This document shows, piece after piece, positions 1 to 64,000 of a stretch of DNA of 64,000 bases. Numbering within the stretch: the stretch's first letter is position 1; every line of letters begins with the position of its first letter. The notes under the pieces are model-generated. The model had not been told where the DNA came from. It saw only the letters and a program-made list of their open reading frames with translations, and did not search any database. Both the position numbers and the translations under genes were made by a program. This DNA is from Tannerellaceae bacterium. Its GTDB lineage: Bacteria > Bacteroidota > Bacteroidia > Bacteroidales > Tannerellaceae. The stretch is from contig JAISXD010000006.1 in assembly GCA_031270665.1 (NCBI GenBank), forward strand, positions 1 through 64,000. Reading direction: 5' to 3'.

Positions 1-155
1 CTTTTAGGAAGAAAGACCCACTTCGCACGCAAATAAGCTTAACTGACAGGGGATAAAATAACAAAATGACAAAAGGACAAAAATACCCAAATGACAAAAA
101 TATAAAAGATACCATACCCTTATATATTAGTTGTAAAACGGGGAAATGGTAAATA

Positions 156-3023
156 CTAAAAATTAATTGAAAAAAGTATTTCTGCCTGAAATTTGCCGTA
201 ATCTATCGGTTGAATCAGACGTACGCCTGTTGTAAGCGGGTAACTCATACGCAGTACATTCCAATCGAAAATAAGATCGCCACCAAATGAACTTTGTGTC
301 GTATAATTTCCTTTTTTTCGGGCTTGGTTGCGAGACAGGTCGTAGAAAAGATTAGTGCGGATTCGGCGGATATACATGAGTTGCCAGATACTTATGTCGG
401 GCGACATAACAGAGAATGCGTAATCGGCCTTGCAAGCTAATTGCTGATAGGTCTGATACAGGTAATTGTATCCGCGGGAGGTATCCAGCAGGCGTTTGGG
501 TATATACAATGCTTTATTGTCTAAATATTGGTACTGGTATCCCAACCGCAGCATGAGGCCGTGGTTTCGGATCAGTCCCGGGCAATATATAGTAAGGCGG
601 GCTGCGTATAAACTTCCGTAATTTTCCGTGTTGAAAGGGGTATTCAAATATTGCAAACGAAATTGGTATCCCCAGCGGGGTAAGATATCGCGCTGAGCCA
701 TTCTGCGGTAATTGTAAAACCGGATTTCAGAAAGTAAATATTGGAAGTTACGCAATTCACGGCTTGTATATTGTTGATATTTATTGTTTGTAAAATAATA
801 ACTTACGGAAGGTTGTATTCCCCGGACAGTGTGATTGCGGGTTAGGTTGAAAGGCAGGTAAACCTGTGCTTCCGCTTCAAGCAGGTTTCGGTTTGTATAA
901 TAACCTTTGGTTATATCATTTCCTTCTTCATTTTTCTCCCAAGCCATTGTAAAGGCTTTTCCACCATAATCTGCATCTAAATTGATGACTGGGAAACAGC
1001 CTGAATAACTAAAAGTCAGTTTACCATGATGATAACCTTTTCTGTAATACCAGCCGGCCTGCCCGATAGCTGTATTCAGGGTGTTTTGGGTCAGTATCAT
1101 AGCGCCCGGTTTCACAATTGTACTCAGGTCGTCGGCGCCTGTATTCATCGCTTCGGTCACATCATAATAGAAGGGGGCCCAACTATGTATTTTAAATGTA
1201 TGCAATCCCTTACGATACGGTTCAGGATTAAAAGCAACAGGCTCCAAATCAGCCGAATCAATGTTAAACTGTTCTTGTGAAGCCAATGTTTTCGCCAGTG
1301 TAAATGGATACGGTTTATCAAAATCGGCCTTTTCCATTAAAAAGCTGTCTACGGATAAGGAGGCAGCCCTGTACCCTTCGACATGGTAATCGGAGAATAG
1401 CAATTGCTTGCCGTCTGGCGAGAATGCCGGGTTAAAGGCTCCGAAGCGTGAAGACGTCAGACGATAGGTTTGTAAATCAGTTATATCTAATGAATAGATA
1501 TTATTCGTTCCGTTAAGCCCCGATTCAAAATAGAAGTTCCCGTTTTGCCATACGGGAGAGGTGATATTAACCGATACTGTTTGTAACAGCTTATCCCATT
1601 GCCCTGTTTTGACATCCAACCGGATCAGGTTTATACCGGTATCATGAACCGCTACCGCTATGATATGTTCGTCTCCGCCAAAAGTCAATTCTTTTACAAA
1701 CGCATTATCCGGTACCGGGTAAGTGTGCAATTCTTTTCCGCTATCTGTATCTAAAAGTACGATTTGGACTTCACCCTCCATGGTGAAACGGGAAACAGCC
1801 GCTATCTGTCCATTACTGTTAACTGAAGGGGTTAGATAACGTTGTTTACCTGAAACCGTTTGGATACGCTTCGTAGTAAAATCATAGTATTTTAATACGG
1901 AATAACTTTCATGTGTCCACCTGAGTCCGGATACTATTTCAGTCCAATAAACCCGGTTATTATTCAGCACAAGCCGGCTGTTTATCGTGCCGATATAGCT
2001 TACCCGTTTTTCTTTTCCGTTTGTAATGCTTACTAACGAATTAATGTCTTGAATACCGGATTTTACCGCAACAATAGTTGAATCATTTATGGCCTGCGGG
2101 TACCTGTACGAAGTATAATTCTTTACCGTTGGCGAAATATACGCGGGGGCGCTATATCCTGTATCCTGCTTATCCCATTCTTCTTTCAGGAAAGCGAATG
2201 TTTGGTTGTAAAGTTGGTCGGTACTTATCTCCGAATGATGTTTGAATGCATTGGAAAACATGGGGATATCAAAAAAATGCGTTACATAACGGCCGGTTGT
2301 CTTATCCCAGATATCGCTTCCGAATGCATGCCGGGCGAACGAGGTAAGGTTGTATCCCAAAGCATAAAAATCGCCGGTATAATCTTTGTACGAACCCAGA
2401 TACCATTTATCAAAAGAGAAAAACCTGTCTCCTTCCAGCATTTGGGCGCGATAGGGCATATTAAATTCCGGCAAGCGCCCTCTTCCTGCGTTCGACATGC
2501 CTGTTTCTATTCCTACCGCATCCCCTTCGAGAAACCAGGTAGGGAGGAAAAAGGCGGCAATGCCGATCGCTTGTTCGCCAATTAAGTAATAAAGCGGTCT
2601 GAACATACCGCTCATTACTTTGCCGGTCTGGAAGGCATGCCTTGATTCGTGTATGACAAGATGCTTATCCCACCTTTGGGGTTCGAGTTTAGATGCCGGC
2701 GTCGTAATCAGTTCCATTCTGCGTGGAGCCCATGCCACCATTCCATTCGGCGACATATTCCCCGGGTGGAGGACAACCGGGTATTTTGCTCTCACCGGCT
2801 TACCGATTGTTTTCTGTATGTGCGGGTACGCATTTTCCAAATAAAGCGCATACCGGTAGGCCATCGAATCAAGCCCTTGCGGATAAATCAGATTATAGTG
2901 TTGAAGTTTGGCAATATTCCATTTAAAACGGGCCGGATCGACGCCATAATTAACAAATTGAGCCTGTGTGCTTACAAAAGTAAACAGACAAATGAAGATA
3001 AGCGTATATTTTGTCGTTTTCAT
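156..3023 (-). CDS. Secreted protein with TolB/WD40-like beta-propeller repeats and C-terminal outer-membrane-like beta-rich region
   Basis: 955-aa ORF, signal peptide MKTTKYTLIFICLFTFVSTQAQ; propeller motif FSPDGKQLLFSDYH; HEXXH-like 'VIHESRHAFQ'; aromatic-rich C-terminus ending in F. Confidence 0.6.
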   Translation of the reverse strand: MKTTKYTLIFICLFTFVSTQAQFVNYGVDPARFKWNIAKLQHYNLIYPQGLDSMAYRYALYLENAYPHIQKTIGKPVRAKYPVVLHPGNMSPNGMVAWAPRRMELITTPASKLEPQRWDKHLVIHESRHAFQTGKVMSGMFRPLYYLIGEQAIGIAAFFLPTWFLEGDAVGIETGMSNAGRGRLPEFNMPYRAQMLEGDRFFSFDKWYLGSYKDYTGDFYALGYNLTSFARHAFGSDIWDKTTGRYVTHFFDIPMFSNAFKHHSEISTDQLYNQTFAFLKEEWDKQDTGYSAPAYISPTVKNYTSYRYPQAINDSTIVAVKSGIQDINSLVSITNGKEKRVSYIGTINSRLVLNNNRVYWTEIVSGLRWTHESYSVLKYYDFTTKRIQTVSGKQRYLTPSVNSNGQIAAVSRFTMEGEVQIVLLDTDSGKELHTYPVPDNAFVKELTFGGDEHIIAVAVHDTGINLIRLDVKTGQWDKLLQTVSVNITSPVWQNGNFYFESGLNGTNNIYSLDITDLQTYRLTSSRFGAFNPAFSPDGKQLLFSDYHVEGYRAASLSVDSFLMEKADFDKPYPFTLAKTLASQEQFNIDSADLEPVAFNPEPYRKGLHTFKIHSWAPFYYDVTEAMNTGADDLSTIVKPGAMILTQNTLNTAIGQAGWYYRKGYHHGKLTFSYSGCFPVINLDADYGGKAFTMAWEKNEEGNDITKGYYTNRNLLEAEAQVYLPFNLTRNHTVRGIQPSVSYYFTNNKYQQYTSRELRNFQYLLSEIRFYNYRRMAQRDILPRWGYQFRLQYLNTPFNTENYGSLYAARLTIYCPGLIRNHGLMLRLGYQYQYLDNKALYIPKRLLDTSRGYNYLYQTYQQLACKADYAFSVMSPDISIWQLMYIRRIRTNLFYDLSRNQARKKGNYTTQSSFGGDLIFDWNVLRMSYPLTTGVRLIQPIDYGKFQAEILFSINF

Positions 3024-3275
3024 TTATTATAGCAATATAATTCTTTCCTGATATAAAATGTTTCTCAAAAAGACAACACAAAGCTATAAAATAAAAGTCT
3101 GATAAAAAAGCGAGTGAAAGCCAAGCGAGGACAACCGATTGAGAATGTGCTGGAAAGTCCTGTATGTTTTTTAACGAGCGATTTTCCGGGTGATTTGGCA
3201 GGAGTTGCTATCTTTGTAGTTAGAATATGACGGTAAAACCCGTTTAGATATGGCATAACATTCGCTATAGATAAT

Positions 3276-3584
3276 ATGGATACAAAGAAAAAGAATCTCA
3301 TGGAAGTATTTCGGGAAGAAGCGCCCGAAGTAGCACAGGCATTCGGCGGATTAATCCAATCCGTCAGCAATATGAAAGCCTTAGAGCCGAAAATAAAGCA
3401 ATTGATATACATTGCTATCCGTGCTTCACAGGGCGAAACGACGGTGGTAATCTCACATGTGCCGATGGCGAAACAGGCAGGCGCTACCCGTGAAGAATTG
3501 AAAAAAGCCATCCTGATGACGACTACCGTTTGCGGCATCATAAGGTATCACAAGTTGCCTGATTCCGGCTTTGGAAGCGTATGA
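3276..3584 (+). CDS. Carboxymuconolactone decarboxylase (AhpD-like) family protein
   Basis: 102 aa; 'LIYIAIRASQG...HVPMAKQAGATREELKKAILMT' is CMD-family-like. Confidence 0.75.
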   Translation: MDTKKKNLMEVFREEAPEVAQAFGGLIQSVSNMKALEPKIKQLIYIAIRASQGETTVVISHVPMAKQAGATREELKKAILMTTTVCGIIRYHKLPDSGFGSV

Positions 3585-3634
3585 TTATGCGGAATAAAAC
3601 AGACGATTGAGTTAAATTCATAAAATATGAAGAT

Positions 3635-4165
3635 ATGGACTTTAAAGAATTGATAAAATTACGTCAAAGTAACCGCGCCTATCAAGACCGGGGCGTTGAG
3701 AAAGAGAAAATTGAGTTGTGCCTTGAGGCAGGCAGGTTGTCGCCGTCGGCAAGCAATACACAAGGTTGGACTTTCGTAACCGTGAACGATGCAGAACTGA
3801 AAAATCGCGTTGCGGAAAACGCTTACCGGATGGGTGGAGCTTTTGTAAAACAGGCGCCGGTAATCATTGTTCTGGTGGCAGAAAAACCTTTGTTTATATC
3901 AAAGTTTGGTTCGGCGCTGCGGAAAATTGATTTCTCTTCGCTTGATATGGGTATTGCCGCCGCACATATTTGTCTGCAAGCCGCCGACCTCGGTCTGGGA
4001 ACATGTATGCTCGAAAGTTTTGACGAGAAGTCGGTAAAAGCACTGCTCAACATTCCGGACAATCGCCGTGTTGCTCTGCTGATTACTCTCGGATACCCGG
4101 CAGATATTCAACGTGAAAAAAAACGGAAAAAGTTTGACGAAGTAGTTCGGTGGAATAAATATTGA
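3635..4165 (+). CDS. Nitroreductase family protein
   Basis: 176 aa; 'LIKLRQSNRAYQDRGVEKEKIELCLEAGRLSPSASNTQGWTFVTV' and 'LGYPAD'. Confidence 0.9.
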   Translation: MDFKELIKLRQSNRAYQDRGVEKEKIELCLEAGRLSPSASNTQGWTFVTVNDAELKNRVAENAYRMGGAFVKQAPVIIVLVAEKPLFISKFGSALRKIDFSSLDMGIAAAHICLQAADLGLGTCMLESFDEKSVKALLNIPDNRRVALLITLGYPADIQREKKRKKFDEVVRWNKY

Positions 4166-4200
4166 AACGATAACAAAAAAGGGATTAGAACATTGCTGGA

Positions 4201-4357
4201 TTGCAGTACCGGTTTTATGATAAAAACGATTTTCCGCTTTTGGAAGACTTGCTTTACGAAGCCATTTTTAGCCCGAAGGTGCAGAACCGCTGTCGCGCGA
4301 CATTATCAATAGGGCTGAAATAGAGATTTATATTCGTGATTTTGGGAAAAGGCGGCG
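4201..4357 (+). pseudogene. GNAT acetyltransferase N-terminal remnant (frameshifted)
   Basis: Frame A: LQYRFYDKNDFPLLEDLLYEAIF; continues in the frame starting at 4272: PEGAEPLSRDIINRAEIEIYIRDFGKRR; catalytic C-terminal part absent. Confidence 0.6.
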
Positions 4358-4498
4358 ATGCTGCTCTATCTCGTCACGAAAAGTCATTCATTTACAGACG
4401 GAAACAAACGCATTGTAGCGTTTCTCTTCTTGTGGTTTTTGACTGTCTTTTCATTGTGGTTGCTATTTATTTATTCTACCTTTGCACCCTGTTATTAA
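4358..4498 (+). pseudogene. Fic/RhuM-type C-terminal fragment with HxFxDGNKR motif
   Basis: MLLYLVTKSHSFTDGNKRIVAFLFLWFL...; Fic signature HSFTDGNKR in a 46-codon fragment. Confidence 0.65.
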
Positions 4499-4553
4499 AC
4501 GATATAGTAATATTACTAATACCGGTATTTTTATAAAAACAACAACTTATATT

Positions 4554-6413
4554 ATGGCAGATTTAAAAGAGAAACTTTTCTCAGAATTCCCTCCGCTCTC
4601 TACGGAAGAATGGATGGCGAAGATTACGGCAGACCTGAAAGGGGCTCCGTTTGAGAAAAAGCTTGTTTGGAGAACAAGCGAAGGATTTAATGTAAATCCT
4701 TTTTATCGTGCAGAAGACATTGAAGGCATGAAGACCACCGTGTCTCTTCCCGGTGAATTCCCTTATGTTCGCGGAACAAGGAAAGACAACGATTGGAAGG
4801 TACGCCAAAACATGGATGTAACCGACGCCAAAGCAGCTAACAAAAAGGCCTTGGATTTACTGCAAAAAGGAGTTACATCATTGGGTTTTCATTTAAAAGG
4901 AAAGGATGTTAACCTCGCCAATGTGGCTGCGTTGCTGGAAGGCATTTATCCGGAAGCCGTTGAATTAAACTTCAAGACTTGCAACAAAAAAGTGGAAGAA
5001 CTGATTGTTATTTTAGGCGATTACCTGAAGAACCGGGGAGCCGATCCTGACAAATGTTTCGGCTCGGTAAGCTACAATCCGTTCAAAAAAACGTTGGTAA
5101 AAGGTTGCGAAGCCGACAATTGGGCAGAGCAGGCTTCGGCTGTCCTTAAAGCGGGAAGAACGCTTCCTTCTTACGAAGTATTAGCCGTTGACGCTTGTTA
5201 TTTAAACGATGCAGGCGCTTATATCACACAGGAATTAGGATATGCTCTGGCTTGGGGAAACGAAATTCTTGCTAAACTTACCGATGCCGGTTTCTCTGTG
5301 GATGAAGTGGCTAAAAAGATAAAATTCAACTTCGGTATCAGTTCGAACTATTTTATGGAGATTGCCAAATTTCGTGCAGCTCGTTGGTTGTGGGCGGAAA
5401 TTGTAGCAGCTTACCATCCTGCTTGTGATTGTGTTTCTAAGATGGCTGTACAGGCGCAAACGTCTAACTGGAACATGACGATATATGACGCACATGTGAA
5501 TTTATTGCGCACACAAACAGAAACCATGTCGGCAGCCATCGCCGGAGTAGACTCTATTACGGTTGCCCCATTTGACGAAGCATATGAAACGCCGGACGAC
5601 TTCTCGGAACGTATTGCGCGCAATCAGCAATTGCTGTTGAAAGAAGAATGTCACTTTGATAAAGTGGCAGACCCGTCTGCCGGTTCTTATTATATTGAAG
5701 TATTGACCAACTCATTGGCTGATGTAGCTTGGAAATTATTCCTCGAAGTAGAAGACAAGGGCGGTTTTTATGCAGTAGCTAAAGCGGGCGACGTTCAACG
5801 CGCCGTGAATGCATCTTCCGCCGCACGAAGGAAAGCAGTGGCTACCCGCCGCGAAATCCTGTTAGGTACGAACCAGTATCCGAACTTTACGGAAACGGCT
5901 GCTTCCAAGATCAAAAGCGATACAGAGGGTAGATGTGGTTGCGGATGTAAAGAAAACGGCGCTATTCCGGTGCTCAACTTCTCCCGTGGGGCTTCCGAAT
6001 TTGAAGCGTTACGCTTAGCTACGGAAAAGAGCGGCAAGACGCCGAAAGTCTTTATGCTTACCATCGGTAACCTGGCGATGCGGTTGGCTCGTTCGCAATT
6101 CTCCAGTAACTTCTTTGCTTGTGCAGGATATAAGGTGATAGATAATTTAGGTTTCGAAACGGTTGAAGCAGGTATAGAGGCAGCCCTTAATGCAGGCGCT
6201 GAAATCATTGTACTTTGTTCAAGCGACGACGAATATGCCGAACTGGCTCCTGCTGCTTATAAGGTATTGGCAGGCAGGGCGGCCTTTGTAGTGGCAGGCG
6301 CTCCCGAATGTATGGACAGCCTGAAAGCTCAGGGAATTACAGAGTTTGTCAATGTGAGGAGTAACGTTCTCGAAACATTGAAAGCCTTCAACGCTAAATT
6401 AGGAATTGCTTAA
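4554..6413 (+). CDS. mutA: Methylmalonyl-CoA mutase small subunit
   Basis: ORF 4482..6413; likely ATG at 4554 ([20 protein letters not shown]); directly upstream of mutB; mutase-domain homology along its length. Confidence 0.93.
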
Positions 6414-6424
6414 GTAGAAGAATT

Positions 6425-8572
6425 ATGAGACCAAATTTTAAGAATATAGATGTGAAGACTGCCGGATTTACTGCAACAAACACAGCAGAGTGGGTAAAAG
6501 CCAACGGCATACAGGCAGACTGGAAAACGCCCGAACATATCGAGGTGAAATCCGTTTATACAAAAGAAGACCTGGAAGGAATGGAACACCTGAATTATGC
6601 TTCCGGCCTGCCTCCTTTCCTTCGCGGTCCTTATAGCGGGATGTATGCGATGCGTCCCTGGACAATCCGTCAGTATGCCGGTTTTTCCACGGCGGAAGAA
6701 TCAAATGCTTTTTATCGCCGCAACTTAGCTTCAGGACAAAAAGGGTTGTCTGTGGCTTTCGACCTGGCTACTCACCGCGGATACGACGCCGACCATGAAC
6801 GTGTAGTAGGCGACGTGGGTAAAGCAGGGGTTTCTATTTGTTCGTTGGAAAACATGAAAGTATTATTTGATGGTATTCCCTTGAGCAAGATGTCTGTTTC
6901 CATGACAATGAACGGCGCAGTGCTTCCCGTACTTGCTTTCTATATCAATGCCGGGCTGGAACAAGGTGCTAAACTGGAAGAAATGGCCGGAACAATCCAG
7001 AACGACATTCTGAAAGAGTTCATGGTGCGTAATACCTATATTTATCCACCTGAATTTTCGATGCGTATCATTGCCGATATCTTTGAATATACTTCACAGA
7101 AAATGCCGAAGTTCAACTCGATCTCTATCTCCGGTTATCATATGCAGGAAGCCGGTGCTACGGCGGATATCGAGATGGCTTATACATTGTGCGATGGTAT
7201 TGAATATCTTCGCGCCGGTATCAACGCCGGAATTGAAGTAGATGCGTTTGCCCCTCGTTTGTCGTTCTTCTGGGCGATTGGGATGAACCACTTTATGGAA
7301 ATTGCCAAGATGCGCGCCGCCCGTATGCTATGGGCGAAGATTGTGAAAGGTTTCGGCGCGAAGAACACGAAGTCTTTGGCGTTGCGTACCCACTGCCAGA
7401 CGTCCGGTTGGTCGCTGACTGAGCAAGACCCCTTTAATAATGTGGGGCGTACCTGTATCGAAGCCATGGCGGCAGCGTTGGGACATACCCAATCACTGCA
7501 TACTAATGCTTTGGATGAAGCGATTGCATTGCCGACGGACTTCTCTGCCCGTATTGCCCGTAACACACAGATATACATACAGGAAGAAACGCAGATATGC
7601 AAAGAGATCGACCCGTGGGCCGGTTCTTACTACGTAGAAACATTAACAAACGAACTGGTACATAAAGGCTGGGAGTTAATACAGGAAGTAGAAGGAATGG
7701 GCGGTATGGCGAAAGCAATAGAAACAGGACTTCCGAAAATGCGTATCGAAGAAGCGGCCGCCCGTACACAGGCTCGTATCGACTCGGGTACGCAGACGAT
7801 TGTTGGCGTGAATAAATACCGCTTGGAAAAGGAAGCCCCGATTGATATTCTTGAAATCGACAATACGGTCGTACGCGAAGAACAAATCAAACGGTTGAAC
7901 GACCTTCGTTCCACCCGTGACGATGAAGCCGTAAAGAAAGCGCTGGCCGAAATTACGGAAAGCGTCCGTACAAAGAAAGGAAACTTACTGGAATTGGCCG
8001 TTAAGGCTGCGGGACTGCGCGCTACCTTAGGAGAAATATCCGATGCGTGCGAAGAAATAGCCGGCCGTTATAAAGCAATAATTAGAACTATATCAGGTGT
8101 GTATTCATCAGAAACAGGTAAAGACCCGGACTTCGTAAGAGCGGCCGAACTGGCAGAGAAGTTTGCCCGAAAAGAAGGCCGCCAACCGCGTATCATGATC
8201 GCTAAGATGGGCCAGGACGGGCACGACCGCGGAGCAAAAGTAGTAGCAACAGGATATGCCGACTGTGGTTTCGACGTAGATATGGGCCCGCTTTTCCAGA
8301 CGCCCGCAGAAGCTGCCCGCCAGGCTGTAGAAAACGATGTGCATGTAATGGGAGTATCTTCTTTAGCCGCCGGGCACAAAACATTGGTTCCGCAGGTAAT
8401 TGAAGAACTGAAGGCGTTAGGCCGTCCCGATATCATCGTAATCGCCGGAGGCGTTATTCCTGCCCAGGATTATGACTTTCTGTATAAAGCAGGTGTAGCT
8501 GCCATCTTTGGACCCGGAACTTCCGTTGCCAAAGCAGCCGTACAGATATTGGAAATCTTGTTAGGGGAGTAA
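6425..8572 (+). CDS. mutB: Methylmalonyl-CoA mutase large subunit
   Basis: 715 aa; '[58 protein letters not shown]'; B12-binding '[31 protein letters not shown]'. Confidence 0.98.
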
Positions 8573-8592
8573 TGCCTGAACAAGGATAAAAG

Positions 8593-8627
8593 AAAAAAGC
8601 CATCTGTCCGGATGGCTTTTTTCTTTT
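8593..8627 (+). terminator. Rho-independent-like terminator after mutB
   Basis: AAAAAGCCATC-TGTCCG-GATGGCTTTTTTCTTTT. Confidence 0.8.
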
Positions 8628-8645
8628 AATACCGATAGCCGGCTA

Positions 8646-9917
8646 TCAAAGCCGCCCATCAACGATTTCCCGTTTTAATATGCCTTTCACATCATAAATA
8701 ACAGATGCTTGTTTCATAAAATCCGTAAAAGAGAGATGTTTAAATTCTTCGTGCGCAACGGCTAAAACGGCAGCATCGTATTTTTTGCCGGGTAATTGAT
8801 TGAGAACAGGTATACTATATTCATCCATGGCGTCTTTTACATTCGCCCGGGGATCGTAGATTGTAATATCCGCCTGATATTCTTTTAACGCATTGACAAT
8901 GTCGGCCACTTTGGTATTTCTTATATCCGGGCAATTTTCTTTAAACGTGAAACCAAGTATAAGTATGGATGAATAAATAGGCGAAATACTTTTTTTCAAC
9001 ATTAATTGGATTACCTGGTTTGCCACAAATTCCCCCATGCTATCATTCAGGCGCCTTCCTGCCAGGATTATTCCGGAATGATAGCCATGTTTTTGTGCAC
9101 ATTGCGCTAAATAATAAGGGTCAACGCCTATGCAGTGCCCGCCTACAAGCCCCGGTTTAAAAGGTAAGAAATTCCATTTTGTGCCGGCAGCTTCCAATAC
9201 GTCGTGTGTATCAATATTTAATCTTTCACAAATAATAGACAGTTCGTTTACAAGCGCAATATTAATATCCCGTTGAGCGTTTTCAATCGCTTTTGCCGCT
9301 TCGGCCACCTTTATGGATGGAGCCAGGTGTGTTCCACCCACAATCACGGAGGCATATACTTCATTGATCAATCTCCCTGTTTCAACGGTAGATCCGGAGG
9401 TTACTTTCTTAATTTTCTCTATCGTATGGGTTTTATCCCCGGGGTTGATACGTTCCGGGCTATAGCCGGCGAAAAAGTCTTCATTCAGTTTCAGCCCGGA
9501 TATTCTTTCAATAACAGGAATACACTCCTCTTCCGTAACTCCCGGATATACGGTTGATTCATATACCACGATATCCCCTTTTGACAGAATATACCCGATG
9601 GTTTCGCTGGCTTTATAAAGCGGCGTCATATCAGGCTTATGATTGGAATCAACAGGCGTAGGCACCGTAACGATATAAAAGTTACAGCAACGGATCATCT
9701 CTCTGTCGGTTGTACACATGAAACCATTCCGAATAGCCTCCCGAAGCTGTTCATCATCCACTTCAAATGTCCCATCATGCCCATTCATCAATGAATCTAC
9801 ACGGGATTGATCCAGATCGAAACCAATCGTCTTATATTTGGTAGAGAAAAGGCGCGCTAAAGGTAAGCCTACATACCCCAAACCTATAACCGCTATTTTT
9901 ATATTATTGATTGTCAT
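8646..9917 (-). CDS. Nucleotide sugar dehydrogenase (UDP-sugar dehydrogenase, TviB/WbpO-like)
   Basis: 423 aa; 'KIAVIGLGYVGLPLARLFSTKYKTIGFDLD', 'GGHCIGVDPYYL', 'LGFTFKENCPDIRNTKV'. Confidence 0.93.
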   Translation of the reverse strand: MTINNIKIAVIGLGYVGLPLARLFSTKYKTIGFDLDQSRVDSLMNGHDGTFEVDDEQLREAIRNGFMCTTDREMIRCCNFYIVTVPTPVDSNHKPDMTPLYKASETIGYILSKGDIVVYESTVYPGVTEEECIPVIERISGLKLNEDFFAGYSPERINPGDKTHTIEKIKKVTSGSTVETGRLINEVYASVIVGGTHLAPSIKVAEAAKAIENAQRDINIALVNELSIICERLNIDTHDVLEAAGTKWNFLPFKPGLVGGHCIGVDPYYLAQCAQKHGYHSGIILAGRRLNDSMGEFVANQVIQLMLKKSISPIYSSILILGFTFKENCPDIRNTKVADIVNALKEYQADITIYDPRANVKDAMDEYSIPVLNQLPGKKYDAAVLAVAHEEFKHLSFTDFMKQASVIYDVKGILKREIVDGRL

Positions 9918-9950
9918 AAGGATTAATATAAAGTACTTCCTCTATTCTGC

Positions 9951-11471
9951 CTATTCCCACTCGATGGTTGAAGGGGGTTTGGAACTAATGTCGTAAACTA
10001 CGCGGTTGACGCCTTTTACCTTATTGATGATTTCATTAGACGCTTTGGCTAAGAAATCATAAGGCAACTGCGCCCAATCGGCTGTCATGGCGTCTGTTGA
10101 TGTTACGGCTCTCAGCACAACGGTGTTTTCGTATGTACGTTCGTCGCCCATAACGCCGACAGAGCGGATAGGAAGCAGGATAGCAGCGGCTTGCCATACT
10201 TTATCGTATAAACCCCATTCACGAAGCAACGTGATATAAATATCATCGGCATTTTGAAGAATCTCTACTTTTTCCGGGGTGATATCGCTGATGATACGGA
10301 TACCCAATCCCGGACCGGGGAATGGATGGCGCTCAATTAAATGGGGCATCATGCCTAATTCCATACCCACTTTTCTTACTTCGTCTTTAAACAGCAGGCG
10401 TAAGGGTTCCACTAATTTCAGATGCATCTTTTCGGGCAGGCCTCCTACATTGTGATGGCTCTTGATAACGGTTCCTGTTATGGACAGGGATTCAATAACG
10501 TCAGGATAAATGGTTCCCTGTCCGAGCCATTTGATGTCTTTCAGTTTATGCGCTTCTTCGTCGAAAACGTCTATAAAGCCCTTACCTATAATCTTCCGTT
10601 TTTGTTCCGGGTCGGTTACTCCGGCTAACGCTTGATAGAATTTGTCTTTAGCATTTATTCCGGTAACATTCAGCCCCAGATGTTCGTAGTCTTTCAGCAC
10701 ATTTTCAAATTCGTTCTTCCGGAGCAGGCCGTGGTCAACGAATATACAGGTAAGGTTCTTACCGATGGCTTTGTTTAGCAAGACGGCCGTAACGGATGAA
10801 TCAACGCCTCCGGAAAGGGCCAGGATTACTCTGTCGTCTTTAAGCTGTTCTTTTAGACCGGCAACGGTTAATTCAATAAAGGAAGCCGGCGTCCAGTCTT
10901 TTTTACAACCGCATATATTCAGGAAGTTATTGAGTATCTGCGTACCGTCGGTTGTATGGAATACTTCGGGATGGAACTGTACGCCCCATGTTTGTTCCCC
11001 GTCTATATGGAATGCCGCAGCTTCCACATCGCCTGTACTTGCTATAAGCCGGAATGAGGCGGGTAGTCTGGTAATCGTATCGCCGTGCGACATCCATACC
11101 TGCGAACCGGCATGAACCCCTTTCAGCAACGGATCGTTCATATTTATCTGGGTAAGATGTGTCCGCCCGTATTCCCGCGAATCGGCATTTTCAACATTGC
11201 CCCCGGATGTATAAGCCATGTATTGTGCTCCGTAACAGATACCCAACACCGGATATGTCCCCCGGATAGCGGCCAAGTCTGCTTTAAAAGCCTTGTCGTC
11301 GTATACGGAATAAGGGCTGCCTGAAAGGATAACCCCTTTTATATCTTCGGCGTCGCAGGGAAATTTGTTGTAAGGAACTATTTCGCAATACGTATTTAAC
11401 TCTCTGATTCTTCGACCAATCAATTGAGTTGTTTGCGAACCGAAGTCAAGAATAATTATTTTCTCGTGCAT
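9951..11471 (-). CDS. guaA: GMP synthase (glutamine-hydrolyzing)
   Basis: 506 aa; GATase '[12 protein letters not shown]...LGICYGAQ'; PP-loop '[16 protein letters not shown]'; C-terminus '[14 protein letters not shown]'. Confidence 0.98.
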
Positions 11472-11652
11472 GGAGTTTTAAGTGTTTAATTGAGTGGGTA
11501 AAGTTAGTAATAATATTTTGAAGCGAAAAGGTGTATACTTCATTTACAAACAGTATATGTTAAGACGGTTTTAAAATGTGTAAATGTACGTGAATACTTG
11601 TTCGATGAATTAATTTAACATTACCTTTGCATGTTCATTTAGTTGAAACCAT

Positions 11653-12558
11653 ATGAATTCAGAAAATAAAGAGAATAAGGAAATCAATAAATTATCATTG
11701 CTGATTGTAACAATCATCGTCTTGTTATTGCTTATTGGCGGAGCTGTTTACTACATCTATCACCAGGAACAACAAATGTCCGATTTGGTTGCAACGTTTG
11801 ATTTGGAAAAAGAATCATTAGCTGATGACTTTAATGAATTATCCCTTCAATATGAGGGATATAAATTCAGTGTGAATAACGATTCGCTTCTTACGCTGCT
11901 AAGTACCGAGCAGGCTAAAGTACAGCGTTTGATGGAAGAATTACGTACTGTAAAGGCTACGAATGCCAAACGTATCAGTGAATTAAAAAAAGAGTTGGAG
12001 ACTTTGCGGAGAATTATGCGGAATTATGTGATCCAGATAGATTCGTTGAATCAGGTGAACCAACAATTAACAAAGGAAAAAGACCAAGCCGTAAGGAGAT
12101 ACCGGCAAGCTTCCTCTACAGCGGCTCAATTAACAAAGGAACTGGAAAAGCAGAACGAAAAGGTAACGCTGGCAAGCCGGCTGGATGCTACGGGGATAAC
12201 GGTTACTCCCATTAACTCCCGTGGGAAGGAAGTAAAGAGAATAAAGCAGATGGAGCAATTTGTGGTAAACTTCCATATTGTTAAAAACATTACAGCGCCC
12301 GTTGGAGAAAAAACAATTTATGTCCGCTTGAAAAAGCCGGATGATGATATTTTAGTAAAAAGCCGTGCAGATGTATTCCTTTTTGAAGGAAAAGAAATCA
12401 ATTATTCGATGAAAAAAACGGTAGAGTACGATGGCGAAGAACTTCCGGTAACCATGTATTGGAATATTGAAGAGTTCTTGTCACCAGGCGCTTACCGGGT
12501 TGATATTTTTGTCGACGGGAATTTAATTGGCCAGAGAAAATTCGAGTTGGAAAAATAA
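11653..12558 (+). CDS. Membrane-anchored coiled-coil protein, unknown function
   Basis: 301 aa; one N-terminal TM helix, long coiled coil, C-terminal beta-rich domain. Confidence 0.6.
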   Translation: MNSENKENKEINKLSLLIVTIIVLLLLIGGAVYYIYHQEQQMSDLVATFDLEKESLADDFNELSLQYEGYKFSVNNDSLLTLLSTEQAKVQRLMEELRTVKATNAKRISELKKELETLRRIMRNYVIQIDSLNQVNQQLTKEKDQAVRRYRQASSTAAQLTKELEKQNEKVTLASRLDATGITVTPINSRGKEVKRIKQMEQFVVNFHIVKNITAPVGEKTIYVRLKKPDDDILVKSRADVFLFEGKEINYSMKKTVEYDGEELPVTMYWNIEEFLSPGAYRVDIFVDGNLIGQRKFELEK

Positions 12559-12564
12559 AAAACG

Positions 12565-13959
12565 TCAGATTTTAATTTTAGGTTTATACATGTCGCTGGC
12601 GGTTATTCCGAGTTCCTTTTTCATGCGGATGCTGTATTCCAGGCCGCTTACTTCGGGCTTTACGTTGTTGGTGCCGAAGGTAAATTTTATGCCGGCGTCT
12701 TTTGCTTTTTGAAGAATCGCTTTATTCGGGATGTTATATAGCTCGTTTATTTCGAGGGCTTTTCCACTTTTGACAAGGGCGTCGATGAATTTATTCATAC
12801 GCTCTTCCGTCCAGAATTCGTCGTAACGGTCTTGCATTTGAGGGGGAAGGAAGCATGGGTTTACATAGATATCCATCGGTTCCTGTAATACGCCGCAAAT
12901 TTTATCTACAATCAGGTCCATATACTGTTGTTCGTTTTCAATCCAGGTTTCTTCCGGTATCCAGATACGGCTGCGGCGCCCTTTGTTGTCTGTAAAGGTT
13001 AAGGCGTCGGTAAATACATAATCAAATTCATTACGTACTTCGGGCGAGAAGGTTGTTATCCATTCGCGCCCTTCTGCCTGCATGGCGAGGATGAAAGGTT
13101 CGGAGCGCATTTCGTTGAGGAATTGTAATACTTCGGCGTCGTTTGTGATGGGGAAACCTATTCCGCAGTTTGGAGCGATGACATAATTGATGCCTGTTTT
13201 GCGTGATTGTTTGGCGGCTTCTTCTTTTGTCAACCCGCCTTTGAGATGTACATGATAATCCAGCACAGGGAAATCCTCCTGGTGCAGACGGATGATTTCG
13301 TCTGCCTGTTCATTCGTTGTCAGGGCTGCCTGTTCATTAACGTCGATGCCTCTTTCCTGTAAGTTCAGTGACGTAGCTACGATGTTTTTGAATTGGATAT
13401 CTCCGTTGCCTTCACTTACCAGTGCAAATGTACCTTCGGAAAGTAATGTATTTGTATGGGGGGCTATTCGGTAAGGATTTTCAGGTTCGATATATTCTAC
13501 CACGGGGCTTCCGTTTATATTTACGGTTACTTTTTTCCCTTCGGCTATAATCTCTATTGTAAACCAGTTGTTTTCTTTGACGAAGCTCTTGGTAAGGTTG
13601 CGTACGGAGACGAGGCTTCCTGTCATTTTCCACCAGACGGGGTCTTCTCTGTCGTTATTGACGGCTACGCTGTATCCTTTTCCCAAGCTAGGGTCTGTAT
13701 GGAACCATATGGAGCCTTTGCCACCCGGCGTAGTGCGTACTTCCATGCTTAACAGGAAGTCTTTGTAAGCGCCTTTTTTAAGGACAGCCCGGGTATTTGC
13801 GCCCGATAACGTCAATGTTTCATCGGCTACGGAGACTTGCCCGGTTGTGTTCCATTTACTACTGTCTTTTCCATCGAATAAATATCCGTTTCCCGGCGAG
13901 GAACAGGAAGCAAGCGCAAAACAGCATACACTTGTTAAAAGAAGAAGTACGTTTTTCAT
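12565..13959 (-). CDS. Lipoprotein: DUF1080 (3-keto-disaccharide hydrolase-like) domain fused to PHP/amidohydrolase-like domain
   Basis: 464 aa; lipobox 'CCFALASCSS'; LamG-like DUF1080 N-half; 'FPVLDYHVHLKGGLTKEEAAKQSRKTGINYVIAPNCGIG' C-half. Confidence 0.75.
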   Translation of the reverse strand: MKNVLLLLTSVCCFALASCSSPGNGYLFDGKDSSKWNTTGQVSVADETLTLSGANTRAVLKKGAYKDFLLSMEVRTTPGGKGSIWFHTDPSLGKGYSVAVNNDREDPVWWKMTGSLVSVRNLTKSFVKENNWFTIEIIAEGKKVTVNINGSPVVEYIEPENPYRIAPHTNTLLSEGTFALVSEGNGDIQFKNIVATSLNLQERGIDVNEQAALTTNEQADEIIRLHQEDFPVLDYHVHLKGGLTKEEAAKQSRKTGINYVIAPNCGIGFPITNDAEVLQFLNEMRSEPFILAMQAEGREWITTFSPEVRNEFDYVFTDALTFTDNKGRRSRIWIPEETWIENEQQYMDLIVDKICGVLQEPMDIYVNPCFLPPQMQDRYDEFWTEERMNKFIDALVKSGKALEINELYNIPNKAILQKAKDAGIKFTFGTNNVKPEVSGLEYSIRMKKELGITASDMYKPKIKI

Positions 13960-14116
13960 GGTTTTATAAATTTTTTATTATGTTTTATTGTTCAAAGTTA
14001 CTTTAAAATTGAGATATGATACGTTTTTCTAAGATTTTAACAAGTGAATTGTGAAAAGAAGAGAATATTATTTTATATTTGTACATTCACAAGTAAACTT
14101 AATTTATAGAAGTGCT

Positions 14117-14992
14117 ATGCAAAACAGACGTGACTTTTTAAAGCGAGCTTCCCTTATGCTTGCAGGAGGTATGGTAATGCCTCAGTTATTAACATCATGT
14201 GGTGGAGGAACCGCCAAACATATCGGACTACAACTTTACTCTCTTCGTGAAATGGTAAAAGACGAAGGTATCCAGGCTGTATTGGAAGCAGTAGCCAAAA
14301 TGGGATATGACCATGTGGAAACCGCCGGATATGATAATGGTAAAATCTATGGATTGGAACCGCTGGATTTCAAGAAAAGACTGGACGACCTGGGAATGAA
14401 ATGTACAAGCGCTCACCTGAGCCAGGCAATAACAAAGGATACTGAAGCCGAAGTGATGGCTTGGTGGGACAGAGCGATAGAAGCATACAATCAGGTAGGT
14501 GCTAAATATCTGGTACAACCCTGGATGCTTATCAACGACCAGACTACCGTTGACGACATGAAAATGTATTGCGACTATTTTACTTCTGTAGGTTATAAGA
14601 CAGCCGCTGCAAGTATGGCATTCGGCTATCACAACCACGATTTTGAGTTCAAATTTAAATTCGAAGATAAATTGGCTTACGATTATTTGCTGGATAATGT
14701 GAGTAAACAACACGTATTCTTCCAGATGGACGTTTACTGGGTAATGATGGGTGGACAAGATCCTGTTAAGTACCTGAAAGACCGTCCGTCCCAGTTTAAG
14801 ACGATCCATATTAAAGACGAAAAGGAAATCGGAGCAAGCGGCCTGATAGACTTCCAGCCTATTTTTGACCAGATGAAAGTAAACAATGTAAAAGACTGGT
14901 ACGTAGAAGTAGAACAATATACGAACAACAACCCCGTTGAAAGCGTACAGCAAAGCTACGACTTCCTGGCAAAAGCCGGTTACGTATATTGA
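14117..14992 (+). CDS. Secreted sugar phosphate isomerase/epimerase (AP-endonuclease-2-type TIM barrel)
   Basis: ORF 14051..14992; likely ATG at 14117 (MQNRRDFLKRASLMLAGGMVMPQLLTSCGG, Tat-like plus lipobox); 'HIGLQLYSLREMV...GYDHVETAGYDNG'. Confidence 0.88.
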   Translation: MQNRRDFLKRASLMLAGGMVMPQLLTSCGGGTAKHIGLQLYSLREMVKDEGIQAVLEAVAKMGYDHVETAGYDNGKIYGLEPLDFKKRLDDLGMKCTSAHLSQAITKDTEAEVMAWWDRAIEAYNQVGAKYLVQPWMLINDQTTVDDMKMYCDYFTSVGYKTAAASMAFGYHNHDFEFKFKFEDKLAYDYLLDNVSKQHVFFQMDVYWVMMGGQDPVKYLKDRPSQFKTIHIKDEKEIGASGLIDFQPIFDQMKVNNVKDWYVEVEQYTNNNPVESVQQSYDFLAKAGYVY

Positions 14993-15018
14993 ACCGATAC
15001 CCAATCGGGTATAAAAAG

Positions 15019-15052
15019 AGCCGGTATCCGTTAAGGTACCGGCTTTTTTTTT
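15019..15052 (+). terminator. Rho-independent-like terminator
   Basis: AGCCGGTATCC-GTTAA-GGTACCGGCTTTTTTTTT. Confidence 0.8.
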
Positions 15053-15073
15053 GAACTATTCAGCTTTCTTGTT

Positions 15074-15790
15074 TTAGTGTGGTGATAAACCGCAAACTGC
15101 CATAATATTCCCCCAGTCTTTTGCCAGGCTGTCCATGTCGGGATACAGTAAGTTGGCGCCTTCATTCCATAGGATATCATCTTTTAAGGGGCCGGTGTTG
15201 ACGGCTATGGTGAAGATACCGGCGGCAACGGCGGCTTGTATGCCCATGGGGGCGTTTTCTATTACGATGGCTTCGTTAGGTTTTACGCCTGCTTTTTCCA
15301 GTCCCATGAGATAAGGTTCGGGATGGGGCTTTCCGTGTTGCACATCGAAAGCGGTTACTGTTTTCTCGCGTTCAAAGATACCGGGGAACGTATGGTTTAG
15401 TTTATCAATCAGGCTATGTTGCCCGGAGCCGGTCACTATTAATGTTTCCAATCCATACGCTTTTACTTGTTTCAATACCTCCTGCGCTCCTTTCATTACA
15501 TGGCCGTTGTTGTATTTATTGAAGAGGGCGGCTTTCTCTTCATAGATAACTTCCTTTTCTTCCGGTGTAGCTCCGTGGCGGAAGGTGCGATAGAATAATT
15601 CATCAATCGTACTGTCTCCGGTGCGCCCTTCGAGAAGGTAAAAATCTTCCGGCGTAGCCAATAAATTATATTTAATAGCCGTTTCGTGCCAGGCGCGTGC
15701 ATGGGAAGGCATGGAATCGTAAAGCACCCCGTCCATATCAAATAATACGGCTTTGGGAGAAAGATGGGGCGGGACTCCTTTAAATAACAT
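15074..15790 (-). CDS. HAD-superfamily hydrolase (beta-phosphoglucomutase-like)
   Basis: 238 aa; '[23 protein letters not shown]', 'IVTGSG', '[17 protein letters not shown]', '[16 protein letters not shown]'. Confidence 0.9.
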
Positions 15791-17096
15791 ATCCCGGTTT
15801 TTTTAGCAGGGCGAACATATTCTTTTTGTAGGCTTCTACGCCGGGTTGGTCAAAGGGGTTTACTTCCAGCATATAGCCGCTAATTCCGCAGGCTTTCTCG
15901 AAGAAGTAGAATAGTTGGCCGATGTAATAGGGGCTTACCTCGGGCAGGGTGATCTTGATGTTGGGTACGCCGCCGTCTACGTGGGCTAAGAGCGTTCCCA
16001 GTTCCGCCATTTTGTTTACTTCGTCTACACGTTTGCCGGCGAGGTAATTCAGGCCGTCCAAGTTTGCCTCGTCTGTGGGGACGATTACTTTATGGGCGGG
16101 GGTTTCGACGGAGATGACGGTTTCGAAAATGGATCGTTCGCCCTCTTGTATCCATTGGCCCATGGAGTGTAGATCGGTTGTTAAGTCTACGGATGCGGGG
16201 AAGATGCCTTTGTGGGTTTTGCCTTCGCTTTCGCCGTAGAGCTGTTTCCACCATTCGGCGATGTAGTGCAGTTTGGGGTGGAAGTTTGCCAATAGCTCTA
16301 TTTTCTTTCCGCTTTTATACAGTTCGTTGCGGACGGCGGCGTAGATAGACGCTATATTTTCCCGGAAGGGTACACCTTCGCCCGTTGCTGTTTCCATGAC
16401 GGCGGCTCCGGATACTAATTCGCGGATATTGACGCCTGCCACTGCGATGGGCAACAGGCCTACCGGGGTAAGCACGGAGAAGCGGCCGCCTACGTTATCG
16501 GGGATAACGAACGTTTGGTAGCCTTCCTGATCAGCCAATGTACGTAAGGCGCCTTTCCGGGCGTCGGTAACGGCTACGATACGCTGCCTGGCTTCATCTT
16601 TTCCCACAGCCTCTTCCAGTTGTTTCTTTAAAATGCGGAAGGCAAGCGCCGGCTCGGTGGTGGTTCCCGATTTGGAAATATTGATGATACCGAACTGTTT
16701 CCCTTCCAGCATTTCGGAAAGCTCGTACAGGTAATCTTCACCGATGTTGTGGCCGGCGTAGACGATTACCGGGTTTTGGCGGTCTTTCTCCAGCCAGTCG
16801 AAGCTGTTGTTCAGCGCATCTATGACTGCTTTGGCTCCGAGGTAGCTTCCGCCGATGCCGATTACTATTACTACTTCGCATTTCCGGCGAAGTGCGCCAG
16901 CTGTGTTTTCTATAGCGGCCAACGCTTCGTTTGTGATGGAAGAGGGGAGGTGTAGCCAGCCCAGGAAGTCGTTTCCTGCGCCTGTCCCCTGATGCAATTG
17001 ATTGATGCACTCCGTTGCTTTGTTTTCCTGAGCGTACACCTGCTCTTTTGTTACAATGCCCAAGGCTTTGTCGATGATAAGACTAATACTGTTCAT
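15780..17096 (-). CDS. pgi: Glucose-6-phosphate isomerase
   Basis: 438 aa; '[18 protein letters not shown]', '[15 protein letters not shown]', '[20 protein letters not shown]'. Confidence 0.97.
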
Positions 17097-17105
17097 ATGG
17101 ATTTG

Positions 17106-18101
17106 TTATTTAAACGTTTCCGTCAGCTTGCGGATAACCGTAACCGGCGGTCTCTTTTCATATAATATGCCGTATAAAGCGTCGAGGATAGGCATAGGCA
17201 CTTCGTACCGTTTGTTGATTTCGTAGATGCACTTGGCGCCGTAGTAGCCTTCGGCAATCATCTCCATTTCCAATTGGGCTGTCTTAACCGAATAGCCTTT
17301 TCCTATCATGGTGCCGAAGATGCGGTTGCGGCTGAAACGCGAATTGGAAGTAACCAGCAAGTCGCCCATATAAACCGAATCGGTTATATCCCGTTTCACG
17401 TCGCTGACGGCTTCTATAAACCGGCACATCTCCTGGATGGCGTTGCAGAGGAATACTGCGTGGAAGTTGTCACCGTACTTCATGCCGTGGCAGATGCCGG
17501 CTACGATGGCATATACATTTTTCAATACCGAGGCGTATTCAATGCCGGCTACATCCCGGCTGATAATGTTTCGGAGGTAATGGTTGCGGAATACCTCCGA
17601 AAGTAATTGGATGTTATCTGTATCGGTGCAGGCAAGCGTGAGGTACGACAGGCGCTCCAACGCGATTTCTTCCGCATGGCAGGGGCCGGCTATGACGGAT
17701 ATGTTTTCAGCCGGTACGCCATAGTATTGGGCGAAGTAGTCGGTTATCAGCATATTTTCGTCGGGCACCAGACCTTTAATGGCCGATACGATGAACTTAT
17801 CGCGCAGGGGCGTTTTCACCTTCTTCAGGTGTTGTTTCAGGAACGGGGAAGGGGTGGCGAATATCAGTGTGTCGGAGTCTTTGATCGCCTCGTTAATATT
17901 TGAGTAGAAGCGTATCTTATCCGTATCAAACTTAATGCTTGAGATGTAGCAGGGGTTGTGCCCCAACTGCTTAAACTCTTCAATCCGGTCCGGGCGGCGC
18001 ATATACCAGTTGATGCCGTCTTCGGCAGACAGTACGATTTTTGCCAGGGCTGTAGCCCAACTTCCGCCCCCCATAACGGCTATTCTTCCAGGCTGCTTCA
18101 T
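17106..18101 (-). CDS. gpsA: NAD(P)H-dependent glycerol-3-phosphate dehydrogenase
   Basis: 331 aa; 'IAVMGGGSWATALAKIV', 'VIAGPCHAEEIA', 'AEGYYGAKCIYEI'. Confidence 0.95.
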   Translation of the reverse strand: MKQPGRIAVMGGGSWATALAKIVLSAEDGINWYMRRPDRIEEFKQLGHNPCYISSIKFDTDKIRFYSNINEAIKDSDTLIFATPSPFLKQHLKKVKTPLRDKFIVSAIKGLVPDENMLITDYFAQYYGVPAENISVIAGPCHAEEIALERLSYLTLACTDTDNIQLLSEVFRNHYLRNIISRDVAGIEYASVLKNVYAIVAGICHGMKYGDNFHAVFLCNAIQEMCRFIEAVSDVKRDITDSVYMGDLLVTSNSRFSRNRIFGTMIGKGYSVKTAQLEMEMIAEGYYGAKCIYEINKRYEVPMPILDALYGILYEKRPPVTVIRKLTETFK

Positions 18102-18107
18102 ATGGGG

Positions 18108-19634
18108 TTATTTTGAGGCGTTTACTATCTTTTCGGGACGCATCTGGGGGAAGAACAATACTTCCTGAATGCTCTCCTGCCCGGTGAGGAACATGGTGAG
18201 GCGGTCCATTCCGATGCCCATGCCGCTGGTGGGGGGCATGCCGTATTCGAGGGCACGGAGGAAATCCTGGTCGATAAACATCGCCTCGTCGTCTCCCTTT
18301 TCGCTCAGGCGGAGCTGATCCTCAAAGCGGATACGCTGGTCTACGGGGTCGTTTAGCTCGGAGTAGGCATTGGCTACTTCTTTGCCGCAGATCATGAGTT
18401 CGAAGCGTTCCGTCAGCTCCGGGTTATTGCGGTGCTTCTTGGTGAGGGGCGACATCTCTACGGGGTAGTCTGTTATGAATGTGGGCTGTATGTAGGCGCC
18501 TTCGCATTTGTCGCCAAAGATAGCGTCGATGAGCTTTCCCTTGCCCATTGTGGCGTCTTGTTCAACGCCCAGCTTCCGGCAAGTTTCGCGGAGCTGGCCC
18601 TCGTTCATGCCCGTAATGTCTACGCCTGTATTTTCTTTGATGGCGTCAGTCATAGAGATGCGTTTGTAGGGGGCTTTGAAGTCTATCTCTTTTCCGGCGT
18701 AGGGTACTTTTGTGTCGCCGTGTACGTCGAGGGCTATCTTTTCGAGCATTTGCTCGGTAAAATCCATCATCCAGTGGTAGTCTTTATAGGCTACGTATAT
18801 TTCCATGACGGTAAATTCGGGATTGTGGGTGCGGTCCATCCCTTCGTTGCGGAAGTTACGGCTGAATTCGTATACGCCTTCAAAGCCGCCTACGATGAGG
18901 CGTTTTAAGTAAAGCTCGTTGGCAATACGGAGGTAGAAGTCAATATCCAGCGCATTGTGGTGGGTAACGAACGGGCGTGCAGCCGCTCCGCCGGGGATGT
19001 TTTGCAAGACGGGCGTATCTACTTCCAGGTAGCCGCGTTCGTTGAAGTAGGAGCGCATGGAGTTGAATATACGGGTGCGTTTGATAAAGATGTCTTTTAT
19101 TCCGTCGTTTACCAGCAGGTCTACGTACCGTTGGCGATAGCGCTGTTCGGGGTCGTTAAAGCCGTCGTACACCGTGCCGTCTTTCATCTTTACGATGGGC
19201 AGGGGGCGGAGCGATTTGGCCAGTACGGTGAGCGAGGCGGCGTGTACGGATATTTCGCCCATCTGGGTGCGGAATACGTATCCTTCAATGCCTACATAGT
19301 CGCCAATATCAAGCAGTTTCTTGAATACGGTGTTGTAGAGCTCCTTGTCTTCTCCGGGGCAAAGGTCGTCGCGCGAGATGTATATCTGTATCCTGCCTTG
19401 GGAGTCTTGCAATTCCATAAACGACGCTTTTCCCATGATGCGCCGGCTCATGATTCGCCCGGCTACGCTTATGGGGCGTCGCGGGGCGTCGTCTTTAAAG
19501 CTTTCTTTTATTTCTTTAGACCATGCGTTGGTTACGTAAGCAGCTGCGGGATAGGGTTCAATACCCATTTCACGGAGTTGTTCCATGCTTTTGCGTCTGA
19601 AAATTTCCTGTTCACTTAGTTCTGATGGATTCAT
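18108..19634 (-). CDS. lysS: Lysyl-tRNA synthetase (class II)
   Basis: ORF 18108..19685; likely start [15 protein letters not shown] at 19634; '[11 protein letters not shown]', '[25 protein letters not shown]', '[15 protein letters not shown]'. Confidence 0.97.
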
Positions 19635-19906
19635 TGCTTTTACTATTTGAATAACGTTCGTGCAAAAGTACGAAACTTTTTTCAATCAGAAAGCCTGATG
19701 AACAGGGCATCTCCTTATTTGGAAATTATAATAAGACCCGGTATGCAAATTGGTTGAACTCAAGCTGATGTCTGAACTTTGATTAACGGGCGTATTCGGT
19801 TAAGTAAATTACGGGCCAAAGAAACGTGAAAAAATAAATAAACCTCTCAAAAGGTATCTTTTTATTTTTCTATCTTTGCCGCTGAGTCTAACAACATGAA
19901 AAGGAA

Positions 19907-21628
19907 ATGAAAAAAATAATTCTGCTTATTATTTGTTGCCTGAGTCTTCCTGCCGCAGCGCAAAAAGCGCCAAAATGGATGGAGAAATCAAAGAAGGCGG
20001 TTATAACAATCACTACATTAGACAAGAATGATCGTAAGCTTCATACAACAAACGGTTTTTTCATCGGCGAAGATGGCGAGGCGCTATCCGGTTATTCGGC
20101 TTTCAAAGGAGCGGATAAAGCTACCGTTACCGATTCGGACGGAGCTGTTTACCAGGTTGCGTCTATCATTGGGGCAGATGATTTATATGACGTTGTAAGG
20201 TTTAAGGTAGCTGTTGATAAGAAGGTATCGTTCCTCCCTTTAGCTTCCGGGCCGCTTGCTGTAAATACGCCGGCTTACCTGCTGCTGTTTACACAAGGGA
20301 AAGAGACGTCTTTCAAAGAAGGAACCATATCCGAAATCAGCAAGTTAAAAGACCCCTATGAGTATTATCGGCTAAGCATCCTGCTGGAAAGCGGGCAAGA
20401 TAATGCCCCGCTGCTCCTCGCTTCGGGAGAAGTGTTCGGCCTGGCGCAGCAAGATGCTTCCGGCAAAAAAGAACAATCCTATGCCGTTTCTGCCGGGTAT
20501 GTCAAATCACTGAACGTTACGCCGACCGACGCCTTTAATTCCGTCTATACCAATATAGGCATCCGGAAGGCCTGGCCTGTTGATATTGAACAAGCTTCCG
20601 TTTCCCTTTTCTTATTGGCCACTTCACAGGACGCTGAAACCTACCTGGAAACACTCTCTGATTTTATTGCCGCGTTTCCCCATGCGGAAGACGGCTACCT
20701 GGCCCGCGCCTCCCATTATGCCACGAACAGGAAAACGCTGGCGGCTACCCCTAGCGAAGAAGCCAACTATCTAAGCCGGGCGCTTGCCGATATCCAGACG
20801 GCTGCCCGGTACGGCAAAAACAAAGGAGATGTGCATTACAATCAGGCGAAACTGATTTACAACGTAGCAACAAGCGATACGACCATTAAAGACAAGAACT
20901 GGACAATGGGCGCCGCCATGGCCGTTCTGATGAAAGCCATTGAGACGGCAGATTTACCTGTTTACAGGCAATTGGAAGGCGATATTTATTTCTACCTGGG
21001 AGAGTTTCCGGCCGCTTACGCTTCGTATATGAAAGTAAATGAAAGCAGCCTGGCATCTCCCGACAGTTATTATTTTACGGCAAAAGCCCTGGAAAATATA
21101 CCGGGGGCGCAGATAAGCGACATCATTGCGCTGCTGGACAGTGCCGTATCGAGGATGGGCGCACCTACTCCTCCCGGCGCAGCCCCTTATGTTTTGGAGC
21201 GCATTGATTTTAAAACAAAACTGTCTCTTTACGACGCAGCCCTGGAAGATTTCGACTTGTATTATGCGTTGGTCAGCGGACAGGTAAATGATAACTTCTA
21301 CTTTTTCCGCGAACAGGCTAAATTCCAGAAAGGAGATATGGAGGGAGCCCTGGAAGATATTAAACAGGCGATACGGCAAAACGGGCAATCGCCCGATTAC
21401 TTTGCAGAAGAAGCTGCCATCTACGTTCGTCTTCAGAAGTACAACGAAGCCCTGGAAAGTATCCGCGAAGCGTTGACTTTAGCCCCCGGCTTCGGTGCCT
21501 GTTACCGCCTGAGAGGCATCTGCTACGCCCGGCTGAACCGGAAAGACGAAGCCTGCGAAGCATTCGGCAAAGCAGAAGAACTAAACGACCCGCTCGCCAA
21601 ACGGTTAATCAGGGAGCATTGCAAATAA
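19907..21628 (+). CDS. Secreted trypsin-like-fold plus TPR-repeat protein
   Basis: 573 aa; signal peptide; N-half resembles a DegP-like barrel; C-terminal TPRs ('YAEEAAIYVRLQKYNEALESIREALTLAPGFGACYRLRGICYARLNRKDEACEAF'). Confidence 0.7.
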   Translation: MKKIILLIICCLSLPAAAQKAPKWMEKSKKAVITITTLDKNDRKLHTTNGFFIGEDGEALSGYSAFKGADKATVTDSDGAVYQVASIIGADDLYDVVRFKVAVDKKVSFLPLASGPLAVNTPAYLLLFTQGKETSFKEGTISEISKLKDPYEYYRLSILLESGQDNAPLLLASGEVFGLAQQDASGKKEQSYAVSAGYVKSLNVTPTDAFNSVYTNIGIRKAWPVDIEQASVSLFLLATSQDAETYLETLSDFIAAFPHAEDGYLARASHYATNRKTLAATPSEEANYLSRALADIQTAARYGKNKGDVHYNQAKLIYNVATSDTTIKDKNWTMGAAMAVLMKAIETADLPVYRQLEGDIYFYLGEFPAAYASYMKVNESSLASPDSYYFTAKALENIPGAQISDIIALLDSAVSRMGAPTPPGAAPYVLERIDFKTKLSLYDAALEDFDLYYALVSGQVNDNFYFFREQAKFQKGDMEGALEDIKQAIRQNGQSPDYFAEEAAIYVRLQKYNEALESIREALTLAPGFGACYRLRGICYARLNRKDEACEAFGKAEELNDPLAKRLIREHCK

Positions 21629-21670
21629 ACGGGCGGGTAGCCGCCTGTAAATACCTGTTGGTAAGAAAAC

Positions 21671-21703
21671 AGCAAGGAGGCCGGTATCCCCGGCCTCCTT
21701 GCT
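21671..21703. terminator. Bidirectional hairpin between convergent genes
   Basis: AGCAAGGAGGCCGG-TATCC-CCGGCCTCCTTGCT, strong GC-rich stem. Confidence 0.75.
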
Positions 21704-22694
21704 ACTTCAATATCGCATCTATCGCGTTCAGTTCATCTGTGGTGAAATCAAGATGCTGTAACGCTTTCAGATTGTCTTCCAACTGCGTCGTAGAACTGGC
21801 GCCGATAAGCACGCTGGTAACCCGATTGTCTTTCAGCAGCCAGGCCAGTGCCATCTCTGCCAGCGTTTGACCGCGATTCAGGGCTATGTCATTCAGTTTG
21901 CGCACTTTGGTTATCACTTCTTCGGTTACCTGATTGGGCTGAAGGAAGCCGGTAGGGCGGGCGGCCCGCGAATCTTTGGGGATGCCGTGCAGATAGCGGT
22001 TCGTCAGAAGCCCTTGCGCCAGGGGTGAAAAGGCAATCACTCCCACGCCCTCTTCTGCAAGCAAAGGCAGGAGTTTCGGCTCTGCCCAACGTTCAAACAT
22101 CGAATACTTGGGCTGGTGAATCAGGCATTTCACCTGATGTTCTTTCAGCGCTGCCAAAGCCGCTTTTGCCTGTGTATCGTCATAATTGGATATGCCTGCG
22201 TACAGGGCCTTACCCTGCCGTACGATATCAGCCAGCGCACCCATGGTTTCTTCTATGGGCGTCTGCTGGTCCGGGCGGTGCGAGTAAAAGATGTCCACGT
22301 AATCAAGGCCCATGCGTTTGAGGCTTTGGTCGAGGCTCGCCATCAGGTATTTGCGGCTTCCCCAGTTGCCGTATGGGCCTGGCCACATGTCATAGCCCGC
22401 TTTGGATGAAATGATCAGCTCGTCGCGATACCGGCCCAGTCCTTTTTTCAGTATACGCCCGAAATTCTCTTCGGCAGATCCGTACGCCGGGCCATAATTG
22501 TTTGCCAAATCAAAGTGCGTAATCCCCTTATCGAAGGCCAAATGGGCAATCTGAATGAAATGACTGAATACATCTACGCTCCCGAAGTTGTGCCACAGTC
22601 CGAGGGAAATAGCCGGCAGGCGTATCCCGCTCCGTCCGCAACGGCGATATATCATATCGTCGTACCGTTTCTCATTTGCTTTGTAAGAATCCAT
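21702..22694 (-). CDS. Aldo/keto reductase (YghZ/L-glyceraldehyde-3-phosphate reductase-like)
   Basis: 330 aa; 'MIYRRCGRSGIRLPAISLGLWHNFG', 'THFDLANNYGPAYGSAEENFGRIL', 'DYVDIFYSHRPD'. Confidence 0.95.
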   Translation of the reverse strand: MDSYKANEKRYDDMIYRRCGRSGIRLPAISLGLWHNFGSVDVFSHFIQIAHLAFDKGITHFDLANNYGPAYGSAEENFGRILKKGLGRYRDELIISSKAGYDMWPGPYGNWGSRKYLMASLDQSLKRMGLDYVDIFYSHRPDQQTPIEETMGALADIVRQGKALYAGISNYDDTQAKAALAALKEHQVKCLIHQPKYSMFERWAEPKLLPLLAEEGVGVIAFSPLAQGLLTNRYLHGIPKDSRAARPTGFLQPNQVTEEVITKVRKLNDIALNRGQTLAEMALAWLLKDNRVTSVLIGASSTTQLEDNLKALQHLDFTTDELNAIDAILK

Positions 22695-22723
22695 AATTCG
22701 CTATATTAGTTAGTCGTTAACAT

Positions 22724-23878
22724 TCAATCGAACATTTGGCGGAATTTATTGAATATTTTTTCTTTTACCGTTTGCTGTGGCTGGAAGTTGGGCGATTTGT
22801 CCAGTTCGGAGAGTGCCGTTTTTTCCGGTTCGGTAAGCGTTTCGGGGATATAGACGGATACGTTAATCAGTAAATCGCCTGTTCCGTAGCTGTTTATAGA
22901 GGGAAGGCCTTTGTTGCGCAGCCGCAGCACTTTGCCGGGCTGTGTGCCGGGATCTATCTTTACTTTGGCTTTTCCGTCTATGGTGGGCACTTCTACATTT
23001 CCGCCCAGGGCGGCTTGCGGGATGGTAAGCAGGAGATTATACAGCAAATCGTTTTCGTCGCGAATCAGTTCCGGGTGCTGTTCTTCTTCTATTAATATCA
23101 GCAGGTCGCCGTTTACGCCGCCATGCCGCGCTGCATTGCCTTTCCCGCTCATGGAGAGCTGCATGCCTTCGGCTACGCCTGCCGGGATGTTCAGCGTTAT
23201 AACGTCGTCGTCCCGTACGATGCCTTCTCCGCTGCAAACGGAGCATTTCTTTGTGATAATCCGGCCTTCGCCGTTGCAGGTGGGGCAAACGGACTGTGCT
23301 CGCATCTGCCCTAATATGGTATTGGTAACGCGGGTTACAACGCCGCTTCCGTGGCATGTATCGCAGGTTTTTGTATTGTTCTGGCCCTCTGCGCCGCTTC
23401 CGTGGCATGTTTTGCAGGGAATGTATTTCTTTACCTTTATCTTTTTTTCAACGCCTTTGGCTATTTCACTGAGATTCAATTTTACTTTTACACGCAAATC
23501 CGATCCTTTGTTTACCCGGCGCTCGCTGCCGCGCGAATTGCCAAAGCCGCCGAAACTGCCAAAGCCGAAGTGCCCTCCGAATATGTCGCCAAATTGCGAG
23601 AAGATGTCTTCCATAGACATGCCTCCACTAAAGCCTCCACCATCCGAAGCGCCTCCCATGCCGGCATGCCCGAACTGGTCGTAGCGCTGACGCTTTTGCT
23701 CGTCGCTTAGCACGTCGTAAGCCTCGGCGGCTTCTTTAAATTTTTCCTCGGCAACCTTATCGTCCGGGTTTTTATCGGGGTGGTACTCTATCGCTTTTTT
23801 GCGATATGCCTTTTTTATTACTTCCAGGGGTGCATTTCTTTCAACACCGAGTACTTCGTAGTAATCTCGTTTAGCCAT
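22724..23878 (-). CDS. dnaJ: Chaperone DnaJ
   Basis: 384 aa; J-domain '[38 protein letters not shown]', G/F region, CxxCxGxG zinc repeats. Confidence 0.98.
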
Positions 23879-23911
23879 GTTTGTATTTTTCTTTTCCTAC
23901 TGTTTTTCTGA

Positions 23912-24496
23912 TTATTCGCCTACTACCACTTTTGCGTGGCGAATTACTTTGCCATATAATGTGTAACCGGTTTGCAGCGTGTCTATTACTTTTCCCTTCA
24001 GGTCGCTCTCCGGCGCAGGCACGACGGCCACCGCCTCAAACATCCCGGTATCAAACGGCTGCCCTGACGCCTCAATGGGCTTTACTCCCTGCTGGGTGAG
24101 GTAGGCCGAAAACTTATTGTAAATAAGCTCGATACCTTCTTTTACTGCATCAATATCTTCGGCGGCCTGTATGTTTTGCAAAGCCCGTTCAAAATCATCC
24201 AATACCGGGAGCAGGTTCGTAAGTGCGGACTCACCTCCGGTTTTAATCAGGTCTGCCTTCTCGCGAAGCGTACGTTTCCTGTAGTTGTCAAACTCTGCCA
24301 TCAGGCGCAGGTGCGAATTATTTAACTCATCGTATTTCTTTTGAAACGATTCTTCTTCGTGCGACAGATTGTCATCTGCGCCAGGTTCTTCTGACGTATT
24401 TTCTGCCATGCCCTGTACATTTGTCGCCTCTTCGCCGTTCAGCAACTCATCTTTCTCTGTAAAATCCATGTTCTCTTTATGTTCCTTAGTGTTCAT
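23912..24496 (-). CDS. grpE: Nucleotide exchange factor GrpE
   Basis: 194 aa; 'LRLMAEFDNYRKRTLREKADLI', 'GMFEAVAVVPAPESDLKGKVIDTLQTGYTLYGKVIRHAKVVV'; upstream of dnaJ. Confidence 0.97.
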   Translation of the reverse strand: MNTKEHKENMDFTEKDELLNGEEATNVQGMAENTSEEPGADDNLSHEEESFQKKYDELNNSHLRLMAEFDNYRKRTLREKADLIKTGGESALTNLLPVLDDFERALQNIQAAEDIDAVKEGIELIYNKFSAYLTQQGVKPIEASGQPFDTGMFEAVAVVPAPESDLKGKVIDTLQTGYTLYGKVIRHAKVVVGE

Positions 24497-24706
24497 GACT
24501 TGTTATTATAAACGTTTACGCATTATTCTTAACTTGCTGGAATAACAAATGTATACAAATATGTTGCCAAAATGCAAAAAAACACTATCTTGCTGTTGTT
24601 TTACCGGTATAATGGAAGAGCGGCAGTTAACGGCGGCTTCTGACAAAAAGGAAGCGCAGGGGGACGTTTCATGAAGGTAGCATCAAGGAATAAATTTATC
24701 TGATAC

Positions 24707-24816
24707 GGAGAATCATCGGAGGATCGTCGGAGAATCATCGGAGAATCATCGGAGGAACATAGGAGGAACATCGGAGAAGCACTTGAGGATCGTCGGAGGA
24801 TCACTTGAGGATCATC
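24707..24816. repeat. 11-bp-period degenerate tandem array, 10 copies
   Basis: GGAGAATCATC GGAGGATCGTC GGAGAATCATC GGAGAATCATC GGAGGAACATA GGAGGAACATC GGAGAAGCACT TGAGGATCGTC GGAGGATCACT TGAGGATCATC. Confidence 0.9.
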
Positions 24817-25193
24817 CAACGTGTAAGTCGGGGTAGGGCAGGGGGTGTGCAAAATGATACTTGTCCCGGATTTACGTAAATCCTTTAAAAACGAGTGATT
24901 TATGCTGCAAAAGGCTATAAATGTTAACTATTATTCTGACGCCATTCTGAAGAAAATGTTTATAATCTACAAAAACGCTTCTTTCCAATAGTTAAATATT
25001 GTTGTATTTATTTAATCGAATGATTGGCCGCAGGGCACCAAATTCACATTTGATAACAAGCTTCTCCATGTAACAATTTCAACACTTTTTAACGCTTCTG
25101 CACTCCTGTGCTTCTTTAGGGGGGGCAAGGAGTTTGAAATCCAAAAAATAAATATACCTTTGTAGGGTCATTTATATAATATAACTGAGTATT

Positions 25194-26621
25194 ATGTTAA
25201 AACAAGGTATCCTTACGATCTTATTTTTATACTCCTGCTTTGCGCCGGCAATGTGGGGGCAGAATCCTGCATTATGCAGAACAGGCTTTGTCTGCGAAAT
25301 CAGCCGGTCGGTCAATTGGGGGCAGGGAAAGCCCGTTATCATAGCCGTTTATCCCTATTCGCCTGCCGAGGCCGTTGGCCTGAAAGTAAACGACATCATC
25401 GAATCGATAGACGGGATTTCGGTGACAGACATCCGGGACGAAGACATTGCCGGACTGCTGAACCCCGCCGAAAGGAGTGAGATAATTCTTACCGTTACAA
25501 ATATTGAAGCGTCTGACAGGCAGGTGACCGTAAGAAAAGAATGTAAGCGGAACGACGCCATCACCGAAGACCAACTGGCTGTGGCATTTGCTATGTACAG
25601 CCTCGAAAGCACGAGTGAACGGCGGTTTACGTGTCCTTTTCAGACAACAACAACCGGCGATACCATTGACTTTGCCTTCTTTCATACTTTTGCTTTCGGC
25701 CCCATTGATGCGGATAACCGGAAACTGGAGGAAGCTATCAACGCCTCGATTGAAAAAGAACTGATAAAGAAAGGCTTATCATTCAATGCCGCCAACCCGG
25801 ATATGCTTGTGCAAACCTTTTATTATATCAAGAAAAACCCGAATTATAAGGGTGAAAACAAGGTAGTGACCAACAAGCTGCCTGTTTACCGCTACGACCT
25901 GGCACAGAACCGTATGCAGCGGTTTCCCTTCCTCAGCAGCTCTGCTGCCGAAGCCGAAGCGCAATACCTGTTGCAGTTGGGTTTCAGGCTGATAGACCAG
26001 CGATTCGTCCGGGGCCGCATCCTGTGGGAATGTGAGGCAAACGAAATGCTGGAATCTCCCCTTCGCCTGGAAAATTATGCCCAGACGCACGTCCCCCTCA
26101 TGTGCATGCAATATCCGTATGCCAAGTATAGCCGCAACGTGCAATACAAAATAAACCGTAAAGCTTACAATTATACAGGAATAAGCTACGATATCAACAA
26201 GCTGGGCCAGGTAATGAGCGTAGATGCGGGTTCGCCGGCACAAGCCGCCGGTGTGATAGCGCGCGATGTAATAGAAAGGATAGACAACCACCTGCTGAAT
26301 CGCACCGCAGATGAGCTTACCGCTACATACAAGCAATTCATTACCAATACGATGAAGTATCGCGACCCTAAAACGATCTTTACCGACGTCAACGGTTTCC
26401 AGTACTGCATGTACTGGGATAAACCCAGTTACGCACAGGTAGCAGACGCCGTGCAGAATCCGCGGAGCATGGCACCCTTCTCGTACCTGTATAAATTTGC
26501 CCCGTATATAAATCCATCGGGCGTAAATGCCAGCACTTTCCATATCATGCGGGGTAGGGAAAAGCTGGAACTGCTTATTCGCCCCACCGTTCACGAGGAG
26601 GTGATGATAGAAATCAACTAA
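25194..26621 (+). CDS. Secreted protein with two PDZ-like domains
   Basis: 475 aa; 'SPAEAVGLKVNDIIESIDGISVTDIRDEDIAGLL' and 'AGSPAQAAGVIARDVIERIDNHLLN'. Confidence 0.75.
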   Translation: MLKQGILTILFLYSCFAPAMWGQNPALCRTGFVCEISRSVNWGQGKPVIIAVYPYSPAEAVGLKVNDIIESIDGISVTDIRDEDIAGLLNPAERSEIILTVTNIEASDRQVTVRKECKRNDAITEDQLAVAFAMYSLESTSERRFTCPFQTTTTGDTIDFAFFHTFAFGPIDADNRKLEEAINASIEKELIKKGLSFNAANPDMLVQTFYYIKKNPNYKGENKVVTNKLPVYRYDLAQNRMQRFPFLSSSAAEAEAQYLLQLGFRLIDQRFVRGRILWECEANEMLESPLRLENYAQTHVPLMCMQYPYAKYSRNVQYKINRKAYNYTGISYDINKLGQVMSVDAGSPAQAAGVIARDVIERIDNHLLNRTADELTATYKQFITNTMKYRDPKTIFTDVNGFQYCMYWDKPSYAQVADAVQNPRSMAPFSYLYKFAPYINPSGVNASTFHIMRGREKLELLIRPTVHEEVMIEIN

Positions 26622-26638
26622 AAGAATAGAATGTACGC

Positions 26639-29107
26639 GTGATATATCCTTCCAATTTCGAACAGAAGGCTGGCTTTGATAAAGTTCGCCAACTGGTTAC
26701 TGAAAAATGCCTGAGTCCCCTGGGCGAAGAGAAAGTAGCAGAGATGGCTTTCTCTGCCGACTTCGATACCGTATCCGGGCAATTAAATCAAACGGCCGAA
26801 TTTGTACGCATCCTGCACGATGGCGACGAGTTCCCCGCCGCCTGGTTTTTCGATGTGCGCTATTCGCTCAAACGCATCCGGCCGGAAGGGACCTTCCTCG
26901 AAGAGAAGGAACTTTTTGACCTGAAACGCTCCTTGCAGACGATTCATGACATTGTGCGTTTCTTCCACGTCCCCGCCGGAGAAGCGGCCACCTATCCCGC
27001 CCTTGCAGCCCTGGCCGCTGATATAATGGTATTCCCGCAATTAACCGGCAAGATAGACGCCATAATAGACAAATACGGCAAGGTAAAAGACAACGCCTCG
27101 CCCACGCTTTCACACATACGGAAAGAGATAGCCTCTACGATGAGCGGCATCTCCAGAAGCCTGCAATCCATACTCCGGACCGCTCAGGCAGAGGGTGTTG
27201 TAGACAAAGACGCAGCCCCCGCCATGCGCGATGGCCGCTTAATGATTCCCGTAGCTCCCGCCTACAAACGCAAAATACGAGGTATCGTACACGACGAATC
27301 AGCCAGTGGGAAAACGGTCTTCATCGAGCCCGAAGCCGTAGTAGAGGCCAACAATCGTATCCGCGAACTTGAAGGAGACGAACGGCGCGAGATAATGAAG
27401 ATATTGATTGAGTTCACCAGCGTCATCCGTCCCCTGGTCCCGGATATGCTCCAATCCTACGCCTTTCTGGCCGAGATGGATTTCATCCGCGCAAAAGCCC
27501 TCTTCGCCGAACAAATCCATGCCATCTGCCCGGATATGGAAGACCGGCCGCAGGTAGACTGGATACGGGCCGTACATCCCCTCCTCTATCTCTCGCACCA
27601 AAAGCAGGGTAAGGAGATAGTCCCGCTGGACATCATGCTTACGGAAGAAAACCGCCTCCTCGTCATCTCGGGTCCCAATGCCGGAGGTAAGTCCGTATGC
27701 CTGAAAACCGCCGGGTTACTGCAATACATGCTGCAATGCGGCCTGCTGATTCCCCTTTACGAACGCTCCAAAACCGGTATCTTCTCCCATATCTTCATCG
27801 ATATTGGCGATGAGCAGAGCATTGAAAATGACTTGAGTACATATAGCTCGCACCTCATCAACATGAAATTTTTCGTAAAGAACTGCGATAGCAGGACAAT
27901 GCTCCTCATAGACGAGTTCGGAAGCGGAACGGAGCCCCAGATTGGCGGCGCCATTGCCGAAACGTTGCTCGCCCGCTTCAACCGCAATAAAAGTTTTGGC
28001 GTAATAACAACCCATTACCAGAACCTCAAGCACTTTGCCGAAGCGACCGACGGCGTCATAAACGGCGCAATGCTTTACGACCGTCATCTCATGCAGCCCC
28101 TGTTCAAGCTCTCCATCGGCCATCCCGGCAGTTCGTTCGCCATCGAGATTGCCCGCAAGACAGGCCTCCCCGAAGACGTCATAACCGACGCTTCCTCCAT
28201 CGTAGGCTCCGATTACATCAACATGGACAAATATCTCCAGGACATCGTACGCGATAGACGATACTGGGAAACCAAGCGCCACAACATTCGCCAACAGGAA
28301 AAGAAACTGGAAGACCTCGCCGCCCGCTACGAACAAGACCTCGATACCGTAGACAAACAACGCAAAGACATTATCCGCCAGGCAAAAGAAGCTGCCGAAC
28401 AAATTATAATCGCCGCCAACGCCAGGATAGAAAACACCATCCGCGAAATAAAAGAAGCCCAGGCCGAAAAGGAACAGACCAAACAAGCCCGCAAAGCCCT
28501 CGACGACTTCAAAGCCTCCGTACGCAAAGCCGAAGAAGCCGATGCCAGGATTGCCCGCCAAATGGACAAATTAAAGAGCCGGCAAGACTCAAAGCGGCAA
28601 AAGCAAAAGGCAACGGATGCTTCCCTATTCAATAAAGGGGTAATAGAACCCGGCAACAACGTCCGCCTGCAAGGCCAGACATCCGCCGGGACGGTATTGG
28701 AAGTCCACGGCAAGCAGGCGCTGGTGGCATTCGGCATGATAAAAAGCACCGTACAGGTAGACCGCCTCGAAAAAGTAAGCAAAGGCCAGCTAAAAGAAGC
28801 AATCAGAAGGAGTAGCTTCGTTAGCGCCCAAACAACAGACAATATGCGCGACAAAAAGTTGAGCTTCAAGCAAGAGTTAGACGTCCGGGGCATGAGAGGC
28901 GACGAAGCCCTGCAGGCCGTCACCTATTTTGTTGACGACGCCATTCTGGTAGGCGCTTCACCCGTCCGCATCCTACACGGAACCGGAACCGGCATCCTGC
29001 GGCAATTAATCCGCGATTACTTACACACCCTCCCCGGTATCCAAACCTACCACGACGAACACGTACAATTCGGAGGCGCCGGCATCACGGTTGTAGAGCT
29101 GGAATGA
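26639..29107 (+). CDS. mutS2: Endonuclease MutS2
   Basis: 822 aa (GTG start); Walker A 'VISGPNAGGKSVCLKTAGLLQYM', 'LLIDEFGSGTEPQIGGAIAETLL', C-terminal Smr domain 'LDVRGMRGDEALQAV...ILHGTGTGILRQLI'. Confidence 0.96.
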   Translation: MIYPSNFEQKAGFDKVRQLVTEKCLSPLGEEKVAEMAFSADFDTVSGQLNQTAEFVRILHDGDEFPAAWFFDVRYSLKRIRPEGTFLEEKELFDLKRSLQTIHDIVRFFHVPAGEAATYPALAALAADIMVFPQLTGKIDAIIDKYGKVKDNASPTLSHIRKEIASTMSGISRSLQSILRTAQAEGVVDKDAAPAMRDGRLMIPVAPAYKRKIRGIVHDESASGKTVFIEPEAVVEANNRIRELEGDERREIMKILIEFTSVIRPLVPDMLQSYAFLAEMDFIRAKALFAEQIHAICPDMEDRPQVDWIRAVHPLLYLSHQKQGKEIVPLDIMLTEENRLLVISGPNAGGKSVCLKTAGLLQYMLQCGLLIPLYERSKTGIFSHIFIDIGDEQSIENDLSTYSSHLINMKFFVKNCDSRTMLLIDEFGSGTEPQIGGAIAETLLARFNRNKSFGVITTHYQNLKHFAEATDGVINGAMLYDRHLMQPLFKLSIGHPGSSFAIEIARKTGLPEDVITDASSIVGSDYINMDKYLQDIVRDRRYWETKRHNIRQQEKKLEDLAARYEQDLDTVDKQRKDIIRQAKEAAEQIIIAANARIENTIREIKEAQAEKEQTKQARKALDDFKASVRKAEEADARIARQMDKLKSRQDSKRQKQKATDASLFNKGVIEPGNNVRLQGQTSAGTVLEVHGKQALVAFGMIKSTVQVDRLEKVSKGQLKEAIRRSSFVSAQTTDNMRDKKLSFKQELDVRGMRGDEALQAVTYFVDDAILVGASPVRILHGTGTGILRQLIRDYLHTLPGIQTYHDEHVQFGGAGITVVELE

Positions 29108-29183
29108 ATAGTAAATTACCCGTAGGCCTTTTGTCAACAATTGTGCGGGTTTAATTGTTATATATACAGAAACCAAAAAAAAG

Positions 29184-29732
29184 ATGAGTATGAATGATTT
29201 ACGTCTTGACCAGACATGCCGGTCCTTCCAACCGGAATTACCAGTCAGCCAATTAACCAGGTTCAGGTGTTATACACTTGACGAAAACCGCTTGTTTAAA
29301 GCGGACAATAAAGAGTTTGTGCATTTCTTCTTTCTGTTGGAAGGAGAAATACGGATTAGTGGTATCCCAAATACCAACTCTGTGATAACATCCAAAGAAT
29401 TCTTTTTTATACCCAACAACTGGTTTATATGCCGTTCCATGAAAGAATCGAAGTTTATTCTTTTTTCTATTAACAGATTCCATTACCAGGCGAATAAAGA
29501 GATGTATGCAGACATCCAGCCTGTGATTACAGCGCTCAGAGAACAGCATTCGCCATTTACAACCCCTCCCTTGCTTTCCATGTTTATAGAGATACTGGCC
29601 GGCTATCTGACGGGCGGCCTCGACAATGAAGATCTGCAAACGTTCAAACAGAGAGAGTTATTCCTCATATTACAGACGCTTTATCCCAGAGGACATGATA
29701 ATGACGTCACCGTGTGCGACGGGTTATCATAA
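29184..29732 (+). pseudogene. AraC-family regulator truncated to its N-terminal sensor domain (HTH missing)
   Basis: 182 aa; 'FHFFFLLEGEIRISGIPNTNSVITSKEFFFIPNN...LQTFKQRELFLILQTLYPR' then unrelated 12-aa tail and stop; no AraC HTH. Confidence 0.6.
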
Positions 29733-29767
29733 TCTTGACTATCTTTGCGGTCTTACGTTATAACGGC

Positions 29768-31585
29768 ATGATAAGTTTTTTACAAATAGAGAAGCTTACA
29801 AAAAGCTTTGGCGATTTAGTACTCTTTAATGAGATCACGTTCGGTATTGCCCAGGGGCAAAAGATCGGATTAATTGCGAAAAACGGTTCGGGAAAGACCA
29901 CCCTGCTGAACATCATAGCAGGGAAAGAAGATTACGATAGTGGCTCGGTCGTTTTCAGAAACGGTTTGCGCTTAGGCTATCTGGAACAATCGCCGGCCTG
30001 TCCCGCCGGGCTTTCCGTTCTGCAGGCCTGCTTGTATTCGCAGAACGAAACCGTGCGGCCAATTGCCGGAAATCAGATGAAAGCCTGGGAGTACGAGCAA
30101 AAAGCCAAGCAAATCCTCTCTCAACTAAAGATAACCGATTTCAACCAGAAGGTAGAAGAACTTTCAGGCGGCCAGTTAAAACGTGTAGCCCTTGCAAACG
30201 TATTAGTTACCGAACCCGAACTAATCATACTGGATGAGCCGACAAACCATTTAGACCTCGAAATGACCGAATGGTTCGAAGGATACCTCAGCCGGCAAAC
30301 AATCAGCATCCTGATGGTAACGCACGACCGGTACTTTTTAGACCGGATATGCAACGAAATCATGGAAATAGACCGCCAACAAATCTTTCATTACAAAGGA
30401 AACTACAGCTACTACCTCGAAAAGCGGCAGGAAAGAATCGACACGCAAAACACGGAAATCGAACGGGCGAACAACCTGCTCCGTAAAGAATTGGAATGGA
30501 TGCGCAGGCAACCGCAAGCTCGCGGTACAAAAGCGAAATACCGTATCGACGCCTTTTACGAATTAGACAAAAAAACCAGGCAGCAAAGAGAGGCAGGCAA
30601 CGTAAACCTCGATGTGAAATCATCGTATATCGGCTCAAAAATATTTGAAGCTGTTCATGTAAGTAAAAGCTTTGGCGAGACGAAGATTGTGGAAGATTTC
30701 AACTATACATTCGCCCGCTACGAGAAAATGGGTATTGCAGGTAATAACGGAACAGGGAAATCTACTTTTATAAAAATGCTGATCGGCGAGGTAAAACCCG
30801 ACAAAGGGCATTTCGATATTGGCGAAACCGTTAAGTTTGGATATTACAGCCAGAACGGGCTCCAATTTGACGAACAGATGAAAGTCATCGACGTTGTACA
30901 GGACATCGCCGAATATGTTGACTTGGGAGACGGGAAAAAGTTAAGCGTTTCCCAGTTTCTGAACTATTTCCTGTTTACCCCCGAAAAGCAACACAACTAC
31001 GTTTTCAAACTAAGCGGAGGCGAAAAGCGCCGCCTCTACCTCTGCACCGTCTTAATGCGCAATCCGAACTTCCTGGTATTAGACGAGCCTACCAATGATT
31101 TAGACATCGTAACCTTGAATGTACTGGAAGAATACTTGTGCAATTTCAAAGGCTGTGTGATTGTTGTATCCCACGACCGTTATTTCATGGACAAGGTGGT
31201 AGACCATTTATTAGTTTTCAGAGGAAATGCCAACCTAAAGGATTTCCCCGGCAATTACACGCAATACCGTGACTGGAAGGAGGCACAGGAACAAGCAGAA
31301 AAAGACGCCGAAACCAACCGGAAGCAACTATCTCCCGCCCCGGATAAACCAACCCGGAAGGAAACAGAAAAAAAGAAACTCACCTTCAAGGAACGAAAAG
31401 AGTTTGAAACATTAGAGGCCGACATCGCCCGTCTGGAAACAGAAAAAGCAGAACTGGAAACCGCCATGAGCAGCGGCACGCTAAACAATGACGACCTGTT
31501 GGCCAAATCAGAACGAATCAGCCGGGTGATAAGCGAAATAGACGAAAAATCAATGCACTGGCTTGAACTAAGCGAATTCATTTGA
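29768..31585 (+). CDS. ABC-F family ATP-binding protein (Uup-like)
   Basis: ORF 29714..31585, likely ATG 29768; duplicated Walker A ('GLIAKNGSGKTTLLNIIAG', 'GIAGNNGTGKSTFIKMLIG'), two LSGG signatures, C-terminal coiled coil. Confidence 0.93.
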   Translation: MISFLQIEKLTKSFGDLVLFNEITFGIAQGQKIGLIAKNGSGKTTLLNIIAGKEDYDSGSVVFRNGLRLGYLEQSPACPAGLSVLQACLYSQNETVRPIAGNQMKAWEYEQKAKQILSQLKITDFNQKVEELSGGQLKRVALANVLVTEPELIILDEPTNHLDLEMTEWFEGYLSRQTISILMVTHDRYFLDRICNEIMEIDRQQIFHYKGNYSYYLEKRQERIDTQNTEIERANNLLRKELEWMRRQPQARGTKAKYRIDAFYELDKKTRQQREAGNVNLDVKSSYIGSKIFEAVHVSKSFGETKIVEDFNYTFARYEKMGIAGNNGTGKSTFIKMLIGEVKPDKGHFDIGETVKFGYYSQNGLQFDEQMKVIDVVQDIAEYVDLGDGKKLSVSQFLNYFLFTPEKQHNYVFKLSGGEKRRLYLCTVLMRNPNFLVLDEPTNDLDIVTLNVLEEYLCNFKGCVIVVSHDRYFMDKVVDHLLVFRGNANLKDFPGNYTQYRDWKEAQEQAEKDAETNRKQLSPAPDKPTRKETEKKKLTFKERKEFETLEADIARLETEKAELETAMSSGTLNNDDLLAKSERISRVISEIDEKSMHWLELSEFI

Positions 31586-31630
31586 GCGCATTGTTCCATA
31601 CGGATGTCACATATGAAAAAGAGATAAGAT

Positions 31631-31645
31631 TGCAACTAAGTTGCA
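31631..31645. promoter_or_regulatory. Palindromic operator candidate TGCAACTAAGTTGCA upstream of metal-efflux operon
   Basis: TGCAAC-TAA-GTTGCA; centre 21 bp upstream of TATATTTG (-7-like, 31659-31666). Confidence 0.6.
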
Positions 31646-31682
31646 TGATTTTTTGTCTTATATTTGTGCCGGAAAAGAGAAT

Positions 31683-32078
31683 ATGAAAAAAAAGCTTTCC
31701 ATATTATTTATAGCAATAGCAAGTTTCATTTTACTGGCGCTTGCGGTTGTATCCCATCATCATCATGAAGGATTGCCGTGTATCGTTACGGAACACAGGG
31801 ATTTACCCGGCGACAGCGAACAGGAGACATGTATCGTTGAATCCGAATATACTGCTCCAAAGACGATTGACGAAATCAAAAACAAGATAGTTTCTTACCG
31901 GAATCACGATTTTAATCATTTATTCCCGGTGTTTTTTTTAGCGGCGGATTTTCTATCATTTGCTACAGAAATCTCCACCTCCGGCAGTAAGTGCGGAGAA
32001 TATAGATTACTACTATACAAATCTTCCGACGCAAACCTGTTCCACGGTTTGCGCGCACCTCCTTTCGTTATTTCCTGA
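31683..32078 (+). CDS. Small membrane/periplasmic His-rich protein (DUF6769-like) at head of RND operon
   Basis: Likely ATG 31683; MKKKLSILFIAIASFILLALAVVSHHHHEGLPC; upstream of cusB-like gene. Confidence 0.6.
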   Translation: MKKKLSILFIAIASFILLALAVVSHHHHEGLPCIVTEHRDLPGDSEQETCIVESEYTAPKTIDEIKNKIVSYRNHDFNHLFPVFFLAADFLSFATEISTSGSKCGEYRLLLYKSSDANLFHGLRAPPFVIS

Positions 32079-32175
32079 ACGATTCGTTGACTTTAAGTTA
32101 CTAAGTCAAACAATGCTGTACATTATAGCTATGTACAAAGCATAAAGTATTAATGTATCTATAATTAGGAATAAA

Positions 32176-33357
32176 ATGAAAACATATATAACAGGATTAT
32201 TCGTTGCTATCGCAATCGTAGTAACCGGATGTAATTCCGGACAAAACAACAGCCGGCATTCGGAAGATGAACATGAACATACAGAGGGTGACGGTCATGA
32301 TCACGACCATGGAAAAGAAGATGAAAGTACAGACGAAATTGCCTTTTCCCGGGAACAGGCAAAATTGGTAGGGCTGATGACTGAAACCGTTTCTCCCGGA
32401 ACGTTTTACCAGGCTATTAAAACAAGTGGGCGGATACAGGCACCACAGGGTAACGAAGTGGCTGTTGTGGCTACTTCCAACGGGATTGTCTCTTTCACAA
32501 ATCCATCTGTCACGGATGGCGTTGCTGTGAATGCCGGCCAGCCGGTGGTGGTTATTTCGGCTAAAAAGTTGTTGGAAGGCGATCCTGCGGTTAAGGCAAA
32601 AATTGCCTATGAAACGGCCCTTAAAGAATACCAGCGTGCAGAAGGCCTTGTAAAAGACCGGATAATTTCTGCAAAAGATTATGAACAGGCTAAATTACAG
32701 TACGAAACGACAAAAACAACTTACGAGGCGCAGGCATCCAATGTTACGGACTCCGGCGTAAGTGTTGCTTCCCCTATCAGCGGATATATAAAAAACAGAT
32801 GGGTAGCGCAGGGAGAATACGTTTCGGTGGGCCAGCCAATCGTTACTGTTTCACAAAACAGGCGCCTGCAACTAAGGGCGGAAGTTTCGGAAACTAATTT
32901 TAAGGCGCTTAAACATGTCCGTAGCGCCAATTTCAAGCCGGCTTACGATGATGTAGTCTATAAACTTTCCGATTTGAACGGGCGTTTGCTGTCATACGGC
33001 AAATCGTCGGGCGGTCAGGATTACTATATTCCGGTGACGTTTGAATTTGATAATACAGGCGATATTATACCGGGTGCATTTACTGAAGTTTACCTCTTGT
33101 CAGGCCCCCAGGAGAATGTTATTTCTGTTCCTGTAACGTCTGTTACGGAAGAACAGGGATTGAATTTCGTTTATCTGCAATTGGATGAAGAAGGTTATAA
33201 AAAGCAGGAGGTAACGCTTGGACAAAACAACGGTGAAAGAGTGCAGGTACTTTCCGGGCTGAAAGAAGGAGACGATGTGGTTGTTAAAGGTGTTTATCAG
33301 GTAAGGCTGGCTGCCACTTCATCGGTTATGCCGGAAGCGCACTCACATTCGCATTAA
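32176..33357 (+). CDS. Efflux RND transporter periplasmic adaptor (CusB/CzcB-like)
   Basis: 393 aa; lipobox 'IVVTGCNS', His-rich 'HSEDEHEHTEGDGHDHDHGKEDE', membrane-fusion-protein fold motifs. Confidence 0.92.
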   Translation: MKTYITGLFVAIAIVVTGCNSGQNNSRHSEDEHEHTEGDGHDHDHGKEDESTDEIAFSREQAKLVGLMTETVSPGTFYQAIKTSGRIQAPQGNEVAVVATSNGIVSFTNPSVTDGVAVNAGQPVVVISAKKLLEGDPAVKAKIAYETALKEYQRAEGLVKDRIISAKDYEQAKLQYETTKTTYEAQASNVTDSGVSVASPISGYIKNRWVAQGEYVSVGQPIVTVSQNRRLQLRAEVSETNFKALKHVRSANFKPAYDDVVYKLSDLNGRLLSYGKSSGGQDYYIPVTFEFDNTGDIIPGAFTEVYLLSGPQENVISVPVTSVTEEQGLNFVYLQLDEEGYKKQEVTLGQNNGERVQVLSGLKEGDDVVVKGVYQVRLAATSSVMPEAHSHSH

Positions 33358-33377
33358 CCCTTAACACGAATCAGAGT

Positions 33378-36300
33378 ATGTTGAACAAGATAATAAAATT
33401 CTCGCTTAACAACCGGATGGTTGTTCTGGCGGCATGCGTATTATTGATGCTGGCAGGAACCTATACTGCCGTTTATATGGAAGTGGATGTATTCCCCGAC
33501 CTGAATGCGCCGACGGTTGCAGTGATGACGGAAGCCAGGGGGATGGCGCCCGAAGAAGTGGAACGCCTGGTGAGCTTTCCTGTAGAAACGGCGTTGAACG
33601 GAGCCACCGATGTACGCCGTGTCCGTTCGTCCTCTACAACCGGATTTTCTATTGTATGGGTCGAATTTAACTGGGGGACGGATATCTATCGCGCCCGCCA
33701 GATAGTGTCTGAGAAGTTGGCGGTTGTGAAAGACGCGTTGCCGTCGAATGTGGGTAATCCCACCTTAGGGCCTCAATCATCCATATTGGGCGAGCTGATG
33801 ATCATAGGGCTTACGGCCGATTCTACTTCATTGCAGGATTTGAGGACGCTGGCCGACTGGACAATCCGTCCCCGTTTGTTGTCTACAGGCGGTGTGGCGC
33901 AGGTTACCGTGATAGGAGGTGAAATTAAAGAGTATCAGATTTTGCTTAATCCCGGTAAAATGAAGCACTATGGCGTAGGACTGGATGAAGTGATAACGAC
34001 CGTTTCGGGGATGAACCAGAATGCCGCAGGCGGCGTATTATACGAATACGGGAATGAATATATCATTCGCGGAGCGCTTTCTACCAATAAGATTGCGGCA
34101 TTGGGAAAAGCAGTGGTCAAAACCGTGAACGGCATCCCGGTACTGTTAGAAAATATAGCTGACGTAAAGACAGGAAATAAAGCGCCCAAGCTGGGTATTG
34201 CTTCCAATGACGGCAAACCGGCGGTGTTGATGACCATAACCAAACAGCCGGCAACAAGCACCTTGGATTTGACCGGTAAGCTGGATGCATCGCTTGCCGA
34301 ACTACAGCACACGTTGCCCGCCGACGTAAAGGTGTCTGCCGATATTTTCCGCCAGGCTCGTTTTATCGACAGCTCAATCGGTAATGTGCAGAAGTCTTTG
34401 TATGAAGGCGGGATATTTGTCGTAATCGTATTGATTGTCTTTTTGATGAATGTGCGTACAACGGTCATTTCGCTTGTTACCATTCCTTTGTCGCTGGTGT
34501 TTGCCATACTTTCCCTTAAGGTGATGGGGTTAACGATTAATACGATGAGTTTGGGCGGTATGGCTATTGCGATCGGTTCGCTGGTAGACGACGCCATTGT
34601 GGATGTGGAGAATGTCTTTAAACGACTGCGGGAAAACAGGCTAAAGCCCAAAGAGGAACAGCAGGCGGTGCGCAGCGTTGTATTCGAAGCCTCCAAGGAA
34701 GTCCGTATGCCTATCCTTAACTCTACGTTAATTATCATCGCGAGTTTTATCCCCCTGTTTTTCCTTTCGGGGATGGAAGGGCGCATGCTTGCACCGCTGG
34801 GTATCGCCTTCATTATGGCGCTGGTTGCTTCTACAATCGTTGCTTTGACCCTTACGCCGGTATTGTGCAGCTATTTACTGGGTAAGCCGGGAAAAGAGGA
34901 TAAGCCCGGGGGCGAACCGTTTGTTGTCCGCAAACTCAAGGTTGTGTACGGGAAGGCGTTGAGATGGGCGCTCATCCATAAGAAATGGGTGCTGGGCGCT
35001 TCCGGAGCCGTCCTGCTGGCTGCGATACTGGCCGTTTCTACATTGGGCAGGAGCTTTTTACCCCCGTTCAACGAAGGGTCTTTCACGGTCAACGTAAGTA
35101 CCCTTCCGGGCATATCGCTCGACGAATCGGACAGGATGGGGCGTATGGCCGAAGAGATCCTGCTCTCTGTCCCCGAAATACAGACCGTGGGGCGCAAGAC
35201 GGGGCGGGCAGAATTGGACGAGCATGCCCTGGGGGTTAATGTGTCGGAGATGGAAGCGCCCTTTGTACCGGGCAAACGTTCCAAGGAGGAGGTGCTGGCC
35301 GATATACGTGGGAAAATGAAAGTATTGCCCGGCGTCAATGTAGAGATAGGGCAGCCTATTTCGCACCGTATAGACGCCATGCTGTCTGGCACGCGGGCCA
35401 ATATTGCCATCAAGTTGTTTGGTATGGACCTGAATAAGATGTTTTCGCTGGGCAATCAGGTGAAGGCTTCCATCGAAGGCATCGAAGGCATTGCAGACCT
35501 GAATGTGGAGCAGCAGATAGAACGCCCGCAGGTGAAGATTGAACCGAAAAGGGACGTAATGGCCAGGTACGGCGTCACGCTGCCTCAGTTGGCGGAGGTA
35601 GTGAACGTGATGCTGGCGGGCGAAGTTGTGTCGCAGGTGTATGAAGGAAACAGGGCGTTCGACCTTACCCTGAAGGTGAACGACGAAAGCCGCGAGACGG
35701 CCGCGAGGATCAGGGAGCTGATGGTTGACGCGGGCGGGCGCAAGATACCCCTGGGCAACATTGCGGAGGTTACTTCTGCAACAGGCCCCAACACGATAAA
35801 CCGGGAGAACGTGGCCCGGAAGATCGTTATCTCGGCCAACGTGGCCGGGCGCGACCTGAGGAGCGTGGTGAACGATATCCAACGGGCGGTGGGCGAAAAG
35901 GTAACCCTGCCCGAAGGGTATCACATCGAGTACGGCGGACAGTTTGAAAGCGAACAGGCTGCCTCGCGGATATTGCTCATCGCCTCTGTATTTGCCGTTG
36001 TGGTGATATTCCTGCTGCTGTTTGCGCAGTTCAGGAGCGTAACGCAGTCGGTCGTGATCCTGCTGAACCTTCCGCTGGCCCTGATTGGCGGGGTGTTTAC
36101 CCTGTTTTTCACCAGTGGCGTAATCAGTATCCCGGCCATCATCGGTTTCATATCGCTCTTCGGTATCGCCACCCGCAACGGGATGCTTCTCATCTCCCGT
36201 TACAACGACTTGCTGGCCGAAGGTTACGGCACGATGGAGAGCGTGATGCACGGCTCGCTGGACCGCCTGAACCCTATCCTGATGACGGCCCTCTCGTCCG

Positions 36301-36515
36301 GCCTTGCGCTTATCCCGCTTGCCCTGGGGGGCGATTTGCCGGGGAATGAGATACAAAGCCCGATGGCCGGGGTGATTCTGGGCGGACTGCTGACCTCTAC
36401 GCTCCTGAATGGGTTTATCATCCCCGTGATGTTCCTCATAACCGGGCGGAAAGCTGTTGCCAACCGGACGGCAGGGGAGGATGAGACCGGAATTGTGAAG
36501 CAAACGAATAAATAA
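33378..36515 (+). CDS. CusA/CzcA-family heavy-metal efflux RND permease
   Basis: 1045 aa; 'MEVDVFPDLNAPTVAVMTEARGMAPEEVERLVSFPVE', 'SLGGMAIAIGSLVDDAIVDVENVFKRL'. Confidence 0.96.
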   Translation: MLNKIIKFSLNNRMVVLAACVLLMLAGTYTAVYMEVDVFPDLNAPTVAVMTEARGMAPEEVERLVSFPVETALNGATDVRRVRSSSTTGFSIVWVEFNWGTDIYRARQIVSEKLAVVKDALPSNVGNPTLGPQSSILGELMIIGLTADSTSLQDLRTLADWTIRPRLLSTGGVAQVTVIGGEIKEYQILLNPGKMKHYGVGLDEVITTVSGMNQNAAGGVLYEYGNEYIIRGALSTNKIAALGKAVVKTVNGIPVLLENIADVKTGNKAPKLGIASNDGKPAVLMTITKQPATSTLDLTGKLDASLAELQHTLPADVKVSADIFRQARFIDSSIGNVQKSLYEGGIFVVIVLIVFLMNVRTTVISLVTIPLSLVFAILSLKVMGLTINTMSLGGMAIAIGSLVDDAIVDVENVFKRLRENRLKPKEEQQAVRSVVFEASKEVRMPILNSTLIIIASFIPLFFLSGMEGRMLAPLGIAFIMALVASTIVALTLTPVLCSYLLGKPGKEDKPGGEPFVVRKLKVVYGKALRWALIHKKWVLGASGAVLLAAILAVSTLGRSFLPPFNEGSFTVNVSTLPGISLDESDRMGRMAEEILLSVPEIQTVGRKTGRAELDEHALGVNVSEMEAPFVPGKRSKEEVLADIRGKMKVLPGVNVEIGQPISHRIDAMLSGTRANIAIKLFGMDLNKMFSLGNQVKASIEGIEGIADLNVEQQIERPQVKIEPKRDVMARYGVTLPQLAEVVNVMLAGEVVSQVYEGNRAFDLTLKVNDESRETAARIRELMVDAGGRKIPLGNIAEVTSATGPNTINRENVARKIVISANVAGRDLRSVVNDIQRAVGEKVTLPEGYHIEYGGQFESEQAASRILLIASVFAVVVIFLLLFAQFRSVTQSVVILLNLPLALIGGVFTLFFTSGVISIPAIIGFISLFGIATRNGMLLISRYNDLLAEGYGTMESVMHGSLDRLNPILMTALSSGLALIPLALGGDLPGNEIQSPMAGVILGGLLTSTLLNGFIIPVMFLITGRKAVANRTAGEDETGIVKQTNK

Positions 36516-36523
36516 GATTCAAC

Positions 36524-37702
36524 ATGAAAACGATCATACTAACGGCAGGCGTATTTTGCTCCTCCCTTTTCTTAAATGCACAGACAACGGTAGAATCCGT
36601 ATTGGCTTCGGTTGAAGCAAACAATACCACCCTGCTGTCGCTTCGCCAGGCGGCCGAGGCGCAGAAGGTGGCGAACAGGACGGGTATTTATCCCGACAAC
36701 CCCGAAGTGGGGTTCAACTATTTGTGGGGCCATCCGGCCACGACGGGCGCCCGCACGGACTTCAGCCTTACGCAGTCTGTCGACATCCCCACCCTCACGG
36801 GCATGAAGCGCAGCCTGGCCGCCGGGCAGAACAGCCTGGTGGAATGGCAGTACAGGGCCGCACGGATGGACGTCCTCCTGGAGGCAAAGCGGTATTGCAT
36901 CGAACTGGTGTATTACAACGCACTGAAGGTGGAACTGGACGTGCGCCTGCAGCAGGCCGAAACGATTGCCGCCGGCTATGCGGAACGCATGGACAGGGGC
37001 GACGCAAGCCTCGTGGAGTACAACAAGGCGATGCTGAATCTCTCTACCTGCCGGGGCGAGATGTCCCGTGTGGAGGTGGAGCGCGAGGCGCTGCTTGCGC
37101 AACTGGAAAGGCTGAACGGGGGAAACGCCGTAGCCCTGGCGCTGACCCGGCTGGAGGAAGGCGGGCTGCCGCCGGATTTTGACGCCTGGTATCTCCAGGC
37201 AGAGGAAGGGAACCCCGTACTGGCCGGGGCGAAGCAGGAGGTTGAAACAGGCCGGCAGCAGGTGTCGCTCAGCCGGGCCATGGGGCTGCCTTCCTTCCGG
37301 GCAGGCTATATGAGCGAAAAGGTGGTGGGGCAGCGCTACCAGGGCCTTACGCTCTCCCTGTCTGTCCCCCTGTGGGAAAACAAGAACAGGGTAAAGCAGG
37401 CCCGTACCGCCCTCCAGGCCGCCCGCGCAAGGCAGGCAGACAGCCGCCAGCAGTTGTACGGCCGTCTCCGGACGCTGCACAGGCGGGCCCTCGGCCTGGA
37501 GGCAACGGCCGGTACGTACCGCAAGGCGCTCCGGACCGCCGACAATACCGCCCTGATGAAAAAGGCGCTCGACAAAGGCGAGATTTCCCTCCTCGAATAC
37601 ATGCTGGAGGCCGGTTTGTACTACGACACGGTGAGCCGCGCACTCGAAGCCGAAAAGGACTATCGCCTGGCCGTGGCCGAACTCCTGGCCGTGGAACTGT
37701 AA
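36524..37702 (+). CDS. TolC/CzcC-family outer membrane efflux protein
   Basis: 392 aa; signal peptide; OEP helical repeats; end of RND operon. Confidence 0.9.
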   Translation: MKTIILTAGVFCSSLFLNAQTTVESVLASVEANNTTLLSLRQAAEAQKVANRTGIYPDNPEVGFNYLWGHPATTGARTDFSLTQSVDIPTLTGMKRSLAAGQNSLVEWQYRAARMDVLLEAKRYCIELVYYNALKVELDVRLQQAETIAAGYAERMDRGDASLVEYNKAMLNLSTCRGEMSRVEVEREALLAQLERLNGGNAVALALTRLEEGGLPPDFDAWYLQAEEGNPVLAGAKQEVETGRQQVSLSRAMGLPSFRAGYMSEKVVGQRYQGLTLSLSVPLWENKNRVKQARTALQAARARQADSRQQLYGRLRTLHRRALGLEATAGTYRKALRTADNTALMKKALDKGEISLLEYMLEAGLYYDTVSRALEAEKDYRLAVAELLAVEL

Positions 37703-37735
37703 GGGGGAGGAAGCGGGGGGGGGCTTTTTTCCTCC
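37702..37735 (+). terminator. Hairpin with G9 loop tract downstream of RND operon
   Basis: GGGGAGGAA-GCGGGGGGGGGCTT-TTTCCTCCCC. Confidence 0.55.
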
Positions 37736-37802
37736 CCGTTTGCTTGCAGCATACGCAGACATATGCGATATTTGTGCCTACTAATTTAAAAACACCAGAA
37801 TT

Positions 37803-38531
37803 ATGGCTGAAGAAAAGAACACTGTATTCGTGGAGCTTTACGATTTGAAGCTTTCAGACAGGGAAGACGACCGCATGGGCCGCGTAGTAACGGACAAATC
37901 GCTGACGGAAGACGACCTGATAAGGCTGGCCGTCAACCGGGGCACGGATATCAATCCCGAAACACTCCGCGCATCCATCAAAATCCTGAAGGAAATCGCC
38001 ATCCGCGAGATTGCCAACGGGGCGTCGGTACAGTTCGGGCTGGGCTATTTCGCCCTCGACGTAAAAGGCGTTTTCGTAGGAGACAATGCCAAGTGGAACC
38101 CCAAGGTTAACAGCCTGCACGCCAAGGTGACCGCCAGCGCCGAACTGCGCACGGCGATACAGAACGTACACGTAGAGGTGCTGGGCATGGCAAGTTCGGG
38201 CACGGTGATTAACAGCGTAACGGATGTGTCGTCCGGCGAAGTGAACACGCGCCTCACGCCCGGTGGCGGCGTAAACCTGGAAGGGACGAAAATCAAGATT
38301 GCAGGACAGGACGGGCGCAACGGACTGATGTTCCTGGATGCCAATAACATCGTATACGATGTGTACCCCAAGAGCATACTGGTGAACGACCCGAAAAAGA
38401 TATCCTTCATCGTGCCGGCCCTGCCCAAAGGCGAGTACCGCCTGAGGCTCACCACGCAGTATTCCACTTCGAGCACGTTGCTCAAGGAGCCGCGTACCGT
38501 AGAGTTCGGCTATCCGCTCACGGTGAAATAG
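37803..38531 (+). CDS. HU-like DNA-binding domain plus Ig-like (DUF4469/HU-HIG type) protein, paralog 1
   Basis: 242 aa; 'RVVTDKSLTEDDLIRLAVNRGTDINPETLRASIKILKEIAIREIANGASVQFGLGYFALDVKG' (HU-like) then 'NTRLTPGGGVNLEGTKIKIAG...SFIVPALPKGEYRLRLTTQYSTSSTLLKEPRT'. Confidence 0.85.
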   Translation: MAEEKNTVFVELYDLKLSDREDDRMGRVVTDKSLTEDDLIRLAVNRGTDINPETLRASIKILKEIAIREIANGASVQFGLGYFALDVKGVFVGDNAKWNPKVNSLHAKVTASAELRTAIQNVHVEVLGMASSGTVINSVTDVSSGEVNTRLTPGGGVNLEGTKIKIAGQDGRNGLMFLDANNIVYDVYPKSILVNDPKKISFIVPALPKGEYRLRLTTQYSTSSTLLKEPRTVEFGYPLTVK

Positions 38532-38623
38532 GCCCTGCCCCGTGGGCACGACGTGCCCTCGCCCGTGGGTACGACAAGCCCTCGCCCGTGGGCACGACAG
38601 GCCCTCGCCCGTGGGCACGACGC
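38532..38623. repeat. 4 x 23-bp tandem array beginning immediately after the HU-HIG paralog 1 stop codon
   Basis: GCCCTGCCCCGTGGGCACGACGT / GCCCTCGCCCGTGGGTACGACAA / GCCCTCGCCCGTGGGCACGACAG / GCCCTCGCCCGTGGGCACGACGC. Confidence 0.95.
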
Positions 38624-38713
38624 GCCCCTTCTCCCCCCTCCCGCACATCAGCGAAGAGGGGGGTAGTTTTATATCGGTTTTAATCCTATCTTTGTAGCTT
38701 TAATAATGTAAGT

Positions 38714-39811
38714 ATGAGTTTCAAAAGTATTGCAGATAAAGTAAGAAGAGCCGCAAGGCGTACGTTGGTCCTGCTTGTGGGCCCTTCGGATATGGAGATG
38801 GAAGAAAAGGTGCGGCAAAACCTTACAAGCGTATTGCTGTGCCGCCCGAACGGCCGGCTGGGAAACCAGTTGATGATAACGCCGCTGGTGCAGGAAATCG
38901 CCCGCTGGTCTCCCCATTGCAGGATAGACCTGTTTGTGAAAGGATCCCTCTGTGAAATCATCTTTAAGAACTACCCGGAGGTAGGCCGCATCATAGAACT
39001 GCCCCGCAAGCCCTTCGCCGAGCCGGTGCGCTACCTAAAGGTATGGCTGTCGCTCAGGAAGCACACGTACGATTTGGTGATCAACGTGACGGAAGACTCC
39101 CTTTCGGGCCGCCTGTCTACCCGTCTGGCCCGCGCCCGGTGGCGGTTTTACAACAACACCGAAGGCTTGCCGAAAGCCCTCTGCCCCGGATGGGCGCATA
39201 TGGCCGAATACCCGGTGTACAACTTCCGCCGCTACCTGGCCAGCCTGACGCCGGAACTGACACACCCCGTCCCCTGCCTGAGCCTCAGGCTGAGCGACGC
39301 CGAACTGGCCAACGGACTGGAGGTGATGAACTGCTACGTCTCGCCCGCGAAAAAGACCCTCTGCATCTACACCTACGCCACCGGCGCCAAGTGCTATCCC
39401 GAAGCCTGGTGGGCCGCGATGTACGCCCGCCTGAAGGAAGCCTTCGGCAGCACCTGCAACATCCTCGAAATACTGCCGATAGAGAACGTCTCCCTCATCC
39501 ACTTCCAGGCCCCCGCGTACTACAGCCGCGACATCCGGCAGATAGCCTCGGTGATAGCCCACGCGTCGCTGTTTCTGGGAGCCGACAGCGGCATGATGCA
39601 CCTGGCCGCCGCTTCGGGGGCGCCAACGGCGGGGCTCTTTTCGGTTACCGAGCCGGCCCTCTACCGCCCCTGTGGCCCCCGCAGCCTGGCCATCGAAACC
39701 AATCGGACGGACATAGACGGGATAATTGCCGCCATACGCCCGCTGTTGACCGACAAGGCCGCCGCCGCATCCTCCCCCGCAGTCCCACCTAACCCGCCCC
39801 GTCCCTTATGA
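38714..39811 (+). CDS. Glycosyltransferase family 9 (heptosyltransferase-like)
   Basis: 365 aa; 'LGNQLMITPLVQEIARWSPHCRIDLFV', 'VIAHASLFLGADSGMMHLAAASGAPTAGLFS'. Confidence 0.9.
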   Translation: MSFKSIADKVRRAARRTLVLLVGPSDMEMEEKVRQNLTSVLLCRPNGRLGNQLMITPLVQEIARWSPHCRIDLFVKGSLCEIIFKNYPEVGRIIELPRKPFAEPVRYLKVWLSLRKHTYDLVINVTEDSLSGRLSTRLARARWRFYNNTEGLPKALCPGWAHMAEYPVYNFRRYLASLTPELTHPVPCLSLRLSDAELANGLEVMNCYVSPAKKTLCIYTYATGAKCYPEAWWAAMYARLKEAFGSTCNILEILPIENVSLIHFQAPAYYSRDIRQIASVIAHASLFLGADSGMMHLAAASGAPTAGLFSVTEPALYRPCGPRSLAIETNRTDIDGIIAAIRPLLTDKAAAASSPAVPPNPPRPL

Positions 39812-41691
39812 AAGATTTCTTTGGCATACTCCAACGGTTCATCCCCCCCTACAAGAGGTATTTGCTGCTGAACATCGTGTTCAATATCCTCTCGGCCATC
39901 CTGAACCTCTTTTCGTTCGTACTGATTATCCCGATACTCAACCTCCTCTTCAAGACGGGCACGGAGGTATACACCTTCACCCCGTGGCAGATGGACCCCG
40001 GCGACTGGCAGTGGTGGAAGTCTCTCCCCGAACTGGCCAAAGACAACTTCTTCTACTACGTCTCCCGCCTGATCTACTCGCACGGCGGCTCCTTTACGCT
40101 GATTGTGCTGGGCCTCTTCCTGGTGGGCATGACCTTCCTGAAGGTAGCGGCCATGTACCTCTCCTCCTTTACGATGATACCCATCCGCACAGGCGTAGTG
40201 AGGGATATCCGCAATCAGCTGATGAACAAAATCACCCGCCTGCCCCTCGGCTTCTTCTCCGAAGAACGCAAGGGCGACATCATCGCCCGCGTATCCGGCG
40301 ACGTGAACGAGATAGAAACCTCCATCATGAGCTCGCTCGACATGCTCTTCAAGAACCCCATCCTCATCGCCATCTACCTGGTGGGGATGCTGCTTATCAG
40401 TTGGCGTCTCACCCTGTTCGTCTTCCTGCTTCTCCCCCTGGCCGGCTACCTCATGGGCAAGGTGGGCAAAACGCTCAAGCGCAAGTCGTTCACCGGACAG
40501 GAACAGTGGGGCTACCTCATGAGCCAGGTAGAAGAAACCCTGGGCGGCCTGCGCATCATCAAAGCCTTCAATGCCGAAACGAAAATAAGGAACCGCTTCT
40601 ACCAAAGCAACGAATCCTTCCGCCACATCACCGGCAGGATATACATGCGCCAGCAACTGGCCCATCCCATGAGCGAATTTCTCGGCACCCTCACCATCGC
40701 CATCATCCTCTGGTACGGCGGCAGCCTCATCCTCTCGTCCGGCAGCACGATAGACGCCTCCACCTTTATCTACTACCTGGTAATCTTCTACAGCCTCATC
40801 AATCCCGCCAAAGACCTCAGCAAAGCCACCTACGCCATCCAGAAAGGACTCGCCTCCATGGAACGCATAGACAAGGTCTTACTGGCCGAAACCAATATCA
40901 AAGACCCCGAACACCCGCAAAAGATAACCCTCGATAAGCAAATAGCCTACCGCAACGTATGGTTTAAGTACCACAACGACTGGGTGCTGAAAGGCGTCGA
41001 CCTCGTCATCCCCAAAGGACAGACCATCGCGCTGGTAGGCCAGTCCGGCTCCGGCAAAAGCACGCTGGTAGACCTCCTCCCCCGCTTCTACGACGTAACC
41101 GAAGGAAGCATCACCCTCGACGGGACAGACATACGTAACGCCACCCTCTGCGACCTGCGCAGCCTGATGGGCAACGTAAACCAGGAAGCCATCCTCTTCA
41201 ACGATACGTTCTTCAACAACATCGCCTTCGGCGTACACAACGCCACCCCCGCAGAAGTAGAAGAAGCCGCCCGCATCGCCAACGCACACGACTTCATCAT
41301 CGCCTCCGAAAAAGGCTACGCCACCCCTATCGGCGACCGCGGCGGCAAGCTCTCCGGCGGACAGCGCCAGCGCATCAGCATAGCCCGCGCCATACTGAAG
41401 AACCCCCCCCTCCTGATCCTCGACGAAGCCACCTCGGCCCTCGACGCCGAGTCCGAACGCCTCGTACAGCAGGCGCTCGAAAACCTGATGCGCAACCGCA
41501 CCACCATCATCATCGCCCACCGCCTCTCCACCATCCGCAGCGCCGGCGAGATATGCGTAATGCACGAAGGCCAAATCGTAGAACGCGGCAGGCACGAAGA
41601 ACTCTTCCGCCTCAACGGCTATTACAGGAAGCTCTGCGACATGCAAAGCTTCCAAACAACCCCGCCCCCCGGCGCACAGTGCAACAGCTAA
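39808..41691 (+). CDS. ABC exporter, fused permease-ATPase (MsbA-like lipid A/peptide exporter)
   Basis: 627 aa; TM domain, Walker A 'LVGQSGSGKSTLVDLLPRFYD', 'LSGGQRQRISIARAILKNPPLLILDEATSALD'; overlaps GT9 stop. Confidence 0.95.
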   Translation: MKDFFGILQRFIPPYKRYLLLNIVFNILSAILNLFSFVLIIPILNLLFKTGTEVYTFTPWQMDPGDWQWWKSLPELAKDNFFYYVSRLIYSHGGSFTLIVLGLFLVGMTFLKVAAMYLSSFTMIPIRTGVVRDIRNQLMNKITRLPLGFFSEERKGDIIARVSGDVNEIETSIMSSLDMLFKNPILIAIYLVGMLLISWRLTLFVFLLLPLAGYLMGKVGKTLKRKSFTGQEQWGYLMSQVEETLGGLRIIKAFNAETKIRNRFYQSNESFRHITGRIYMRQQLAHPMSEFLGTLTIAIILWYGGSLILSSGSTIDASTFIYYLVIFYSLINPAKDLSKATYAIQKGLASMERIDKVLLAETNIKDPEHPQKITLDKQIAYRNVWFKYHNDWVLKGVDLVIPKGQTIALVGQSGSGKSTLVDLLPRFYDVTEGSITLDGTDIRNATLCDLRSLMGNVNQEAILFNDTFFNNIAFGVHNATPAEVEEAARIANAHDFIIASEKGYATPIGDRGGKLSGGQRQRISIARAILKNPPLLILDEATSALDAESERLVQQALENLMRNRTTIIIAHRLSTIRSAGEICVMHEGQIVERGRHEELFRLNGYYRKLCDMQSFQTTPPPGAQCNS

Positions 41692-41759
41692 AGCCCCCGG
41701 GCACCACCCCCCCCGAGGGGAAAAAAAGAAATTGTATAACGATAAATAGACCCATCATT

Positions 41760-44291
41760 ATGAAAACCAATTATCCGTCATCCGCCCTGCCGACAGAGGC
41801 AGCTTGTGCCAGTTATCCGTCATCCGTCCGCCGCAGGGAAGGCTACAAGGAAAAGCCTCTGCTGCCGGCAGCCCGTATCTTCTATCTGTTATCCGCCCTG
41901 CTTCTGCTGGCAGGTTGCACCCTGCCCCGTCAAAGGCAGGATAATCCGCTCACCTGCTTCTTCGATTCGCCCGCCACCATCTGGGAAGCCACCTTCCCCT
42001 TAGGCAACGGCCGCCTCGGCATGATGCCCGACGGAGGCATAGAAAAAGAAACCATCGTACTCAACGAAATATCCATGTGGTCGGGCGGCAGGCAGGAAAC
42101 CGGCAACCCCTACGCCATCTATGCCCTGCCCGCGATAAGGCGGCTGCTCTTCCAGGGCCGCAACGACGAAGCCCAGGAACTGATGTACCAATCCTTCGTA
42201 TGTAAAGGAGAAGGCAGCGGACAGGGCAGCGGCGCAAACGTCCCCTACGGCTCCTACCAGCTACTGGGCAACCTCACGCTCCACTATACCTATCCTGCCG
42301 GCGCCCCTTCCCCCCTGTCTTCATACCGCCGCGAATTAAACCTCCATAACGCCCTGTCTACCGTTACCTTCTGGAAAGGAGACGTCAGCTACGAGCGCGA
42401 GATGTTCACCTCCTTTGCCGGCGACCTGGGCGTCGTCCACCTGACAGCCAGCGCCGGTGAATCCATCCACTTCCGCCTGGGCCTCAACCGCCCCGAACGC
42501 TGTGAAGTAACAGCCAGCGGTAACGACCTGATCATGCGCGGGCAACTAACCAACGGAACCAACGGGAACGGAGTCCGCTACACAGCCTGCACCCGCGTAC
42601 TGTTACCCCAGGGAGGCAAAATAGAGCAAACCGGCACCACCCTTTCCATTACCGGCGCCACCGAAGCCTTGCTGTTGGTAAGCATGGCAACCGATTATTT
42701 CGGCCAGGATGCCGAAACCGCCGCAATGTCTAAAATAACAGCTTCGGAACAAAAAGACTACGCCACATTAAAGCAGGAACACCTCACCGAATACCAAAAG
42801 ATGTTCGGCCGCGTAAACCTCGATTTAGGCTGGTCCGAAAGAGCCACTCTCCCCATCAATGAACGCCTGCACGCCTTCCGGAAAGATAAGGACGACCCGG
42901 CCTTGGCTGCCCTCTATTTTCAATACGGACGCTACCTGTTGATATCCTCCACCCGCCCCGGTTTATTGCCCCCCAACCTGCAAGGCCTCTGGGCAAACAC
43001 CCTCCAAACACCCTGGAACGGCGACTATCACCTGAACATCAATCTGCAAATGAACCATTGGCCCGCCGAAATAACAAACCTCTCCGAACTTCACCTCCCC
43101 CTGATTGAATGGACCAAACAGCAGGTACCCAGCGGCGAACAGACAGCCAGCCTGTTCTACAACGCCCGTGGCTGGGTAACTCATATCCTGGGAAACGTAT
43201 GGGAGTTTACAGCCCCCGGCGAACACCCTTCCTGGGGAGCCACCAATACGTCGGCAGCCTGGCTGTGCGCCCACCTGTACCAGCATTATCTCTATACATT
43301 AGATAAAAGCTACCTGCAGGAAATCTACCCCGTAATGAAGGGAGCCTCCCTTTTCTTCGTAGATATGCTGGTAGAAGACCCGCGAAGCAACTACCTGGTA
43401 ACCGCCCCCACCACCTCGCCCGAAAACGCCTTCAGGCTGAATGGTAAAAACGTAAATATCTGTGCCGGCTCTACAATGGACAACCAGATAGTCCGTGAGC
43501 TATTCACCAATACAATAGAAGCCGCAACAATTCTGGGTACAGACCCCGAATTGACCGAAGAACTTACCAGCAAACGAAGCAGACTAATGCCAACAACCAT
43601 AGCGCCCGACGGCCGTATCATGGAATGGCTGGAGCCTTTTGAAGAGGCGGAACTACATCATCGCCACGTATCGCACCTGTATGGATTGCATCCGGGAAAT
43701 GAAATTTCCATCAGCAAAACGCCTGCCCTGGCAGAAGCCGCCCGCAAATCCCTTGAAGCGCGTGGCGACCTGAGTACCGGTTGGTCGATGGCTTGGAAGA
43801 TTAACTTTTGGGCGCGCCTGCACGATGGCGACCATGCCTTTAAGCTGCTCGGAGACTTGTTGACTCCCGTCGTCGGTTCAACCGGAGATATGCCGGGTGG
43901 CGGAGGGAGTTATCCCAATCTGTTCTGCGCCCATCCCCCCTTCCAGATTGATGGCAACTTTGGCGCCACGGCAGGTATTGCAGAGATGCTTTTACAAAGC
44001 CAGACGGGAGTTATCGAATTTCTTCCCGCCCTTCCCTCTGCATGGAAAGACGGAAACTTCGAAGGGCTGCGCGTGCGTGGCGGCGGTATCGTTTCGGCCC
44101 GTTGGAAGAATGTTCAATTAACAGAAGCATCGCTCAAAACGCCCCATGCAGGTACATTTAATATCAAATTGCCCGCAAATTCATTGAATCTGGATGTGAA
44201 GCTGAACCAAAAGCGATTGTCGCTACCGGTATCGGATGGCATATTATCTGTTGAAATGAAAGAGGGAGACGAGTTAATGCTTCAATTATAA
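41760..44291 (+). CDS. Glycoside hydrolase family 95 (alpha-L-fucosidase-type) lipoprotein
   Basis: ORF 41553..44291, ATG at 41760; 'FFDSPATIWEATFPLGNGRLGMMPDGGIEKETIVLNEISMWSGGRQE', 'NLQGLWANTLQTPWNGDYHLNINLQMNHWPAE'; lipobox LLLLAGC. Confidence 0.93.
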   Translation: MKTNYPSSALPTEAACASYPSSVRRREGYKEKPLLPAARIFYLLSALLLLAGCTLPRQRQDNPLTCFFDSPATIWEATFPLGNGRLGMMPDGGIEKETIVLNEISMWSGGRQETGNPYAIYALPAIRRLLFQGRNDEAQELMYQSFVCKGEGSGQGSGANVPYGSYQLLGNLTLHYTYPAGAPSPLSSYRRELNLHNALSTVTFWKGDVSYEREMFTSFAGDLGVVHLTASAGESIHFRLGLNRPERCEVTASGNDLIMRGQLTNGTNGNGVRYTACTRVLLPQGGKIEQTGTTLSITGATEALLLVSMATDYFGQDAETAAMSKITASEQKDYATLKQEHLTEYQKMFGRVNLDLGWSERATLPINERLHAFRKDKDDPALAALYFQYGRYLLISSTRPGLLPPNLQGLWANTLQTPWNGDYHLNINLQMNHWPAEITNLSELHLPLIEWTKQQVPSGEQTASLFYNARGWVTHILGNVWEFTAPGEHPSWGATNTSAAWLCAHLYQHYLYTLDKSYLQEIYPVMKGASLFFVDMLVEDPRSNYLVTAPTTSPENAFRLNGKNVNICAGSTMDNQIVRELFTNTIEAATILGTDPELTEELTSKRSRLMPTTIAPDGRIMEWLEPFEEAELHHRHVSHLYGLHPGNEISISKTPALAEAARKSLEARGDLSTGWSMAWKINFWARLHDGDHAFKLLGDLLTPVVGSTGDMPGGGGSYPNLFCAHPPFQIDGNFGATAGIAEMLLQSQTGVIEFLPALPSAWKDGNFEGLRVRGGGIVSARWKNVQLTEASLKTPHAGTFNIKLPANSLNLDVKLNQKRLSLPVSDGILSVEMKEGDELMLQL

Positions 44292-44300
44292 AAAAGAAAA

Positions 44301-44374
44301 GGTTGTCATCACGACAACCAATCTTCATTGCTAACCTTAAATCTAATACCATGAAAAACACAGTGCAAATATAA
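44301..44374 (+). other. Hairpin GGTTGTC-ATCAC-GACAACC plus A-rich leader and mini-ORF MKNTVQI*
   Basis: Perfect 7-bp stem 44301-44319; ATG 44351..TAA 44374. Confidence 0.5.
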
Positions 44375-44457
44375 GGGTTTTATGTTATGCAGCATAATTA
44401 TTCGGCATAAAATTGTTTTGATTAACAATATTTAGCGAAAACAGGGAGTAGGATTAC

Positions 44458-45363
44458 TTACTTCGTTTGCCTGAAGTAATTCTCTACCTGTTCAAACGTG
44501 GTATCTTTTAGTATCACTCTTTTGTCTTTATCTAACAGGTATAAAGTGGGGATTGCCTTTAAGTCATATATCTCTTCGTTTTGTACCTTAGCGCCTTTAT
44601 CGTAAGCGTTTATCCATTCGCCGGGAACTTGCGTCAGGTACATGTTCCATTCGGCCAGGTCTTCGTCGGGATAAACGGCTACTATCGTTAACCTTTTTTC
44701 CTGCATCAGGTAATTGACGCTCAATGAAGACGTCAATTGTTCCATAATCTCTTTACAGGTATGACAGCCCGGATTATAAAAAAAGAGAAGCGTGTAATCC
44801 GACCGGATCGCATAGAGCGTCTCGTTTTTGCCGTTAGCCAGCGTGTAGGTAAAATCAGTGGCTTTTTCTCCAACCTGGTTTTTCCGTACCAGTTCCAACA
44901 GATGGGCCGGACGTATCTTTTCAGTTACGACCGGAGAAGCGAGCATCGCCTCAAGTACGGGAATATATAGTTCGTCGTTACGCATGGGAGAATTGGGATC
45001 GTATAAGTATTTCTCATACAGATTTGTGAAATACGTAAACATGGCCGAATCAACAGCTGCTTTTTTCAACATATCTTTTATAGCGGCAGACGATACGGCA
45101 TCCGAAACAAGAAAAAGCACATCAATGTAATCAACCAAAGCCTGTTCGGTTATTTGCGGCAGATGTATATAAGCCGTGTCGGCAAAATCGAAATTATCCC
45201 AATAATGTTTGGCAAGATAGTTAGCCCTGTCTGTATGCTCTACAATCATACTTGGAATATTTACCATCTGAAATGCAACCTTTTCAGTAGTTGTATTTTT
45301 GCTCTGTTGCCCGTTACAATTCAAGAATACGAACAAAGACAAAGAAAGAAAGATATACTTCAT
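44458..45363 (-). CDS. DUF5106/thioredoxin-like lipoprotein
   Basis: 301 aa; lipobox 'FVFLNCNG'; 'LLFFYNPGCHTCKEIMEQL' thioredoxin-like CxxC. Confidence 0.8.
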   Translation of the reverse strand: MKYIFLSLSLFVFLNCNGQQSKNTTTEKVAFQMVNIPSMIVEHTDRANYLAKHYWDNFDFADTAYIHLPQITEQALVDYIDVLFLVSDAVSSAAIKDMLKKAAVDSAMFTYFTNLYEKYLYDPNSPMRNDELYIPVLEAMLASPVVTEKIRPAHLLELVRKNQVGEKATDFTYTLANGKNETLYAIRSDYTLLFFYNPGCHTCKEIMEQLTSSLSVNYLMQEKRLTIVAVYPDEDLAEWNMYLTQVPGEWINAYDKGAKVQNEEIYDLKAIPTLYLLDKDKRVILKDTTFEQVENYFRQTK

Positions 45364-45508
45364 GCTGTTATATTTTATTCAATAAGACAAATATACACAT
45401 TTTATATTATCGTAAGGTTTTATCTATTTTTTACTTTTATGAAATAGCCATTTGATACCGTTTGTTTTTTAGTTATTTTTGCCTTTGTATTTCGCATTTT
45501 GAAATTTA

Positions 45509-47461
45509 ATGATCGATCAACCCACTATAGACCGTATATTGGATGCTGCGAATATTGTAGATGTAGTGTCTGAATTTGTTACCCTGCGCCGGCGTGGGGT
45601 TAATTATGTTGGGTTATGCCCTTTTCATCAGGATAAGTCGCCATCGTTTTATGTTTCTCCGGCAAAGAATATTTGTAAATGTTTTGCTTGTGGGGAGGGA
45701 GGAACAGCCGTGCATTTTATTATGAAGCACGAACAACTGGATTATTTTGATGCGCTTCGGTTCCTGGCTAAGAAATATCATATTGATATACAGGAGCGGG
45801 AACTGACGGACGAAGAGAAGCAAGTACGCAGCGACCGTGAAAGTATGCTGATTGTTAATAATTGGGCTCAAAAGTATTTTATCACACAATTACACGAACA
45901 TGCAGACGGCGCAAATATCGGATTGCGTTATTTTAAAGAAAGAGGCTTCAGAGACGATATCATCAGTAAATTCTGCTTAGGATACAGCCTGGATGAGCGG
46001 GATGCTCTCTATAAAGCGGCTATACAGGCAGGTTATAGAAAAGAGTTTCTGGAGAAAACCGGATTGGTTATAACCTATGAAAACGGTTCGGTAAGCGACC
46101 GGTTCCGCGGGCGTGTGATGTTTCCGGTTCATTCCCTGAGCGGGAAAGTGGTTGCTTTTGGCGGGCGTGTACTGAAAAAGGATGAGAAAACAGCCAAATA
46201 TGTTAATTCGCCGGAAAGTGAGATTTATCATAAGAGTAATGAACTGTATGGTATTTTCTTTGCTAAACAAGCGATTGTAAAGGTAGATAAATGTTATTTG
46301 GTAGAGGGATACACAGATGTGATATCCATGCACCAGGCAGGAATTGAAAATGTAGTAGCCTCGTCGGGCACTGCTTTGACACAACCGCAGATCAGGTTGA
46401 TTCATCGTTTTACCGAGAATATAACGGTTCTGTATGATGGAGACGCTGCCGGTATAAAAGCAGCTCTGAGGGGGATTGACTTATTGCTTGACGAGGGATT
46501 AAATGTAAAAGTAGTATTGCTTCCCGATGGAGAAGACCCTGATTCATTCGCCCGGAAACATAATTCGAGCCGGTTTATTGATTTTATAAAAGAAAATGAG
46601 ACGGATTTTATCCGTTTTAAAACGCGGCTGTTGCTGGATGAGGCAGGCGATGACCCGGTAAAACGATCGTCATTAATAACGGATATTATCCGTACGGTAG
46701 CCATTATTCCGGATAATATTGCGCGTACCTTATATATAAGGGAATGTAGCGGGATGATGGAAATTGATGAACGGCTTTTATTAAATGAAGTAAATAAGAT
46801 CCGTTTACGAAATAATGAAAAACAGCCAACAGCCCCGGTGATAGAAACAGCCCCGGCAGCAGCGCCACAACCGCCGGATGCCAAACCGCCGGAGCATTCT
46901 CCCTTTGAAGGACTGGAGTTGGCCCTGCTTCGTTATGTCGTACGATATGGAGAGAAGATATTGTATGAATATGAATATGAAGAAACCAATGAAAAAGTAA
47001 TCATCCGGGTGGCTGAATATATCCGTTCCGAACTCAAAGAAGATGATATGCCTTTTATAAACCCGCTTTATCGGAAGATGCTGGATGAAGCGGATGCCTC
47101 CTGCCGGGAGGATAATTTTGTTGCCTCCCGTTATTTCCTGGCGCATCAGGATGCGTCGGTGAGCCAGTTGGCTGCCGATTTGATAAGTGAGAAATACCAG
47201 CTCAGTAAATACCATGCAAAATTCCAGGAGATAAAAAAAGAAGAAGATTCGCTCCATCAGATGATATCGCATGATGTATTTGGTTTTAAAGAAGCCTATA
47301 TTCGTAAACAAATAAATGAGATTGGCTTAAAAATAAAGGAATTACAGAAGACGGCTGATTTAGGGCAGGTAGTAACCCTGATGAAAGAGCAAGATGAACT
47401 AAATGAAATAAAGAAGGCGCTTAACAAAAGAATAGGAGAGCGCATCATATTAAAAATGTAA
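45509..47461 (+). CDS. dnaG: DNA primase
   Basis: 650 aa; zinc-binding 'CPFHQDKSPSFYVSPAKNICKCFACGEGG', Toprim 'LVEGYTDVISMHQAGIENVVASSGTALT'. Confidence 0.97.
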   Translation: MIDQPTIDRILDAANIVDVVSEFVTLRRRGVNYVGLCPFHQDKSPSFYVSPAKNICKCFACGEGGTAVHFIMKHEQLDYFDALRFLAKKYHIDIQERELTDEEKQVRSDRESMLIVNNWAQKYFITQLHEHADGANIGLRYFKERGFRDDIISKFCLGYSLDERDALYKAAIQAGYRKEFLEKTGLVITYENGSVSDRFRGRVMFPVHSLSGKVVAFGGRVLKKDEKTAKYVNSPESEIYHKSNELYGIFFAKQAIVKVDKCYLVEGYTDVISMHQAGIENVVASSGTALTQPQIRLIHRFTENITVLYDGDAAGIKAALRGIDLLLDEGLNVKVVLLPDGEDPDSFARKHNSSRFIDFIKENETDFIRFKTRLLLDEAGDDPVKRSSLITDIIRTVAIIPDNIARTLYIRECSGMMEIDERLLLNEVNKIRLRNNEKQPTAPVIETAPAAAPQPPDAKPPEHSPFEGLELALLRYVVRYGEKILYEYEYEETNEKVIIRVAEYIRSELKEDDMPFINPLYRKMLDEADASCREDNFVASRYFLAHQDASVSQLAADLISEKYQLSKYHAKFQEIKKEEDSLHQMISHDVFGFKEAYIRKQINEIGLKIKELQKTADLGQVVTLMKEQDELNEIKKALNKRIGERIILKM

Positions 47462-47474
47462 TAAAAAACGGCGT

Positions 47475-48401
47475 ATGTATTTTTTAGAAGCAGAAGATGT
47501 GGTTAAACAATTTTCCGGGCATTTAGCCTTGAATAAAGTAAGTATTCAGGTGCCGCCGGGAAAAATATTCGGGCTGCTTGGCCCTAACGGGGCAGGAAAA
47601 ACCACACTCCTTCGTATTATCAATCGTATTACAGCTCCCGATAGTGGAAGTATTCGTTTTAATGGCTTGGAGTCGAAGCCGGAGGATGTTTTCCGTATCG
47701 GATATATGCCCGAAGAAAGGGGCTTATATAAAAAAATGAAAGTAGGAGAGCAGGCTATTTATCTGGCGCGTTTAAAGGGATTATCGTATCCGGAAGCTAA
47801 AAAGCGTCTGACGAAGTGGTTCGACAAGTTTGAAATCACCTCCTGGTGGAACCGTAAACTGGAAGAACTCTCTAAAGGGATGCAACAGAAGATACAGTTT
47901 ATTATCACGGTCATTCATGAACCGGAATTATTAATATTTGACGAACCATTCAGCGGTTTTGACCCTGTAAATGCAGACCGTGTGAAACAAGAAATATTGG
48001 AGTTGAAATATTTGGGCCATACCATCATCTTCTCAACGCATAATATGGCGTCGGTAGAAGAAATATGTGACGGGATAGCTTTAATAGACCGTTCGAAGGT
48101 AGTACTTTCCGGTGAAGTAAATGAAATACGAAACCGTTTTAAGTCAAATATATTAAACGTGTCGCTTCGTTGGGAAGGAGGCATATTCAGCATTGATTCA
48201 AATTATTATACGGTTTTGAGCGCGAAGGCTCAAGCCGGCGAAATAAAAATGCGCATACGGAAAAATCCGGGAGCTGGTAATTCGGAAATAATAACAGAGT
48301 TGAGCGGGGCGCATGAAATAATGTCTTTTGCCGAAGAATTGCCTTCTATGAATGATATCTTTATTAACACCGTTTCAGGTACTAATTCTACACAAATATG
48401 A
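47475..48401 (+). CDS. ABC transporter ATP-binding protein (NatA-like)
   Basis: 308 aa; 'GLLGPNGAGKTTLLRIINRI', 'ELSKGMQQKIQFIITVIHEPELLIFDEPFSGFDPV'. Confidence 0.93.
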   Translation: MYFLEAEDVVKQFSGHLALNKVSIQVPPGKIFGLLGPNGAGKTTLLRIINRITAPDSGSIRFNGLESKPEDVFRIGYMPEERGLYKKMKVGEQAIYLARLKGLSYPEAKKRLTKWFDKFEITSWWNRKLEELSKGMQQKIQFIITVIHEPELLIFDEPFSGFDPVNADRVKQEILELKYLGHTIIFSTHNMASVEEICDGIALIDRSKVVLSGEVNEIRNRFKSNILNVSLRWEGGIFSIDSNYYTVLSAKAQAGEIKMRIRKNPGAGNSEIITELSGAHEIMSFAEELPSMNDIFINTVSGTNSTQI

Positions 48402-49726
48402 ATAAGATAGGAATTATTATAAGAAGAGAGTATTTAAGGCGTGTAAGTAAAAAATCATTTTTACTGGTTACGTTTCTGATGCCTTTTATGGTTGCGGCCC
48501 TGGTCTTTGTGCCTTTGTGGCTGTCTTCCATCCGGAGTGATGAAGTAAAGACGGTAGCCGTTATGGATACAACAGGCAAATATGTTTCCTTATTTGAAGA
48601 TACGGGAAATTTTCGATTTATAAATAGCGATAAATCACTGAATGATTATCGGAACAGTGATAATAAGGAAATATTTGCTTTCCTGAATATCACAGGCGAT
48701 TTGCTCCAAAATCCGAAAGCAGCGACCCTTTATTCCGAAAAACAGATTCCCGGAGAACTAAGCCGCCTTGTGAACCAAACATTGGAAAGAGTATTGGAGG
48801 AAGAAAAACTTACGTCATTCAATATTCCAAACCTGCGAGAGATCATAAATGAAAGTAAGGTTGATTTCAGTGTGCAAACCATTAAGTGGGGCGCCGATGG
48901 AAGTGAGAACACCTCATCTGCCATGGTAGCCTCTGTTCTTGGTATGATATTTACCTTAGTTGTCTATATGTTTATTGTTGCGTATGGCTCGATGGTGATG
49001 CAAGGGGTGATGGAAGAAAAAACGAACCGGATCGTTGAACTGATGATTTCTTCGGTGCGCCCTTTTGATTTGATGATGGGGAAAATCATAGGTATTGCCT
49101 TTGTCGGGCTGACCCAACTATTTCTTTGGGGGATAATGACGTCTGCTTTAGTAGCAGGAGGAACCTTTCTACTGGGAGGCGGAGCAACAGATACTTCGAA
49201 TGTACAACAGGGCATGTCAATGGCACAGGGCGGTATGTTGATGCAGCCCGGTGTGAATATGGCTGCCATGCAAGAGGTAAACGAGTGGTTGGGTATTATC
49301 CATTCGATTAACTTTGTTGAAATCGGAATTTTCTTTATTCTTTATTTCATCGGAGGATACTTATTATATGCCGCTATTTTTGCGGCTATAGGCTCAGCTA
49401 TCAACCAGCAGGAAGATTCGAACCAGTTTATTGCGCCGGTTATGGTGTTTATGGTTTTTGCCTTGTATGCCGGTATATACAGTATAGACAATCCCGATGG
49501 ACCTTTGGCTTTCTGGTGTTCTATGATACCCTTCACTTCTCCGGTTGTAATGATGGTGCGCCTCCCTTATGATGTACCTGTATGGGAACTGCTTGTATCG
49601 GTAGCTCTCTTGTTTGCCACGGCTTTGGCAATTACCTGGCTTTCGGCTAAGATTTATCGTGTAGGTATCCTTATGTATGGTAAAAAGCCGAGTATAAAAG
49701 AAATGATTAAATGGGTGAAATATTAA
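48398..49726 (+). CDS. ABC-2 type permease (NatB-like)
   Basis: 442 aa; '[42 protein letters not shown]'; overlaps ATPase stop. Confidence 0.92.
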
Positions 49727-50328
49727 GAAGAAGCGAGCTGAAGATTAATGTCTTCGATATACGATAATATGGCCTCTTTTCCTTCTTTCTTTTCGGCCGA
49801 TGAAACAAATATGGGGGGAAGTTCCTCCCATATTTCCAATAATTTGTCCTGATATACCTTTATGTTTTCCTGTAGCCGCCCTTTTCCCACCTTATCTGTT
49901 TTAGTGAATATAATAGAAAAAGGGATATCATTTTCGCCTAACCATTCCATGAATTCCAAATCAATCTTTTGCGGAGCATGGCGGCAGTCAAGCAATACAA
50001 AAAGATTGGTAAGCTGTTCGCGCTCCAGAATATAGTCTTCTATAATATGGCGGATTTTTTCTTTACCTTCCTTTCCCCGCTGCGCATACCCATATCCGGG
50101 CAAGTCTACCAGATACCACTTCTGATTGATGATAAAATGATTGATCAATTGTGTCTTACCCGGCCGCTGAGAAGTTAGAGCCAATCCCTTTTTGTTTGTC
50201 AACATATTAATTAAAGACGATTTGCCTACATTACTTCGCCCTATAAAAGCATATTCCGGTACATTCCCTTCAGGACACTTTTTTACATCCGTATTGCTAA
50301 TAACAAATTCAGCGCTTTTGATTTCCAT
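49723..50328 (-). CDS. engB: Ribosome biogenesis GTP-binding protein EngB/YsxC
   Basis: ORF 49723..50343, probable start MEIKSAEFV at 50328; '[40 protein letters not shown]'. Confidence 0.95.
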
Positions 50329-51778
50329 ATTCTTTACCTCCATTACTATTTAACCACAATCCCACAAACGTAATGCCGCCATTAATCATTAACATTTCAT
50401 AGCTGAAAACATATCCGGTATACGACCGTATCACGTAATCGATAGTGAAACAAATCAGCGGCGAGACGATACATATATAAGGCACATATTTGTCGCAAGG
50501 TTTCCTTCTGGTGAAAAGCCCGAATAAGAATAATCCTAATAATGGGCCATATGTATAAGATGCGATCATATAAATAGCATCAATAACACTCCGGCTATTA
50601 AGTGCTTTGAATATTAATATGATGACGACAAATAAGACAGATATCATTAAATGTATGTTAAGCCGGATGCGTTTTGCTTTTTCCGCCTCTTTCTTTTCAA
50701 CACCCAAAATGTCAACACAAAAAGAGGTTGTAAGCGCCGTTAATGCCGAATCGGCGCTACTGAATGCTGCAGCAATAATGCCGACAGTAAAGAATATCAG
50801 GATAGAATTTCCCAATATACCGGACGTACAGAACATAGGCAGGATGTCGTCATTTAAAGCAGGCAATGAAATGTTTTGCCGGGCGGCAAAGGTAAGAAGT
50901 AATGCGCCTAAAGAAAGAAACAGGAAATTAACCGGCGTAAAAGCAAATCCATAGGTATACATATTCTTTTGTGCATCCTTTAAACTTTTGCAGGATAAAT
51001 TCTTTTGCATCATATCCTGATCCAACCCGGTCATAACAATGGTGATAAATATCCCACTGAAAAATTGCTTAACAAAATGCTGTGTACTATGCCAGTCGTT
51101 AAATTCAAAGATGCGGTAATGCGGGCTGCCTGCCAACGTTTGTACCATACCATTAAAAGAAAGTCCCATAGCGTCTTTCACTTGCCAGATAATAACAATC
51201 AACATGGCAATCAGGCAGATGGCTTGTAATGTATCTGTCCATATAATCGTTTTAATGCCGCTGCGACAGGTATACAGCCACACTAACGCAATACTTAAAA
51301 TCGTTGTTGCCCAAAAAGGAATATTCCAAGCGCCAAAAACGTAGGTTTGAAGAATGAGGACTACCAGATAGAGCCGTGCAGCAGCGCCTACTATTTTAGA
51401 AAGTAGAAAAAAGGAAGCACCGGTTTGGTAACTTCTTCTCCCAATACGTGTTTCAAGATATGAATAGATAGAGGTGAGTTGTAATTTATAATAGAGCGGA
51501 AGCAATACTTTTGCAATCAGGATATAGCCGAAGAAAAAACCCAAAACAGTTTGCATATACGTCATATTGATACTGCGCACCATCCCTGGAACCGAAACGA
51601 AAGTGACGCCCGAAAGAGAAGTCCCAATCATTCCAATCGATACGATAAACCAGGGAGACTGGCGATTACCTAAAAAGAATGCATCATTTCCGCTGTTTTT
51701 TCTTCCGGTGAAATAGGATATTAATAGTAATATGCCAAAATAGGCGGCGATGATACATAAGATAAAATAACTGCTCAT
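50309..51778 (-). CDS. Sodium:solute symporter (SSS family)
   Basis: 489 aa; '[24 protein letters not shown]', '[26 protein letters not shown]'. Confidence 0.92.
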
Positions 51779-51852
51779 ACCGTTTGTTACTTATCAAAAT
51801 GGCAACAAATATAGCAAAAACAAAAAAAACTTACTTCCTTTCTCCTTAAATT

Positions 51853-52887
51853 AACGTGAGTTCGATATAATATTTAGAACAAGCAAAGTTGTTTATCATC
51901 TATAAAATCGACCTTAATAGATGGTTTTTTAGGCAAAAAGCTATAAGCTAATAGTCCCGCTATCAGATTTGTAATAAAATTTGCAAAACATCTGTGGCGG
52001 GTATGCTCTATCTGGCAGATGTTTTTGAGTTCATCGTTCACGGATTCAATGACGGCTCTTTTTCTAAGCATCACTCTGTCTTGTAATGGTAGTTCTCCCC
52101 CTTTCATATTGTTCCTCATTTTAGCGACAAAATGAATTCCATCAACAAATAGTATATCTGCTAGTTTCTGTGATATATACCCTCTATCGGCGTAAAGTTT
52201 GCCTGAGACATTGTGGATGAAACTTTCCATTGAAAGCGGTTGGCGGTCATCCACGTTGCCTTGAGTGATCACAAAGCTAAGGATTTCTCCTTTGTCATTG
52301 ATAATGATATGAAGCTTGAAGCCAAAGAACCAGCCTAAGGTGCTTTTGCCTTTAGTGGCAATACCATCAAATACTTGATGTTGATGTTCCCGTTTGATAT
52401 GACAAACTTTCAAGGCGGTTGAATCGATAAAACTGATGCCGGTACATTTACCCATACGACATGTTTTGAGGAATATAACCAAAGGCAAAAGTACTTGCTG
52501 TTGCAACTCTACAAAGCGATTGTAGGATACCAGCAGTGGAAATGAATCTTTCATGTGTTGACAAACATAAAATAGGTAAAATGCTTTCAGATGACGCATT
52601 CCGCTTAAGTGAAAGGTAATTAATATTGTCATCACTTCGCTATTGGACAGGCGATTAGGCTTATTTCTGTGCTTTTTACCCGTATCTTCATTCAAAAAGT
52701 GTTTTTTGAAGGTCACATCAAATTCTTTTGAAAATTCATCGCTTAAATAGAATATTTCCGTAACTTCGTTAGATGTTAGCATGGTAGTAAAAATTGGTTA
52801 TTTATTTGTAATTCAACGCTATAAATATAGCTGTTTTTTGCTATCCATGCTAGTTTTTTACCCGTTTTCTTATATCGAACTCACGTT
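51853..52887 (-). mobile_element. IS982-family insertion sequence with 18-bp terminal inverted repeats
   Basis: Left end AACGTGAGTTCGATATAA (51853-51870), right end TTATATCGAACTCACGTT (52870-52887), perfect inverted match, enclosing one full-length transposase ORF. Confidence 0.93.
51874..52782 (-). CDS. IS982-family DDE transposase
   Basis: 302 aa; 'NRLSNSEVMTILITFHLSGMRHLKAFYLFYV...SFIDSTALKVCHIKR...GKSTLGWFFGFKLHIIINDKGEILSFVITQGNVDDRQP'. Confidence 0.93.
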   Translation of the reverse strand: MLTSNEVTEIFYLSDEFSKEFDVTFKKHFLNEDTGKKHRNKPNRLSNSEVMTILITFHLSGMRHLKAFYLFYVCQHMKDSFPLLVSYNRFVELQQQVLLPLVIFLKTCRMGKCTGISFIDSTALKVCHIKREHQHQVFDGIATKGKSTLGWFFGFKLHIIINDKGEILSFVITQGNVDDRQPLSMESFIHNVSGKLYADRGYISQKLADILFVDGIHFVAKMRNNMKGGELPLQDRVMLRKRAVIESVNDELKNICQIEHTRHRCFANFITNLIAGLLAYSFLPKKPSIKVDFIDDKQLCLF

Positions 52888-52985
52888 ATATTAGCTATAA
52901 AACAGCGTATTACACTTGTCGCGAATCTAAGAACACGCATCTGTTCTATCTTTTTATTCGGTGGGAAACTTGAGTATATATTGAT

Positions 52986-53690
52986 ATGCAAATAAAATGT
53001 GTCATTACAGATGATGAACCCGTAGCAAGAAAAGGGTTGCGGGGATATATCGGGAAAATAGATTTCCTGACATTGGTTGGAGAGTGCGAAGATGCTATTC
53101 AGCTAAACACCCTGCTCAAAACGCAACCGGTGGATCTTATCTTCCTTGATATTGAAATGCCGGAGATGACAGGACTGGAATTGCTGTCGAATCTGACCAA
53201 ACCGCCAAAAGTGATTATTATTTCCGCTTATGAGCAATATGCCCTGTCAGGGTATGAGTTTGATGTAGTGGATTATCTGTTGAAACCGGTATCTTTCGAT
53301 CGCTTCCTGAAATCAGTCAACAGGGTTCATGATCTGATGCAAAAGGAACAAAAAGAGGGAGATGATTACATATTTGTGAAGAGCGACAAGCAATTAAAAA
53401 AGATACTGTTCAAAGATATCCTCTTTATCCAAAGTATGGAAAATTATGTTATTATCCATACGCTTACGTCCAAAGAAATAGTATATACAACTTTAAAACA
53501 AATACAACAATCTCTTTCCTATACCACTTTTTTGCAGGTTCATCGTTCGTATATCGTAAACATGAACCAAATAAAAGCCATCGATGGCAACCAACTAAAT
53601 ATTAATGGACACAAAATCCCAATAGCCCGTAATTTACGTGAAGATGTATTGAATACAATACTTAATAATCGTTTGATAACAAGGACTTAG
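52986..53690 (+). CDS. LytTR-family response regulator
   Basis: 234 aa; receiver 'KCVITDDEPVARKGLRGYI...DLIFLDIEMPEMTGLELL', LytTR 'FVKSDKQLKKILFKDILFIQSMENYVIIHT...FLQVHRSYIVNMNQIKAI'. Confidence 0.95.
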   Translation: MQIKCVITDDEPVARKGLRGYIGKIDFLTLVGECEDAIQLNTLLKTQPVDLIFLDIEMPEMTGLELLSNLTKPPKVIIISAYEQYALSGYEFDVVDYLLKPVSFDRFLKSVNRVHDLMQKEQKEGDDYIFVKSDKQLKKILFKDILFIQSMENYVIIHTLTSKEIVYTTLKQIQQSLSYTTFLQVHRSYIVNMNQIKAIDGNQLNINGHKIPIARNLREDVLNTILNNRLITRT

Positions 53691-53835
53691 GTGTATAATA
53701 AAACTTAGAATCTCAAAACAAAATTATATAGATTCTACCATTCATCAAGAAAAAGGCACCATTGATCTAAAACAATAATAGAATACTGTATCGAAAAGTA
53801 GTTTTGCGCTATAATTATGAAATTTACAGTATAAA

Positions 53836-54176
53836 ATGAAAAATTTGGAACTAACTAAAAAGCGTATATATCGACTGCTAAAACACCCTTTTCAGATTGA
53901 TAAGGCAGTAGTAGAGGATATGACTTCTGCATATTTGGAGTTTGTCGAAGATTTATTCACTTATCTGAATGAACGAAAAGACAATAAGGACATAGTCCGC
54001 AAACTACATACAACGATGTGAGTAAACTCCCAAAATTAAGTACCCGCACGCTTCAAGATTGGCGGGATAACGGAGTTATCAGTTACATACAAATATCAGG
54101 TAAAGTTCTTTATCGACAGTCCGACATTCTGAAATTGTTAGAAGACAATTTCGAGGAATCATGGCAAGGAAAATAA
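53836..54176 (+). pseudogene. Helix-turn-helix (MerR/excisionase-like) gene split in two frames
   Basis: 53836..54021 MKNLELTKKRIYRLL...RKLHTTM*; 54018..54176 (GTG) VSKLPKLSTRTLQDWRDNGVISYIQISGKVLYRQSDILKLLEDNFEESWQGK*. Confidence 0.55.
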
Positions 54177-54189
54177 TCTAATTAAAGGG

Positions 54190-54215
54190 AAAGCGAGTTT
54201 TAATGCTCGCTTTTC
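54190..54215 (+). terminator. Rho-independent-like terminator after HTH remnant
   Basis: AAAGCGAG-TTTTAATG-CTCGCTTTTC. Confidence 0.7.
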
Positions 54216-54258
54216 TTAATTAAAAAAGTAAAAGAGTATGAGAAATCACAAAATTTAC

Positions 54259-54266
54259 TACTTTTG
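54259..54266 (+). promoter_or_regulatory. Bacteroidetes -7 box TACTTTTG in front of candidate ncRNA
   Basis: Matches TAnnTTTG; predicted start ~5 nt downstream coincides with 5' arm of closing stem. Confidence 0.55.
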
Positions 54267-54270
54267 TCTT

Positions 54271-54478
54271 ATCCTTTAAGCGTATGCACGACGGTGTAAA
54301 ACAGTGAAGTATCCTCATGGCTAAATCATGGGACTTACATCAAGATGAATTTATAACTTATTGATATACTGGTTGGTTTTGTAGAGTTCAGAACCCCAGG
54401 CAGATCACTTAGGGTAAATGTACCTAAGTACATACAAGGATAAAAGCCTCTTGAATTATCGGTTTAAGAGGCTTTTTT
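54271..54478 (+). ncRNA. Candidate structured non-coding RNA (6S-like architecture not excluded) with terminator
   Basis: No supported ORF; ends pair ATCCTT(54271-54276)/AAGGAT(54436-54441) and GTATG(54282-54286)/CATAC(54431-54435); inner hairpin CTTAGG/CCTAAG; terminator AAAAGCCTCTT...AAGAGGCTTTTTT 54442-54478. Confidence 0.55.
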
Positions 54479-54533
54479 AATTATCATCTGTTCTTCTTCC
54501 CTTTTTTAGCTGCATCCATTTGGCGGGTTGTTA

Positions 54534-54962
54534 TTATTTACCCGACGCCTTATAGGCAAGGGCATACATGCGCATCTGTTTTATCATGGATGTCAATCCG
54601 TTAGAGCGGATGGGCGTGATGTGTTGTTTCAGTCCTGTTTTATCGATGAAGTAGAGTTCGGCATCCAGTATCTCCTGTGGCGTATGGCCGGACAAGACGT
54701 CTATCAGAAGGGCGACAATCCCTCTTACTATCACTGCGTCGCTTTCTCCTTCAAAGAAGAGACGGCCCTCTTTATACTCCGCATGCAGCCATACACGGCT
54801 TTGGCAACCTTCTATCAGGTTACTCTCCGTTTTGTGTTTTTCATCCAGTGGCGGCAAGGTGTTTCCCTTATCGATCAGCAGGCTATACTTATCCACCCAG
54901 TCGTCGAATACGCCGAACTCTTCTATTATATCATCTTGTAATTCATTAATTGATTGTATCAT
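54534..54962 (-). CDS. sufE: SufE family protein
   Basis: 142 aa; 'LIEGCQSRVWLHAEYKEGRLFFEGESDAVIVRGIVALLIDVLSGHTPQEI'. Confidence 0.93.
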   Translation of the reverse strand: MIQSINELQDDIIEEFGVFDDWVDKYSLLIDKGNTLPPLDEKHKTESNLIEGCQSRVWLHAEYKEGRLFFEGESDAVIVRGIVALLIDVLSGHTPQEILDAELYFIDKTGLKQHITPIRSNGLTSMIKQMRMYALAYKASGK

Positions 54963-55957
54963 AAGGCTTGTTCTTTATAAATAACTTCCAAAATGGTTTG
55001 TCCAACGCCCTTCAATGTTTCTTTGTCGATATTATCCATCGTGTCTTTATGTGTGTGCCAGTAATCGGCAAAGCCGTGCACGTTTTCATGGTCGTAATTA
55101 ATAATATCTATGGAAGGGATGCCCCGCCCTTCAATAACAAATTGATGATCGTCGAGAATGCCTCCCACATCTGCATTAATAAAGAACTTACCGTACCCCA
55201 GACTCCGCGCCGTGCTCCACACCTTCTCCACGATACGGGCTGCGTAGCGCATGGAGGTGTGTTCTTTATAGAAGGAAGCATGACGGGCGCCCACCATATC
55301 AAGCAGAATACCATATTCGGCCCGGTAGCCGGGCTTATGCGGGTTCTTTGCCCAGAATTGTGAGCCCAGACACCATGAATTGGGCGTATAGTTGGTAGAC
55401 TTCTCAAACTCGGGCACACCGTAATCTTCTGCATCAAAGAAAATGATATCGACGCCTGCTTCCGGCGCCTGCCGGCTGAGTTGACGGGCGATTTCTAATA
55501 GCACTCCTACTCCGCTTGCTCCGTCGTCTGCCCCGTCAATGGGGGTATGCTGTTTGGCGGGGTCGACTTCCTGGTCGGCATAAGGGCGGGTATCCCAATG
55601 GGCAAAAAGAAGAATACGCTTTTTCTTGTCCGGATTGTACGAGCCGATGATGTTCCGGCACAGAAGCTTGCTCCCGTTATAGGCAGTGAGCGTCATCTCC
55701 TGTACGTATACTTCGGCGGCAAAACGCTTCAGTTCGGCAATCAGGTAGTCTCCGCAAAGTTGATGTTCTTTTGTGTTGGGCACCCGCGGACCGAAATTTA
55801 CCTGCTTTTCTATATACACATAGGCACTATCTGCATTGAAACGGGGCGTTGAAACAGGCTGACCGTTTGTAACGACCAACGGGTCAACGGAGCCCTTATT
55901 CCCGCAAGAGAGCAGGATGCAGGCTAATATAACAGGAAAAACTTTTGCTTTATTCAT
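54959..55957 (-). CDS. M28-family peptidase / glutaminyl-cyclase-like lipoprotein
   Basis: 332 aa; lipobox 'ILLSCGN'; 'LLFAHWDTRPYAD...DGASGVGVLLEIARQL...IIFFDAEDYG'. Confidence 0.9.
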   Translation of the reverse strand: MNKAKVFPVILACILLSCGNKGSVDPLVVTNGQPVSTPRFNADSAYVYIEKQVNFGPRVPNTKEHQLCGDYLIAELKRFAAEVYVQEMTLTAYNGSKLLCRNIIGSYNPDKKKRILLFAHWDTRPYADQEVDPAKQHTPIDGADDGASGVGVLLEIARQLSRQAPEAGVDIIFFDAEDYGVPEFEKSTNYTPNSWCLGSQFWAKNPHKPGYRAEYGILLDMVGARHASFYKEHTSMRYAARIVEKVWSTARSLGYGKFFINADVGGILDDHQFVIEGRGIPSIDIINYDHENVHGFADYWHTHKDTMDNIDKETLKGVGQTILEVIYKEQAL

Positions 55958-56221
55958 ACCATAATCCTAATAAACGATACAAACGTACGCAAAATACTTT
56001 GTATCTCTTAAGGGTTGTTTAAATTTTATTGCCTGCTACGTTTGCGCCCGGTTGCTGGTTAAGTGTAATAATTCAGAAGATATACTTTTTTGACGATATG
56101 CCATGTGTCGGGAAAGATGGTCTGCGGGTTGGCATTTTGTCAGTGTTATTATAGGCCGGATTTAGGGAAGTAAGACGATTTGGGCAAGGTTTAGGTGAGG
56201 AGCGGACAGGGGGCGGATCAG

Positions 56222-56415
56222 GCTGGGATTAACCAACAGTAAATCAAATTCCATTGTTTCAAGAATGTTCCATACCGGTAGCCAATAGATACCGGTGCTT
56301 TCCATGGCAAGCCGCGTTACCCCATTACTCTACCGTAGCACTGTCCGGCATAAACTGCACAAAAGACACTATCTTTATGCACATCAAATCCACAGGTTTT
56401 TTATATCTATGCCGT
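56222..56415 (-). pseudogene. Decayed IS110-family transposase (N-terminal DEDD motif plus AMESTGIYW segment)
   Basis: Minus-strand translation: CGFDVHKDSVFCAVYAGQCYGRVMG* and LAMESTGIYWLPVWNILETMEFDLLLVNPS; no intact start, internal loss. Confidence 0.75.
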
Positions 56416-56560
56416 TTTAATCGATGGACCACTTACTTACACATTTTTAGGCACCTGTGTGTGAATGAAATTTATCTTGTATATTTGCAGAAAACAAGTC
56501 GGTAGGGCAAAAGAGTATTCGTTTATGTTAGACAAAAAGAATCCATTAAATGATATAGCC

Positions 56561-57247
56561 ATGAAGAAGTTAACAATTTTATTTTCTACCCTTACATTAT
56601 GTATCACTATGAGTTGTAACGAAAACAATCGCAAAAATGCGCAACAGGAAGCCGGTGAAGCCGTTCCGTCCGCCGAGGGTGGCAGCGTTTTAAGCCGGGA
56701 AGAAATCCAGTCGCGCCCGTTTCAGGAGCTGTTCAGCCCGATAGAAGCCAAAGACATTCCGGGCGATGTATTTACGCATATAGGTACGGATTATACCGTA
56801 ATCACAGCCGGCAATCCGGCGCATTACAATTCGATGGTCGCAAGTTGGGGTGGCTGGGGAATCTTGTTCAACCGGCCGTCTACCTGGTGTTTCCTCCGTT
56901 CGAGCCGTTACACCCTCGAACTGATTCGCAAAGAACAGGCCTACACCATGACTTATTTCGACGACGCCTATAAGGAAGACATCCTCCTTTTCGGCACGAA
57001 ATCCGGGCGCGACACCGACAAAATGAAAGAAAGCAAACTCACCTCCGTACAAACGCCCGCCGGTAATATGACGTACAAGGAAGCCCGTCTTATCCTGGAA
57101 TGTAAATTAGTAGAAGTAACAACCGTATCGCCCGGCGATTTCCATACCGACGAAGGCCGCCAATTCATCACAGACGCCCATGCCGAAACCAACGACTACC
57201 ACAAAATAGTCTTTGGCGAAATAACCTCCGTCTGGCTTCGTAAATGA
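56561..57247 (+). CDS. Flavin-reductase-like (split-barrel FMN-binding) lipoprotein
   Basis: Likely ATG 56561 (MKKLTILFSTLTLCITMSCNEN, lipobox); 'YTVITAGNPAHYNSMVASWGGWGILFNRPSTWCFLRSSRYTLELI'. Confidence 0.8.
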   Translation: MKKLTILFSTLTLCITMSCNENNRKNAQQEAGEAVPSAEGGSVLSREEIQSRPFQELFSPIEAKDIPGDVFTHIGTDYTVITAGNPAHYNSMVASWGGWGILFNRPSTWCFLRSSRYTLELIRKEQAYTMTYFDDAYKEDILLFGTKSGRDTDKMKESKLTSVQTPAGNMTYKEARLILECKLVEVTTVSPGDFHTDEGRQFITDAHAETNDYHKIVFGEITSVWLRK

Positions 57248-57251
57248 TTTT

Positions 57252-57274
57252 CCATTGCAACCAGGTTGCAATGG
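57252..57274. promoter_or_regulatory. 23-bp palindromic operator candidate upstream of P-type ATPase
   Basis: CCATTGCAACC-A-GGTTGCAATGG perfect 11-1-11 palindrome; -7-like TACTTTTG at 57283-57290. Confidence 0.65.
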
Positions 57275-57316
57275 AAAGGCTGTACTTTTGCATCATTAAT
57301 TTTATAGTTCAAGAAG

Positions 57317-59209
57317 ATGATACGTACAGCCTTCATGCATAAACAGAACATACAGCCATACCTGCCTGCCGCCGCCAGCCTCGCTATGTTACTTGCCGGT
57401 ATGGCGGCCGACGGTTTTTTCACGTTTGCATTTTTCACCGGATACGTACGGCTTGTGTGGTATATCGTTGCCTATTTGCCGGTTGGTTTGCCCGTTATCA
57501 AAGAATGTGGGGAAGCTTTGCGGGAGAAGGAGTTTTTTACTGAATTTACCTTGATGATGCTGGCTACGGTAGGGGCGTTTGCTATTGGGCAATATCCCGA
57601 AGGCGTTGCCGTAATGCTGTTTTACGCTGTTGGCGAGTTGTTTCAAGGCGCAGCGGTTAGCAAGGCGAAAGGCGATATCAAGGCGCTGCTCGACGTACGG
57701 CCCGATATTGCTAACGTGATAACAAACGGTAACATATACCGTATGAAGCCCGAAGAGGTACGAATCGGCGAGATAATACAGGTAAAGGCAGGCGAAAAAG
57801 TTCCTTTAGACGGCGAACTGTTAAGCCTCGAAAGCAGCTTCGACACGGCTGCGCTCACGGGCGAAAGTAAACCGAAAACCATCAGGCAGGGCGAACAGGT
57901 ATTGGCAGGAATGCTCAACGTGGGCAAAGTGACAGAGGTCAGGGTTACGCGGATGTATGCCGACAGTTCCCTGTCCCGGATATTGGATATGGTGCAGCAT
58001 GCCACCGCCCGCAAGGCAAAGACGGAATTGCTTATCCGGAAATTCGCAAAGATATATACGCCCGTTGTTTTCTGTCTGGCGGTGGCGTTGGTGGTAATCC
58101 CCTGTTTTTTCGTCCGCGACTATCAATTTTCAACGTGGCTATACAGGGCTTTGGTTTTCCTGGTTATTTCCTGCCCGTGCGCATTGGTTGTTTCCATTCC
58201 CCTGGGTTATTTCGGCGGGATAGGAGCCGCTTCCAAAAACGGGATCCTGTTCAAGGGTTCAAGCTACCTGGATTTGATAACTAAAATCAATACGGTAGTT
58301 ATGGACAAGACCGGGACACTGACCCGGGGCGTTTTTCGCGTGCAGCAAATCGTAACCGCCAATGGTATGGACAAGCGCGAATTTATGCAAATCCTCGCCG
58401 CACTGGAAAGCCAGTCTACACACCCGGTAGCCAAGGCCATTGCAGCATACGAAAAGACAGCAACAAAAGCGTACCGGGCAAGCGATGTGGAGGAGATTTC
58501 GGGGTACGGACTGAAAGGGAATGCAGGCGGCTACGAAATGCTGGCGGGCAATACGCAATTGTTGAAGAAGTTTGGTGTTTCATATGATAGTGCCATCGAC
58601 GATATTGTTGAAAGCATCGTTGTAGTGGCCATCAACAATCAATATGCAGGATACGTTCTGATAGCCGATGAAATCAAGGAAGATGCACGGCAGGCGATTG
58701 GGCAAATGCATGCATGCGGGATTAGCCAAACCGTTATGTTGAGCGGCGATAAGGACTCCATTACGCAAAAAGTGGCTCAGGCCGTCGGGGTAGACAGGGC
58801 CTTGGGCGGTTTATTGCCCGAAGATAAAGTAAGGATAATAGAAGAAATAAAAAGCGACAAGAGGCGCACCGTTGCTTTCGCAGGCGATGGCATAAATGAT
58901 GCGCCGGCGCTGGCCTTGAGTGATATAGGCATTGCAATGGGGGCCATGGGCAGCGACGCCGCCATCGAAACGGCCGACGTGGTGATACAAACCGACCAGC
59001 CCTCGAAAATAGCAACCGCCATAAAAATAGGATGGGCAACGAAGCGCATCGTAATTCAGAATATCTCCTTGTCGTTCGGCGTAAAGGCGGCTGTGCTGGC
59101 TTTGGGCGCGGGAGGGCTGGCCACCATGTGGGAAGCTGTATTTGCCGATGTGGGTGTGGCTTTGCTGGCCATCCTGAACGCAACGAGGATACAAAAGAAA
59201 AGATTCTAA
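57317..59209 (+). CDS. Heavy-metal (Zn/Cd/Pb-type) P1B ATPase
   Basis: 630 aa; 'SCPCALVVSIPLGYFGGIGAASKNGILFKGSSYLD', 'VVMDKTGTLTRGVF', 'AGDGINDAPALALSDIGIAMG'. Confidence 0.95.
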   Translation: MIRTAFMHKQNIQPYLPAAASLAMLLAGMAADGFFTFAFFTGYVRLVWYIVAYLPVGLPVIKECGEALREKEFFTEFTLMMLATVGAFAIGQYPEGVAVMLFYAVGELFQGAAVSKAKGDIKALLDVRPDIANVITNGNIYRMKPEEVRIGEIIQVKAGEKVPLDGELLSLESSFDTAALTGESKPKTIRQGEQVLAGMLNVGKVTEVRVTRMYADSSLSRILDMVQHATARKAKTELLIRKFAKIYTPVVFCLAVALVVIPCFFVRDYQFSTWLYRALVFLVISCPCALVVSIPLGYFGGIGAASKNGILFKGSSYLDLITKINTVVMDKTGTLTRGVFRVQQIVTANGMDKREFMQILAALESQSTHPVAKAIAAYEKTATKAYRASDVEEISGYGLKGNAGGYEMLAGNTQLLKKFGVSYDSAIDDIVESIVVVAINNQYAGYVLIADEIKEDARQAIGQMHACGISQTVMLSGDKDSITQKVAQAVGVDRALGGLLPEDKVRIIEEIKSDKRRTVAFAGDGINDAPALALSDIGIAMGAMGSDAAIETADVVIQTDQPSKIATAIKIGWATKRIVIQNISLSFGVKAAVLALGAGGLATMWEAVFADVGVALLAILNATRIQKKRF

Positions 59210-60618
59210 AGATACTTCGCCAACACCTGTATCCCTCTTTCGAGGTCTTCCCTGGAGAGCGAGGCGTACCCTAAACGGAGTCCCTGTATGGGTTCGGCGA
59301 AACTGAACCTGTCGGGGGTGTAGAACGCTACCCGTTTCCGGCCGGCCAGCTCCTTCAACTTATACAGGTCAACCGGTTCTACCGGCTGTATCCAGAAGGC
59401 TAATCCGCCATCCGGCTTCCTGTAGGTTACTTTGTCTTTCAGGTAGTGGTCGAGCAGGGAAGCGAAGAAATCCCTCTTCCCGGCATACAGGCTTACCATT
59501 CTTTTCTTGTGCCGGCTCACGTGGCCTCCGTTTATCAGTTCCAGTATCGCCTGCTCCATGATGCTGTCTCCCTGCGTATCGATAATGCGCCGCAGGGCGC
59601 CCGCCTGCTCGATGAAGGCGGTTGAGCTGTAGAGGTAGCCGATACGGATGGCCGGCGCTATCAGTTTGCTGAGCGTACCGATGTAAATATAGTTGTGCAC
59701 TCCTTCGTAGGCAGCGACCGGCATCACGGGGCGTTGCCCGAAATGATATTCGTTATCGTAATCGTCTTCTATAATGGTGAACCGGTAGGTGTTGGACAAT
59801 TCAATCAGCTTCAGGCGGCGGGCGAGGCTTAGCGTAACCGTGGTGGGATACTGGTGGTGGGGCGAGAGGTGCAGGGCTTTTACCGGATACCGGGCCAAGG
59901 CTTGCTGCACTTCGCTTAGCAGGATGCCTTCGTTGTCTACGGCTATGGGGACGAGGGTGGCCCCGGCATGAAGATAGGTTTCCCAGGCCGGTTTGAATCC
60001 CGGATTCTCCACCAGCACCACGTCGCCTTGCCGCAGCAGGGAGCGGGCCGTCAGGTAAAAGGCCATCTGGCTTCCGCGGGTGATGCAGATTTGCCGGGCC
60101 GAGGTATTCATGCTACGGTTATGGTTGATCATCTTCGAGATGGCTTCGCGCAGGCGGATGTCGCCAAACTCGCTGGCGCGGTCCATTATCCAGCCTGCCT
60201 TGCGGGCGAATATCCGGCGGTACGACCGGGCCAGTTCATTGATAGGTGCGCAGGAGGTGTCGGGCAGGCCGTCGTCGAAAAAGATGCAGTCGCCCTTGCC
60301 CGTTTCCGGGGCATGCGGGGGTTCGGCCGGGTGGTTCCTGTGCGAGGGGATGAGGGAGGGAAGCTGGTCGGACACATAGCTCCCTTTACGCTCCGAGGCA
60401 GCAAGCCAGCCTTCGGACAGGAGGACGTCGAAGGCCTGCACCACCGTATTGCGGTTTACCTTCAGCAGGGAGGCGATTTGCCGCGTTCCGGGCAGGGCTT
60501 CGCCTCGCTTCAGGGTGCCGTTTTTGATATACGAGATAATCGCGTCGGCAATCTGTACGTAAACGGGACGGGCGAGGCTTTTATCTACCGCTAACTGAAT
60601 GAACCAGGGTCTTAGCAT
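59206..60618 (-). CDS. MocR-type regulator (GntR HTH fused to PLP aminotransferase fold), PdxR-like
   Basis: 470 aa; 'PVYVQIADAIISYIKNGTLKRGEALPGTRQIASLLKVNRNTVVQAFDVLLSEGWL' plus 'FTIIEDDYDNEYHFGQRP...YIGTLSKLIAPAIRIGYL'. Confidence 0.93.
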   Translation of the reverse strand: MLRPWFIQLAVDKSLARPVYVQIADAIISYIKNGTLKRGEALPGTRQIASLLKVNRNTVVQAFDVLLSEGWLAASERKGSYVSDQLPSLIPSHRNHPAEPPHAPETGKGDCIFFDDGLPDTSCAPINELARSYRRIFARKAGWIMDRASEFGDIRLREAISKMINHNRSMNTSARQICITRGSQMAFYLTARSLLRQGDVVLVENPGFKPAWETYLHAGATLVPIAVDNEGILLSEVQQALARYPVKALHLSPHHQYPTTVTLSLARRLKLIELSNTYRFTIIEDDYDNEYHFGQRPVMPVAAYEGVHNYIYIGTLSKLIAPAIRIGYLYSSTAFIEQAGALRRIIDTQGDSIMEQAILELINGGHVSRHKKRMVSLYAGKRDFFASLLDHYLKDKVTYRKPDGGLAFWIQPVEPVDLYKLKELAGRKRVAFYTPDRFSFAEPIQGLRLGYASLSREDLERGIQVLAKYL

Positions 60619-60713
60619 GACTGGACTATTTGTATTTATTCAAACTGGCACGCAAATATAGGCCAAACGTATCATACTTTTGCCCCCTGTTACCAACTAA
60701 ATACATCAACACA

Positions 60714-61601
60714 ATGCAAACAGAACAGACAAAACAACAGTATGAGCTGAACAAGAACCTGGCCCAGATGCTGAAGGGCGGCGTAATTATGGACGTTTCG
60801 TCGCCCGAACAGGCGCGTATAGCCGAAGATGCAGGCGCCGCCGCCGTGATGGCGCTCGAAAGGATCCCGGCCGATATCCGCGCGGCCGGGGGCGTATCGC
60901 GCATGAGCGACCCGCAGATGATACGGGGCATACAGGAGGCGGTAAGCATACCGGTGATGGCCAAGGTGCGCATCGGGCACTTTGTGGAAGCGCAGATACT
61001 GGAGGCGATAGAGATTGACTATATCGACGAGAGCGAGGTGCTCTCACCGGCCGACGACAGGTTACATATAGACAAGAGCCGTTTCAGGGTGCCCTTCGTG
61101 TGCGGGGCGAAGAACCTGGGCGAGGCGCTGCGGCGGATTGCCGAAGGGGCTTCGATGATTCGCACCAAGGGCGAGCCGGGAACGGGCGACGTGATACAGG
61201 CCGTGCGGCATATGCGCGCCATGACGTCCGAGATACGCCGTATACAGGGACTGCAGGAGGATGAACTGCATTATGCGGCCAAGGAGCTGCAGGTGCCCTA
61301 CGAACTGCTGCGGGGCGTGCACGGGAGCGGACGGCTGCCGGTGGTGAACTTCGCTGCCGGCGGGGTGGCCACGCCGGCCGACGCCGCGCTGATGATGCAA
61401 CTGGGGGCCGAAGGGGTGTTCGTGGGTTCGGGCATCTTCAAGTCGGGCAACCCGGCCAGGAGGGCGCAGGCCATCGTAAAGGCCGTTACCAACTTTGCCG
61501 ACCCCGCGGTATTGGCCGAAATATCTGCCGACCTGGGCGAGGCGATGGTGGGTATCAACGAAAGCGAGATACGCTTACTAATGGCCGAAAGGGGTGTGTA
61601 G
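60714..61601 (+). CDS. pdxS: Pyridoxal 5'-phosphate synthase lyase subunit PdxS
   Basis: ORF 60630..61601, ATG 60714; '[49 protein letters not shown]'. Confidence 0.98.
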
Positions 61602-61602
61602 G

Positions 61603-62202
61603 ATGAGGATAGGCGTCTTGGCCCTGCAGGGCGGATTTGCAGAACATATCCGGATGCTTCGCTCCCTGCAGGCCGATACCTTCGAGATACGCCGGAGAGA
61701 AGACGCGCTGGGGAGGATGGACGGGCTGGTGCTGCCCGGCGGCGAGAGCACCGCTATCGGCAAGCTGCTGAAAGACCTCGGCCTGTTCGGCCCGCTGAAA
61801 GAGCGGATACGAGGCGGCCTGCCCACCTTCGGCACCTGCGCAGGCATGATATTGCTGGCACGCAGGATTAGCGGCACGGACACGGCGTATTTCGGCGCCA
61901 TAGACATCGAGGTGAAGCGGAACGCCTTCGGACGCCAACTGGGCAGCTTCTTCACCGAGGCCCCCTTCAAAGGGATAGGCACCGTACCGATGACCTTCAT
62001 ACGCGCCCCCTACATCGAAAGGGCCGCGCCGGAGGTAGAAATCCTCTCGCTGGCAGACGGCCATCCCGTAGCCGCCCGCCAGCGACACGTACTGGCCACC
62101 GCCTGCCATCCCGAACTGACGGCAGACAGCCGCATTCACCGTTATTTTATCGAGCAGCTATGCGCAGCAGGGGCGGGTCGCAGGGACTGCCTCACGCTTT
62201 AA
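61603..62202 (+). CDS. pdxT: Pyridoxal 5'-phosphate synthase glutaminase subunit PdxT
   Basis: MRIGVLALQGGFAEHIRML...VLPGGESTAIGKLL...FGTCAGMILLAR...ATACHPELTAD. Confidence 0.97.
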   Translation: MRIGVLALQGGFAEHIRMLRSLQADTFEIRRREDALGRMDGLVLPGGESTAIGKLLKDLGLFGPLKERIRGGLPTFGTCAGMILLARRISGTDTAYFGAIDIEVKRNAFGRQLGSFFTEAPFKGIGTVPMTFIRAPYIERAAPEVEILSLADGHPVAARQRHVLATACHPELTADSRIHRYFIEQLCAAGAGRRDCLTL

Positions 62203-62214
62203 TCCCCTCCCCCA

Positions 62215-62230
62215 GAAAGAAAGAAAGAAA
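62215..62230 (+). repeat. (GAAA)4 simple repeat abutting start codon of HU-HIG paralog 2
   Basis: CCCA(GAAA)4GAATATG; ATG at 62235. Confidence 0.85.
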
Positions 62231-62234
62231 GAAT

Positions 62235-63053
62235 ATGCAGGAAGAGAAAAACACCGTGCTCGTAGAACTCTACGACTCAACGTTCCCGGAAAGGCCCGAC
62301 GACCGTTACGGGCGGATAGTAACCCCCAAGTCGCTGCGCATGGACGACTTGATAAACACCGCCGTCCGCCGGCGGACAGACCTCAATGCGGAAACCCTCC
62401 GCGCCGCCCTCGGCATACTGACGGAGATAGCGGTGAAAGAAATCGCAAACGGCGCCTCGGTAGAGTTCGGCCCGGGGTTCTTCAGCCTCGGCGTAAAGGG
62501 CCCCTTCACCGGCAGCCAACCCAAGTGGAACCCTGCCGTGAACGCCCTGCAGCTAAAGGCCATCCCCGGCGCCGGACTGCGCACCGCTATCGAAGGGATA
62601 CACGTAAACATCCGCGGGATGGCAGGCCCGCAAACCATCGTCAACAAGGTGACAGACGCCACTACGGGGCAGGAAAACAAACGTCTCACCCCGGGCGGCG
62701 GCGCCGAACTGGACGGCAGGCGAATCAAGATTGCAGGCGACAACCCGGCAAACGGCATCCGCCTGCACAGAGAGGACAGCCTGCACAGAGAGGACAGCCT
62801 GAACAATCAGGACGGCCAAGACAGCCAAGCGGTATACCCCATCGCGCCCGAAGCCATACTGCTCAACAGCCCGAAGAAGGTAACCTTCATCGTCCCTCCC
62901 TCCCTGCCCCCCGGCCATTACAAGCTGAGCCTCACCACGCAGTACACAAGTTCTCCTACGCTCCTCAAGGAGCCCCATACATACCTGCTCGACTACATCC
63001 TGGAGGTGGCGCCGTCATCTGCCCCACATAACGATGTTATCTGCCCCACATAA
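62235..63053 (+). CDS. HU-like DNA-binding domain plus Ig-like (DUF4469/HU-HIG type) protein, paralog 2
   Basis: MQEEKNTVLVELYDSTFPERPDDRYGRIVTPKSLRMDDLINTAVRRRTDLNAETLRAALGILTEIAVKEIANGASVEFGPGFFSLGVKG; collinear with paralog 1 throughout. Confidence 0.85.
   Translation: MQEEKNTVLVELYDSTFPERPDDRYGRIVTPKSLRMDDLINTAVRRRTDLNAETLRAALGILTEIAVKEIANGASVEFGPGFFSLGVKGPFTGSQPKWNPAVNALQLKAIPGAGLRTAIEGIHVNIRGMAGPQTIVNKVTDATTGQENKRLTPGGGAELDGRRIKIAGDNPANGIRLHREDSLHREDSLNNQDGQDSQAVYPIAPEAILLNSPKKVTFIVPPSLPPGHYKLSLTTQYTSSPTLLKEPHTYLLDYILEVAPSSAPHNDVICPT
62764..62817 (+). repeat. In-frame 18-bp intragenic repeat (2 exact plus 1 degenerate copy) in HU-HIG paralog 2
   Basis: CTGCACAGAGAGGACAGC x2 then CTGAACAATCAGGACGGC; encodes LHREDS-LHREDS-LNNQDG. 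Confidence 0.9.
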
Positions 63054-63104
63054 CGGCGTTATCTGCCCCACATAATGCCGTTATCTGCCCCACATAACGG
63101 CAGG
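63017..63104. repeat. 4 x 22-bp tandem array spanning the stop codon of HU-HIG paralog 2
   Basis: ATCTGCCCCACATAACGATGTT / ATCTGCCCCACATAACGGCGTT / ATCTGCCCCACATAATGCCGTT / ATCTGCCCCACATAACGGCAGG. Confidence 0.95.
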
Positions 63105-63246
63105 GCGAACCCCGCGGGGCAGGCAGGCAGACGGGCAGGCGACGCAATATTATCCGCCGAAAAGCACGGCAGAGGCTAAAGAAAAGGATTTATATCGTAT
63201 CTTTGCTGCAACGTATACAGAGATAAGGAACTCCAGAATAACACGT

Positions 63247-64000
63247 ATGAAATCAGACAATAATACAGATTACAGCGAAAACGAAGACAACGGCAGGGAA
63301 GAAACAACACAGCCCCTCACCGGCGCAAATGAAGAAGAACTCCCCACGGACGCCCATTCGGAATACAGGGCGCCGGGAAAAAGCGAGGGCAAAACGGCCT
63401 ACCACCTCTCGGGCATGTACCAGGACTGGTTTCTCGACTACGCCTCGTACGTAATCCTGGAACGCGCCGTGCCACACATCAACGACGGGCTGAAGCCGGT
63501 GCAGCGCCGCATCCTCCACTCCATGAAGCGCCTTGACGACGGACGGTACAACAAGGTGGCCAACGTCGTGGGGCATACCATGCAGTTCCACCCCCACGGC
63601 GACGCCTCGATAGGCGATGCGCTGGTGCAGCTCGGGCAGAAAGACCTCCTGATAGACTGCCAGGGCAACTGGGGAAACATCCTCACCGGCGACGGGGCGG
63701 CCGCCCCACGGTACATCGAAGCCCGCCTGTCTCACTTCGCCCTCGAAACCGTATTCAACCCCAAGACCACCGCCTGGCAACCCTCGTACGACGGGCGCAA
63801 CAAAGAGCCGGTCACCCTCCCCGTCAAATTCCCCCTGCTGCTCGCCCAGGGCGTAGAAGGAATCGCCGTAGGACTCTCGTCCAAGATACTGCCGCACAAC
63901 TTCAACGAGCTGCTCGACGCCTCCATTGCCCACCTCAGGGGAGAGCCCTACACGCTCTACCCCGACTTCCAGACAGGCGGCTACATCGACGTAACCAAAT
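63247..64000 (+). CDS. DNA topoisomerase IV subunit A / GyrA-like, 5' portion (runs off window)
   Basis: ATG 63247; YQDWFLDYASYVILERAVPHINDGLKPVQRRILHSMKRLDDGRYNKVANVVGHTMQFHPHGDASIGDALVQLGQKDLLIDCQGNWGN; open to window end; TATCTTTG -7 box 63198-63205. Confidence 0.93.
   Translation, partial: MKSDNNTDYSENEDNGREETTQPLTGANEEELPTDAHSEYRAPGKSEGKTAYHLSGMYQDWFLDYASYVILERAVPHINDGLKPVQRRILHSMKRLDDGRYNKVANVVGHTMQFHPHGDASIGDALVQLGQKDLLIDCQGNWGNILTGDGAAAPRYIEARLSHFALETVFNPKTTAWQPSYDGRNKEPVTLPVKFPLLLAQGVEGIAVGLSSKILPHNFNELLDASIAHLRGEPYTLYPDFQTGGYIDVTK

Follow-up and report, generated by a model that had tools for sequence, protein, structure and literature searches.

Most genes of related Bacteroidales that encode an HU domain fused to an Ig-like DUF4469 domain (HU-DUF4469 genes) are followed, shortly past their stop codon, by a tandem array of ~23-bp units whose sequence is private to each gene. 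Closely similar pairs of these genes that differ in their arrays also differ in one loop of the DUF4469 domain. It is probable that every HU-DUF4469 gene constitutes, together with its adjacent array, one cognate protein-DNA module, in which the array would be read by the Ig loop and each protein would own a private address. The window, i.e. the whole 64,000-nucleotide stretch of DNA analyzed here, carries two of these genes (Table 1).

By sequence, the product of gene 1 is related to the solved structure 4fmr (E 1e-21). Its HU-DNA_bdg domain (PF14848, 95.6 bits) and its DUF4469 domain (PF14734, 92.5 bits) both score above their cut-offs and follow each other in that order. The original prediction had named the protein HU-HIG/DUF4469. 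The HU and DUF4469 parts of this identity hold; the HU-HIG part does not, as the Pfam HU-HIG model PF18291 gives 19.3 bits for gene 1 and 20.1 bits for gene 2 against a cut-off of 26.2 bits. Gene 1 is neighbored by an OEP efflux gene and a GT9 gene. As had been predicted, array 1 begins with zero gap after the TAG stop codon (38529-38531). Tandem Repeats Finder (TRF) describes it with a period of 23, 3.9 copies, 89% matches and a score of 138. The four units, GCCCTGCCCCGTGGGCACGAC-GT, GCCCTCGCCCGTGGGTACGAC-AA, GCCCTCGCCCGTGGGCACGAC-AG and GCCCTCGCCCGTGGGCACGAC-GC, depart from a near-invariant core by 2, 1, 0 and 0 changes and each ends in a different dinucleotide. These features agree with the earlier description, as does the inverted repeat at the first unit junction, which is exact. 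The 14-bp core, allowing up to two mismatches, has four matches in the window, all of them inside the array, for an expectation of 0.27, and the repetition is therefore not a matter of chance. Within the source genome (58% complete, 1.97 Mb), a search for the 21-mer that tolerated up to three mismatches hit only the four units of array 1. The loop of the hairpin that lies beyond the array exceeds the length limit of a consensus terminator scan; the stem is visible in the fold. The next gene is preceded by the box TATCTTTG, taken here for a Bacteroidetes-type promoter box; it is conserved at a relative locus devoid of HU gene (L130).

Table 1. Features of the two HU-DUF4469 genes and of one Parabacteroides distasonis array (window coordinates unless a locus is named)
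Feature	Coordinates	Strand	Basis or remark
HU-DUF4469 gene 1 (242 aa)	37803..38531	+	ORF, Pfam, relation to solved structure 4fmr
HU-DNA_bdg domain PF14848 of gene 1 product	residues 12-128		Pfam
DUF4469 domain PF14734 of gene 1 product	residues 136-233		Pfam
DUF4469 Ig-fold domain of gene 1	38208..38501	+	Pfam
FG-like loop codons of gene 1, QYSTSSTLLK, residues 219-228	38457..38486	+	proposed reading loop
Array 1, 4 units x 23 bp	38532..38621	+	TRF
Perfect inverted repeat GGGCACG-A-CGTGCCC, unit 1/2 junction of array 1	38544..38558	.	
Terminator-like hairpin CCCCCCTC...GAGGGGGG then TAGTTTT, 3' of array 1	38630..38669	+	fold; limits approximate
Promoter box TATCTTTG of next gene, boundary of the gene 1 unit	38687..38694	+	sequence
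HU-DUF4469 gene 2, paralog (272 aa), stop inside array 2	62235..63053	+	
FG-like loop codons of gene 2, QYTSSPTLLK	62940..62969	+	alignment
Array 2, 4 units x 22 bp, core GTTATCTGCCCCACATAACG + variable dinucleotide, dyad GTTAT...ATAAC	63013..63099	+	
Array GGGGAGGCATCATCCCTAACGCT of P. distasonis HU-DUF4469 gene UNS60_RS22205 (WP_048927267.1)	L357 3234-3331		

The protein encoded by gene 2 is 57% identical to that of gene 1 (PF14848, 72.9 bits; PF14734, 83.1 bits). Array 2 is unrelated in sequence to array 1 and both are built of a core and a variable dinucleotide. The neighbors of gene 2 are PdxT and a topoisomerase-like gene, and its orthologue in genome G016 lies in the same PdxS-PdxT-gene-topoisomerase synteny with the arms GTTAT...ATAAC kept. 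One diverged solo copy of array 2 is present in the source genome between RNase HII and SusD genes (G000:C2:13001-13108). A third HU-DUF4469 gene of this genome, on contig C13, has no array in the 159 bp that precede the contig end. The AlphaFold model of both window paralogs is of too low confidence for use (pLDDT 37). An in-frame 18-bp tandem repeat (REDSLH..., window 62761-62817), missing from the G016 orthologue, makes the second variable loop in the DUF4469 domain of gene 2 larger. The window also contains 10 copies of an 11/33-bp tandem repeat, CGGAGGATCAT, at 24706-24816, outside called ORFs and unrelated to the HU-DUF4469 arrays.

The association between gene and array was evaluated by two approaches. 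In 20-kb loci of the window's own genus and of one other genus of its family, an array with a period of 19-25 bp was called by TRF at most 300 bp from the stop of 35/47 DUF4469 genes versus 18/681 control genes (p~4e-36), one item of this comparison being a duplicate view of gene 2. The autocorrelation of the 200 bp past the stop was computed for 131 genes of related Bacteroidales, the addition being mainly the genus of genome G128. It peaks only at lag 23 (0.446 versus 0.258) and lag 46. The lag-23/46 signal exceeds the control 99th percentile for 110 of the 131 HU-DUF4469 genes versus 7 of 626 control genes from the same loci, and other lag pairs do so for 1 to 7 of the 131. The peak at lag 23 is present even in the genes without a TRF call. 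The anticipated enrichment of tandem arrays at the 3' ends of these genes over control genes was thus recovered. Among 118 genes with both flanks available, the array lies downstream in 98 and only upstream in 8, and 12 have neither. Five of the eight upstream arrays belong to the 'MKYKL' clade, with 22-bp units (L041, L050, L051, L052, L053).

Downstream arrays were also encountered in other Bacteroidales families and in the Spirochaete MAGs L005 and L006. In P. distasonis TSDC17.2-1.1, all HU-DUF4469 genes (5/5) have an array. One gene of this strain (L361) recurs with its array in genome G320 (L322), which identifies G128 and G320 as members of Parabacteroides; the window would thus come from a relative within the same family, Tannerellaceae. 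The number of HU-DUF4469 copies per genome ranges from 0 to 43. Comparable arrays are present at only 2/20 of the PF18291-type HU genes of three genomes. Two PF18291-type HU genes (L337, L350) have repeats of ~22 bp past their stop, and the array habit may extend beyond DUF4469 genes. HU-DUF4469 relatives were noticed on two unverified fecal phage scaffolds, MT836435.1 (L362) and MT838150.1 (L363), where TRF finds no 23-bp array past the stop. The same two domains occur in Treponema denticola TDE_2259, which is merely named in an expression study (PMC12724145). No description of gene-adjacent private arrays was found in the open-licence literature, from which subscription papers may differ.

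The arrays share an architecture and not a sequence. The periods of 117 TRF arrays are 23 (101 arrays), 24 (9) and 22 bp (7), with a median of 4 copies (range 2-17) and a median start 22 bp past the stop. The array of every gene has its own unit, made of a dyad of ~14-16 bp and a spacer, with a variable part of 2-9 bp. Palindromy goes beyond that of column shuffles in 40/57 arrays (p<=0.05). Compensated changes of the two arms number 18, versus 7.1 in unit shuffles (maximum 13 of 200), and the arm mismatches show no G-U excess (69 GT versus 56 AC, p 0.28). Compensated arms without G-U bias are better accounted for by duplex-DNA dyads than by RNA hairpins. Ahead of the genes the cognate unit is no commoner than expected: over 85 genes, the best match within 300 bp upstream averages 13.8, versus 13.7 by chance. 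The autoregulatory role suggested by the original prediction is thus not borne out in its promoter type, and the upstream operator was rejected, the exception being the clade whose array is upstream. A separate class of often palindromic 21-bp (and 41-42-bp) arrays exists in the same genus and is not tied to HU-DUF4469 genes (L046 14245; L050 4477, 4559; L051 237; L083 2055; L085 5148; L089 6757; L091 5411; L072 4927; L075 146; L076 9774). The neighbors of this class include FecR, CstA, TauE and OEP genes.

The protein region that changes together with the array was delineated by comparing 24 pairs of proteins whose Ig halves are 80% or more identical; the arrays differ in 18 of these pairs and are the same in 6. 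All 18 different-array pairs differ in the FG-like loop, which corresponds to residues 219-228 of gene 1. The mean number of loop differences is 3.4 in the 16 clearest switched pairs versus 0.8 in the 6 same-array pairs (MWU p 0.0006, for switched pairs that are few and partly non-independent). Ig differences outside the FG loop do not separate the two groups (p 0.23). Three of the 4 Ig differences of the pair L367/L368 and 4 of the 5 of the pair L370/L373 fall in the loop. The HU halves have 0 differences in L239/L381, whose arrays are different, and 1 difference in L114/L147, whose arrays are clearly different. The idea that the HU domain alone sets specificity was rejected, since identical HU halves occur with different arrays. 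At the DNA level, switched pairs are ~97-100% identical over most of the gene; identity falls at the loop, falls further in the array, and is back to 87-100% right past the array in three of them. The same-array pair L250/L251 has the reverse profile, the stretch from loop to array being the most conserved. Loop and array thus act as one block.

The arrays of L256/L321 differ with one conservative change in the FG loop, next to 5 Ig and 11 HU differences, and the FG loop may therefore not be the sole determinant of the array. The palindrome GCAGCCGAGCGGCTGC is common to homologues of two species in which the loop SNGxTLL is kept. Overall protein similarity was rejected as a predictor of array similarity, the two being essentially uncorrelated at the family level, since the palindromes of near-identical proteins may be unrelated and specificity changes faster than the protein. 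A diversity-generating retroelement was likewise discarded as the source of the loop changes, those of L114/L147 not being adenine-specific. The latter loci are two ~1.06-kb contigs of one assembly (G128 contigs C29 and C30), near-identical at both ends and different in loop and array, and could be two repeat copies or two alleles of one locus, i.e. population switching.

Arrays also occur apart from the genes. Several array families of G001 each have multiple same-unit arrays elsewhere in the genome, in intergenic position and without orientation preference; they rarely lie beside a gene remnant, two degenerate remnants having been seen. Solo copies were found for 3/4 array families in G021 and are few in G326, where most arrays have few or none in trans. 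In P. distasonis, a solo array lies at NZ_OY725771.1:6597. Composite arrays, in which solo arrays of different families stand side by side, were observed at L201, L203, L204, L205 and L208. As to the suggestion that the array marks the genome, genome-wide marking by array 1 was rejected, since it occupies a single site in its 58% complete genome; other members do have dispersed solo arrays. At the site of G012 orthologous to that of gene 1, gene and array are both absent between flanking genes 72-89% identical. No HU match was found beside the GT9 gene in G016, G017, G010 and G007, the upstream sequence available being limited to 600 bp in one of them. The HU-less G012 site (L130 4184-4395) contains a GC-rich array with a period of ~41-42 bp between the OEP and GT9 genes. 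The joint absence of gene and array, together with their association and with loop-array co-switching, strongly supports the original proposal that they form a functional unit.

We propose that the HU-DUF4469 protein, probably as an HU-mediated dimer, binds the dyad site in each 23-bp unit, that its HU domain dimerizes and bends DNA, and that the dyad is read by the C-terminal Ig-fold domain, DUF4469, through its FG-like loop. That the array is the protein's own binding site, as originally suggested, is the best inference that can be made from sequence, and the gene 1 loop is a candidate reader by transfer from the close homologue pairs. A length of 23 bp represents about two DNA helical turns. 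With the loop reading each phased site, a filled array would form a phased and bent nucleoprotein complex. With its codons among the final ~120 bp of the coding sequence and the array close behind the stop, the loop makes one short block with its target. This block may be exchanged or co-evolve jointly, each paralog thereby gaining a private address. The complex would assemble at the 3' end of its own gene and, in some genomes, also at the dispersed solo arrays. As to its physiological role, our first guess is insulated local chromatin structuring or silencing, each paralog acting at its own locus and solo arrays. Expanded bacteroidetal HU-Ig proteins have reportedly been proposed to recognize invading DNA (work of Burroughs, Aravind and colleagues on the HU superfamily in 2017), in which, to our knowledge, private arrays were not described. 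By analogy, the bound array may take part in conflict with mobile DNA. More tentatively, it is conceivable that the Bacteroidales possess a sizeable and rapidly diversifying repertoire of orthogonal Ig-loop DNA readers, comparable to antibody loops and each with a heritable address array, loop and array being exchanged as a cassette in the service of genome identity, chromosome architecture or mobile-DNA conflict.

Other explanations of the arrays can be weighed against this module. Array 1 is probably transcribed since it sits between the stop and the terminator-like hairpin, and the fold of its region is slightly more stable than that of shuffled sequence (z -2.1). Both observations would suit an array acting as RNA, with 3' UTR hairpins that protect, terminate or autoregulate the mRNA and are perhaps bound by the HU protein. 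This reading is rather improbable given the lack of G-U bias in the arms, the strict 23-bp period that RNA hairpins do not need, the solo arrays in all gene orientations, the clade with an upstream array and the absence of any Rfam match. The genomes could also simply be rich in repeats, among which HU-DUF4469 genes would be found by chance or common bias, and 21-, 22- and 42-bp arrays do lie beside other genes of the same genus. At the level of the association this is already refuted by the same-locus controls (7/626 at lag 22-24), the lack of 21/42-bp excess at HU-DUF4469 genes, the scarcity of arrays at PF18291-type HU genes (2/20) and the span of the association over families and phyla; we give it practically no credence.

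The array could instead be mainly a recombination device. Gene plus array would then be a cassette able to move or to be exchanged, with the repeats serving as its ends, as landing sites or as tracts of conversion, and the solo arrays would be its remnants. The joint absence in G012 and the missing HU matches beside GT9 in the four other genomes, the variable copy number, the solo arrays with two degenerate gene remnants and the block-wise switch of loop and array are all compatible with such a device. However, neither recombinase nor transposase accompanies the window units, recombination ends would be shared whereas here each copy has a different sequence of its own, and the synteny of gene 2 is kept. 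A recombination device would also leave the 23-bp phasing, the dyad symmetry and the match to the reading loop unexplained, and we hold it to be unlikely. The cognate module read by an Ig loop is the explanation that we favor.

Under the cognate module, DUF4469 would be assigned a candidate function, that of reading DNA in a sequence-specific manner. The succession of a gene, its stop and a private 23-bp dyad array, which recurs across the order, connects hundreds of uncharacterized HU-like genes with their likely targets from sequence alone. Natural near-identical pairs differing mainly in loop and array make a recognition code, as well as the purpose of the repertoire, testable in the cultured gut commensal P. 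distasonis, and private protein-array pairs are a possible source of many orthogonal DNA-binding parts.

The system resembles several known ones and departs from each. HU-HIG proteins also join an HU domain to an Ig-like domain in many divergent copies; unlike HU-DUF4469, PF18291 members are without arrays in 18/20 tested cases. In iteron-Rep and ParR-parC systems, a protein binds phased repeats that lie next to its own gene; the arrays share this phased placement, and binding is predicted here. They usually occur as one system per replicon, whereas up to 43 genes per genome are found here with private, mostly downstream arrays, and no initiator or ParM/ParA partner is present among the neighbors of gene 1 and gene 2. 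REP/RAYT elements likewise associate a single protein family with short palindromic repeats between genes (PMC3733652). REPs bear GTAG/CGTC tags and go with a transposase, whereas the array families described here differ from gene to gene; no transposase was seen beside the window units and no GTAG/CGTC common tag among the listed arrays. Type III toxin-antitoxin systems (ToxIN) also possess gene-adjacent tandem repeats specific to their partner protein. ToxI repeats are ~36-nt RNA located upstream of an RNase, in contrast with DNA dyads of ~23 bp, mostly downstream of an HU/Ig protein gene. With a unit of 23 bp, a variable part of 2-9 bp and no cas ORFs seen alongside, the arrays are not CRISPRs, and PADLOC defense models match neither the gene 1 nor the gene 2 protein. 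The eukaryotic Ig-fold DNA readers Rel/NFAT, p53, Runx and STAT share with our proposal, purely by analogy, the idea of an Ig-like loop reading DNA. Overall, the component families are known, and their pairing with private arrays fits none of the iteron/parC, REP/RAYT, CRISPR, ToxIN or PADLOC kinds.

Follow-up and report, generated by a model that had tools for sequence, protein, structure and literature searches.

A tandem array of 22–24-bp units at the 3′ end of the gene is the rule of the HU-DUF4469 family in Bacteroidales, and we consider it likely from the sequences that each of these genes forms a unit with a tandem operator array for its own protein, probably serving local control. In loci chosen by protein similarity only, such an array lay within 200 bp of the stop codon at 77/109 HU-DUF4469 genes with room for one, compared with 6/535 other genes of the same loci (lenient cut; odds ratio 212, p 8.7e-66). 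Under a stricter cut, arrays were found at 33/44 HU-DUF4469 genes compared with 24/880 others. The recurrent gene-array pairing that a sequence-only reading had suggested from two paralogues thus holds far beyond the stretch of DNA in which it was noticed. TRF reported an array at 91/125 HU-DUF4469 genes with room, of period 22 (5), 23 (77) or 24 (9), and 26 of the genes where it reported none have a mean lag-23 autocorrelation of 21.6/40 matches compared with 12.6–15.2 at other lags. Roughly one gene in four lacks a clear array. In P. distasonis, the array lies 5–43 bp past the stop in 6/6 of the HU-DUF4469 genes obtained, and other Bacteroidales families have one at at least 8 of the 14 genes fetched. 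The paralogues are spread over the chromosome and number up to about 20 per genome, as in some Parabacteroides genomes. A search with P0001 (see below) against viral contigs gave no match, and matches in phage and plasmid collections were limited to two phage scaffolds without annotation and six P. distasonis records that resemble chromosomal pieces. Most members have the array 3′ of the gene, but it is 5′ in the MKYKL type and in some of the HU-HIG genes, and this varied position gives no single regulatory logic.

The window, i.e. the whole 64,000-nucleotide stretch of Tannerellaceae DNA that was analysed, belongs to an incomplete genome (1.97 Mb, 91 contigs, 58% complete). In it lie, both on the forward strand, the HU-DUF4469 gene P0001 (62235–63053, 272 aa; an alternative in-frame start upstream at 62160 is possible) and its paralogue P0002 (37803–38531, 242 aa). 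P0001 matches Pfam PF14848 at residues 11–128 (72.9 bits) and PF14734 at residues 137–250 (83.1 bits), and P0002 matches the same families with 95.6 and 92.5 bits, all above cut-off. Both proteins had been labelled HU-HIG from the letters alone. That label has to be replaced by HU-DNA_bdg (PF14848) plus DUF4469 (PF14734), given that the HU-HIG (PF18291) scores of 20.1 and 19.3 bits for P0001 and P0002 fall below the cut-off of 26.2. The palindromic 22-bp × 4 array of P0001 occupies 63013–63104 on the forward strand (palindrome GTTATCTGCCCCACATAAC), and TRF places it at 63013–63099 with period 22, 4.0 copies and a score of 139. Its four units (ATCTGCCCCACATAACGnnGTT) were located where the sequence-only reading had put them, at 63017–63038, 63039–63060, 63061–63082 and 63083–63104, overlapping the gene end: the first units are coding, and the array continues through the stop, which follows the C-terminus ...HNDVICPT and falls within the second unit. 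The short inverted repeats described at the junctions are likewise present, at 63050–63062 (ATAACGGCGTTAT) and 63028–63040 (ATAACGATGTTAT). P0002 does, as had been noticed, bear an unrelated array in a similar layout, here of 23 bp × 3.9 compared with 22 bp × 4.0. It lies at 38532–38621 on the forward strand, beginning 1 bp past the stop (TRF score 138; core GCCCGTGGGC / GTGCCC...GGGCAC). Markov shuffles of the whole window (n = 40) gave a top score of 58 for periods 15–30; the scores of 139 and 138 therefore exclude chance. A pattern search of the genome found no second array of the P0002 unit. The third HU-DUF4469 copy of this genome (C13) is without an array and has, about 45 bp 3′ of its stop, a transposase-like reading frame that is an IS candidate by inspection only. 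The window also contains, at 44289–44361 on the reverse strand, a match to the Bacteroidetes paralogous sRNA BTncRNA_FopS (Rfam RF04319, 78.9 bits) and, at 24706–24816, an 11-bp tandem repeat (CGGAGGATCAT) of about 10 copies.

The units of one gene mostly bear no sequence relation to those of another, yet they are palindromic, the mean dyad score of the arrays being 5.94 compared with 3.86 ± 0.13 in shuffles. With copy 1 alone defining the axis and the other copies scored, variability is 0.013–0.032 at 4–6 bp from the dyad, compared with 0.10–0.15 at the centre and outside (spacer); for arm and non-arm positions it is 0.056 and 0.168, respectively (p 8e-9). Changes within arrays are one-sided in 219 cases and paired compensatory in 6, the latter close to chance. 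As one-sided changes far outnumber compensatory ones and the arms are conserved, it is the sequence that is kept and not the pairing. The arrays thereby bear the mark of a putative sequence-specific dimer operator with half-sites one helical turn apart, and what was found, conserved dyad-symmetric half-sites that covary with a protein surface, is what would place them with operator arrays of such dimers. CRISPR was rejected, the units being contiguous, 22–24 bp long and without spacers.

The sequence-only reading had raised the idea of cognate specificity, with array sequence varying together with HU-domain residues. Array sequence does covary with a protein segment, but this segment is a loop that belongs to DUF4469, the Ig-like domain, and not to the HU domain. 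Once overall identity was removed, the best predictor of array similarity (rank 1 of 237 residue windows) was residues 221–225 of P0002, a variable loop held between conserved TTQY and LLKEPRT in DUF4469 (TTQY-xxxxx-LLKEPRT). In P0002 this predicted specificity loop is STSST, encoded at 38463–38477 (forward strand), and the aligned segment of P0001 is TSSPT, residues 238–242 in TTQY-TSSPT-LLKEPHT, encoded at 62946–62960 (forward strand). Among protein pairs at least 60% identical, the loop-array correlation was 0.516 with 0/2000 permutations, gene pairs not being independent observations and the permutations a guide rather than exact; over all pairs at least 42% identical the correlation is small (r 0.16). 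Some of the genes had first drawn attention to the loop, and the scan was rerun without this discovery subset. The loop then ranked first at ≥60% identity (r 0.445, 0/2000 permutations) and at ≥50% (r 0.172, 2/2000), and eleventh at the loosest cut of 42% (r 0.105, 15/2000). Residue windows 228–242, which are nearer the array, have r near 0; physical linkage therefore does not explain the covariation. A single-column scan gave no column above the permutation maximum, and its top five include three that fall in the loop (222, 223 and 225). Individual cases show the same pattern: L227, L239 and L240 have the loop AG-YS and AACA/TGTT-type arms in common although their flanking residues differ, and L216 and L221 agree in loop and downstream sequence even though L221 has an L068-like N-terminus. 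In an AlphaFold2 model (mean pLDDT 89.9, pTM 0.50), the loop sits between strands 210–218 and 231–234. Moreover, the period follows the protein clade, since for 8/14 arrays with a period other than 23 the nearest relative has the same period, compared with 0.99 expected.

Array similarity drops fast between relatives, and protein pairs that are 88–96% identical can have unrelated arrays. Such complete change between close paralogues means that unrelated arrays reflect fast turnover and not necessarily independent origin. The unrelated arrays of P0001 and P0002 had been taken to argue against one duplication carrying its array along, which proved too strong: paralogues L110 and L113 (93% identical) have the array and its upstream flank in common, and L036, an orthologue of P0001, keeps a related array (similarity 0.74). 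In an Odoribacter MAG, paralogues L144:8001–8744 and L147:8001–8747 have identical first 90 residues, different C-terminal halves and unrelated arrays, and their nucleotide similarity ends at the stop codon.

The array unit of P0001 is not private to its gene. A diverged 22-bp array of this unit lies at G000:C2:13000-13110 between convergent genes (RNase HII-like and SusD-like, named by reading the sequence), without an adjacent HU gene and with flanks unrelated to those in the window. In two genomes of the same genus, the 16-bp palindrome GATGNARCGNTRCATC occurs in about six arrays of G009, being near background in other genomes, and TGGAACRNNCRTTCCA occurs in about seven arrays of G001. Sharing of arrays was seen in 6/248 comparisons within genomes and 0/613 between them (p 5e-4). 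One of these six within-genome cases, L132, also contains about 90 bp of the 3′ end of an HU gene and is thus a duplicated fragment, so that segments do get copied. The one operator tested in P. gordonii (G099) was found only at its own gene, hence a genome-wide role is not general, and BLAST of two P. distasonis arrays against the plasmid collection gave no dispersed copies. What stays constant is thus the local array.

Other repeats were seen in the same genomes. A family of 21-bp arrays (TTTCTGCGCGGAAATCGCCCG) in G000 (L017:4176–4355, L023:4927–5040, L028:12242–12476, L029:146–375 and L030:9799–10002) has no adjoining HU-DUF4469 gene, and G001, G009 and G011 have 21-bp arrays of other sequences. 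No common neighbouring protein family was found for the 21-bp arrays without HU genes, which are possibly another protein-array system of period 21. G000 also has a second dispersed 22-bp family (AAACCATTATAATGCTTTTAGC-like; L015:16552, L019:387, L020:9779, L028:3736, L021:7978), and short dispersed arrays of 8–16-bp units (AATGACGGTA-like and AAAATGAC-like) occur at window positions 55–114 and at L015:16438, L019:516, L028:3861 and L016:10591.

Arrays also accompany relatives of the family, on the other side of the gene. HU-HIG (PF18291) genes without DUF4469 (L253, L254, L266, L270, L274 and L282) have 22-bp palindromic arrays 28–74 bp upstream of the start, some of them near a TAnnTTTG-like promoter motif, and two of these six have weak Pfam helix-turn-helix matches in the C-terminus (winged-helix-like in places). 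These arrays are likely autoregulatory operators. MKYKL-type members, which combine PF18291 with DUF4469, have 22-bp arrays upstream of the gene, and HU-HIG genes with glycine-rich tails have no arrays. Given that arrays occur with DUF4469 or other C-termini and none with glycine tails, the array seems to accompany a C-terminal domain predicted to read DNA.

In the model that we consider likely, the HU-DUF4469 protein would act as a presumed symmetric dimer. The variable DUF4469 loop would read the half-sites, two short blocks about 10–11 bp, or one helical turn, apart, and the HU part would dimerise and bend or pack the DNA. Sites every 22–24 bp would allow several dimers to load side by side just 3′ of the gene. 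Less certainly, the loaded array may have a local effect, forming an autoregulatory or road-block nucleoprotein complex that sits between the HU gene and its mostly co-directional neighbour downstream, and the dispersed arrays of the window's genus may be secondary targets or duplicates. Provided that binding is real, autoregulation or a transcription road-block is the function we would prefer, at about an even chance. The gene after the array is co-directional in 66/85 cases, with a median gap of 111 bp, and is often a predicted surface or secreted protein (judged from N-termini). The promoter motif TAnnTTTG is found 22 times before the HU gene compared with 7.4 expected, and 12 times after the array compared with 4.0 expected.

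That the arrays are structural targets, cruciforms or hairpins whose palindromic form the HU domain recognises regardless of sequence, would explain unrelated sequences with one period, and the arrays are indeed palindromic while their sequences differ. A passage of PMC5683647 describes HU as avidly binding forks, three- and four-way junctions and nicks without sequence specificity, which would suit such recognition. We nevertheless regard it as quite unlikely, because the arms keep their sequence (219 one-sided against 6 compensatory changes, the latter close to chance) and array sequence varies together with a loop in the Ig-like domain. The idea that the arrays are 3′ untranslated RNA elements, be they terminators or stability or processing hairpins, likewise leaves the loop-array covariation unaccounted for, and we hold it to be highly improbable even if palindromes at the 3′ end of a gene would fit it. 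Arrays with more GT than AC on the sense strand number 26 compared with 11 of the reverse, a weak hint in its favour, but the totals (GT:AC 69:54, p 0.21) hold no significant excess of G-U over A-C. A run of at least five Ts follows within 120 bp of 17/90 arrays compared with about 11 by shuffling; with so weak an excess of the hairpin-then-T-run pattern, intrinsic terminators were rejected. An Rfam search gave no match at the arrays, and the MKYKL-type array lies upstream of its gene. The earlier suggestion of an RNA processing or termination element thus found no clear support, and the RNA-hairpin and cruciform readings were set aside after the strand-polarity and compensatory-change tests.

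With tandem 23-nt units that are intergenic and, in some genomes, dispersed, the arrays might also be mobile or selfish minisatellites (cf. BrickBuilt MITEs and REP sequences) whose adjacency to HU genes is incidental, and the dispersed array L132 with its piece of HU gene end speaks for this. However, the arrays are associated with a single gene family and with its 3′ end, the flanks of same-unit arrays share little (nothing for the window/C2 pair, a short stretch in G009) and the unit tested in P. gordonii occurs only at its own gene, which makes incidental minisatellites very unlikely. A role as centromere-like or macrodomain anchors in chromosome organisation, comparable to that of sopC for SopB, would also fit tandem inverted-repeat sites that adjoin a gene encoding a DNA-binding protein and, in the genus of the window, several same-unit arrays dispersed in each genome. 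This too is unlikely, in that up to about 20 paralogues per genome are scattered over the chromosome and the one operator tested in P. gordonii is confined to its local array.

HU proteins as a rule lack sequence specificity and are usually seen as general DNA packers. If the arrays are operators read by the DUF4469 loop, a Bacteroidales chromosome may encode a repertoire of orthogonal HU-Ig proteins, up to dozens of them, each reading with a five-residue loop a private DNA address that lies by its own gene and changes fast. Such a self-addressing system, without a described counterpart and perhaps used to control chromatin gene by gene or in conflict with mobile DNA, is a tentative view to which we would give somewhat less than an even chance. 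In a large protein family of abundant gut bacteria that has no assigned function, the presumed binding sites are spelled out beside each gene, and the loop and array data give a handle on the function of proteins present in about 20 copies in some Parabacteroides. Moreover, near-identical natural pairs with different sites make the putative DNA-reading rule of DUF4469, possibly a simple loop-to-half-site code, directly testable.

The only solved relative of the HU-DNA_bdg plus DUF4469 proteins is PDB 4FMR (BVU_2165, Bacteroides vulgatus). A literature search on DUF4469, HU-HIG and 4FMR found no description of an associated DNA array; the protein domains were already known, and the arrays are without description in the literature searched. 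Burroughs and colleagues (2017) reportedly described how HU domains have expanded in Bacteroidetes and suggested that they act against invading DNA. In iteron plasmids, a Rep gene has adjacent 19–22-bp iterons, e.g. P1 incA behind repA, and plasmid F has sopB-sopC. The likeness lies in a DNA-binding protein gene with a tandem array of its sites beside, and often behind, the gene, in a specificity that differs between relatives and, for iterons, in periods near two helical turns. In contrast, HU-DUF4469 genes are chromosomal, with many paralogues per genome, they encode an HU-Ig protein, and they are not known to have a replication or partition partner. REP-RAYT systems (REPtrons), as generally known, likewise combine a protein gene with palindromic repeats and further repeat copies dispersed in the same genome, whereas HU-DUF4469 repeats are phased tandem arrays, unrelated in sequence from paralogue to paralogue, and their proteins are without a Y1 transposase domain. 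REP-RAYT was rejected for the window proteins, in which Pfam finds only HU-type and DUF4469 domains and no Y1 (TnpA_REP-like) transposase. BrickBuilt, a 23-nt minisatellite MITE of Porphyromonas gingivalis (PMC4596501), is similar in its tandem 23-nt intergenic units and belongs to the same bacterial order, and one copy in a table of that paper adjoins an HU gene (PF00216). It differs in having leader and tail segments with IS5-type terminal repeats (PMC4596501). A BrickBuilt-like MITE was rejected on flank similarity, no leader or tail common to the same-unit arrays compared being found: flank similarity is absent between the window array and that of C2, two G009 copies have only a 27-bp stretch in common, and two G001 array pairs share flank, one of them because the flank is a fragment of an HU gene end. 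Without claiming membership in any of them, we note that the layout resembles that of iterons, sopC and REP-RAYT.
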